DNA of 36,739 nt, taken from positions 1 to 36,739 of the forward strand of contig NZ_FOIF01000015.1 in assembly GCF_900111575.1 (NCBI RefSeq). The letters run 5' to 3'. Shown one piece after another: positions 1 to 36,739 of this stretch. Within the stretch, counting starts at the first letter, position 1. Every line of letters begins with the position of its first letter. Both the position numbers and the translations under genes were made by a program. Source of the stretch: Anaerobranca gottschalkii DSM 13577 (GTDB lineage Bacteria; Bacillota; Proteinivoracia; Proteinivoracales; Proteinivoracaceae). The notes under the pieces were generated by a model that saw only the letters and a program-made list of their open reading frames with translations, did not search any database and was not told where the DNA came from.

Positions 1-3
1 CCT

Positions 4-31
4 AAAAGGGCACCTTTTATCAGGTGCCCTT
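4..31 (-). terminator. Rho-independent terminator after the candidate structured RNA
   Basis: Positions 6-14 and 23-31 form a 9-bp perfect stem (AAGGGCACC/GGTGCCCTT) with an 8-nt loop. Read on the minus strand it runs into TTTT (complement of 4-7). It lies just downstream, in minus-strand sense, of the inverted-repeat region at 39-284, so it would end that transcript. The same hairpin recurs at 304-325. Confidence 0.7.
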
Positions 32-37
32 CAGTTT
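7..37. repeat. 31-bp direct repeat, copy 1 (contains terminator hairpin)
   Basis: Positions 7-37 match 303-333 at 30 of 31 bases; the one difference is C21 against T317. Each copy contains the GGGCACC/GGTGCCC hairpin plus the following TTCAGTTT. The copies are offset by 296 bp and bracket the candidate structured RNA, as if a terminator had been duplicated when the RNA locus was inserted or copied. Confidence 0.85.
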
Positions 38-38
38 T

Positions 39-284
39 TAGACAAAGTCATTTTTTAAAAGGCTGTAGTAATTAAACATTCTACAAAGTTTTGCGTCGAG
101 ATTTAAGGCTTCTATCTAAAAGGAAGAAGGGTACCGCTCTAATTCGCCGTCCATGGCTCAATAGAGCTTTCGGAACGTCCTGTTCCTCACCCCTTCTTCC
201 TTTTATCTAATCAGCTCTTAAATCTATCTCCTCAACTTAATCGTATCTTTGTTTAATTACCACAGCTGATGATGACTTTGTCTA
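39..284 (-). ncRNA. Candidate structured RNA, rod-like, unrecognised family
   Basis: Nested complementary segments fold this stretch into one long rod. From outside in: 39-50 with 273-284 (12 bp); 63-77 with 251-265 (15 bp); 95-98 with 233-236; 99-107 with 217-225 (9 bp); 117-131 with 191-205 (15 bp). The tip holds small hairpins at 172-176/182-186, 136-141/162-167 and 146-148/155-157. At 67/261 and 97/234 the pairing is A-C or C-A on the plus strand but a U-G wobble on the minus strand, so the minus strand is the likely RNA. The terminator at 4-31 follows it. I do not recognise SRP RNA (no GGAAGGAAGCAG-like core), 6S, tmRNA or RNase P signatures. No convincing ORF fits. It could also be a DNA-level palindromic element. 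There is no gene between 1 and 326. Confidence 0.5.
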
Positions 285-302
285 TAGTTTGTCTTCAGTC
301 TG

Positions 303-333
303 AGGGCACCTTTTATTAGGTGCCCTTCAGTTT
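303..333 (-). repeat. 31-bp direct repeat, copy 2, with hairpin at the end of the ECF-S-like gene
   Basis: This is the second copy of the repeat at 7-37. The 7-bp stem 304-310/319-325 starts right after the stop codon (327-329) of the minus-strand membrane protein gene, so it may end that transcript. Unlike copy 1 it has no T-run on the minus strand, so readthrough into the candidate RNA is plausible. Confidence 0.6.
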
Positions 334-848
334 GCTTTAGTTTTTGAATAGAGATATTCATTTAACCCTTTTGCCACTAATATTGCCAATACCCCACCTA
401 TCAATGCAGTATAAAGCTGAGGGAGGGATAGGGCTTGAACTATAGGTGGAGGAACTTGAGGTATAAGCAATGGAACAACATACCTAATAGATAAGGCAAG
501 AAAAAGGAACTTCCCAAAGGCAGCAAGTAAAATTCCTAAGAAGTTGGAAAAATAGCCTTGAAGATTATTAGATATAAAATAATAAATTGTTACCATGAAG
601 ATATTCCCTACCATTATAAAGGGTACTACAGGAAATAGTGGCATTATGCCAAAGGAAAAGGCAATTAAAGGTGTTAATGATCCAACTATTATAGCTGATG
701 TCACACCAACCAACATTGTACTTAAGAATAACACAAAATTTACCAGAGGACCGACTACTGGTTGTGCAAAGGTTCTAAAATAGATTTGAAAAACTAATGC
801 TAAAGCCAAAAAAATAGCTGTTCTAGTAATAAAAACAGTTTTTTTCAC
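327..848 (-). CDS. ECF-transporter S-component-like membrane protein
   Basis: The 173-aa protein is almost wholly hydrophobic, with about five or six predicted membrane spans and a short charged C-terminus. Size, hydropathy and the N-terminal pattern (KKTVFITRTAIFLALALVFQ) resemble substrate-binding S-components of energy-coupling-factor vitamin transporters, but I see no residue set that fixes the substrate. No EcfA/EcfT genes are in the window, so it would rely on a shared energising module or be a different small transporter. The start is GTG at 848-846. It shares one G with the TAG stop of the upstream DUF454 gene, with a GGGG Shine-Dalgarno about 8 nt before it, which implies translational coupling. 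A hairpin follows the stop directly. Confidence 0.55.
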   Translation of the reverse strand: MKKTVFITRTAIFLALALVFQIYFRTFAQPVVGPLVNFVLFLSTMLVGVTSAIIVGSLTPLIAFSFGIMPLFPVVPFIMVGNIFMVTIYYFISNNLQGYFSNFLGILLAAFGKFLFLALSIRYVVPLLIPQVPPPIVQALSLPQLYTALIGGVLAILVAKGLNEYLYSKTKAN

Positions 849-1234
849 TAAAATTTTCCCCCCTTATTAAATCTAATAATGTATATGATTACTAATATTC
901 CAATTATGAATAAAATTACCCTTAAAATTTGATTGTCAACAAAAAAAGTACTAGTAATAGCAAGGGATAACCCAAAAGCAATGATGAATAAAATCTTAGG
1001 GAAAAGGGGAATTTTTTTCCCTCTTTTATAATCTAATATGTATTTGCTAAAATACTTATTTTTCATCAACCAGTAGTAATGCTTTTTTGACCCTTTTCCA
1101 TAAAAATATAAGGCTAAGAATAAAAAGGGAACGGTGGGAAAAATGGGGAGAAAAAGACCGATTATTCCGATAAGAACAAAAAAGGAACCTAAAAAAGTAT
1201 AAAATTTTTTTAAAGTATAGACTTTAAATATCAA
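848..1234 (-). CDS. DUF454/YbaN-family inner-membrane protein
   Basis: A small membrane protein with the DUF454 signature: an N-terminal hydrophobic hairpin with LPIFPTVPFLFLAL, a basic central stretch (YFSKYILDYKRGKKIP) and two C-terminal membrane spans. The function of the family is unknown. The frame stays open up to a GTG at 1243-1241, but that GTG lies inside the only good Shine-Dalgarno (AAGGGTGA, 1247-1240). I therefore prefer the TTG at 1234-1232, five bases after it, giving 128 residues. The gene overlaps the next gene by one base (TAGTG), so the two form an operon. The pairing with an ECF-S-like protein gives no firm functional hint. Confidence 0.75.
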   Translation of the reverse strand: MIFKVYTLKKFYTFLGSFFVLIGIIGLFLPIFPTVPFLFLALYFYGKGSKKHYYWLMKNKYFSKYILDYKRGKKIPLFPKILFIIAFGLSLAITSTFFVDNQILRVILFIIGILVIIYIIRFNKGGKF

Positions 1235-1320
1235 TGAAATCACCCTTAATATAATATCCCATTTATTCTGATTCTAGAACCTGAACCATTTTATGGAAGG
1301 TCCAAATTTTCAAAAAACTA

Positions 1321-1349
1321 TTGACTATTTAAAATAGATAAATTATTAT
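1321..1349 (+). promoter_or_regulatory. Sigma-A promoter of nhaC
   Basis: TTGACT (1321-1326), a 17-bp spacer and TATTAT (1344-1349). It lies about 50 nt upstream of the nhaC start, with no gene between. Confidence 0.65.
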
Positions 1350-1400
1350 AGAAAATAAGTTGTACTGTTTTTATAATTATTTACAAGGAGGTTGATGTTA

Positions 1401-2780
1401 GTGAAAAAACAAGCTACTATTTTACATGCACTTATCCCTATTCTTTTCTTGTTAGTAGTTTTATCAGTATCTATTTTCTACTTTGGCGCTGACCCCCATA
1501 TCCCGTTAATCTTAGCTATCATTGTAGCTGCATTAGTCGCTAAATTTATGCTTAATTACAGTTGGGGAGAAATTGAAGAAGGTATATTAGATACTATTAG
1601 ATTGGCAATGCAAGCGATCTTAATTTTAATGGTAATAGGTACCATAGTAGGAACTTGGATTTTAAGTGGAACTGTTCCTGCAATGATTTACTATGGTTTA
1701 CAAATTCTTTCACCTAGTATTTTCTTACTAGCTGCTGCTTTAATTTGTGCTATTGTCTCCCTTTCAACGGGAAGTTCTTGGACCACTGCCGCTACTGTAG
1801 GTATCGCCCTAATGGGAGTAGGTAAAGGATTAGGAATCCCTGTGGGCATGGTAGCAGGGGCTATTGTTTCTGGAGCTTATTTCGGTGATAAATTATCTCC
1901 CCTTTCAGAAACCACCAACCTAGCACCTGCCATGGCCGGCAGTAACCTTTTCGACCATATTCGCAGTATGGCTTATACTACTTTACCTACCTTTGGTTTA
2001 GCTTTAATTCTTTATGGTATATTAGGAATTAGGTATGGCAGTGCTAATATGGATACAGGACAAATTCAAGCAATTACTACTGCCATTAGTGAAAATTTCA
2101 ATATTTCCCCACTTTTAATAATCCCACCTATATTTGTTATAGTAATTGTAGTTTTAAAAATCCCTGCCCTTCCTGGATTAATTGCCGGTACTGTATTAGG
2201 TGGAATCTTTGCTGCTATTTTCCAAGGAGCTAGTTTGGCAGATATCATTGATGCCGCCCATTATGGTTTAGAAGTAGAAACCGGTATGGAATTAGTAGAT
2301 AACTTACTAAGTCGTGGCGGTTTAGATGGTATGATGTGGACTGTATCCTTGATAATTTGTGCCTTATCCTTCGGTGGGGTATTAGAAAAAACAGGTATGC
2401 TCAAGGCCTTTGCAATGGGAATATTAAAAATTGCTAAATCTGTAGGTTCTCTAGTATTTGCAACTACCATTACTTCTATACTAGTAAATGCCCTTACTGC
2501 TGACCAATATCTAGCATTAGTGGTTCCAGGAAGAATGTACAAAGAAGCTTATAAAGAAAGAAATTTACCACCAGAATTATTATCAAGGACTTTAGAAGCA
2601 GGTGGTACTGTTACATCAGCTTTATTCCCATGGAATACTTGTGGTGCTTATATGATGGCTACATTAGGGGTTTCTCCTTTAGTATACGTCCCCTTTGCTT
2701 TCTTAAATATACTTGTACCTATAGTTAACATCGTATTTAGTTCTTTAGGAATTGGCTATAAAAAACCAACTGGGGAATAA
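1401..2780 (+). CDS. nhaC: NhaC-family Na+/H+ antiporter
   Basis: This is a polytopic membrane protein of about 459 residues with roughly 11-12 spans. Family hallmarks are the GSSWTTAATVG segment near residue 130 and GDKLSPLSETTNLAP near residue 170. NhaC antiporters exchange cytoplasmic Na+ for H+ and help hold pH and salt balance; their prominence in alkaliphiles fits but does not prove such a lifestyle. Three starts are in frame: TTG 1392, ATG 1395 and GTG 1401. The AAGGAGG at 1385-1391 leaves 9 nt only to GTG 1401, so I use that; ATG 1395 is the alternative. It is monocistronic, with its own promoter and a strong shared terminator. Confidence 0.92.
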   Translation: MKKQATILHALIPILFLLVVLSVSIFYFGADPHIPLILAIIVAALVAKFMLNYSWGEIEEGILDTIRLAMQAILILMVIGTIVGTWILSGTVPAMIYYGLQILSPSIFLLAAALICAIVSLSTGSSWTTAATVGIALMGVGKGLGIPVGMVAGAIVSGAYFGDKLSPLSETTNLAPAMAGSNLFDHIRSMAYTTLPTFGLALILYGILGIRYGSANMDTGQIQAITTAISENFNISPLLIIPPIFVIVIVVLKIPALPGLIAGTVLGGIFAAIFQGASLADIIDAAHYGLEVETGMELVDNLLSRGGLDGMMWTVSLIICALSFGGVLEKTGMLKAFAMGILKIAKSVGSLVFATTITSILVNALTADQYLALVVPGRMYKEAYKERNLPPELLSRTLEAGGTVTSALFPWNTCGAYMMATLGVSPLVYVPFAFLNILVPIVNIVFSSLGIGYKKPTGE

Positions 2781-2801
2781 ATTATAAATCCATATTATAA
2801 T

Positions 2802-2841
2802 AAAAAGCCTTATGTTCTAACTATTGAACATAAGGCTTTTT
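2802..2841. terminator. Bidirectional terminator between nhaC and the encapsulin operon
   Basis: A 16-bp perfect stem (2802-2817/2826-2841) has GC-rich GCCTTATGTTC at its core and A5/T5 flanks on both sides. It serves nhaC on the plus strand and the convergent encapsulin gene on the minus strand. Confidence 0.9.
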
Positions 2842-2845
2842 ATAT

Positions 2846-3625
2846 TTAAGCGGTGTATTTAACTATAATACTGTTATTTAAAACTCTAAAGGTAAATGAC
2901 TCACTGATAAACAGCTTTACTTTTTTATTATCATGCCATTCATAACCGATACTAAAATCATGGCCTATAGTTAATTCTAAATCATTATGATTAAAAGGTA
3001 GTAATAAAGCTCCATCGATGTATTTACTATATACGATTTCTTTCCCTAGCAATTCTTCGATAATTTTCTTTAAAGGATAGCCATTGACTACTTGGTTTAC
3101 TAAATTCCACACCTTTTCTCCTACTATTAAAGTATATGGCCCTTCCTCAAAAGCATCCCTTAATTTTAGGATTCCCTGGGAAATACCTTTTAAAATACTT
3201 TCAACATCTTCGCCTAATGAAATAGTTGTCTCAGCAACTTCCATTAAACCTTTAATGTTACCTTGGGGAAAACCATTATAAATAGCATTTTCTTCAAATT
3301 CCGCAATTTTCTTAGCTGCTTCTTCCAATGAAGTTAAATCTATATCTTTAGCTCCCCTTATGAAATTATCCATTTCCCAACGGTCTAACTCAAAGGTGAA
3401 TCTAGTTTCTACCAATGGTTGGACTTCATAAAGTCCACTATTAGTTCCTTCGATCATCGTCAATCTTCCCGTTGCTAAGGCATTGTAATCCCAACCTTTA
3501 GGTCCTTGAACGTTGACAACTTTTCTAGCGGAAAGATTAGTCTTTAAAACTTGTGCTGCCCTTTCTTCTATCTCATCCCATACTTCCTTTGTAAGGGGTG
3601 CTAAATTTCTTTTTAAAACATCCAT
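2846..3625 (-). CDS. Encapsulin shell protein (family 1, linocin M18-like)
   Basis: The 259-residue HK97-fold shell protein self-assembles into an icosahedral protein nanocompartment. Family features seen are the N-terminal MDVLKRNLAPLTKEVWDEIE helix, which in this family forms the inner cargo-docking surface, the segment GPKGWDYNALATGR near residue 41, and the C-terminal domain ending in SESFTFRVLNNSIIVKYTA. Length is normal. The start ATG follows AAGGAGG with a 7-nt gap. It lies 12 nt downstream of the encapsulated-ferritin gene in the same operon, the classic cargo-shell arrangement for iron storage and oxidative-stress defence. Confidence 0.93.
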   Translation of the reverse strand: MDVLKRNLAPLTKEVWDEIEERAAQVLKTNLSARKVVNVQGPKGWDYNALATGRLTMIEGTNSGLYEVQPLVETRFTFELDRWEMDNFIRGAKDIDLTSLEEAAKKIAEFEENAIYNGFPQGNIKGLMEVAETTISLGEDVESILKGISQGILKLRDAFEEGPYTLIVGEKVWNLVNQVVNGYPLKKIIEELLGKEIVYSKYIDGALLLPFNHNDLELTIGHDFSIGYEWHDNKKVKLFISESFTFRVLNNSIIVKYTA

Positions 3626-3637
3626 TTATATCCCTCC

Positions 3638-3988
3638 TTATTTCATATCACCAATCTTTAATTTTGTATCTAAATCATTGTCATGACCATTTCCATGGTC
3701 ATCACCATGCTGTCCTACAATGGGACCTTCTTTGAATAATGTATTTCTCAATTCTTCATCCCATTTAGGCATATTTCTCCTTAACCATTCAATGGTCATG
3801 CAAGCATGTTCAATTTCTTCATCTCTGTTGTGTATTAAAATAGCTTTTAATTGTTCATCGGCTACTGTAGCAATCCTTTGATTATAATAATCTACTGCTT
3901 CTAATTCTTCTTTCAAGCTAGTTATTGCTTTAGAAATATCCCTAGTTTTGTCATCTAACAATTGATATGGCTCTTGATAGTTACTCAT
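3638..3988 (-). CDS. Encapsulated ferritin-like protein (EncFtn cargo)
   Basis: The 116-residue protein has two helices carrying the EncFtn ferroxidase residues, here E27/E30 in the first helix and E58 with H61 (EEIEHA) in the second. A tail follows, with a His/Asp-rich linker (residues 93-105, four His) and the last residues LDTKLKIGDMK. The tail resembles the short cargo-loading peptides (hydrophobic-x-hydrophobic-G-polar-hydrophobic) that dock EncFtn inside encapsulin. It should oxidise Fe(II) at a decamer interface and feed ferric mineral into the shell. The frame is open further upstream, but ATG 3988 follows GGGGG by 9 nt and gives the family's normal N-terminus. Confidence 0.92.
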   Translation of the reverse strand: MSNYQEPYQLLDDKTRDISKAITSLKEELEAVDYYNQRIATVADEQLKAILIHNRDEEIEHACMTIEWLRRNMPKWDEELRNTLFKEGPIVGQHGDDHGNGHDNDLDTKLKIGDMK

Positions 3989-4031
3989 CTTTTCATACCC
4001 CCTGTTTTTTTTAATAATTATTACTAATAAA

Positions 4032-4060
4032 AGTATAGCACTTTTTCCATAATTAAACAA
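4032..4060 (-). promoter_or_regulatory. Sigma-A promoter of the EncFtn-encapsulin operon
   Basis: On the minus strand: TTGTTT (4060-4055), 17 bp, TATACT (4037-4032), about 45 nt before the EncFtn start. I see no obvious Fur or PerR box, though the whole area is AT-rich. Confidence 0.7.
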
Positions 4061-4087
4061 GTCTTTTGTTTAATTTTTTAAAATTAA

Positions 4088-5500
4088 TTATAAAATTGGA
4101 GAAACTAATCGGGCGATGGATTCTTTTATTTTCATTCCTACACTTCTTTGATTGTATTTTTCTAAAGTTATCTCTTCACAGATCTCTAAATCAGCTAAAT
4201 ATATGTCTCTTAATTCACTAGCTGTTTTTTTGTCATAGATAAAAGCATTGATTTCAAAGTTTAATTTAAAACTCCGCACATCCATGTTAGTTGTACCTAC
4301 AGATGCCACTTCTCCATCTACAACTATTGTTTTGCTATGGAGAAATCCACCTTTATATCTATAACATTTAGCTCCAGATTCCAACATTAATCCCAAATAT
4401 GAATGGTTAGCTTCATAAACAAAGGGATGATCTGGTTTATCTGGTACCATAATTCTAACATCTACTCCAGCCATCGTAGCTATTTTTAATCCCTCTAATA
4501 CTGTTTGGTCAGGAATAAAATATGGGGTTTGAATATAGATAAATTTTTGAGCACCATAAATCATCTTTAGAAATAAATACTTTATTTCTTCTTCTCGGGA
4601 GTCCGGTCCACTGGTAACTATTTGGACCTTCACTTTATCTATTATCTCTTTTTCAGGAAAATACCTTTGATAATAATCAACCTCTTCATTTGAAGCAAAG
4701 TTCCAATCCAGTAAAAAACGGTATTGCAATGTGTCTACACTTTCCCCTTCTAGCCTTAAATGGGTATCCCGCCAAAAACCAAATTCCGGTTTTTCCCCTA
4801 AGTACTCCTTTCCCACGTTAAAGCCACCAACATAACCTATTTTCCCATCTATTACCACGATTTTACGATGATTTCTATAATTGATATCTAAAAAAGAGGG
4901 GGCAAATTTTACCGCTTTACCTCCAGCTTTTATCAAGGGGTCAAAAAAATCCTTTGGGAGTTTTCTACAACCCATACTGTCATAAAGAACCCTAACAGTA
5001 ACTCCTTCATAGGCCTTTTGAGTCAAAATCTCTAATAATTTACGACCTAAATGATCGTTTTTTATAATATAGTAATTTATATGGATATGGCAACGGGCTT
5101 TTTCTATATCCTCAAACAACCTTTGAAATTTAAGAACTCCTTTAGTAAAAATATCAACTTTATTATAACCTACAAAGGATGAGGGATGGCTTTTATAACC
5201 TACTTTAACCATTCTCCTGATATAAGGGGTATGGATTTGAAAAAGTGTTCTGTTTAAACTGGTACTATAATCACGGGAAAAGCGAAAATCAGCAATTTGT
5301 TTTTTACGATAAAGTTTTCTTTTACGGAAACGTAAACCAAAGAAAAGGTAAATTATAAATCCAATACCAGGAAGTAATGTTAATATTAGTACCCAAGCCC
5401 AAGTTGCAGTAGGGTCCCTTCTTTCTAAAAAAATTAATGTTATTGCAAATATTAGGTTTAAAATTGATACAATAGAAAAAATCAAATAAAATAAGTTCAT
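4088..5500 (-). CDS. cls: Cardiolipin synthase (phospholipase D family)
   Basis: The 470-aa enzyme condenses two phosphatidylglycerol molecules into cardiolipin and glycerol at the membrane. Two N-terminal membrane spans (about residues 1-25 and 35-58) are followed by two PLD domains. Each has a complete HKD motif: NHRKIVVIDG in the first half and HSKTIVVDG in the second, both followed by GG/GT-N segments of the active site. The length is normal for bacterial Cls. ATG at 5500 is preceded by GGTGGG about 8 nt upstream. It faces away from the encapsulin operon's promoter, and I see no good hairpin after its stop. The divergent neighbour on the plus strand is the cation exporter gene. Confidence 0.93.
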   Translation of the reverse strand: MNLFYLIFSIVSILNLIFAITLIFLERRDPTATWAWVLILTLLPGIGFIIYLFFGLRFRKRKLYRKKQIADFRFSRDYSTSLNRTLFQIHTPYIRRMVKVGYKSHPSSFVGYNKVDIFTKGVLKFQRLFEDIEKARCHIHINYYIIKNDHLGRKLLEILTQKAYEGVTVRVLYDSMGCRKLPKDFFDPLIKAGGKAVKFAPSFLDINYRNHRKIVVIDGKIGYVGGFNVGKEYLGEKPEFGFWRDTHLRLEGESVDTLQYRFLLDWNFASNEEVDYYQRYFPEKEIIDKVKVQIVTSGPDSREEEIKYLFLKMIYGAQKFIYIQTPYFIPDQTVLEGLKIATMAGVDVRIMVPDKPDHPFVYEANHSYLGLMLESGAKCYRYKGGFLHSKTIVVDGEVASVGTTNMDVRSFKLNFEINAFIYDKKTASELRDIYLADLEICEEITLEKYNQRSVGMKIKESIARLVSPIL

Positions 5501-5521
5501 TATTTTATCCCACCTTATAAA

Positions 5522-5551
5522 TTGCTATATTCTAAGGTTTTGTGATATAAT
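5522..5551 (+). promoter_or_regulatory. Sigma-A promoter of the GDT1-type exporter gene
   Basis: TTGCTA (5522-5527), an 18-bp spacer and TATAAT (5546-5551), about 35 nt before the start. The leader is too short for a yybP-ykoY manganese riboswitch, and none is seen. Confidence 0.6.
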
Positions 5552-5585
5552 ATATTTTGTTTATAAACTCTAAAGGAGAATGGGT

Positions 5586-6266
5586 ATGATCAGTGAAATT
5601 TTATCTTCTTTAATCTTTATTTTTTTAGCAGAAATGGGTGATAAAACCCAATTATTAGCCTTAGCCTTCGCTACAAAATATAAGTTGTCTGCGGTGCTGA
5701 CCGGTGTTTTCCTAGGTTCTTTATTAAATCATTCCCTTGCTGTAATTATCGGCCTATATTTAAGTAGTTTCATTCCCCTCAATATTATCAATATAGCCAC
5801 TTCTTTTGCCTTTATAATTTTTGGTTTATGGACTTTAAAAATTGATGAAGGTGAAGAAGAGTGTTTAGAAGAAGGAAAGTGTCCACCAAAATTCCATCCA
5901 ATATTAATAGTAGCATCTGCCTTTTTTTTAGGGGAAATTGGAGATAAAACCCAACTAACAGTTATTACTTTATCAACTTCAGCTAGATATCCCCTAGGTG
6001 TCCTTTTAGGAACAGTAACTGGAATGGTTATTACAAGTAGTATTGGAGTTTTCATTGGTAATAAGTTAGGTAAAAAAATACCAGAAAATATTATAAAGTT
6101 AATTAGTGGCCTAATTTTTATCCTTTTCGGCTTGATAAACCTTTATGAATTTTTACCTTCAAAGTATCTAACTTTACCAAATATCCTTTTTTCCCTCTCC
6201 ATTATAATTTTAATAATCTATCCTTCTATTAAAAGAATCTTCCCTTTTCAAAAACAAAAACATTAG
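5586..6266 (+). CDS. UPF0016/GDT1 family divalent cation (Mn2+/Ca2+) exporter
   Basis: The 226-aa membrane protein has six predicted spans arranged as two repeats. Each repeat carries the family motif E-x-G-D-K-T-Q (AEMGDKTQ near residue 18, GEIGDKTQ near residue 118), whose acidic residues bind the cation. Bacterial members export Mn2+; eukaryotic GDT1/TMEM165 moves Mn2+ and Ca2+. A charged loop (DEGEEECLEEGKC) links the halves. An ATG at 5580 is only 1 nt after AGGAG (5574-5578), so the ATG at 5586, 7 nt after it, is the better start. It converges on the E1-like gene with two bases between the stop codons. Confidence 0.88.
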   Translation: MISEILSSLIFIFLAEMGDKTQLLALAFATKYKLSAVLTGVFLGSLLNHSLAVIIGLYLSSFIPLNIINIATSFAFIIFGLWTLKIDEGEEECLEEGKCPPKFHPILIVASAFFLGEIGDKTQLTVITLSTSARYPLGVLLGTVTGMVITSSIGVFIGNKLGKKIPENIIKLISGLIFILFGLINLYEFLPSKYLTLPNILFSLSIIILIIYPSIKRIFPFQKQKH

Positions 6267-6268
6267 AT

Positions 6269-7558
6269 TTATAAAGAACATAATTGACACTTATGATTTA
6301 TCATAAAGGGAATTTTTATGAAATCCCTTTCTAAGCCATCATACATCAATACACTCCCTTGTAGGTTTGATTTAATACCTACAAGGTTTTTTATTACTTC
6401 TACAGATTGTAATACCCCAATAGTCCCTGGCAAAGAGCCTACTATCCCAATTTCCCTTTTTACAAAGTAGTCTTCCTTTTCTGGAACCATACAGCGATAA
6501 CAAGGTGTTACTTTGGGAATAATATTTGTTACTTGTCCATAAAAGGTTTTAATTGCCCCTTCCACATAAGGGATATTTTCCCAATAACAACCATCATTTA
6601 AAATATACCGGCTAGGTATGTTATCTAAAGCACCGACAACGACTCCATAATCTTTGATTATTTCCTGGACATTTTCATCTGTAACCTTCAATTTATAAGG
6701 CACTATTTTAACATCTGGATAAAGGGATGATAGAAGTTTCTGAGCTGATTCAACTTTAGCAACCCCTATTTTAGATGTGGAATGGAGAATTTGTCTATTA
6801 AGATTACTCATCTCAACTTGATCATAGTCCACTAATCCAATTGTACCAATCCCCAACTTTGCTAAAGTTAATGTAACGGGAGAACCCAATCCACCTGTAC
6901 CTACAACCAATACCTTTTTATCCCGTAAATTTAAATTACCTAAGTTAATCCTATTTTCTCCTAGTTCTAAATTTGAATCACTGGTTAAAAGATCAAAGGT
7001 AAATCCCCCGTGTAAAGAAACCCCTAAACCTATCACCTTCTTAATTACTTCAGTAGTCAAAATAGTTCCTAAAAAGTTACAAGAAAGGTTAAGGCCAATA
7101 GTATCCTCCTCTTTTTCAAAATCCTTAGCTTGGAATAAAATTCTTTCCACATCTTTTTGATTATTACATTCTTTAATGTAAACCCTCCAAGGTTGAGCTA
7201 TAGCAATGATATAGGACCCTTCTTCTACTTTTTCTATTACTTCCTCAATAAAACTTCTATCTCCAACAATTATAGTTGTCGGTTTTTCATAATCTGATTT
7301 TATATAGTTTATAATCCCTTTAATTTCGATATTTAAACTGGGATTTAAGTCTTTAGCATGCTGGACTATACTATCTACATTAGAAACTTTACTTAAAAAT
7401 AATGTAATATTATTTATTCCAACGGCAGCTAAATAAAGCAGGAGTAAATCGCAGTTTTCAATTTTTTCCGCCAATACTTCTACCTTTTCCTCCATAAGTT
7501 TTTTTTGTCCCTTTTCTCCTATCTGTGGAATAATAATCTGTCGGCGAAAACGATCCAA
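6269..7558 (-). CDS. Tandem E1-like (ThiF/MoeB/HesA) protein with degenerate N-terminal half
   Basis: The 429-aa protein is made of two ThiF-fold halves. The C-terminal half (about 205-429) is a normal adenylating domain: GTGGLGS at 220-226, Asp244, NRQ 254-256, Asp312, and a four-Cys zinc site at C353/C356 and C424/C427. The N-terminal half (1-195) opens with the usual FRRQIIIPQIGEKGQKKL and ends with NFLGTILTTEVIKKVIGLG (161-179), which aligns with SLPGTIGVLQSVEVIKNLVG (375-394). It has lost the glycine-rich nucleotide loop and the Cys pairs. The layout recalls the inactive plus active halves of eukaryotic E1. The C-half would adenylate the C-terminus of a ubiquitin-like sulfur carrier; no ThiS or MoaD gene is nearby. 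Start TTG 7558 follows GGGAGGGG by 6 nt. Confidence 0.85.
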   Translation of the reverse strand: MDRFRRQIIIPQIGEKGQKKLMEEKVEVLAEKIENCDLLLLYLAAVGINNITLFLSKVSNVDSIVQHAKDLNPSLNIEIKGIINYIKSDYEKPTTIIVGDRSFIEEVIEKVEEGSYIIAIAQPWRVYIKECNNQKDVERILFQAKDFEKEEDTIGLNLSCNFLGTILTTEVIKKVIGLGVSLHGGFTFDLLTSDSNLELGENRINLGNLNLRDKKVLVVGTGGLGSPVTLTLAKLGIGTIGLVDYDQVEMSNLNRQILHSTSKIGVAKVESAQKLLSSLYPDVKIVPYKLKVTDENVQEIIKDYGVVVGALDNIPSRYILNDGCYWENIPYVEGAIKTFYGQVTNIIPKVTPCYRCMVPEKEDYFVKREIGIVGSLPGTIGVLQSVEVIKNLVGIKSNLQGSVLMYDGLERDFIKIPFMINHKCQLCSL

Positions 7559-7632
7559 TAAAATCCCCTCCCATGAAAACTTTGTTTATTTAAATATTCT
7601 GCATATAACGGAGTTTTCCTGCTTTAAGGAAC

Positions 7633-7662
7633 AAAAGAGGTTGGCTCTAACCAACCTCTTTT
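7633..7662 (-). terminator. Terminator of the trehalose operon
   Basis: A 12-bp perfect stem (7633-7644/7651-7662, AAAAGAGGTTGG/CCAACCTCTTTT) begins at the treR stop codon and ends in TTTTG on the minus strand. Confidence 0.85.
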
Positions 7663-8375
7663 TATCGTTGCCTTCTGGCAAAATCTACAAATCTGAATTT
7701 ATCTGGTCTATGTCTAGATTCGGTGTATTGGAACAACCTGGCATCATCTAAATAAGTATGGCTCTTTACTACCACTACCATATCATAATTTTTTAAATCT
7801 AAAAGTCTTCTGTCTTCTTCTGTAGCCCTTTGAACAGTTATTTCCTTTTTAGCAAAACTGATCTGTAACCCTAAATTATTTTCTAAATAATCATATATAG
7901 AATCTTGGCAAATTTCTTTGGTCAAAGATGGGATAAAATCTTTGATAAAATAATCTTTATCTAAAATTATTTTTCGTCGATTGATTTCCCGGACCCGGAT
8001 CACTTCCCAAATTTCTCTGCCATCTTCTATTTTAAGTTGTTCTGCTAAATACTCATCGGCAGGAATAATCTCTATTTTTTCCACATGGGTTTTCCATTCT
8101 TTACCCATCCTCTTGGCTAGTTCTTTAAAACTAGTAATTCCTGAAACAGGAAAATCAATTCTGTTTATATCTAAAGTAAAAGAACCCTTGCCTTTAATTT
8201 TTTGGATATAACCATTACTCTCCAAAAGGTTTAAAGCCTTCCGGACAGTATCCCGGGATACTCCATATATATCCATCATTTCATTTTCCGAAGGGAGTTT
8301 ACTGTTTGCCCCCAATTTTCCCTTTTCAATTTTTCCCACAATATCGTTATAAATCATTAAATATTTACTATCCAT
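7662..8375 (-). CDS. treR: Trehalose operon repressor TreR (GntR family, UTRA effector domain)
   Basis: About 237 residues: an N-terminal GntR winged helix (LPSENEMMDIYGVSRDTVRKA and the wing IQKIKGKGSF) and a UTRA ligand domain ending in ESRHRPDKFRFVDFARR, which is nearly invariant in TreR. It should bind trehalose-6-phosphate and release the tre operators. It is last in a treP-treA-treR operon, the order known from Bacillus subtilis. The frame is open to a GTG at 8408 overlapping treA, but that GTG has no Shine-Dalgarno. ATG 8375 has GGTG 6 nt before it and matches the usual TreR N-terminus; ATG 8393 is also possible. Confidence 0.93.
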   Translation of the reverse strand: MDSKYLMIYNDIVGKIEKGKLGANSKLPSENEMMDIYGVSRDTVRKALNLLESNGYIQKIKGKGSFTLDINRIDFPVSGITSFKELAKRMGKEWKTHVEKIEIIPADEYLAEQLKIEDGREIWEVIRVREINRRKIILDKDYFIKDFIPSLTKEICQDSIYDYLENNLGLQISFAKKEITVQRATEEDRRLLDLKNYDMVVVVKSHTYLDDARLFQYTESRHRPDKFRFVDFARRQR

Positions 8376-8400
8376 TTCCATCACCGATGTCATTGTAACA

Positions 8401-10074
8401 TTATTCACCTTTTTTTACAAGATGAAAAACCACCGATTCATAAGGCCTTAACGAAAATCTATCTGGATTTTTAGGGGGATTATCATAGTTGCTAATCAGC
8501 ACCTTACTGTCATACCCTACAAATTCGTAACCTTGAGGTAGTTGAAATAGGGTTTCTTCTTTGTAGAAATTGTTTACTACTAACAATTTTTCCCCTTTCC
8601 AACTCCTCAAATAACTGAAAATTTTAGGATGTTCCTCTAAGATAGGAATAAAACTGCCATATGCAATAATATCCATTTCCTTTCTTAACCTAATGAGTTT
8701 TTGATAATAGTAAAAGATTGAGTCAGGATCCCTTAAAGCCTTGTCCACATTAATTTCTTTATAATTGGAATTTACTTCGATCCAAGGATTCCCTGTAGAA
8801 AAACCTCCATTTAAAGAATCATCCCACTGCATTGGGGTTCTTGAATTATCCCTGGATTTTCGCTGTAAAGTTTTAATAATATCTTTTTCATCTTTACCTT
8901 GTTCTTTTAATATCCCGTAATAATTTATCGATTCCACATCTCTATATTGATGAATTCTATCAAAATAAGGGTTTGTCATTCCGATTTCTTCACCTTGGTA
9001 AATGTAGGGTGTTCCCCTCAAAAGATGAATTGCAGTTGCCAACATCTTAGCTGATTCTTTCCAATATTCCTTGTCATCACCAAAGCGGGATACAATCCTG
9101 GGCTGATCGTGGTTGCACCAAAAAAGGGCACTCCAGCCATTCCCCCGTTCCATTTCCCGTTGCCAGTGATTTAGGATCCCTTTTAAAGCAAGGAAATCAA
9201 AGTCTTGATCTGACCATTTATCCCCATTTTTATAGTCTACTTTTAGGTGATGGAAATTAAAAACCATAGATAATTCTTTTTCTTCGGGATTTGAATATTT
9301 TATACAGTGTTCTACCGTTGTTGAAGACATCTCCCCAACAGTTACTATATCATCCCTTTTCCCAAAGGTATTTGCATTTAATTCTTTAAGATACTGATGG
9401 ATTTTAGGTCCATCGGTGTAAAACCTTCGACCATCCCCTAGATGGTCATCTTCCATTTTTTCTGGTTTTGAGATCAAGTTTATTACATCAAACCTAAACC
9501 CTTTAACCCCTTTATCTATCCAAAAATTTACTATATCATAAATTTCCTTTCTCACTTCTATGTTTTCCCAATTCAAATCTGCTTGGGAAACATCAAAGAG
9601 GTGTAGATAATATTGGTTATATTGAGGTACATACTCCCATGCTGAACCTCCAAACTTAGATAACCAGTTAGTCGGTTCCTTACCATCTTTAGGATCTCTA
9701 AAAATATAATATTCCTTATACCTCTTATCACCTTGTAAAGCCCTTTGGAACCACTGGTGTTCTGTAGATGTATGGTTAAAAACCATGTCCAACATTATCC
9801 CAATACCCCGCTTATCTCCTTCTTGGATCAGTTCTTCCAAATCCTCCATAGTACCAAATTTCGGATCCACAGAGCGATAGTCAGCAACATCATATCCATT
9901 ATCTTTCTGGGGCGAAATATAAAAGGGAGTTAACCAAATATAATCTACACCTAAAAATTTGAGATAGTCTAATTTTTGAGTTACACCTTTTAAGTCACCT
10001 AAACCATCACCATTTGTATCTTTAAAGGATTTAGGATAAATTTGATAGATAACACTTTTCTTAAAGTCTGTCAT
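8401..10074 (-). CDS. treA: Trehalose-6-phosphate hydrolase (GH13)
   Basis: The 557-aa enzyme is a cytoplasmic alpha-glucosidase of the GH13 oligo-1,6-glucosidase group. It splits trehalose-6-phosphate, delivered by the adjacent PTS permease, into glucose and glucose-6-phosphate. Visible GH13 regions are DMVFNHTS near residue 97, GFRFDVINL near 197 (catalytic nucleophile Asp), VGEMSS near 248 (acid/base Glu) and NHDQPR near 320 (transition-state Asp). The length is standard for TreA/TreC. The neighbouring TreR and trehalose-type PTS support trehalose-6-phosphate over isomaltose as substrate. Confidence 0.94.
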   Translation of the reverse strand: MTDFKKSVIYQIYPKSFKDTNGDGLGDLKGVTQKLDYLKFLGVDYIWLTPFYISPQKDNGYDVADYRSVDPKFGTMEDLEELIQEGDKRGIGIMLDMVFNHTSTEHQWFQRALQGDKRYKEYYIFRDPKDGKEPTNWLSKFGGSAWEYVPQYNQYYLHLFDVSQADLNWENIEVRKEIYDIVNFWIDKGVKGFRFDVINLISKPEKMEDDHLGDGRRFYTDGPKIHQYLKELNANTFGKRDDIVTVGEMSSTTVEHCIKYSNPEEKELSMVFNFHHLKVDYKNGDKWSDQDFDFLALKGILNHWQREMERGNGWSALFWCNHDQPRIVSRFGDDKEYWKESAKMLATAIHLLRGTPYIYQGEEIGMTNPYFDRIHQYRDVESINYYGILKEQGKDEKDIIKTLQRKSRDNSRTPMQWDDSLNGGFSTGNPWIEVNSNYKEINVDKALRDPDSIFYYYQKLIRLRKEMDIIAYGSFIPILEEHPKIFSYLRSWKGEKLLVVNNFYKEETLFQLPQGYEFVGYDSKVLISNYDNPPKNPDRFSLRPYESVVFHLVKKGE

Positions 10075-10168
10075 TAAAATCTACTCCTTCTTATAATCTT
10101 ATACCCCTTACTTCTACCTTTTTTACTTGGACTAATTAGTTGGTTTGTTGTACTTAAATGGTGATGTT

Positions 10169-10195
10169 TTTAAAGGGGGAAAATCCCCCTTTAAA
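10169..10195. other. Stable hairpin between treP and treA
   Basis: An 11-bp perfect stem (10169-10179/10185-10195, TTTAAAGGGGG/CCCCCTTTAAA) with a 5-nt loop lies in the 133-nt gap between the PTS gene and treA. No T-run follows on either strand, so it is probably an mRNA-stabilising or processing element, or a leaky attenuator, that sets unequal levels of permease and hydrolase. Confidence 0.55.
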
Positions 10196-10207
10196 TCAAC
10201 TAATAAT

Positions 10208-11650
10208 TTATGAAGCTATGCTTTTTGTATTTTTTACAAACAAGTTGTTTTTTGAGAAAACTACTGTTAATGTAAAGGGTACAACTATTGCTATCAACAT
10301 TGCAACGGCAAATCGTAACATGAATTGAGGTTGGATTGATAAAATTCCTGGTAATCCTCCAACACCTATAGAATTAGCCATAACCCCAGTAGCTACTGAA
10401 AATACCCCTGCTAAGGCAGAACCAATCATAGCTGCAAAGAATGGATAAACATATTTTAAGTTAATACCAAACATTGCCGGTTCTGTAACACCTAAATAAC
10501 AAGAAATTGTAGCAGGAATTGAAACTTGTTTTTCCTCTTCTTTTTCTGGTTTATTGCGGTTTATAAAGATTATAGCTAAAACAGCAGAACCTTGAGCTAT
10601 GTTAGATAGAGCTATCATTGGCCATAGATTAGTACCACCAAATTCACTCATCAACTGTAAATCAATGGCATTGGTCATATGATGTAATCCGGTAATTACT
10701 AATGGGGCATAGAAGAAACCAAATACTGCAGCAAATAGCCAGCCAACGGCAGAAGTTAAACCTGAATAAACTACGTTAGAAATTACAGAACCTATTCTCC
10801 AACCGATGGGTCCTACTACCACATGGGCAATTAGAACAGTTGGAACTAAAGCAAAGAAAGGAACTACTATCATTGAAATATATTCTGGAGTAATTTTGCG
10901 GATTTTAATTTCTAAATAACTTAAGATAAATCCAGCTAACATAGCAGGAATTACTTGAGCTTGATAACCTATCATTTTAATTTGAGTAAAGCCAAAATCC
11001 CAAACAGGAGGTTCAGCACCACCGGCTACTGCATAGGCATTTAAAAGTTGTGGGGATACTAATGTAATACCTAAGACAATACCCAAAATTTGTGTTGTCC
11101 CCATTTTTTTAGCAATAGACCAAGTAATACCTACCGGTAAGAAGAAGAATATTGCTTCACCAATCAACCAGAGGAAATGGTGAACTCCAGCCCAAAACTG
11201 GGAAACTTCTGTTAATGTTTTACTACCATCTTCAAAAAAGGCAATATCACCGATAACATTTCTAAAACCTAAAATCAAACCACCGACAACTATAGCTGGT
11301 ATAATAGGTGCAAATATCTCCGCTAAGTGAGAAATTAACCTTTGTAGAAAATTCATATTTTGTCTTCCAGCTTTTTTCGCTTCTTCTTTACTACTTTCTT
11401 TAAGACCTGTTTCTTTAATTAGCTCATTGTAAAAAACTGAAACTTCGTTTCCAATTATAACTTGGAACTGTCCTGCTTGGGTAAAGGTACCCCTAACAGA
11501 TTTAATCTTTTCGATCTTCCCTACATCGGCTTTTTTCGGATCAGCTAAAACAAAACGTAAACGGGTGGCACAGTGGGATACTGTTACAATATTTTCCTTA
11601 CCACCAACACCTTCTAACAATTCTCTGATGTCATTAGAGAATTTTCCCAT
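10208..11650 (-). CDS. treP: PTS system trehalose-specific EIIBC component
   Basis: The 480-aa permease of the glucose-sucrose PTS superfamily phosphorylates trehalose during uptake. The N-terminal EIIB domain (1-90) has the phosphorylated cysteine C27 in VSHCATRLRF. An Ala/Lys-rich linker near 95-105 leads to an EIIC domain of about ten membrane spans. There is no EIIA domain, as in B. subtilis TreP, so phosphate must come from an EIIA-Glc-type protein encoded elsewhere. The frame is open 28 codons further upstream across the promoter and operators, but ATG 11650, 9 nt after GGGAGG, begins the canonical MGKFSNDIRELL. It is first in treP-treA-treR. Confidence 0.94.
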   Translation of the reverse strand: MGKFSNDIRELLEGVGGKENIVTVSHCATRLRFVLADPKKADVGKIEKIKSVRGTFTQAGQFQVIIGNEVSVFYNELIKETGLKESSKEEAKKAGRQNMNFLQRLISHLAEIFAPIIPAIVVGGLILGFRNVIGDIAFFEDGSKTLTEVSQFWAGVHHFLWLIGEAIFFFLPVGITWSIAKKMGTTQILGIVLGITLVSPQLLNAYAVAGGAEPPVWDFGFTQIKMIGYQAQVIPAMLAGFILSYLEIKIRKITPEYISMIVVPFFALVPTVLIAHVVVGPIGWRIGSVISNVVYSGLTSAVGWLFAAVFGFFYAPLVITGLHHMTNAIDLQLMSEFGGTNLWPMIALSNIAQGSAVLAIIFINRNKPEKEEEKQVSIPATISCYLGVTEPAMFGINLKYVYPFFAAMIGSALAGVFSVATGVMANSIGVGGLPGILSIQPQFMLRFAVAMLIAIVVPFTLTVVFSKNNLFVKNTKSIAS

Positions 11651-11686
11651 AAAGATAGACCTCCCTTTTTTTAATAAAACACAGAA

Positions 11687-11700
11687 CTTGTACGTACAAG
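11687..11700. promoter_or_regulatory. TreR operator 1
   Basis: A 14-bp perfect palindrome, CTTGTACGTACAAG, lies at about +8 to +21 from the predicted tre transcription start. It has the same core as operator 2 and the TTGTA-N2-TACAA form expected for TreR. Its centre is 35 bp from that of operator 2. Confidence 0.75.
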
Positions 11701-11714
11701 ATACCTTTAATGTC

Positions 11715-11744
11715 ATTATAACCTGTACGTACATGTTTTGTCAA
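11715..11744 (-). promoter_or_regulatory. Sigma-A promoter of treP-treA-treR
   Basis: On the minus strand: TTGACA (11744-11739), an 18-bp spacer and TATAAT (11720-11715), both consensus. The spacer is filled by operator 2, so repressor binding would block RNA polymerase directly. Confidence 0.85.
11722..11735. promoter_or_regulatory. TreR operator 2 (in the promoter spacer)
   Basis: It has a TGTACGTACA core (11724-11733), a perfect 10-bp palindrome identical to the centre of operator 1, placed between the -35 and -10 boxes. Two copies in 50 bp at the tre promoter and a linked treR make it a TreR site by inference. Confidence 0.75.
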
Positions 11745-11842
11745 GGGAGTTTTTATTAATTTATAAAATAATTTTATTTTTTCTTACATTTCTGTTTTGA
11801 TTCAACCCTCTATAATAAAGGAAAATCCTTTTATTTGTTTTA

Positions 11843-11871
11843 TTGCACTTTCAATAAATCTATAATATAAT
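11843..11871 (+). promoter_or_regulatory. Sigma-A promoter of ychF
   Basis: TTGCAC (11843-11848), a 17-bp spacer and TATAAT (11866-11871), about 53 nt before the ychF start codon. Confidence 0.65.
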
Positions 11872-11924
11872 TAAATATTGTTTAAAGATTGTTTCCACTT
11901 TAACTATAGAAAGGAAAGGTTATA

Positions 11925-13022
11925 ATGAAGCTGGGAATTGTAGGATTGCCAAATGTAGGGAAAAGTACCCTTTTTAATGCCATAACCCAAGCAGGTGCAG
12001 AGTCAGCTAACTATCCCTTTTGTACCATTGAGCCAAATGTAGGGGTAGTTCCTGTTCCTGACGAAAGATTAGAAGTTCTAGCAAAAATCTATGATTCTAA
12101 AAAAATAGTCCCTGCTACTATAGAATTTTATGATATTGCAGGCCTTGTAAGGGGAGCTAGTAAAGGGGAAGGTCTAGGAAATAAATTTTTATCCCATATC
12201 AGGGAAGTTGAAGCTATCGTCCATGTAGTACGATGTTTCGAAAATACCAATGTCGTCCATGTAGATGGCAGTGTTGACCCTTTAAGGGATATCGAAACAA
12301 TAAATTTAGAACTAATATTTTCTGATTTAGAAATCCTGGAAAAACGTTTAGCAAAGGTTCAAAAATTGCTTAAAGGGGACAAATCCTACGGAGAAGAAAT
12401 AAACTTAATACAGCGGATAATGGAAGTTCTACAGAGCGGAAAATCTGCTAGAGTTTTAGATCTATCTAAGGAAGAAAAAGAATTGATAAAAACCTTTAAT
12501 TTGTTAAGTACCAAACCAGTTATTTATGTCGCCAATGTTTCTGAAGACGATCTCCTAGATGAAGGTGCAAATAATCCCCATGTTCAAAAGGTAAGGGAAT
12601 TTGCTAAGACTGAAGAAGCTGAGGTAGTAGTAATTAGTGCCCAAATAGAAGAAGAAATTTCATCACTACCCCCTGAAGAAAAAAGTGAATTCTTAAAGGA
12701 ATTAGGAATTGAAAAATCCGGCCTTGATAAACTTATTCAAGCTAGCTATAAATTGTTAGGACTTATGAGCTTCTTAACAGCTGGTCCTATGGAAACTAGA
12801 GCTTGGACTATCAAAATTGGAACACCTGCTCCCCAAGCTGCCGGTAAAATTCACTCTGATATAGAGAGGGGCTTTATCAAAGCAGAGGTAATCTCCTTTG
12901 AGGATTTAATGGCCCATGGAGGTAATATGGCCACTGCTAGAGAAAAAGGGTTAGTCCGCATAGAAGGAAAAGAATATATTATGAAAGATGGAGATGTCGT
13001 ACATTTCCGCTTCAATGTATAA
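11925..13022 (+). CDS. ychF: Redox-regulated ATPase/GTPase YchF (OLA1 family)
   Basis: The 365-aa Obg-type P-loop protein has GLPNVGKST (residues 7-15) as Walker A, the switch region FYDIAGLVRGASKGEGLGN near 67-85, and a degenerate G4 motif (VANVSEDD) in place of NKxD. That change explains why YchF/OLA1 prefers ATP. A coiled-coil insertion lies near 135-200, and the C-terminal TGS domain (about 280-365) ends with KEYIMKDGDVVHFRFNV. It binds ribosomes and affects stress responses and translation initiation in other bacteria. It is monocistronic, with a clear promoter and terminator. Confidence 0.96.
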   Translation: MKLGIVGLPNVGKSTLFNAITQAGAESANYPFCTIEPNVGVVPVPDERLEVLAKIYDSKKIVPATIEFYDIAGLVRGASKGEGLGNKFLSHIREVEAIVHVVRCFENTNVVHVDGSVDPLRDIETINLELIFSDLEILEKRLAKVQKLLKGDKSYGEEINLIQRIMEVLQSGKSARVLDLSKEEKELIKTFNLLSTKPVIYVANVSEDDLLDEGANNPHVQKVREFAKTEEAEVVVISAQIEEEISSLPPEEKSEFLKELGIEKSGLDKLIQASYKLLGLMSFLTAGPMETRAWTIKIGTPAPQAAGKIHSDIERGFIKAEVISFEDLMAHGGNMATAREKGLVRIEGKEYIMKDGDVVHFRFNV

Positions 13023-13026
13023 AGAT

Positions 13027-13048
13027 AACCGCCTAAAAAAGGGCGGTT
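13027..13048 (+). terminator. Terminator of ychF (also works for the convergent gene)
   Basis: A 7-bp stem AACCGCC/GGCGGTT (13027-13033/13042-13048) is followed by TTATTTTAT. On the minus strand it follows the stop of the DUF1624 gene at 13049. Confidence 0.8.
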
Positions 13049-13726
13049 TTATTTTATAAAAAACTTAACGATATAGATACCTGCTAAAAGTACAGGCTGA
13101 TGAATTAAATATATCCATAATGATTTTTGGCTAATTAAAGATATTAATGAATTATGGAGGGAAAAAGGAAAGATACTTTTTTTTCGATAATAGTATATTT
13201 TATATGCTAGTATTCCTAAAATAAAATAAGCTAAATAGGGAATTAGGGGGTAATAATCCATTGAGCTATAACCTCTATACATCACTCCTAATGGTAATAA
13301 TAAACCATTTTCCCATAAAACACCCTTTATCGGGTTATAGGCAATAACCCCAGCTAACACTACTAAGAGAAAATTATTTATCTTCAACAGAAAAGGAGAA
13401 ATTAACATACTAATCCCTAAGAAGTGGAGGATCCCAAACCTCACATAATTTTGGGGAAATAAAATATAAGTAACTATAGTAATAACCATACCCCAAAGGA
13501 ATACCTTAACTCCCCTTTTATAATTTTCTTTACTTAGACCACTACTTATACCCGATACAAACATAAACAAAAGTGCGGCAGTTTTACCTACCTCTTTCCA
13601 AGGTGAAAGGTTATAATCAATATCTATATTGGCAAACTCTTTTAAATCATAGACAAAATGAAAGATCACCATTAAAGTTATAGCTAAAAATCTCAAAAAA
13701 TCAATTTCCCAAATTCTTTTTCCCAT
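13049..13726 (-). CDS. DUF1624/HGSNAT-like membrane acyltransferase family protein
   Basis: The 225-aa membrane protein has about seven spans. It begins with the family pattern RIWEIDFLRFLAITLMVIFH, and continues with FMFVSGISSGLSKENYKRG near 54-72, RFGILHFLGISML near 96 and LWIYLIHQPVLL near 203. DUF1624 is related to heparan-alpha-glucosaminide N-acetyltransferase and other acyltransferase-3-like proteins, so it may move an acyl group across or at the membrane; the substrate is unknown. The start ATG follows AAAGGTGG. It is a lone gene between two terminators, so the context offers no further clue. Confidence 0.82.
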   Translation of the reverse strand: MGKRIWEIDFLRFLAITLMVIFHFVYDLKEFANIDIDYNLSPWKEVGKTAALLFMFVSGISSGLSKENYKRGVKVFLWGMVITIVTYILFPQNYVRFGILHFLGISMLISPFLLKINNFLLVVLAGVIAYNPIKGVLWENGLLLPLGVMYRGYSSMDYYPLIPYLAYFILGILAYKIYYYRKKSIFPFSLHNSLISLISQKSLWIYLIHQPVLLAGIYIVKFFIK

Positions 13727-13750
13727 AAAAATTCCACCTTTTTTTCAAAT

Positions 13751-13778
13751 ACCCCTAATCCAATAATGAATTAGGGGT
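13751..13778 (-). terminator. Terminator of the TetR-ABC operon
   Basis: A 9-bp stem ACCCCTAAT/ATTAGGGGT (13751-13759/13770-13778) lies just after the permease stop at 13784. The minus-strand downstream sequence is T-containing (ATTTGAAAAAAAGG), so termination may be imperfect. Confidence 0.65.
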
Positions 13779-13783
13779 TTATT

Positions 13784-14584
13784 TTATACAGCTAAATTCC
13801 TTTTATTAAAGAGCCAAATAGCTGCCAAGTAAAAAGCTACCGCAATAATTAACAAAATACTTATAGCAATAATAGTAAAGGAACTACCTTCTACAATTTC
13901 TTGGGGATTTAATAATGTAAATATGGTGAAGTACTTTAAAAATTCAGTTTTTTCTCCAACATTAGCTAACATATTGATGACAAAGAAGGCTATAGGTATC
14001 CCTGCTCCAAAACTTAGTGATTGTTTTGTATCACTGGCTATAGCTGAGAAAAAGAAGACGATTCCACTTAAAGCATAAAAAGTAAACATAGTAACTATAT
14101 TCAATAAAATAAAAGAAAATATTTCTAAATGTCCTGGCAAAAAAATTTCACTGATAATAATTCCATATACTGTGACGATGAAAAAGATTAAAGTAATACT
14201 TGCCAGAAAATAGAAAGCTTGAGTTATTATAATTTTTAAACGGGAGTTAGGTGTTGATAAAAGATAGGCCATTGAACCACTATCTATATGTTTTGCAATT
14301 AACCTGTTCCCTACAACTATTATATAAATCATTGGAAATAAAATAGCTATAAAATTGTAATAAGAATTAGCCATATAAGTGGTATAAGTATCGCCAAAGT
14401 TATCAAAACCCATGGCTGCAATAAGTTCTTTAGGCATTGCTTCTAACATAGCAATTAATCCTTCTAAACTTTCAGGGTCAAACATCGATGATAAAACAGT
14501 AAAATACATAAACATCACAAGTAAAATAATTAAACCTACTACCCAATTGGCCTTAAGGTTTGCTTTTAGTAATGGAAAAACCAC
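13784..14584 (-). CDS. ABC-2 type transporter permease
   Basis: The 266-aa permease has six predicted membrane spans: one at the N-terminus after KANLKANW, then a large loop (FDPESLEGLIAMLEAMPKEL) and five further spans. It resembles permeases that partner CcmA/NatA-type ATPases for drug or lipid export. The frame is open 27 codons further into the ATPase gene. I choose GTG 14584, two bases after the ATPase stop, because AGGGGG lies 8 nt before it. This is tight coupling with the ATPase. The substrate is unknown; a TetR regulator in front suggests efflux of a toxic compound. Confidence 0.85.
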   Translation of the reverse strand: MVFPLLKANLKANWVVGLIILLVMFMYFTVLSSMFDPESLEGLIAMLEAMPKELIAAMGFDNFGDTYTTYMANSYYNFIAILFPMIYIIVVGNRLIAKHIDSGSMAYLLSTPNSRLKIIITQAFYFLASITLIFFIVTVYGIIISEIFLPGHLEIFSFILLNIVTMFTFYALSGIVFFFSAIASDTKQSLSFGAGIPIAFFVINMLANVGEKTEFLKYFTIFTLLNPQEIVEGSSFTIIAISILLIIAVAFYLAAIWLFNKRNLAV

Positions 14585-14586
14585 AA

Positions 14587-15471
14587 TTATTCCCCCTTCC
14601 CATAATATTTCATAAATACCTGTTCTAAACTTTGATGTAACACATCTAAACCTACTACTTGGCATTTTCCTAACGTTTCAATAAATTGTTTATAGTTAGA
14701 TGTAACAACAATTTCACATTCCAAACCATTGATTTTGCTAATTTCTAAACCACTTTCCTGCAAAGTAAGTATATCTGAATCTCCCGCTACTGTGACAATA
14801 AAGATTTTTCTGAGGGATTGTTTAATTGAGCTTACTTCTTCAATAGCTACTATCCGCCCTTCTCTAATAACCCCAACCCTATCTGATGTCCTTTCTATTT
14901 CTTCAAAAATATGGGAAGACATCAGTATTGTTTTTCCCCGTTTTTTTTCTTCATTGATTAAGTCTATAAAATTCTTTTGCATTAAAGGATCTAAACCACT
15001 GGTCGGTTCATCTAAGATATAGACTTTGGGGTCATGCATAAAAGCAGCAATAATGGCCAGTTTTTGTTTCATCCCTTTAGACATTTTCCGTATTTTACCT
15101 TTAGGGTCTAACTCAAACCTGTCGATCAAATTTTTCTTTAACTTTTCATCTTTAATTCCCCTCATGTCAGCCATAAAATTTAAAAATTCTGTACCGGTCA
15201 TGTTGTCAAAAAAAGCGATTTCTCCAGGAAGATAACCTACGATCCTTTGAATTTCTTCACTTTCCTTTCTACAATCTAAACCTGCAATTGTACAACTCCC
15301 TTTGTCAGCATTGGTAAAACCCATCAACTGACGGATAGTAGTGGTTTTTCCCGCCCCGTTAGGACCGAGGTAGCCAAAGACTTCCCCTTCATTAACTGTA
15401 AAGTTTAAATCAAAAACCCCTTTGCCACTCCGGTAAGTCTTTGTAAGATTCTCCACTTTAATTACAGCCAT
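14587..15471 (-). CDS. ABC transporter ATP-binding protein
   Basis: The 294-aa ATPase of the drug-export (CcmA-like) type has Walker A GPNGAGKTTT near 38-47, Q-loop LPGEIAFFDN near 85, signature KMSKGMKQKLAI near 133, Walker B VYILDEPTSGLDPL near 151, and the H-loop in MSSHIFEEIERT near 187. The C-terminal 85 residues form the usual regulatory extension. ATG 15471 lies 7 nt after GGAGGG; a slightly upstream ATG (15486) lacks a good Shine-Dalgarno. It forms an operon with TetR upstream and the permease downstream. Confidence 0.94.
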   Translation of the reverse strand: MAVIKVENLTKTYRSGKGVFDLNFTVNEGEVFGYLGPNGAGKTTTIRQLMGFTNADKGSCTIAGLDCRKESEEIQRIVGYLPGEIAFFDNMTGTEFLNFMADMRGIKDEKLKKNLIDRFELDPKGKIRKMSKGMKQKLAIIAAFMHDPKVYILDEPTSGLDPLMQKNFIDLINEEKKRGKTILMSSHIFEEIERTSDRVGVIREGRIVAIEEVSSIKQSLRKIFIVTVAGDSDILTLQESGLEISKINGLECEIVVTSNYKQFIETLGKCQVVGLDVLHQSLEQVFMKYYGKGE

Positions 15472-15493
15472 TTTCCATCCCTCCATTAACTTA

Positions 15494-16114
15494 CTATTTA
15501 TATAAGGCTTTTTTTAGAATAGCCAAATAATCCTCAAACTGGTCTAAAAAAATTTGATGATTAATATCTTGAACTTTTTGGGCTTTAACATATTCTCTCA
15601 TAAATTTATTTGAAATCCCCTCAATAGTCCAAATTATGATCTCTATTCCCTGTTGTGGGTTTATATCATCTTTAAATTTTGTTAAATCAAGGCCTGAAAA
15701 CATTTTTTCATAAGCTTTTTGGCTAAATTGTGCTAATTTCTTTTTAGTTTCCCTTTTAATATCTTCTTCATCTTTTTCACTTATAGTTATAAGGAAGTTA
15801 AAAAGGTCAGGGTTTTTCTTTAAAAGTTCCATTTTCATTAAAGTGTTTTCCCTTAACCTGACAAAAACATCAGCATCTAAGTTAATCTTTTCCAATAATT
15901 CCTCACTAATTTTGATAGCATAGTCTAATAGAAACTCAAAAAACTTCTTCTTTGTCCCAAAATAGTGAAACAATAGTCCTTTTGAAATCCCTGCCTCTTG
16001 TACTATATTATCAGTTCGAGCATTTTTATACCCATTAAGACCAAATTCTTTAAGCCCAGCATTGATTATTCTAGTTCTTTTTTCTTCATCTAAGCTGTGA
16101 AATTTTTCTAACAT
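15494..16114 (-). CDS. TetR/AcrR family transcriptional regulator
   Basis: The 206-aa regulator has an N-terminal TetR helix-turn-helix (RTRIINAGLKEFG, then ARTDNIVQEAGISKGLLFHYF) and an all-helical ligand domain. ATG 16114 follows GGAGGT by 6 nt. It is first in an operon with the ABC ATPase and permease. The promoter holds two copies of ATTGAC-N7-GTCAAT, the obvious operators, so the operon should be self-repressed and induced by the exported compound. Confidence 0.92.
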   Translation of the reverse strand: MLEKFHSLDEEKRTRIINAGLKEFGLNGYKNARTDNIVQEAGISKGLLFHYFGTKKKFFEFLLDYAIKISEELLEKINLDADVFVRLRENTLMKMELLKKNPDLFNFLITISEKDEEDIKRETKKKLAQFSQKAYEKMFSGLDLTKFKDDINPQQGIEIIIWTIEGISNKFMREYVKAQKVQDINHQIFLDQFEDYLAILKKALYK

Positions 16115-16126
16115 TTCGCTACCTCC

Positions 16127-16145
16127 ATTGACTATATTGGTCAAT
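16127..16145. promoter_or_regulatory. TetR operator, proximal copy
   Basis: A 19-bp inverted repeat ATTGAC-N7-GTCAAT lies between the -10 box and the Shine-Dalgarno of the tetR-like gene. Its centre is 41 bp (about four helical turns) from the distal copy, so both lie on one DNA face. Confidence 0.8.
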
Positions 16146-16156
16146 ACTTTAGTATA

Positions 16157-16185
16157 ATTATACCCTTATTGACCCTGTTAGTCAA
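16157..16185 (-). promoter_or_regulatory. Sigma-A promoter of the TetR-ABC operon
   Basis: On the minus strand: TTGACT (16185-16180), 17 bp, TATAAT (16162-16157). The -35 box is part of the distal operator half-site. Confidence 0.8.
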
Positions 16186-16186
16186 T
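16168..16186. promoter_or_regulatory. TetR operator, distal copy over the -35 box
   Basis: A second ATTGAC-N7-GTCAAT repeat. Both six-base arms match the proximal copy exactly while the seven central bases differ, which marks the arms as the protein-contacted bases. Confidence 0.8.
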
Positions 16187-16200
16187 AAGGGTGGTTAAAT

Positions 16201-16803
16201 TTAGAATTTATTATTGATTTCCCATAAATAAAAGGATGCTATGGTTCCATAGGGAGAATATCTGTTCTTATAATTGATAAATTCTTCTTTAGTTAATTTT
16301 TCTAGATTGTATAACTTCATCATCCCTTTTCTAATCCCCAAATCATTGAAACTGACTATATCTTTTCTCCCTAAAGAAAAAATCAAAAGCATTTCTACCG
16401 TCCACTGTCCTACTCCCGGTAATCTTGTTAACTTTCTTATAATTTCCTGATCAGAAAGATTATCTAAAGAATTAAAATCCACTTTCTTCTCCTTAGCAGA
16501 CTTGGCTATATTCTTGATATATTGAATTTTTCTTCCAGATATGCCACATTCCCGAATTTCTTCCTCCGAAATATCCAATAAAGTATCAGGAGTAATTCTG
16601 CCTATTTTTGTAAGTAGTCTGTTTATTATTGTTTGGGCAGCCTTTGAAGATACTTGTTGACTAATAACACTTTCTACTAAGGCAGAAAAGGGATTGGGAT
16701 TAATTTCCCGACTTATATATCCTATTTCATCAATAACTTTACCTAATAGGGGATCGGTTTCTTTTAAATATTCCGTTTCTTCTTTTCCATACACAAATTC
16801 CAT
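16201..16803 (-). CDS. DNA-3-methyladenine glycosylase II-like (AlkA, HhH-GPD)
   Basis: The 200-aa base-excision glycosylase of the HhH-GPD superfamily removes alkylated bases from DNA. The helix-hairpin-helix is RLPGVGQWTVEMLL (about 127-140), and the catalytic Asp is D154 in SFNDLGIRKG. ISQQVSSKAA near 48 is the typical N-terminal helix of this group. It lacks the N-terminal domain of E. coli AlkA and the C-terminal Fe-S cysteines of Nth/MutY, so it belongs to the short AlkA branch. It lies 10 nt after the alaX gene and is probably co-transcribed with it. The stop is only 15 bp from the TetR operon's distal operator. Confidence 0.88.
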   Translation of the reverse strand: MEFVYGKEETEYLKETDPLLGKVIDEIGYISREINPNPFSALVESVISQQVSSKAAQTIINRLLTKIGRITPDTLLDISEEEIRECGISGRKIQYIKNIAKSAKEKKVDFNSLDNLSDQEIIRKLTRLPGVGQWTVEMLLIFSLGRKDIVSFNDLGIRKGMMKLYNLEKLTKEEFINYKNRYSPYGTIASFYLWEINNKF

Positions 16804-16813
16804 AAATACATCC

Positions 16814-18016
16814 CTACCCTTGAAGAAGCTGTTTTTCTAAAAGCTCTTTGGCTCTAGGTAATATTTGATCTAAATTATTTGTATTTGTTGTACCACCTTG
16901 AGCTTTGTATTTATTTCCACCACCAGACCCACCAACAATAGACAATATCTCCTGCAAAAGATTATTCATATCTAAATCCAAATCCTTTGATCCAGCGAAA
17001 ATTATCCCTGTTTTTTCACCTTTATTTACAAAGAGTGTTACAACTTTCTCTTTTTCAGTAATGATAGAAGAAAGTAAGGAAAGTTCCTTGATGTTTCCCC
17101 CTTCAGTAAAACTCTCTACTACCGTTATTCCCCCTAATTTTTCCCCTTTTCTATACATTTCTTCCCCTTTATAAATCAATAACTGTTCATTTAAACCTTT
17201 ATTTTCTTTAGTTAATAAAGTGATTTCTTGGAAAAGTTTCTCTATTCCTTCAGCCACTTCCCAATATGGCCTGGAAAGGAGTGAAGAACTATGTAATAAA
17301 ATCTGGTTTTTTAAATGATAATCCTTTAATGCCCTTTGTCCACAGAGGAATTCTATCCTTGTATTTCCTTTTACCCTTTCTTTCCTTACAATTTTTATAA
17401 TCCCAACTTCACCGGTATTTTGGGGATGGGTTCCTCCACAGCCAGAGTAATCAAAACCATCTACTTCTACAATTCGTATATTTTCCTCTACCTTTGGCGG
17501 TTTTCTCAATGGCAATTTTTTTACATCTTCTTCTGTGACAAAGTAATTTTTAACTGACAAGTTTCTATATACTATTTTATTAGCTTCTTCCTCTACCAAC
17601 ATAAGCCCTTCATCTGATATATTATCTAAATTTATGTCGATTGTTACCTTTTCTTTTCCTAAATGGAAAGCCACAGTTTCTCCATCTAATATTTTCTCAA
17701 AGGCCCCTGATAAAATATGCTGACCTAAATGCTGTTGCATGTGATCAAACCTTCTCTGCCAATCAATTACCCCTTCTACAACCTCCCCTTCAACGGGTTC
17801 GGTAAGATAGTGATATATTATTCCATCTTCTTCCATTACCTTGACAACTTCTTTCCCTGAAATCCAGCCTAAATCCCAAGGCTGACCTCCCCCTTCAGGA
17901 TAAAAGGCAGTTTGATCAAGTACAACATAATTTAGGCCATCTCTAACTCCCTTTTCAAGTACTTTAGCTTTAAAATCCCTTAAATAACTGTCTTTTAGAT
18001 AGAGTTTTACACTCAT
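16814..18016 (-). CDS. Alanyl-tRNA editing protein AlaX-L (with DHHA1 domain)
   Basis: The 400-aa trans-editing enzyme hydrolyses mischarged Ser- or Gly-tRNA(Ala). It corresponds to the AlaRS editing part without the aminoacylation core. The zinc/catalytic motifs are HLGQH (H96, H100) and CGGTH (C193, H197); YPEGGGQPWD near 40 is the N-terminal subdomain. A coiled-coil linker (about 250-285) leads to a C-terminal DHHA1/C-Ala-like domain with VGGSGGGNKYKAQGG near 360. The long form with DHHA1 is AlaX-II/L. ATG 18016 lies 6 nt after AGAGGTG; an upstream ATG adds 8 unsupported residues. Downstream is the AlkA-like gene. Confidence 0.9.
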   Translation of the reverse strand: MSVKLYLKDSYLRDFKAKVLEKGVRDGLNYVVLDQTAFYPEGGGQPWDLGWISGKEVVKVMEEDGIIYHYLTEPVEGEVVEGVIDWQRRFDHMQQHLGQHILSGAFEKILDGETVAFHLGKEKVTIDINLDNISDEGLMLVEEEANKIVYRNLSVKNYFVTEEDVKKLPLRKPPKVEENIRIVEVDGFDYSGCGGTHPQNTGEVGIIKIVRKERVKGNTRIEFLCGQRALKDYHLKNQILLHSSSLLSRPYWEVAEGIEKLFQEITLLTKENKGLNEQLLIYKGEEMYRKGEKLGGITVVESFTEGGNIKELSLLSSIITEKEKVVTLFVNKGEKTGIIFAGSKDLDLDMNNLLQEILSIVGGSGGGNKYKAQGGTTNTNNLDQILPRAKELLEKQLLQG

Positions 18017-18050
18017 TTCTTTCACCTCTTCAAGATACATCTTAAAATCC

Positions 18051-18755
18051 CTAATATCTAGATTGACTACTCCCTTGGAAAAATTGAATGAATTTGATTT
18101 TCTCAGCTAGTATAGGATAAATTATTTCTGTTATAACTAAAGAGCTATAAAACCAAGCTAAACCTAAAGAGTAACCCCCTAAAATATCAGTTAAGTAATG
18201 GCGATTTAAGATTATTTGTCCTATTCCTATTAGTAATATTAACCCTTTTAATAAGATGTTAAGGATTTTTTTATAATCCCTTTCTTCCCAGTTTATAATA
18301 AACCCTATGGTTGTAAATAATAGAAAGGCTTTTATAACATGACCACTAGGGAAACTATAAGAAACTTGCTCTGTAAAAAAACCCCATACATCCATGAAAA
18401 AAATTTCTCCCGGTCGCTCTCTCTGGACAAAGGTTTTAGCAAAATATGTAATTACAACTCCTCCACCCATAGTAGTACAAAGAAGAAAATTAAAATATAG
18501 TTGATTTTTATACTTATGTAAGAGAAGAATCATTGTGATTACTGTCAAAAAAAATGCAGTTTTGGTATCTACTAAATATGTAATAATAACTAATGGCCAG
18601 TATAAAATTGAATTTCCTAAAGGAGTTAGAATCCCTTGTACCTTTAAGTCCATAATGGGAATAGGATTTCTTTTAATATACAAAGAAAGAATAACTGTAA
18701 TAATCCACCAAATTATCCCGTGAGATAAATAACCTTTTACCTCTTTCCCTCTCAA
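18051..18755 (-). CDS. PAP2-family membrane phosphatase
   Basis: The 234-aa integral membrane phosphatase has the three PAP2 motifs: KTFVQRERP near 107, SYSFPSGHV near 133, and NRHYLTDILGG near 184, where His is the nucleophile and Asp its partner. About six spans are predicted. Members dephosphorylate lipid phosphates such as undecaprenyl pyrophosphate, phosphatidic acid or PG-phosphate; which one cannot be read here. It lies upstream of alaX with a 34-nt gap, possibly co-transcribed. Confidence 0.9.
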   Translation of the reverse strand: MRGKEVKGYLSHGIIWWIITVILSLYIKRNPIPIMDLKVQGILTPLGNSILYWPLVIITYLVDTKTAFFLTVITMILLLHKYKNQLYFNFLLCTTMGGGVVITYFAKTFVQRERPGEIFFMDVWGFFTEQVSYSFPSGHVIKAFLLFTTIGFIINWEERDYKKILNILLKGLILLIGIGQIILNRHYLTDILGGYSLGLAWFYSSLVITEIIYPILAEKIKFIQFFQGSSQSRY

Positions 18756-18791
18756 AAAATCACCTCTTCAGATAACTATGATAAAAACATT

Positions 18792-18812
18792 CTCCCTTGG
18801 AAATCAAGGGAG
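18792..18812 (-). terminator. Terminator after the MntA/HepT-like pair
   Basis: An 8-bp stem CTCCCTTG/CAAGGGAG (18792-18799/18805-18812). The minus strand continues AATGTTTTTATC, with a T5 run 4 nt past the stem. Confidence 0.65.
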
Positions 18813-18824
18813 TGAATTTAGAAA

Positions 18825-19130
18825 CTATTTTTGATAAATAACAACTCCGTAATTTTCTATTTCTCTTTTTAACTCTTCATTTTGTAAAGTCTCGAAGTTA
18901 ATTACATCAAAATAAAATGGTAAGGGTAGCTCTTCATTTAAAATGACCCTCAATCTATTAACGGTATTATCACTTATTTCTTTTCCAAAAACTGCCACAT
19001 CAATATCGGAACCTCTTTTATAATTACCTTTACTTCTACTTCCGAAAACAACTGCTTTGTCTATATCTGGAAACTTATATATAGTATTAACTATTAAATC
19101 CATACTTTTTTTAGAAATTCCAAATTTCAT
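18825..19130 (-). CDS. MNT-type nucleotidyltransferase, antitoxin-like (MntA)
   Basis: The 101-aa minimal nucleotidyltransferase has VVFGSRSKGNYKRGSDIDVAVFG: G30-S31 bind the nucleotide phosphate, and D42 and D44 bind metal. In the MntA/HepT systems this protein AMPylates (adds AMP units to) a Tyr of the HEPN toxin and so disarms it. It lies 10 nt after the HepT-like gene, in the HI0074-HI0073 order. The active site looks intact. Confidence 0.88.
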   Translation of the reverse strand: MKFGISKKSMDLIVNTIYKFPDIDKAVVFGSRSKGNYKRGSDIDVAVFGKEISDNTVNRLRVILNEELPLPFYFDVINFETLQNEELKREIENYGVVIYQK

Positions 19131-19140
19131 ACTTGGTCAC

Positions 19141-19524
19141 CTAAATATTCATATACTTGAGATAACCCTCTATAATACTCACTTTAATTTTTTCTATTGC
19201 TAAGTTAAACCTTTCTTGATCGTAAGTATTGGCTAAAAGGTTTCGTTTCTCTAACATATCCATCCAAACTTCCCCATCTTCTATAATGTTATACCGAAAA
19301 GCTTCTTTAATAACTTCCCTTGGAAAATTAGCATTTACTCCATTTATCTCTAAATAATCTTTTAATGTTTTCCAGGCCAATTCAAAGGTATATTCAAATC
19401 TTTGAATTAGTCCTTCTTTTTCTAAAGTATTTAATTTCTCTACTTTTAACACCGCATCGTTAAATTGAATAAAAGCTTTACTGAAACTTTGGTATCTTTG
19501 TTTCCATCTTTCTTCACTTTTCAA
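19141..19524 (-). CDS. HepT-like HEPN protein (HI0074 family), catalytic His replaced
   Basis: The 127-aa all-helical protein of the nucleotidyltransferase substrate-binding (HI0074)/HepT family carries the family segments ELAWKTLKDYLEINGV and VIKEAF. The HEPN RNase motif R-x4-6-H-x-Y reads R94-NLLA-N99-T-Y101, so Arg and the modifiable Tyr are kept but the His is Asn (AAT codon). RNase toxicity may therefore be weak or lost. TTG start at 19524 follows GGGGGG. It lies 32 nt downstream of parC and may receive its transcript. Confidence 0.85.
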   Translation of the reverse strand: MKSEERWKQRYQSFSKAFIQFNDAVLKVEKLNTLEKEGLIQRFEYTFELAWKTLKDYLEINGVNANFPREVIKEAFRYNIIEDGEVWMDMLEKRNLLANTYDQERFNLAIEKIKVSIIEGYLKYMNI

Positions 19525-19556
19525 AAAATCCCCCCTTTTAAACTATTATAACATAT

Positions 19557-21740
19557 TTATTCAAAAAGGGATAACTCTTCTATTTTTTCTAAAGAATCTT
19601 CTTTTTTAAGAAAGGTGCCAATTGCAGGAATGTTAGCCCGATAATAATCTGGAATAGTGAAACTTACTCCTTCTAACTCTTTAATTTGGGTCAAGGTGCT
19701 ACCTTTTTTAGATTTTAATACTTGTACTCCTATGGAATTCCTCGTCGTTTTAGGATTGATTTGCCCGGTATGGAAAAGTAGTACCTTGTTTATACTACTT
19801 ACAGCTACTAATTCTTTATCTTCCTTAATAAAAGTTAAGTAAATCAATTTTTCCTCATCGGAATAGGCATTGGCCAACTGTTTTCTGTTTGTTTTCGTTT
19901 GGTAACTTTCTAATGGGATTTTAGCACATTTTCCATTTTGGAAGAAAAACAACAAATAGCCAGAATAATCTTCTGTTGAAACCATATAGATTATTTTTTC
20001 ATCATCTGCTAATCCTAAGAGATTCTTCAAATAGTCCCCTAAAATACTGGCTTTTTTATCTTCTAATTCGTATGCCTTTAATTTATACACAATATGTTTA
20101 TTGGAAAATAGGAGTAAATCCGACTTATTAGTCCCTTCAACTTCTTGGATGATGTAATCATCGTCCTTTAATTTTTGATCCTTACCACCACTTCTTAAAG
20201 ATATTAAAGGAATTTTTTTTAGGTAATTTTCATTAGTTAAAAAGAATTTAACATTATAATCTTCTATTAAAACTTCTTCTGTTACTTTTTCAATTTTACT
20301 TTCCTCAATAATTTCAGTTTTTCTCCCTTGAGCATACTTTTTAATTACTTCTTCTAATTCTTTAATAATGATATTTTTTTGTTTTTTAGTACTCTCAAAA
20401 ACCCCCTGCAAATTTTCTAATTCTTTTTCCATAGTCTTTATATCTTTAATTTGGTTCAAAATATATTCTTGATTAAAATTTCTTAATTTAATATCTGCAA
20501 TAAATTCCCCTTGAACCCGATCGACGGAAAAACCTGCCATTAAATTAGGAACAACATCTTTATCCTTTTTGGTATCCCTAACTATTTTTACCGCCTTGTC
20601 TATATCTAAGAGAATTTTTTCTAACCCTTTAAGCAAATGGAGTTTCTCCCTTTTTTGTCCTATTTCAAAAGCAACTTTCCTTTTAATACAACTAAGCCTA
20701 AATTGAATCCACTCTTGCAAAATTTCTTTAACCCCTAAAACTTGAGGCTTACCATCAATTAAAATATTAAAATTACAGCTAAAGGAATCTTGTAAGGGAG
20801 TTAACTTAAATAACCGGTTCATTAATCCATCAGGATCAGCACTTCTTTTAAGCTCTAAAGTAATTTTAAGACCTTCTTTATCGGTTTCATCCCGAATATC
20901 GTTAATCTCCTTTATTTTACCATTTTTGACTAATTCTATAATTTTTTCTATAATCCCTTCAATAGTAGTGGTATAAGGAATTTGATAGATTTCTATATAG
21001 TTATTTCTTTTATCATAGCGGTATTTGGCCCTTAAGTAAAAACTACCTTTCCCTGTTTTATAAATGTTTTGTAATTCTTTTTTATTGAGGATAAACTGTC
21101 CACCTGAGGAAAAATCCGGTCCTTTTAGGAACTGGCTTATATCAGCTTCTTCATCTTTTAACAAAGCAATAGTAGCCTCACAAACTTCCTTTAAATTAAA
21201 ACTACAGATAGAACTGGCCATACCTACAGCAATTCCTACATTAGGATTAACTAGAATATGGGGAAAAGTTGTAGGCAATAACTTAGGCTCTTCCATGGTG
21301 TTATCATAGTTAGGGACAAAATCTACTGTGTTTTTCCCTATATCTTTAAAAAACTCTTCACAAATAGGATCAAGTTTTGCTTCGGTATATCTAGGAGCAG
21401 CATAGGCCATATCTTTAGAATAATTTTTTCCAAAGTTTCCCTTACTATCAATAAGGGGATGCAAAAGGGCTTCATTTCCCCTAGTTAGCCTCACCATTGT
21501 TTCATAAATTGCCGCATCCCCATGGGGGTTTAACCTCATCGTTTGACCTACAATATTGGCGGATTTTGTTTTCCCACCCTTTAACAGGTTCATTTTATAC
21601 ATAGTATACAACAGTTTACGATGGGATGGTTTTAAGCCATCAATTTCCGGCAATGCCCTAGAAACGATAACACTCATGGAATAAGGCATATAATTTTTTT
21701 CTAAAGTATCAATTATATTAAGGTGGGTTAAGTTTGACAT
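19557..21740 (-). CDS. parC: DNA topoisomerase IV subunit A (clostridial ParC type)
   Basis: The 727-aa type IIA topoisomerase breakage-reunion subunit has catalytic Tyr118 in AAPRYTEAKL and the winged-helix DNA-binding region KPSHRKLLYTMYKM near 37-50. A long coiled coil (about 365-470) and a shorter C-terminal domain replace the six-blade GyrA pinwheel with its GyrA box, which favours topo IV over gyrase. The quinolone-determining loop reads NPHGDAAIYE: Ala76 sits where GyrA has Ser83, and Glu80 where it has Asp87. Its partner gene parE lies 20 nt upstream. ATG 21740 follows AAAGGAG. Confidence 0.88.
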   Translation of the reverse strand: MSNLTHLNIIDTLEKNYMPYSMSVIVSRALPEIDGLKPSHRKLLYTMYKMNLLKGGKTKSANIVGQTMRLNPHGDAAIYETMVRLTRGNEALLHPLIDSKGNFGKNYSKDMAYAAPRYTEAKLDPICEEFFKDIGKNTVDFVPNYDNTMEEPKLLPTTFPHILVNPNVGIAVGMASSICSFNLKEVCEATIALLKDEEADISQFLKGPDFSSGGQFILNKKELQNIYKTGKGSFYLRAKYRYDKRNNYIEIYQIPYTTTIEGIIEKIIELVKNGKIKEINDIRDETDKEGLKITLELKRSADPDGLMNRLFKLTPLQDSFSCNFNILIDGKPQVLGVKEILQEWIQFRLSCIKRKVAFEIGQKREKLHLLKGLEKILLDIDKAVKIVRDTKKDKDVVPNLMAGFSVDRVQGEFIADIKLRNFNQEYILNQIKDIKTMEKELENLQGVFESTKKQKNIIIKELEEVIKKYAQGRKTEIIEESKIEKVTEEVLIEDYNVKFFLTNENYLKKIPLISLRSGGKDQKLKDDDYIIQEVEGTNKSDLLLFSNKHIVYKLKAYELEDKKASILGDYLKNLLGLADDEKIIYMVSTEDYSGYLLFFFQNGKCAKIPLESYQTKTNRKQLANAYSDEEKLIYLTFIKEDKELVAVSSINKVLLFHTGQINPKTTRNSIGVQVLKSKKGSTLTQIKELEGVSFTIPDYYRANIPAIGTFLKKEDSLEKIEELSLFE

Positions 21741-21760
21741 CTAGTCCACTCCTTTTAAAA

Positions 21761-23734
21761 CTAAATAACATCTGATTGATCTAAATATTTATATCCATTT
21801 TGGGCAATAAAATCTTTTCTTCCTTCTAAATTATCTCCTAGGAACAGCTCAAAGGCTTCCCTTGTAGCATGGTATTCAGCTGGAGTAACTTTTATAAGCC
21901 TTCTAGTTTCAGGATTCATTGTAGTTTTCCACATCATTTCCGGCTCATTTTCTCCTAATCCTTTGGATCTTTGGATTTTAAATCCATCCTTTAATTTTTT
22001 GGTAATATCCCTTTTCTCTCCTTCAGAGTAAGCAAAATAGACATTGCCTTTTTTATCAGTAATTTCATATAAGGGTGATTCCGCTATATACACATAGCCC
22101 TTTTCAATTAAAGTAGGAGTTAAAACATAGAGCATTGTCAAAATTAATGTCCTTATTTGAAAACCGTCTACATCTGCATCGGTACAAATAATTATTTTAC
22201 TCCAGTTAAGCTTACTTAAATCAAAGGTGTTTAAATCACTATGCTTACTTTTTATTTCTACACCACAACCTAAAACTTTCAACAAATCCACAATGATTTC
22301 ATTTTTAAAGATTTTATCATAGTCAGATTTTAAACAATTGAGGATTTTCCCTCGAACTGGGATAATAGCTTGAAATTCTGCATCACGGCCCATTTTAGTT
22401 GAACCTAAAGCTGAATCCCCTTCAACTATAAATAACTCCCTTTTACTGACATCCTTAGTCCGACAATCTACAAATTTCTTTACTTTGTTAGCAAAATTGT
22501 CTACACCTTTACTTAATTTCTTTTTAACATCAAGGCGGGTCATTTCTGCTTTTTCTCTACTACGTTTATTAATCAATACTTGCTCTAAAACCCGTTCTAG
22601 TTCAAAATTGTTTTCAATAAAATATATTTCTAACTTTTCTTTTAAGAAATTAGTTAGTGCTTCCTGAATAAATTTGTTAGTTATAGCTTTTTTTGTTTGG
22701 TTCTCATAACTGGTTATAGTTGAATAGGTATTAGTCACTAAAACTAAGCTATCTTTGATGTCACTAAAACTTATTCGTTTTTCATTTTTAGTGTACTTAT
22801 TTTTTTCCTTTAAAAAGTGATGAATGATAGATGTAAATGCTCCATCTACTGCTTTTTCTGGAGCTCCACCATATTCAAGATAGGAAGAATTATGATAAAA
22901 CTCTAATAAGTTTTTTTCGTTATTAAAGGCAAAGGCAACTTCTAACCTTACTTTATACTCTTCTTTATCTTCCCTATCCTTACCTTTAGTTTCTAGTTCA
23001 AAATACTGAGGTTGAGTTAAAGGATTTTCACCGGCAACTTCCTTTACATAATCAATAATACCATTGGGATATAGCCAGGTATAGGTCTTGTCCCCTTCTT
23101 CATCATATAACTTAAAGGTAACCCCTTTATTGACTATAGCTTGTCTTTTTAATGTTTGAATAAAAAAGCTTAAAGGTATATCAATATCATTAAATACTTC
23201 TAAATCCGGTTTCCAGCGAATAATAGTACCTGTATGCTCATAATTACATTTTTCTTTATGTAATCCCCCGATATTTTCCCCTTTTTCAAAGTGAAGGGTA
23301 TATTTATAGCCATCCCGATAAACAGTAACATCCATATACTCTGAAGCAAACTGGGTAGCTGCAGTTCCTAATCCATTTAAACCAACACTGTATTGGTAAT
23401 TACTTCCCGAATTGTTGTTATACTTACCTCCACCATAGAGTATAGTAAAAACTATTTCCCAGTTATACTTTTCTTCTTTACTGTTATATTCTAAGGGAAT
23501 ACCCCTTCCTCTATCTCTAACCTCTATAGATTTATCTTTATAGCGAATAACTTCAATTATATCACCAAACCCTTCTTGAGCCTCATCTCGGGCATTGGCA
23601 ACTATTTCTACTAAAGTATGGCAGCATCCTTCTATTCCATCACTTCCAAAGATAACCGCTGGCCTTAACCTTACTTTATCTTTTTCGACCAAAGTCTTAA
23701 GACTATCATTATCATAGTTGTGCTTTCTTTCCAT
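21761..23734 (-). CDS. parE: DNA topoisomerase IV subunit B (clostridial ParE type)
   Basis: The 657-aa ATPase subunit has a GHKL ATPase with EIVANARDEAQ near 43, DRGRGIPLEY near 73 and GLNGLGTAATQFAS near 115. A transducer domain follows, then the TOPRIM domain with EGDSALGSTKMGRD near 425 and DADVDGFQIRTL near 512 for Mg2+, and a C-terminal segment ending in LDQSDVI. The SALG variant of the usual SAGG is typical, as far as I recall, of this clostridial paralogue. ATG 23734 lies 5-6 nt after GAGGGG; the upstream extension lacks support. First gene of parE-parC, with a sigma-A promoter. Confidence 0.88.
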   Translation of the reverse strand: MERKHNYDNDSLKTLVEKDKVRLRPAVIFGSDGIEGCCHTLVEIVANARDEAQEGFGDIIEVIRYKDKSIEVRDRGRGIPLEYNSKEEKYNWEIVFTILYGGGKYNNNSGSNYQYSVGLNGLGTAATQFASEYMDVTVYRDGYKYTLHFEKGENIGGLHKEKCNYEHTGTIIRWKPDLEVFNDIDIPLSFFIQTLKRQAIVNKGVTFKLYDEEGDKTYTWLYPNGIIDYVKEVAGENPLTQPQYFELETKGKDREDKEEYKVRLEVAFAFNNEKNLLEFYHNSSYLEYGGAPEKAVDGAFTSIIHHFLKEKNKYTKNEKRISFSDIKDSLVLVTNTYSTITSYENQTKKAITNKFIQEALTNFLKEKLEIYFIENNFELERVLEQVLINKRSREKAEMTRLDVKKKLSKGVDNFANKVKKFVDCRTKDVSKRELFIVEGDSALGSTKMGRDAEFQAIIPVRGKILNCLKSDYDKIFKNEIIVDLLKVLGCGVEIKSKHSDLNTFDLSKLNWSKIIICTDADVDGFQIRTLILTMLYVLTPTLIEKGYVYIAESPLYEITDKKGNVYFAYSEGEKRDITKKLKDGFKIQRSKGLGENEPEMMWKTTMNPETRRLIKVTPAEYHATREAFELFLGDNLEGRKDFIAQNGYKYLDQSDVI

Positions 23735-23829
23735 TTCTTCCCCTCTTTTCTCTTTAACTACTACTAATAAATATACCACATTTAAGGAAAAAATCCATGT
23801 TTAACTTTTTGCGACAATAATCTACTTCT

Positions 23830-23858
23830 AGTATAGAACTAATGTTCTTGTTTTGCAA
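23830..23858 (-). promoter_or_regulatory. Sigma-A promoter of parE-parC
   Basis: On the minus strand: TTGCAA (23858-23853), 17 bp, TATACT (23835-23830), about 95 nt before the parE start. Confidence 0.7.
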
Positions 23859-23859
23859 G

Positions 23860-23902
23860 AAAAAAAGAGCACCTAATATTAGGTTTTAACCTAACCTTAG
23901 GT
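23860..23902 (-). terminator. Terminator of the symporter operon
   Basis: A stem 23871-23885/23888-23902 (ACCTAA and TTAGGTT arms paired with a two-base internal mismatch) is followed on the minus strand by GCTC and a T7 run (23866-23860). Confidence 0.85.
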
Positions 23903-23917
23903 ACTGTTAGACAATAT

Positions 23918-25405
23918 TTATTCAACTATTTGAGCCATGTTAGAGTCTAATTCTTTTTCTTGGGTCAAATAAGATACTACTATATATACAATTACACTTA
24001 AAGGTAAATAAAGTGCAGCACCATACATACCATGGGGCAATTTATAAATATTTAACCTTGCCAAAACTTCTAAACCTAAACTTAGTACTAGACCTAATGC
24101 TATCGAAGCTATTGCACCTTCTTTAGTTCCTCTTTTCCAATTCAACCCAATAGCGACTGCTGGTGCTAGTGCTGCAGCATAAGTTCCCCATCCAAAGGCA
24201 CCTAATAATGCTACTCCTTTATCACTCATAAATAATAACATTAAGAAAGTAAATACGGAAACTAATGCTACTCCTAATCTAGCTCCATATAATTTCTGTT
24301 TTTCAGTTAATTTTCTATTTAGGGCAAATGGCAAATCATGGGTTAATGAAGCAGAGGCTATATTAATAAATGCATCACAAGTAGACATTATCGCAGCCAT
24401 AACACAAGCTGAAATAATACCTGCAAATATTGGATGAGCATAACTAGTTAAAAAAGTCATAACAGCATCATCAGGATTAGCTAAAGATTGTAAAGCTCCT
24501 GTATTAACTAAATACCTAACAGTTAAACCTATACCGAACATAAACATTCCGCCAACTATAGCAGGAATTACACTAACCAAAGGACCCCACTTTAATTTTT
24601 TGACATCCTTTATCATGAAAAAGCGATTTATAATATGTGGTTGACCAAGAATTCCTATACCTAAAACAAAGAACCAACTCATAGCCAATACTGGAGTTAC
24701 TAATCCCCATGGCCCAACAAATTGAGGTAAAATGTCTCCTCCATAATCGGGGAACGGAGTTGAAGCGATTGTTCTAGTTATATTAGTCAATCCTCCTCCA
24801 ACAGACATTGCTAAAATAAATACCACTAAAGAACCAACAGCCATAATTGAACCTTGAAAAACACTAGTATAAGTTGCCGCTAATACTCCACCCATAGTCG
24901 AATAAATTGCAACTATACCTAAACCAATCAAAATTCCAACTTGTTTAGTTGTACCAAAAATATGTGCAATCATTAACCCTAAAGCTAGAACCTGTGATGC
25001 TAAAAAAGCAATTGTACCAAAGAAAGTAGCTATTGCAGTTAAACCACTAGCTATTTTACTATTATATCTATGATAAACAACATCAGCTACTGTTAATGAT
25101 CCCGTTTTTTCTGTCATTTCCCTCATCTTTTTACCTAAAACATACCACGCCATTGCAAATGATGTTGTACTAGGGAAAGTAAACCATAATGCTCCCATTC
25201 CTAATCTATATGTTAATCCAGGTCCTCCTACAAAAAGGAAACCACTTAATGCCGTCGCAAACATTGTTATACCCATAACAAAAATTCCTAAAGATCTACC
25301 AGCTATAAAGAAATCTTCTGTTGTTTTTACCTTTTGCATTGCCCAATAACCAATGCCTAGTACTATCAGGAAATATAATACACAAATCAAACCTATTACA
25401 TCCAT
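23918..25405 (-). CDS. Sodium:solute symporter (SSS family), monocarboxylate-type candidate
   Basis: The 495-aa transporter has about 13 membrane spans with the SSS pattern: YWAMQKVKTTEDFFIAGRSLG near 22-42, GGPGLTYRLGMGALWF near 60, and SACVMAAIMSTCDAFINIAS near 335 (Na2-site region). The family covers pantothenate (PanF), proline and monocarboxylate (MctP) Na+ symporters; sequence alone does not decide. It lies 24 nt behind a small membrane protein gene, and a sigma-54 promoter precedes the pair. That ties it to the neighbouring CoA-transferase/thiolase genes and suggests a short carboxylic acid as substrate. Confidence 0.88.
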   Translation of the reverse strand: MDVIGLICVLYFLIVLGIGYWAMQKVKTTEDFFIAGRSLGIFVMGITMFATALSGFLFVGGPGLTYRLGMGALWFTFPSTTSFAMAWYVLGKKMREMTEKTGSLTVADVVYHRYNSKIASGLTAIATFFGTIAFLASQVLALGLMIAHIFGTTKQVGILIGLGIVAIYSTMGGVLAATYTSVFQGSIMAVGSLVVFILAMSVGGGLTNITRTIASTPFPDYGGDILPQFVGPWGLVTPVLAMSWFFVLGIGILGQPHIINRFFMIKDVKKLKWGPLVSVIPAIVGGMFMFGIGLTVRYLVNTGALQSLANPDDAVMTFLTSYAHPIFAGIISACVMAAIMSTCDAFINIASASLTHDLPFALNRKLTEKQKLYGARLGVALVSVFTFLMLLFMSDKGVALLGAFGWGTYAAALAPAVAIGLNWKRGTKEGAIASIALGLVLSLGLEVLARLNIYKLPHGMYGAALYLPLSVIVYIVVSYLTQEKELDSNMAQIVE

Positions 25406-25429
25406 GAATTTAGACCCCCTATCTAAGAT

Positions 25430-25822
25430 TTAGTTAGATATACCCTTATTATAATCTTTTGTTAAATTATCTTTTCCATCATCAAAGAAGTGACTATAAA
25501 GATAAGTAAAAGTTAACACAGGAAGAGCCCAAATAAAGTAAACCATTATTGCAGTACCTATAGGAAATCCTATAAAGAAATCTGTTGGCACCTCGGTATA
25601 TTTCAATATATTAATTGTTAAGAAACCTAAAACCCAAATTACTAATATCGAACTAGTCGCATAAACATAACCTCTGTTTTTAATTACACCTAATAACACC
25701 CATGCAAATACAAAGAAAGACATACCAAATATGAAGATATAATTGTTATTCATAAATAAAGCTAAAACTAATAAAACAGATGATACTAAAAGTAGATTAA
25801 TAACGTTCTTAGAATTTATCAT
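25430..25822 (-). CDS. Small four-span membrane protein, probable symporter partner
   Basis: This 130-aa protein has four predicted membrane spans (about 8-25, 28-46, 54-73, 85-110) and a charged C-terminal tail (HFFDDGKDNLTKDYNK). I do not recognise the family. Its size and its place directly before an SSS symporter match the small accessory subunits (DUF997/DUF3311-like) that often go with PanF- or MctP-type carriers, where they aid assembly or activity. ATG 25822 lies behind AGGAGG, and a 134-nt leader separates it from the sigma-54 promoter. Confidence 0.6.
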   Translation of the reverse strand: MINSKNVINLLLVSSVLLVLALFMNNNYIFIFGMSFFVFAWVLLGVIKNRGYVYATSSILVIWVLGFLTINILKYTEVPTDFFIGFPIGTAIMVYFIWALPVLTFTYLYSHFFDDGKDNLTKDYNKGISN

Positions 25823-25955
25823 TAAAATCCTCCTTTCTAAATAACTAATACAAAATTAACAGCTAATTTCTATCTAAGCTAATAATTTCATTTTACAACC
25901 CCTCCTATCCTTAATAGATTATATTTTTTAAAAATTCTATCTATTATTTAGGTTA

Positions 25956-25971
25956 GCAAAAATTGTACCAA
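25956..25971 (-). promoter_or_regulatory. Sigma-54 (-24/-12) promoter of the symporter operon
   Basis: On the minus strand: TTGGTAC-N5-TTGC, which gives GG-N10-GC exactly; the consensus is TGGCAC-N5-TTGC. Transcription should start near 25944. The 429-nt gap between the small membrane protein gene and the CoA-transferase gene (25823-26251) holds this promoter, the upstream element at 26024-26051 and a partial match (ACATGTCC) at 26205-26212. A short open frame across 25948-26130 overlaps them and is judged spurious. Confidence 0.85.
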
Positions 25972-26023
25972 GTTAAAGAAAACCATAAAACCATTATTTT
26001 TTAAAAAAGTTATAAATAAATAT

Positions 26024-26051
26024 ATGTCCTGAATTTGCAACATGTCATTAT
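26024..26051. promoter_or_regulatory. Enhancer-like element A for the sigma-54 activator
   Basis: This 28-bp element matches 28743-28770 at 24 of 28 positions: ATGTCC-N2-AATTT-N2-AACATGTCATTAT. Its centre is about 93 bp upstream of the predicted start, where sigma-54 activators usually bind. ATGTC occurs twice per element, 18 bp apart. Confidence 0.75.
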
Positions 26052-26251
26052 AACGATACATTATAATACTATAAAACATTAAGTTAATTAACAAAAAGTG
26101 TACTGTATTTAACACAATAATATACTTCATTTCATAAAATCAGAATTTTTCATCACAAAACCTAATAATATACTGTTTAATATATTAGACTTTCAAATAT
26201 TGTTACATGTCCACATTTAAATATAATCTGTACAAAATAGGTCCGCATCCA

Positions 26252-27565
26252 TTATATTAACAACAGTTTTTCTGCTTCTCTTTGTAAATAATCTCTATGA
26301 TCCGGATGGGCTACATTTATCAAAGCTTTAACTCTTTCCCTTACCGTACGACCTCTCAAATTTGCAACTCCATATTCTGTAACGATACAATCAATATCTT
26401 GACGTGGTACAGTAATCGGAGAACCTGTAGGTAGAACTGGTACTATACTAGACATATTATTACCCCCTGTAGAACGCAGAGCAATGATTCCTCTACCTCC
26501 CTTTCCTAATCTTGCACATTTTACAGCCCCTCGGTGAGTATCTAACTGTCCTCCAGTTCCACTATAATGTCTTGTTCCAATCGCTTCAGAAACTACTTGA
26601 CCTGTTAAATCAACCATAATAGCTGTATTTATGCTAACCATTTTATTATTTTGAGCAATCACATCAGGATTATTAGTATAACTTCCTCTCATTACCATTA
26701 CTGCCGGATTATTGTTAATAAAATCATATAGTTTTCTCGTACCAAAAGCGAAGGCACATACAAATTTTCCAGGCCATAGAGTCTTCCTCTCATTTGTTAT
26801 AACACCTTTATTAAATAGTTCTAACATACCCTCTGTAAACATTTCTGTGTGTACTCCGAGATCTTTTTTATTATCTATAAATTTAGATACAGCATATGGC
26901 ACTCCTCCTATTCCCATCTGTATTGTAGAACCATCTTCTATCAAATCTGCTATAAAACCTCCTATTTTTTCTTCAATTTCAGTTGGCTCAATCAAAACCT
27001 CTTCTGGAAGCTGATGATTTGTTTCAATTATATAATCTACTTTACTTATGTGTATTTCTGTTTCTCCAAAAGTCCTTGGTGCATTAGGGTTAACTTCAAG
27101 TATTACTTTCTCAGCTGCTTCTATTAAATCCTTTTCTATAAAAGCAGAGCAGGAAAGACTAAGATAACCATGTTCATCCATAGATGATGCTGTTCCTACA
27201 AAATAGTTTATTTTTTTACCACTTTGAACCAAATCAATTATTGCGTGATGAGCATTATTAGGAACATATGTTATTGTTTTAAGCCCTTGACTTGCAACCT
27301 TTCTATCTGGTGGTCCATAAAACCAACTATTATTCAAAAATCTTCCTTCATATTCTTTCAAACTCTGAAATTCGTAATTAGTAGTATTTAATATTGTATA
27401 AACTTCAACATTATTAACATCTTCATGAACTTTGTGTAAATTTTCTAGAAAAACCCTTGGAGTCATTGGAACAACAGATGTAGTAATAACATCGTTACTT
27501 TTGATATCTGATAAAACTTCTTCAACAGTTCTTACTTTTGAATTATAAATAGATTGCCAATTCAT
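26252..27565 (-). CDS. Acetyl-CoA hydrolase/transferase family protein (4-hydroxybutyrate CoA-transferase-like)
   Basis: The 437-aa cytosolic family I-like CoA-transferase has two alpha/beta halves. Seen are MGIGGVPYAVSKF near 217 (CoA loop), HTEMFTEGMLELF near 239 with the Glu that forms the glutamyl-CoA thioester, and YSGTGGQLDTHRGA near 332 of the oxyanion/CoA site. It moves CoA from acetyl-CoA, or another acyl-CoA, to a carboxylate. Together with the symporter and thiolase it probably activates the imported acid. ATG follows GGAGG. It lies 22 nt behind the ketosynthase gene in one operon. No clear terminator follows, so readthrough into the symporter operon is possible. Confidence 0.88.
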   Translation of the reverse strand: MNWQSIYNSKVRTVEEVLSDIKSNDVITTSVVPMTPRVFLENLHKVHEDVNNVEVYTILNTTNYEFQSLKEYEGRFLNNSWFYGPPDRKVASQGLKTITYVPNNAHHAIIDLVQSGKKINYFVGTASSMDEHGYLSLSCSAFIEKDLIEAAEKVILEVNPNAPRTFGETEIHISKVDYIIETNHQLPEEVLIEPTEIEEKIGGFIADLIEDGSTIQMGIGGVPYAVSKFIDNKKDLGVHTEMFTEGMLELFNKGVITNERKTLWPGKFVCAFAFGTRKLYDFINNNPAVMVMRGSYTNNPDVIAQNNKMVSINTAIMVDLTGQVVSEAIGTRHYSGTGGQLDTHRGAVKCARLGKGGRGIIALRSTGGNNMSSIVPVLPTGSPITVPRQDIDCIVTEYGVANLRGRTVRERVKALINVAHPDHRDYLQREAEKLLLI

Positions 27566-27587
27566 TTTTTTGCCTCCTTACCATTTG

Positions 27588-28610
27588 TTACTCTGTAACT
27601 TTTCCCCATTTAACAACACAAGCATTCCAAGTCCAACCACCGCCAGCAGATACTAATAAAACAACGTCTCCATCTTTAATTCTACCTCTTTTTAATCCTT
27701 CAACCAATGAAATAATTACATCATTTTGTCCTACATGTCCGTATTCCTCAAGGAAGAAAGATTGATCTTCTCTTAAATTCATTTCTCTTAAAATTTCATA
27801 GTGGGCACTTCTTTTAATCTTTACCATTGCTAAATAGTCTATATCTTTTCTAGTTAAGCTACTTTTCTCTAAAGCTCTATCTATTACTCCATACCAATTT
27901 TTCATAGTAACCTTTCCAAGTCTCTCTTTGAAATCATTTGGGTCACACGTAATATGAAACCACATTTTATCAAGATCTTCTGGCGTGACAGGCCATTTTT
28001 TACTTCCACCTACGGGTACAACAAAATCTTCCGAAAAAGATCCATCTGCTACATGTGAACTAGCTAAAACCTCATTATACCCAAGATTCTTTTTAAGTAC
28101 TACCGCAGATCCTCCTGCACCAATATCGTGAAGAAAAGCTCCCGTTTTATAATTTAGGTTTATCATATCACAGTTTCTATACCCACTTACCAAAAGTATA
28201 GTATTTACATCATCTCTTGATAAGATAAGTGATTTTCCCAACTCTAAACCAACAATCCTAGAACCACACATAGACTCAACATCAAACCCCCATGCATTTG
28301 TGGCTCCGATCTCGTATGCTGATTTAGTAAAAGCTAACCAGTTAAGATAATCTTTATGTTGTGCACCGTCCCAAATTACCACATCTATTTCTTTAGGGTC
28401 TATCCCAGCATTCTCTATAGCTTTTTTTGCCGCCATAATCCCCATATAACTAGTGGTATCATTAGGACCTGGCATCGGTTTTTTTAACACCCCTATTTTT
28501 TCGGTAAAAGCCTCCAATGGCATTCCAGTCATTTTTGCCATATCTTCAGCTGTCCAATAATTTTCAGGAATGTAGATTCCCATACCTGCAATACCAACAT
28601 GATTCCTCAT
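27588..28610 (-). CDS. KAS III/HMG-CoA synthase-like ketosynthase with altered triad
   Basis: The 340-aa thiolase-fold enzyme has nucleophile Cys115 in FDVESMCGSRIVG and the C-terminal SAGGGWTWNACVVKW, which matches FabH GGGFTWG. The FabH HQAN segment is replaced by MVKIKRSAH (His270 is shifted), and the FabH Asn region YGN reads YGHVGQND, so the Cys-His-Asn triad is not standard. Archaeal-type HMG-CoA synthases work in complex with a thiolase and a DUF35 protein; both partner types are encoded in this island. It probably condenses or cleaves an acyl-CoA; the exact reaction is unknown. ATG 28610 lies 7 nt after GGGAGG; a GTG just before it is less well spaced. Confidence 0.78.
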   Translation of the reverse strand: MRNHVGIAGMGIYIPENYWTAEDMAKMTGMPLEAFTEKIGVLKKPMPGPNDTTSYMGIMAAKKAIENAGIDPKEIDVVIWDGAQHKDYLNWLAFTKSAYEIGATNAWGFDVESMCGSRIVGLELGKSLILSRDDVNTILLVSGYRNCDMINLNYKTGAFLHDIGAGGSAVVLKKNLGYNEVLASSHVADGSFSEDFVVPVGGSKKWPVTPEDLDKMWFHITCDPNDFKERLGKVTMKNWYGVIDRALEKSSLTRKDIDYLAMVKIKRSAHYEILREMNLREDQSFFLEEYGHVGQNDVIISLVEGLKRGRIKDGDVVLLVSAGGGWTWNACVVKWGKVTE

Positions 28611-28667
28611 CACAATACCTCCCTATTATTTGTTATAATCTAAAAATTACTTTTAATTAAGTATATT

Positions 28668-28683
28668 GCAAAAAGTATACCAA
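28668..28683 (-). promoter_or_regulatory. Sigma-54 (-24/-12) promoter of the ketosynthase/CoA-transferase operon
   Basis: On the minus strand: TTGGTAT-N5-TTGCA with exact GG-N10-GC spacing. The predicted start is near 28656, about 45 nt before the ketosynthase start codon. Confidence 0.85.
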
Positions 28684-28742
28684 ATTAAAATATATAAAAG
28701 ATATGTAATCGGAGGAATTGGTGTTGGTTAAAATGTGCTGCT

Positions 28743-28770
28743 ATGTCCGAAATTTATAACATGTCATTAT
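28743..28770. promoter_or_regulatory. Enhancer-like element B for the sigma-54 activator
   Basis: The second copy of the 28-bp element, centred about 100 bp upstream of the predicted sigma-54 start and 24/28 identical to element A. It lies between the promoter and the terminator of the activator gene. Confidence 0.75.
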
Positions 28771-28807
28771 TCTGTTACATTCTAAATGCTGTTTAAGTGT
28801 CAATCTA

Positions 28808-28849
28808 ATAATAAAAAAATGTACCTATTCTGGTACATTTTTTATTATT
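28808..28849 (-). terminator. Terminator of the sigma-54 activator gene
   Basis: Core stem TGTACC/GGTACA (28820-28825/28832-28837) extended by long A/T arms (AATAATAAAAAAA against TTTTTTATTATT). It begins at the activator's stop codon and ends in a T7 run on the minus strand. Confidence 0.85.
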
Positions 28850-30260
28850 AGATTTCTAAATTATATTTTTTAATTTTTTCATATAGTCTAGAACGACTAA
28901 TATTTAAAATTTTTGCTGCTAAACGTTTATTACCTTTAGTATATTTTAGACACTCTCGTATTGCTTCTTCCTCAGCTTGTTCAATAATATTTCTAAGAGT
29001 TTTATTAAAAGAATTTTCGTTATTAATCTTTTTCTGTTTTACTTTACCTTCAGGCTTGGAAATAAAAATAGGGAGATGTTCAATAGATATATAATTTGAA
29101 TCTGTAAGATTTATCGCTCTTTCTAGTACATTCTCTAACTCCCTAACATTTCCAGGCCAATGATATACTTTTAACAACTTTAACGCTTCATCGGTAATTC
29201 TAAAAACATATTTACCAATTTGATCAGACAATTTATTTAAAAAGTATTTAGATAAAATACTAATATCTTCAATCCTTTCTCTCAGAGGTGGTATTTCGAT
29301 CATCATAACATTGATTCTATAATATAAATCTTCCCTAAACTTATTTTCTTCAACAAGTTTTTTTAAATCTTTATTTGTAGCAGCTATAATCCTAACATCA
29401 ACTTTAATAGAGGTTGTACCTCCAATCCTATCTATCTCTTTTTCTTGTAGTACCCTAAGAAGTTTTGCCTGCATTCCCAAAGGCATTTCTGCTATTTCAT
29501 CCAAAAAAATAGTTCCTCTGTTCGCCAACTCAAATTTCCCAATTTTCCCACCTTTTTTTGCTCCTGTAAAAGCACCTTCTTCATAACCAAAAAGCTCTGA
29601 TTCTAATAACTCCGATGGTATAGCTGCGCAATTAATTTTAACAAAAGGATAATTATTTCTCTTACTTTCATTATGTATAGCATGGGCAAATAATTCTTTA
29701 CCTGTTCCACTTTCCCCTAATAATAACACATTTGAATCACTTTGAGCCGCCTTTTTTGCAAGCAATTTTGTTTTTATTATTCTTTCACTTTCTCCAATAA
29801 TATTTTCCCAAGAATACTTAGAACCTGATAGTTCTTTTAATTTTACTTTATAAAAATTTAGTTGATGCTCAAGCAACTGATTTTTCTTAACAATTTCTTC
29901 AAATTCTTTTATGTCTTTAAACAACACTAAACCAAAACCATAAATAACATTACCGTAGTCATCTAAGATTGGTATTCTATGCACTATTGCTGTTTTACCA
30001 TTTTTAAACTTATGTTTCCAAGCAATTTCTGGTTTTTTCTTCTCAAAAACATACGGGAATCTAGTATTTTCATCTATTTCATATACTTTTTTACCTAACA
30101 TATCTTCTCTCTTCAACCCAAGAAATTCACAAAAACAATTATTAATTAGCCTAATACGAGTATCTTTATCTATTAATATTATAGGTACAGGAATAGGGTC
30201 AAAAATTTTATTTAATAGATTTACTAAATAATTATCATTTATAATTGTTGTTCTCTCCAT
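28848..30260 (-). CDS. Sigma-54-dependent enhancer-binding activator (PAS-AAA+-Fis HTH)
   Basis: The 470-aa activator has an N-terminal PAS domain (about 13-120: IPVPIILIDKDTRI, FLGLKREDMLGKKV) and a short coiled coil (121-145). The AAA+ domain carries Walker A GESGTGKE (182-189), the sigma-54 contact loop GAFTGA (229-234), Walker B GTIFLDE (249-255) and WPGNVRELENVL in its lid. A Fis-type HTH ends the protein (NKRLAAKILNISRSRLYEKI). There is no receiver domain, so the PAS domain likely senses a small molecule directly. It sits between operons preceded by -24/-12 promoters and should bind the 28-bp elements. It is monocistronic, flanked by terminators. Confidence 0.95.
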   Translation of the reverse strand: MERTTIINDNYLVNLLNKIFDPIPVPIILIDKDTRIRLINNCFCEFLGLKREDMLGKKVYEIDENTRFPYVFEKKKPEIAWKHKFKNGKTAIVHRIPILDDYGNVIYGFGLVLFKDIKEFEEIVKKNQLLEHQLNFYKVKLKELSGSKYSWENIIGESERIIKTKLLAKKAAQSDSNVLLLGESGTGKELFAHAIHNESKRNNYPFVKINCAAIPSELLESELFGYEEGAFTGAKKGGKIGKFELANRGTIFLDEIAEMPLGMQAKLLRVLQEKEIDRIGGTTSIKVDVRIIAATNKDLKKLVEENKFREDLYYRINVMMIEIPPLRERIEDISILSKYFLNKLSDQIGKYVFRITDEALKLLKVYHWPGNVRELENVLERAINLTDSNYISIEHLPIFISKPEGKVKQKKINNENSFNKTLRNIIEQAEEEAIRECLKYTKGNKRLAAKILNISRSRLYEKIKKYNLEI

Positions 30261-30292
30261 TATATCACCCCATAAATTTCTTCCTACCCATA

Positions 30293-30333
30293 ATTATATC
30301 ACTAAATTTTCTAAATTAAATCATTTTAGTGAT
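30293..30333 (-). promoter_or_regulatory. Likely sigma-A promoter of the activator gene with inverted repeat
   Basis: On the minus strand: TTTAAT (30320-30315), 16 bp, TATAAT (30298-30293). An inverted repeat ATCACTAAA/TTTAGTGAT (30298-30306/30325-30333) brackets the -35 region and could be a regulator site, perhaps for self-control. Confidence 0.45.
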
Positions 30334-30341
30334 AATATAAT

Positions 30342-30376
30342 AAAAAATTACTCCTCTTTTTATGAGGAGTAATTTT
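30342..30376 (-). terminator. Terminator of the thiolase operon
   Basis: A 13-bp perfect stem (30344-30356/30364-30376, AAAATTACTCCTC/GAGGAGTAATTTT) is followed by a T-run on the minus strand. Confidence 0.9.
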
Positions 30377-30398
30377 CTATTCCTTCTTAAGTACAAAA

Positions 30399-31139
30399 TT
30401 AAATTACTATTCCACCACTTACTTCAATAATAGCACCGTTTACATAACTTGCTTCATCAGAAGCTAAGAATGCAAAAACATTAGCTATTTCTTCAGGCTT
30501 ACCTAATCTCTTTAAAGGAACTTTATCTTCCATAGCCTTAATAACCTTTTCAGGCATAGGATCTATTATTGAAGTTGCAATAAATCCAGGACATACCGCA
30601 TTCGCTCTAATACCTTTTCTACCTAATTCTTTTGCCCAAGTCTTTGTCATTCCATTAACTGCAAACTTAGAAGCTGCATAATTTGTTTGACCAAAATTAC
30701 CATATATTCCTACTATTGAAGAGGTATTTAAAATTACACCTGAGTTTTGGTTAATCATAATATCAACAACGGCTTTTGTACATAGATAAGTTCCTTTTAA
30801 GTTAATATTTATTACCCTATCAAACTGCTCATCTGTCATTTTGGCTAATTGAGCGTCTGAAATGATCCCGGCATTATTTACCAATACATCGATTTTGTTA
30901 TACCTCTCCATTAAATCATTTACCATGTTGTTAATCTCTTCCTTATTTGTTACATCTACTTTATAACCGACAGCTTCTCCACCCATTTCCTTTATCTCGT
31001 TTACAACCTTTTCAACATTATTTTGATCTATATCACAAACAGCTACTTTAGCCCCTTCTTGAGCAAATTTTATAGCAGTTGCTGCACCGATACCATTAGC
31101 TGCACCAGTAATAATACAAACTTTATCTTTTAATCTCAT
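30399..31139 (-). CDS. Short-chain dehydrogenase/reductase (3-hydroxyacyl-CoA or FabG-like)
   Basis: The 246-aa classical SDR has TGAANGIG (11-18) for cofactor binding, NNAG near 88, and the catalytic Ser (140/141), Tyr154 and Lys158 (QTNYAASK). Asp36 at the end of the second strand (VAVCDID) favours NAD(H) over NADP(H), which suits oxidation of a 3-hydroxyacyl-CoA rather than fatty acid synthesis. It is last in the thiolase - OB protein - SDR operon, 19 nt after the OB-fold gene, with GGAGGG before ATG. Confidence 0.9.
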   Translation of the reverse strand: MRLKDKVCIITGAANGIGAATAIKFAQEGAKVAVCDIDQNNVEKVVNEIKEMGGEAVGYKVDVTNKEEINNMVNDLMERYNKIDVLVNNAGIISDAQLAKMTDEQFDRVININLKGTYLCTKAVVDIMINQNSGVILNTSSIVGIYGNFGQTNYAASKFAVNGMTKTWAKELGRKGIRANAVCPGFIATSIIDPMPEKVIKAMEDKVPLKRLGKPEEIANVFAFLASDEASYVNGAIIEVSGGIVI

Positions 31140-31158
31140 TGTTCATCCCTCCACTTTG

Positions 31159-31380
31159 TTAAACTAATTTATAAACTTTATTTCCATACTCATCAAAGTA
31201 GACAAAATCAACTTCATCTCCAATATTTATATTTTTACCTTCTTCATATCCCTCAATTTTTGATAATACCCTATTTTCTCCTTCTTCAACAATGCCAATC
31301 AAATATGGAGTTTGCCCTTTAAATTTTTCAGTAGGAACATTAACTATTGTATAAGTATATAACCTCCCTTTATTTGACAC
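31159..31380 (-). CDS. Small OB-fold protein (DUF35 C-terminal-like)
   Basis: This 73-aa protein is rich in beta strands: GRLYTYTIVNVP, PYLIGIVEEGENRVLSKIEG, GDEVDFVYFDEYGNKVYKLV. The order and the PYLIGIVE-to-GDEV pattern match the OB-fold half of DUF35 proteins, which bridge thiolase and HMG-CoA synthase in archaea. DUF35 proteins normally also carry an N-terminal four-Cys zinc ribbon; here there is no cysteine at all. Start is GTG 31380, 8 nt after AGGAGG, which lies in the last codons of the thiolase gene; five bases separate the genes. It probably binds the thiolase encoded just upstream. Confidence 0.7.
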   Translation of the reverse strand: MSNKGRLYTYTIVNVPTEKFKGQTPYLIGIVEEGENRVLSKIEGYEEGKNINIGDEVDFVYFDEYGNKVYKLV

Positions 31381-31385
31381 ACTAT

Positions 31386-32549
31386 CTACCTCCTTCTAAA
31401 AATGTGTACACAACATGTAGAAGCTGTTCCACCAATATTATGTGTCAAACCTATTTCTGCATTTTTTACTTGCCTTTCTCCAGCTTCACCTCTAAGCTGA
31501 GTTACAGCTTCATACACTTGGCTTAATCCTGTTGCACCTATAGGATGTCCTTTAGCTTTTAATCCTCCACTAGGATTAATAGGGATTTTACCATTGATCG
31601 CAGTTAAACCTTCTTCTACAGCAAAACCGCCCTTACCTTTTTCAAAGAATCCAAGATCTTCAGTATGAATAATTTGTGTAATTGTAAAGCAATCGTGAAC
31701 TTCTGCAAAATCGATATCTTCAGGTTTTACATTCGCCATTTCATATGCTTCTTTAGCAGCTTTAATAGTTGCAGGAAATTCGGTAATAATTTTTTTAGAA
31801 GCTAAGGTCAATGTATCTCCTGCATGACCAGAACCAATTATTTCCACTAATGGTTTTTGAGTTAATTTTTCTGCAACTTCAGTGGCAGCTAATACTGTAA
31901 ATACTGCACCATCCGTTATCAATGAACAATCAAAAACAGTAAATGGGTATGCAACTGGAAATCCAGTAACCACTTTTTCAATAGTTAACTTTTTATGCAT
32001 TTGAGCATTGGGATTCAAAAGAGCATTATCATGGTTTTGTACAGCTACCATGGCCATCTGTTCCCTTGTAGTACCATACTCATACATATGCCTGTTAGCA
32101 ATCAAAGCAAATAGAGAAGGAAAAGTTGCCCCTATTTCAAATTCTGTCGTACCATCAGATGCACTAGCTAAAGCAGATGTAACCACTTCAGTTTCCCTAT
32201 GGGTCATTTTTTCTACGCCACCAACTAACACAACATCGTATAAACCTGAAGCAACTGCTAGATACCCATAACGGAAAGCTAATCCCCCAGAGGCACATGC
32301 ATTTTCTGTCCTTAAAGTAGGAATATTACCAAGTTCTAATACCTCAGAAGCTAATGCCCCCATATGACTTTGATTACATAAATATGAGCTATTGAAATTA
32401 CCAATATACAATGCTTCTATAAGTCCTTTATCAATTCCAGCATCATTAATTGCTTTAGACCCTGCTTCTTTAATTAACTCTTTAAGTGACTTATCTGGGA
32501 AAACTCCCATTTTAGTTTCACCTATACCAATTACTGATACACTCCTCAA
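31386..32549 (-). CDS. SCP2-type thiolase (acetyl-CoA acetyltransferase family)
   Basis: The 387-aa thiolase has nucleophile Cys85 in ENACASGGLAFRYG, VHDCFTITQI near 290, GGLKAKGHPIGATG near 338 and a C-terminal GGTASTCCVHIF. This is the SCPx/archaeal branch rather than the AtoB/FadA branch, the one that works with DUF35 proteins. It should cleave a 3-oxoacyl-CoA to acetyl-CoA or run in reverse. Start is TTG 32549, 9 nt after AGGAGG. It is first in the operon, with a sigma-54 promoter about 215 bp upstream and a large hairpin in the leader. Confidence 0.88.
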   Translation of the reverse strand: MRSVSVIGIGETKMGVFPDKSLKELIKEAGSKAINDAGIDKGLIEALYIGNFNSSYLCNQSHMGALASEVLELGNIPTLRTENACASGGLAFRYGYLAVASGLYDVVLVGGVEKMTHRETEVVTSALASASDGTTEFEIGATFPSLFALIANRHMYEYGTTREQMAMVAVQNHDNALLNPNAQMHKKLTIEKVVTGFPVAYPFTVFDCSLITDGAVFTVLAATEVAEKLTQKPLVEIIGSGHAGDTLTLASKKIITEFPATIKAAKEAYEMANVKPEDIDFAEVHDCFTITQIIHTEDLGFFEKGKGGFAVEEGLTAINGKIPINPSGGLKAKGHPIGATGLSQVYEAVTQLRGEAGERQVKNAEIGLTHNIGGTASTCCVHIFRRR

Positions 32550-32580
32550 AATTTATAACCTCCTTTGTAATTTATTTTTA

Positions 32581-32618
32581 TTTTAAAGGTATGAGGCAAG
32601 AACCTCATACCTTTAAAA
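32581..32618. other. 16-bp hairpin in the thiolase leader
   Basis: TTTTAAAGGTATGAGG pairs perfectly with CCTCATACCTTTAAAA around a 6-nt loop. It ends 32 nt before the thiolase start. No clean T-run follows on the minus strand (AATAAATTAC), so it may be an attenuator, a stability element or a relic terminator. The 369-nt gap 32550-32918 holds this, a 15-codon open stretch (32623-32667), the sigma-54 promoter and the lacI-like gene's terminator. Confidence 0.6.
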
Positions 32619-32764
32619 GTTATTACTTACAAATAGTAGCAACTTCAGCTGAAATTAATGGCTCCACCCTAAACCATTCAGTTCATCTATAGTTTTTTGT
32701 CTAATAAAAATAGTTTTAAACAGCAGTAAGTATAAAAAAGAGATTATTTTCTTTTTAATTCTAT

Positions 32765-32780
32765 GCAATTTGTATGCCAA
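32765..32780 (-). promoter_or_regulatory. Sigma-54 (-24/-12) promoter of the thiolase operon
   Basis: On the minus strand: TTGGCAT-N5-TTGCA with exact GG-N10-GC spacing, the closest of the three to consensus. No clear copy of the 28-bp upstream element is seen near it. Confidence 0.8.
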
Positions 32781-32869
32781 AACCTAATTCTATTAGAAAT
32801 TTAATAGTAATTCATTATACTCTTAACTATTTTCACTGCATCTTAAAACTCTAGTAATTATTGCTGCGT

Positions 32870-32897
32870 AAAAAAAAAGGAAGGTTAATTCCCTTCC
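32870..32897 (-). terminator. Terminator of the LacI-family gene
   Basis: Stem GGAAGG/CCTTCC (32879-32884/32892-32897), then a long T-run on the minus strand (complement of 32870-32878). Confidence 0.85.
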
Positions 32898-32918
32898 AAT
32901 CTAAAGATAAAATCAATT

Positions 32919-33938
32919 TTATAATGATGATTTTCTTTTTATAATCTCGTAAGGTACTACACATCTTTTTCCCCTTACCCCTTGTTCTATAGCTTGCGCT
33001 ACTAAGTTCATAGCTTCTTCCCCTAATTTAAAGGGATTAATTTCTATAGATGTTAAAGGTGGTGTGGCTAAAGAAGCTAAAATACTATTGTTAAAACTAA
33101 CTATAGCTATATCATCGGGTATCTTTATTCCCAAACTTTGGAAACTCTTAGCTAAAGGAAAGGCTATAACATCATCGGTGACGATTAAAGCATCGGGCCT
33201 TTCTTTTAGTTTTGCAATAATTTTTCCATATTGATAGCCGGTCTCTTCATCGAAATCCCCAAAAAATAGTAGATTTTCATCAAAGGGTAACCCTTTGTTC
33301 CTTAACCCTTCCTTATACCCCGCTAACCGCATTTGGGTTACTGTTAAGTTTTTATTCCCAGCTAAAAAAGCTATTTTTTGCCGACCACTGTTGATTAAAT
33401 CAATAGTCACCTGAAAAGCTGCCATAAAGTTATCATTATCTACATGGTTAACCCTTTCTTTATATAAATCTGGTGTACCAATTAACGAAAAAGGGAAATC
33501 CTCAGAACACAAAAAATCTATACAATGGTCATTTACTTTACTGAAAGTTAAGATAATCCCATCGACTTTAGAACTTCTAATAAAGTTTTGAACTACATTC
33601 AATTCCTCATCTTTTTCAAAATTCGTAGATAACAATAAATCATATCCTGATTGGGAGGCCCCTTTGACAATCCCCCTTAAAACTTCTGGGAAAAAGGGAT
33701 TTAAGAAAATATCCTCGGAACTAGTAGGCATGATTATACCTACTGTTCCCGTCTTTTTACTAGCTAATGATCTAGCAATAGCATTTGGGTAATATCCTAG
33801 TTCCTTCATACAACGTATTACTTTATCTGCTGTAGCTTTACTGATTCTAGGGTTTTGAGATATTACCCTTGAAACAGTAGAGGGAGAAACACCAGCCTTT
33901 TTAGCCACATCCTTTATAGTAACGGAATTCTTTTTCAT
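32919..33938 (-). CDS. LacI-family transcriptional regulator (sugar-responsive)
   Basis: The 339-aa regulator has the LacI HTH TIKDVAKKAGVSPSTVSRVI (7-26), the hinge helix PNAIARSLASKKT (51-63), and a periplasmic-binding-protein-like sugar domain (GTVGIIMPTS near 64, NPFFPEVLRGI near 80, ALIVTDDVIAF near 250). The ligand cannot be read. The upstream neighbour is glycogen/maltodextrin phosphorylase, so a maltodextrin or glycogen signal is likely. It is separated from that gene by a hairpin and so is probably transcribed both alone and by readthrough. Confidence 0.9.
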   Translation of the reverse strand: MKKNSVTIKDVAKKAGVSPSTVSRVISQNPRISKATADKVIRCMKELGYYPNAIARSLASKKTGTVGIIMPTSSEDIFLNPFFPEVLRGIVKGASQSGYDLLLSTNFEKDEELNVVQNFIRSSKVDGIILTFSKVNDHCIDFLCSEDFPFSLIGTPDLYKERVNHVDNDNFMAAFQVTIDLINSGRQKIAFLAGNKNLTVTQMRLAGYKEGLRNKGLPFDENLLFFGDFDEETGYQYGKIIAKLKERPDALIVTDDVIAFPLAKSFQSLGIKIPDDIAIVSFNNSILASLATPPLTSIEINPFKLGEEAMNLVAQAIEQGVRGKRCVVPYEIIKRKSSL

Positions 33939-33987
33939 TCCCTCACTCCTATTCTATTTAAACAAATTAACTATACAATAGGTAGAA

Positions 33988-34018
33988 AGCAAGATTTGTC
34001 ACGATGACAAACCTTGCT
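33988..34018 (-). terminator. Terminator of the phosphorylase gene
   Basis: A 14-bp stem (33988-34001/34005-34018) is complete only on the minus strand, where one pair is a G-U wobble. TTTCTACC follows, so termination may be partial. Confidence 0.65.
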
Positions 34019-34028
34019 CTAATCTTAC

Positions 34029-36395
34029 TTAGGCTTTTTCTAATTCCCAGATTTCTTTAGCGTACTGTTCTATAGTTCTATCAGAACTAAATTTACCAGC
34101 ATTAGCTAAATTTATCCAGCATTTTCTCGCCCATCCTAATCTATCTTTATATGCATCATTAACCCTTTGTTGAGCTTCCCTATAACTTTCAAAGTCTTTG
34201 ATTACATAATAGTGGTCAGGTTTATGCCAGCTTGCTCCTATAAGCAAGGCGTCGTGTAATTCTTTAAACATTCCCGTTCCACCATCATCAAAGGTACCAT
34301 CTATTAGGGAATCTACTACCCTTTGTAACCCCTTAACTTTTTTATACTCTTCTTTAGGATTATAATCCTTAAGTTTTGCTATATCTTCTACCCTTAACCC
34401 GAAGATAAAGTTATTTTCTTCTCCAGCTTCTTCTACAATTTCCACATTAGCCCCATCATATGTTCCTATAGTCGGAGCACCATTTAACATAAATTTCATG
34501 TTACCGGTACCTGAAGCTTCTTTTCCTGCTGTAGAAATTTGTTCAGAAATGTCTGCTGCTGGGAATAATTTTTCTGCATAAGAAACCCGATAATTTTGAA
34601 CAAAAACAACTTTTATTTTCCCGTTAATTTCTTTATCATTATTTACTAAATTTGCAATTTCGTTGATGAATTTTATTATTCCTTTAGCCCTAAAATACCC
34701 TGGAGCAGCTTTAGCACCGAAAATAAAGGTTCTTGGTAGGATATCTAAATCTGGTTGTTCTTTTAATCTGTAGTATAGATCTAAAATGTAGAATGCCTTA
34801 AGAAGCTGTCTTTTATACTCGTGTAATCTCTTTATTTGAATATCGAATATTGAAGTAGTATCGATATCTATCCCTTCTACCCTTTTAATATATGCCGCTA
34901 ATTGCTCTTTTTTAGTTTGTTTAATTTCCATAAATCTTTCTAAAACTGTTTTATCGTCAGCAAACTTTTCTAATTTCTTAAGTTCAGTTAGATTAGTAAT
35001 CCAACTATCTGATTCTAATAATTCTGTTATAAGTCTTGATAATTCAGGATTACTCTGTAACAACCACCTTCTTTGAGTAATTCCATTGGTTTCATTGTTA
35101 AATCTCTCAGGATAAATCTTATACCAATGATTTAGTTCTTGGTTAACTAAAAGGTCTGTATGAAGTTGAGCAACACCGTTGGTAGATTTTGTTCCATAAA
35201 TAGATAACCACGCCATTTTAATGTTTCCGTTATGAATTATAGCATATTTGTCTAATTCCTCTTCCTTAACCCCTTTACCTAGAAGTTCTTCTTTTAATTG
35301 CTCATCAATTTTTTCTATTATAGTATAGATTTCTGGCAATAATTTTTTATAGAGCTTAATAGACCATTGTTCTAGTGCCTCTGCTAGTAGAGTGTGGTTG
35401 GTATAAGCAAAGGTGTTAACAACGATTTCCCAAGCTTTATTCCAATCTAATTTTTCTACCTTTGTTAAAATCCTCATCATTTCAGGAATTGCCACCGCTG
35501 GGTGTGTGTCATTTAGCTGGATAGCATGTAACTTATGAAAATTATCAAAGGAGTTGTACTTAGCCTTATGTTTCCTTACTAAATCCTGTAAAGAAGCGGA
35601 AACAAAGAAATATTGTTGTTTTAAACGTAGTAATTTTCCTTCATCGGTGGAATCATTGGGATATAGAACCTTTGATATATTTTCTGCATCATTCTTAGCT
35701 TTAACTGCCAAATCATATTCTTGATCATTAAAGGCTTGGAAATCAAATTCATTTACAGCTTCCGCTTGCCATAACCTTAACGTGTTAATAGTTTCTTGTC
35801 CGTAGCCGATAACAGGTGTATCGTAAGGCACTGCTATTACATCTCCATCGGCAAAGGACACAATAACAGATTCTGATCCTTTTCTGATAGACCAAGGTTC
35901 ACCGTATTCTAACCAGTTATCCCCTTCTTCCACTTGGAAACCATTTATAAATTTTTGTTTAAAAATTCCATACTGATACCTTATCCCATAACCATGTAAA
36001 GGATAACTTAAAGTAGCAGCAGAGTCTAAGAAACAAGCGGCTAACCTTCCTAATCCTCCATTTCCTAAACCAGCATCATATTCAGCATCTTCTATCTGGT
36101 TGTAATCGACACCTAATTCAGCTAGTAACTCTTCTACGTCTTTTTTCTTTTGCATGTTAATTAAGTTATTAGTTAGAGCTCTTCCCATCAAAAATTCAGC
36201 AGATAAATAATATGCTTGTTTTTTGCCTTCAAACTTTTCCTGGGATTTTATCCACTGGGGAACAATTTCTTCCATTAGAGCTTTTGCTAATACAACATAC
36301 TTTTCTTTGTTTGTTAAACCTTCAACCCTTTTACCAAAGGTTGTGAGAGCGTAACTCTCCATTCTTTCTAAAATTAACTCTTTGTTTTTCATCAT
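34029..36395 (-). CDS. glgP: Glycogen/starch/maltodextrin phosphorylase
   Basis: The 788-aa GT35 enzyme releases glucose-1-phosphate from alpha-1,4-glucans using pyridoxal phosphate. Seen are YYLSAEFLMGR near 62, DAGLGNGGLGRLAACFLDS near 107 (phosphate/substrate loop), QLNDTHPA near 292, and the PLP lysine region EASGTGNMKFMLNGA near 640. Full length for bacterial GlgP/MalP. ATG 36395 lies 6 nt after GGGAGG. A lacI-like gene lies downstream. No other glycogen genes are in the window, so glycogen and maltodextrin roles cannot be told apart. Confidence 0.95.
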   Translation of the reverse strand: MMKNKELILERMESYALTTFGKRVEGLTNKEKYVVLAKALMEEIVPQWIKSQEKFEGKKQAYYLSAEFLMGRALTNNLINMQKKKDVEELLAELGVDYNQIEDAEYDAGLGNGGLGRLAACFLDSAATLSYPLHGYGIRYQYGIFKQKFINGFQVEEGDNWLEYGEPWSIRKGSESVIVSFADGDVIAVPYDTPVIGYGQETINTLRLWQAEAVNEFDFQAFNDQEYDLAVKAKNDAENISKVLYPNDSTDEGKLLRLKQQYFFVSASLQDLVRKHKAKYNSFDNFHKLHAIQLNDTHPAVAIPEMMRILTKVEKLDWNKAWEIVVNTFAYTNHTLLAEALEQWSIKLYKKLLPEIYTIIEKIDEQLKEELLGKGVKEEELDKYAIIHNGNIKMAWLSIYGTKSTNGVAQLHTDLLVNQELNHWYKIYPERFNNETNGITQRRWLLQSNPELSRLITELLESDSWITNLTELKKLEKFADDKTVLERFMEIKQTKKEQLAAYIKRVEGIDIDTTSIFDIQIKRLHEYKRQLLKAFYILDLYYRLKEQPDLDILPRTFIFGAKAAPGYFRAKGIIKFINEIANLVNNDKEINGKIKVVFVQNYRVSYAEKLFPAADISEQISTAGKEASGTGNMKFMLNGAPTIGTYDGANVEIVEEAGEENNFIFGLRVEDIAKLKDYNPKEEYKKVKGLQRVVDSLIDGTFDDGGTGMFKELHDALLIGASWHKPDHYYVIKDFESYREAQQRVNDAYKDRLGWARKCWINLANAGKFSSDRTIEQYAKEIWELEKA

Positions 36396-36484
36396 TAAAT
36401 ACCTCCCTAAGATACTGACGTATTGTAAAACTTTTTTTATATAAAAGTAGCTTAAACAACCTTTATTTATAGCTTTTTACAAAA

Positions 36485-36578
36485 AACAACTTGCCACCCC
36501 CTTAATCTTCGTTCATAATTGAGGTACACACACCAAATAAACAAAGAAAGAAAGGAGTGACAAGTTGTTACCTCAATT
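36485..36578 (+). other. Insertion-sequence leader with nested inverted repeats
   Basis: Two inverted repeats span the start of the transposase frame: AACAACTTG (36485-36493) with CAAGTTGTT (36561-36569), and AATTGAGGTA (36517-36526) with TACCTCAATT (36569-36578). As RNA, the downstream arms contain the TTG start and the bases just after the Shine-Dalgarno, so folding could hide the start and limit transposase synthesis. The outer arm may also be part of the IS end. The stretch 36396-36484 is AT-rich with nothing else I can name. Confidence 0.5.
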
Positions 36579-36739
36579 TATAACATATTGTTTAGAAATA
36601 ATCAAGCAGCAAAATGAAATTATCTGTACTTTAATTACTTTGCTTATTAAAAAGAATGTGTTTAATAAACCTTCAAAGGAACCAGTTAATAAACCATATA
36701 GGAAACTTCAGGTGGATGAGCTCCCTGTAGTTGAGAAGT
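36565..36739 (+). CDS. Transposase, N-terminal fragment cut by the window edge
   Basis: An open frame of 58 codons runs to the window end. It starts at TTG 36565, 7 nt after AAAGGAG. The fragment has a helical N-terminus (QFITYCLEIIKQQNEII) and then KPYRKLQVDELPVVEK. From memory, this resembles the start of DDE transposases from clostridial and thermophilic Firmicute insertion sequences that continue into a zinc-finger segment; I cannot name the IS family. It is the only gene on the plus strand in this half of the window. Completeness cannot be judged. Confidence 0.55.
   Translation, partial: MLPQFITYCLEIIKQQNEIICTLITLLIKKNVFNKPSKEPVNKPYRKLQVDELPVVEK

What the first reader, a model, noticed from the sequence alone, without database searches (positions are those of the whole stretch)
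6269..7558. Single-chain E1-like enzyme with a pseudo-enzyme first half
The protein is an internal duplication. Residues 161-179 align with 375-394, and the N-terminus has the usual E1 opening, but the first half has lost the GxGGLG loop and the zinc cysteines while the second half keeps them all. Bacterial ThiF/MoeB are homodimers of active subunits; this resembles the inactive-plus-active design of eukaryotic E1, made in one bacterial chain. No carrier protein gene is adjacent.
Basis: partly seen in the sequence, partly recalled or inferred. Interest (0 to 1): 0.6.

Follow-up and report, generated by a model that had tools for sequence, protein, structure and literature searches.

The report
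Single-chain half-inactive MoeB-type E1 enzyme
This bacterial gene makes a MoeB-like enzyme in which a dead copy and a working copy are joined in one chain, the layout of our own ubiquitin-activating enzyme; gene context suggests it serves sulfur-carrier proteins for tungsten-cofactor and perhaps cysteine synthesis rather than protein tagging.

Summary
The gene (minus strand, 7558..6269, 429 aa, TTG start) encodes two ThiF/MoeB domains in one chain. The first half keeps the fold and the N-terminal RFRRQ helix that carries the "arginine finger". It has lost the GxGGLG loop, the NxNRQ stretch, the catalytic Asp and the zinc cysteines. The second half keeps all of these but lacks its own finger helix, so one composite site is left. 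Evidence: profile match of the halves (score 73; 40 column shuffles at most 18), AlphaFold model (pLDDT 90.6, pTM 0.93), and Foldseek matches of the whole chain to UBA1 and to a bacterial E1-E2-Ubl complex. The layout recurs in 28 further Bacillota proteins, whose active halves form one clade. A NifU/IscU-like gene with the first ligand Cys changed to Asp lies just upstream, or is fused N-terminally, in 12 of them. In two lineages the gene sits in tungsten-oxidoreductase/molybdopterin clusters; in another it is followed by cysteine synthase. This genome has one MoaD-like carrier, in a tungsten-oxidoreductase operon, and one other ThiF-family protein (TcdA-like). Best reading: an asymmetric MoeB-type E1 for sulfur carriers, not a ubiquitin E1. 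BilD is a prior bacterial single-chain case.

The parts
6269..7558 (-). double-domain MoeB/ThiF-type E1 gene, 429 aa, TTG start at 7558-7556, stop ends at 6269
   Evidence: homologous gene at the same syntenic place in G001 (76% identity) and G002 (42%)
6959..7558 (-). residues 1-200: inactive (pseudo-enzyme) adenylation half, ThiF/Rossmann fold without GxGGLG, NxNRQ, catalytic Asp or zinc cysteines
7535..7552 (-). residues 3-8, RFRRQI: N-terminal helix motif with Arg6 = arginine finger (MoeB Arg14, ThiF Arg11); Arg6 present in all 28 homologues whose N-terminus is resolved
   Evidence: role of the finger from PMC13139853
6275..6940 (-). residues 207-428: active adenylation half (MoeB/ThiF), without an N-terminal finger helix of its own
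6884..6901 (-). residues 220-225, GTGGLG: nucleotide-binding loop of the active half
   Evidence: all four glycines invariant in 29 of 29
6623..6625 (-). Asp312 = MoeB Asp130, catalytic/Mg aspartate; with Arg255 (MoeB Arg73, 6794-6796) and Lys268 (MoeB Lys86, 6755-6757)
   Evidence: invariant in 29 of 29; alignment to MoeB; residue roles in PMC12355090
6278..6502 (-). zinc cysteines Cys353, Cys356, Cys424, Cys427 of the active half
6458..6460 (-). residue 367 (Lys) where most relatives (23 of 29) have the crossover Cys (position of MoeB Cys187/ThiF Cys184); lost here and in G001
7565..7572 (-). GGGAGGGG ribosome-binding site of the double-E1 gene

Best explanation
A MoeB-type E1 enzyme whose usual homodimer has become one asymmetric polypeptide. 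SHOWN by sequence and model: the first half is a degenerate MoeB/ThiF copy that keeps the fold and the arginine-finger helix but has no nucleotide site; the second half keeps the whole ATP/adenylation site and zinc site but has no finger helix of its own. INFERRED: the halves pack as a pseudo-dimer with one composite active site, in which the first half stabilises the second and places Arg6 on the ATP bound in the second half. The enzyme then adenylates the C-terminal glycine of small beta-grasp sulfur carriers, here the only MoaD-like protein of the genome (ends FPPVGGG, encoded in a tungsten-oxidoreductase operon). The adenylate is converted to a thiocarboxylate for tungsten/molybdenum cofactor synthesis; in other lineages probably also, or instead, for cysteine synthesis. 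In many relatives a NifU/IscU-like protein, adjacent or fused, probably hands in the sulfur; in this lineage that domain has been lost.
For: Architecture: halves homologous; model pLDDT 90.6, pTM 0.93; whole chain matches UBA1 over both adenylation domains (TMq up to 0.68) and a bacterial E1 (0.73-0.74) against 0.48 for one MoeB/ThiF chain; half 1 alone matches MoeB best. Complementary loss: Arg6 in 28 of 28 resolved N-termini, no finger motif in the linker of any, active-site residues of half 2 invariant in 29 of 29. The first helix folds confidently only in the full-length model (first-block pLDDT 85 against 55 for half 1 alone). Function: best PDB sequence match is MoeB (E 5.8e-41). The genome has one MoaD-like carrier, in an operon with an AOR and a W_rSAM_matur-like radical SAM protein, and its only other ThiF protein is TcdA-like. 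In G048 and G089 the double E1 is the sole PF00899 match although 2 and 5 carriers are present. G371: MoaD-like, AOR, NADH-dehydrogenase-like subunits and double E1 on one strand. C. psychrophilum: MoaA, MoaC, MoeA, a MogA-like protein, XdhC, NifU-like and double E1 within 9 kb, with AOR and MoaD-like nearby. C. bowmanii and C. frigoris: MoaD-like and AOR next door. AOR in 14 of 14 double-E1 genomes against 227 of 398 overall.
Against: No biochemistry. In nine of the relatives only cysteine synthase and BioY are linked, not tungsten or molybdopterin genes. MoaE is not detected in 13 of 14 double-E1 genomes; it is rare in the phylum (46 of 398), so the next step of a MoaD pathway is not identified. 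The 14-of-14 AOR figure is not independent of kinship. The arginine finger is reported as not essential in MoeB, ThiF or yeast Tcd1 (PMC13139853). The half-half packing comes from one AlphaFold model whose coordinates could not be measured here.
Confidence: 0.75

Rival explanations
1. A generalist or cysteine-biosynthesis E1: it charges a ThiS/MoaD-like carrier whose thiocarboxylate feeds cysteine synthase (as CysO/MoeZ/CysM in mycobacteria, from memory), and the link with tungsten cofactor is secondary.
For: In nine genomes of two families (G048, G254, G157, G231, G124, G089, G380, G183, G341) a cysteine-synthase-like gene (PF00291) follows directly on the same strand, overlapping or within about 30 bases. 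Cysteine/methionine genes also lie near it in Acetobacterium and L058. G048 and G089 have several carriers but a single ThiF-family protein.
Against: In this genome, its genus and the Clostridium and G371 cases there is no cysteine gene next to it, and in Clostridium and G371 the links are to tungsten/molybdopterin genes. The one carrier here lies in a tungsten-oxidoreductase operon.
Confidence: 0.35
2. A ubiquitin-like conjugation E1 (as eukaryotic UBA1 or bacterial BilD) that passes a Ubl to an E2 and target proteins.
For: Same inactive-plus-active single-chain layout and fold.
Against: No Cys-domain insertion or UFD is visible in the 429 aa; the crossover Cys is absent in this protein; no E2, JAB or Ubl gene seen in the windows read; best sequence matches are MoeB/ThiF.
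Confidence: 0.04
3. The first half is not simply inactive but a regulatory or second substrate site, for example binding a second ligand or the NifU-like sulfur donor, and is retained for that reason.
For: Invariant Y42, G47, N72 and nearly invariant W124, E170, K173 in half 1 show it is under selection; NifU-like neighbour or fusion at its N-terminus.
Against: All known nucleotide-contact motifs of the ThiF fold are gone; most of the conserved positions could be core or interface residues.
Confidence: 0.2
4. A decaying duplicate or frameshift artefact with no function in the first half.
For: Low identity between the halves (17-18%).
Against: 29 homologues in Bacillota, single clade (support 90/97), 23-65% identity in half 1 to the window, conserved Arg6, continuous ORFs.
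Confidence: 0.01

Closest known systems
MoeB / ThiF (homodimeric sulfur-carrier adenylyltransferases)
   Same: Second half: same fold, GxGGLG, Asp130/Arg73/Lys86 equivalents, zinc cysteines; 37% identity to MoeB over the matched stretch; arginine finger supplied by the other half/subunit.
   Different: One chain with a dead first half, one active site instead of two; crossover Cys lost in this member.
Eukaryotic canonical E1 (UBA1; NAE1-UBA3; SAE1-SAE2)
   Same: Inactive domain plus active domain, single chain as in UBA1; a finger arginine that pairs with the active-half arginine is conserved (human UBA1 Arg57 and Arg515, PMC12355090).
   Different: No FCCH/SCCH or UFD; sequence far from UBA1 (about 14%); context is sulfur-cofactor metabolism.
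BilD, E1 of the bacterial BilABCD system (PMC11354881; PDB 8tyz/8tz0 as bacterial E1-E2-Ubl structures)
   Same: Bacterial single chain with N-terminal inactive and C-terminal active adenylation domain; TM 0.73-0.74 to this model.
   Different: BilD carries an about 80-residue Cys domain and works with E2/JAB in conjugation; not among the PDB sequence hits shown for this family; operon most frequent among alpha-proteobacteria.
Yeast Tcd1-Tcd2 (PMC13139853)
   Same: Pseudo-enzyme plus active ThiF-type subunit; the dead subunit supplies the arginine finger and stability; one active site.
   Different: Two genes, tRNA substrate.
Uba4/MOCS3 and MoeZ (E1 with rhodanese domain)
   Same: MoeB-type E1 serving sulfur carriers, with a built-in sulfur-transfer domain.
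   Different: Rhodanese at the C-terminus; here, in some members, a NifU/IscU-like domain at the N-terminus.

Membership tests
E1-like superfamily, MoeB/ThiF branch | ThiF fold with nucleotide loop GxGGLG and catalytic Asp/Arg/Lys | tested here: met
   Second half: Pfam ThiF E 3e-66; residues invariant in 29 of 29
E1-like superfamily, MoeB/ThiF branch | CxxC...CxxC zinc site | tested here: met
   C353/C356/C424/C427 in half 2; absent in half 1 of the window protein
MoeB equivalog | passes NCBIfam MoeB equivalog cut-offs as a homodimeric single-domain protein | tested here: not met
   All MoeB models below cut-off (for example TIGR02355 183 against 376.6); two-domain chain
MoeB/ThiF | adenylates a ThiS/MoaD-type carrier | not testable with these tools
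   A single carrier and no other MoeB/ThiF-type E1 in the genome make it likely; no assay
Canonical (UBA1-type) E1 | inactive + active adenylation domains packed as pseudo-dimer | tested here: met
   Foldseek over both domains, TMq up to 0.68; prediction only
Canonical (UBA1-type) E1 | catalytic Cys domain(s) and ubiquitin-fold domain | tested here: not met
   429 aa are accounted for by two ThiF folds; no insertion or C-terminal UFD
BilD-type bacterial E1 | Cys domain in the active half and operon with Ubl, E2 and JAB | tested here: not met
   No insertion; no such genes seen in the neighbourhoods read
IscU/NifU scaffold (linked gene in relatives) | three cluster-ligand cysteines | tested here: not met
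   First Cys replaced by Asp in 11 of 11 E1-linked copies, the other two kept; scores below the TIGR03419 cut-off of 187.9 (157-181) while the genome's own IscU scores 217

The most novel reading that the evidence does not exclude
The sulfur-carrier branch of E1 enzymes independently evolved the eukaryote-like asymmetric single-chain E1, and in the same family recruited a NifU/IscU-like protein that has given up cluster building (first ligand Cys to Asp) as a dedicated sulfur donor to the E1-carrier adenylate, a relay different from the rhodanese route of Uba4/MoeZ. The donor domain and the crossover Cys were later lost together in lineages such as this one.
Probability: 0.3. Interest if true: 0.72.

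Novelty: new variant of a known kind. Interest (0 to 1): 0.55.

Why it matters
Why eukaryotic E1 enzymes carry a dead adenylation domain is usually discussed in connection with protein conjugation. A family of MoeB-type enzymes with the same layout, apparently working on sulfur carriers, would show that the asymmetry can arise in metabolism without any conjugation chemistry, and gives a small system (about 430 aa, one active site) in which the role of the dead half and its arginine finger can be tested. The linked NifU-like genes point to a possible undescribed sulfur relay in anaerobic Bacillota that make tungsten enzymes.

Tried and rejected
Ubiquitin-like conjugation system: rejected as the main reading; no E2, JAB or Cys domain seen. 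Thiamine (ThiF) role: not supported; the one PF02597 protein is MoaD-like in a tungsten-oxidoreductase operon, and the PF05690 (ThiG) match in this genome is a weak partial hit to an ORF of 316 aa, so that search was uninformative. MoaE as partner: absent in 13 of 14 double-E1 genomes, but also rare in the whole phylum sample (46 of 398), so the absence says nothing special about this family. Co-loss of NifU-like neighbour and crossover Cys: 12 of 12 linked members have the Cys and all 6 Cys-less members lack the link (Fisher 0.024), but the tree gives only about 3-4 events and the paired test cannot reach significance; kept as a lead. Mobility: no plasmid record covers 80% of the protein. NifU-like genes next to single-domain MoeB loci: none found in the short flanks held. 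Literature: the searches of the open library found no description of this family or of a NifU-E1 link; subscription papers are not held, so prior description elsewhere is possible. BilD and UBA1 were not put in the tree, so independent origin is inferred from sequence closeness to MoeB, not tested by a tree.

Full report
1. What is there. The ORF at 7558..6269 (minus strand) encodes 429 aa from a TTG with a good ribosome-binding site. A hairpin followed by T's lies between the upstream GntR-type regulator gene and this gene, and the gene on the other side is convergent, so it looks like a single-gene unit (reading of the sequence, not tested). Pfam sees one ThiF domain, residues 207-418; all NCBIfam best stretches and PDB sequence hits shown for the single protein also lie in the second half.

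2. The first half is a ThiF domain. Relatives with the same two-part layout were found in the same genus, the same family and other Bacillota. With 29 of them aligned (A3) the two halves match each other by profile comparison at 97.7% (E 1.4e-12), and at 97.5% without the first 23 residues; 40 column-shuffled controls score at most 18.3 against 72.7. A profile of half 1 alone (A4) finds ThiF and MoeB among PDB sequences (E 1.2e-11 and 6.5e-7). AlphaFold models: full length pLDDT 90.6, pTM 0.93; half 1 alone pLDDT 89.4, pTM 0.87. Foldseek: half 1 alone is closest to MoeB (TM 0.73), then SUMO E1 chains and ThiF.

3. Complementary loss. In half 1 the nucleotide loop, the NxNRQ stretch, the catalytic Asp and the zinc cysteines are gone; what stays is the opening R(F/Y)xR(Q/H) helix, with Arg6 in 28 of 28 sequences with a resolved N-terminus, plus Y42, G47 and N72 in all 29. 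In half 2 the nucleotide loop, Asp244, Asn252, Arg255, Lys268, Asp312 and three zinc cysteines are invariant (the fourth in 28 of 29), but no finger motif precedes it in any member. In MoeB and ThiF this arginine (Arg14, Arg11) reaches into the active site of the other subunit (PMC13139853), and human UBA1 uses Arg57 together with Arg515 at the gamma-phosphate site (PMC12355090). So each half has kept what the single remaining composite site needs. The first helix is confidently folded only in the full-length model (first-block pLDDT 85 against 55), as expected if it docks on half 2. Caution: the finger is reported as not essential in MoeB, ThiF and Tcd1.

4. Arrangement. The whole chain matches UBA1-type structures over both adenylation domains (TMq 0.61-0.68) and a bacterial E1-E2-Ubl complex (0.73-0.74), against 0.48 for one MoeB or ThiF chain. 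This supports the pseudo-dimer packing, as a prediction.

5. Distribution and origin. Full-length hits occur in 14 of 398 sampled genomes of the phylum and in named genomes including Acetobacterium wieringae, Clostridium bowmanii, C. psychrophilum, C. frigoris, Thermosediminibacter litoriperuensis and Sporomusa malonica. The active halves of the 29 double proteins form one side of a branch against 29 single-domain relatives (support 90/97): one origin is favoured.

6. Context and function. (a) This genome has one other ThiF-family protein, TcdA-like, and one MoaD/ThiS-family protein, which ends FPPVGGG and lies in an operon with an aldehyde:ferredoxin-oxidoreductase-like gene, a protein matching the tungsten-oxidoreductase radical SAM maturase model (below its cut-off) and a sigma-54-type activator. 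AOR-linked MoaD genes, often with MoeB, are a described theme (PMC1779556). (b) In G371 the MoaD-like gene, AOR, NADH-dehydrogenase-like subunits and the double E1 follow one another on one strand. In C. psychrophilum the double E1 lies in a molybdopterin cluster (MoaA, MoaC, MoeA, MogA-like, XdhC). In C. bowmanii and C. frigoris MoaD-like and AOR genes are next door. (c) G048 and G089 have no other ThiF-family protein but several carriers, which points to a generalist. (d) In nine genomes of two families a cysteine-synthase-like gene follows directly, so cysteine synthesis is a serious second role. (e) All 14 double-E1 genomes of the sample have AOR against 227 of 398 (Fisher 4e-4, not corrected for kinship). 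MoaE is missing in 13 of 14 but rare in the whole sample.

7. The NifU/IscU-like partner. A NifU_N protein of about 121-137 aa is encoded just upstream in eight loci and fused in front of the double E1 in four (G002, L050, L051, and partly seen in L061). In all 11 complete copies the first ligand Cys is Asp, while the other two Cys are invariant; the genome's own IscU keeps all three. In G002 the fused form lies at the same syntenic place (trehalose genes on one side, phospholipase-D-like and NhaC-like genes on the other) as the unfused gene of the window, so a loss of the domain in this genus is the simplest reading. Members lacking the crossover Cys (window, G001, L032, L059, L064, L073) all lack the NifU-like link; suggestive, too few events to prove. 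The proposal that this protein is a sulfur donor is inference.

8. Comparison and novelty. Not a MoeB equivalog by cut-off, not a canonical E1 (no Cys or UFD domains), not BilD (no Cys domain, no E2/JAB seen). BilD shows that single-chain inactive-plus-active E1s were already known in bacteria (PMC11354881). What appears new is this design in the MoeB sulfur-carrier branch, with NifU-like fusions. The genus could be Anaerobranca (a guess from genome size and relatives, not tested).

Noticed in passing
window 2846-3625 and 3638-4060, minus strand: An encapsulin (Linocin_M18, PF04454, E 3e-80) next to an encapsulated-ferritin-like protein (EncFtn-like, PF22277) with a charged C-terminal tail that may be a targeting peptide: a likely iron-storing nanocompartment.
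   Followed up: partly
window 18825-19524, minus strand: A nucleotidyltransferase (PF18765/PF01909) and its NTase-substrate-binding partner (PF08780), a typical MNT/HEPN-type pair and possible toxin-antitoxin module.
   Followed up: no
window 19557-23779, minus strand: A type II topoisomerase pair (DNA_topoisoIV A subunit 727 aa; gyrase-B-like subunit) in which the A subunit has only a weak match to the gyrase C-terminal propeller.
   Followed up: no
phylum sample of 398 genomes: AOR-type tungsten oxidoreductases are found in 227 of 398 genomes but Pfam MoaE in only 46, so most AOR-bearing Bacillota here have no recognisable molybdopterin synthase large subunit; either a very divergent MoaE or another sulfur-insertion enzyme.
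   Followed up: partly
L053:5567-5932, L062:5595-6008, L005:1042-1440 and others: A NifU/IscU paralogue with the first ligand Cys replaced by Asp (GNPxDGD), linked only to the double E1 in the loci examined.
   Followed up: partly
window 7633-7661: A hairpin plus T run between the GntR-type regulator gene and the double-E1 gene, probably the terminator of the trehalose operon (read by eye).
   Followed up: no
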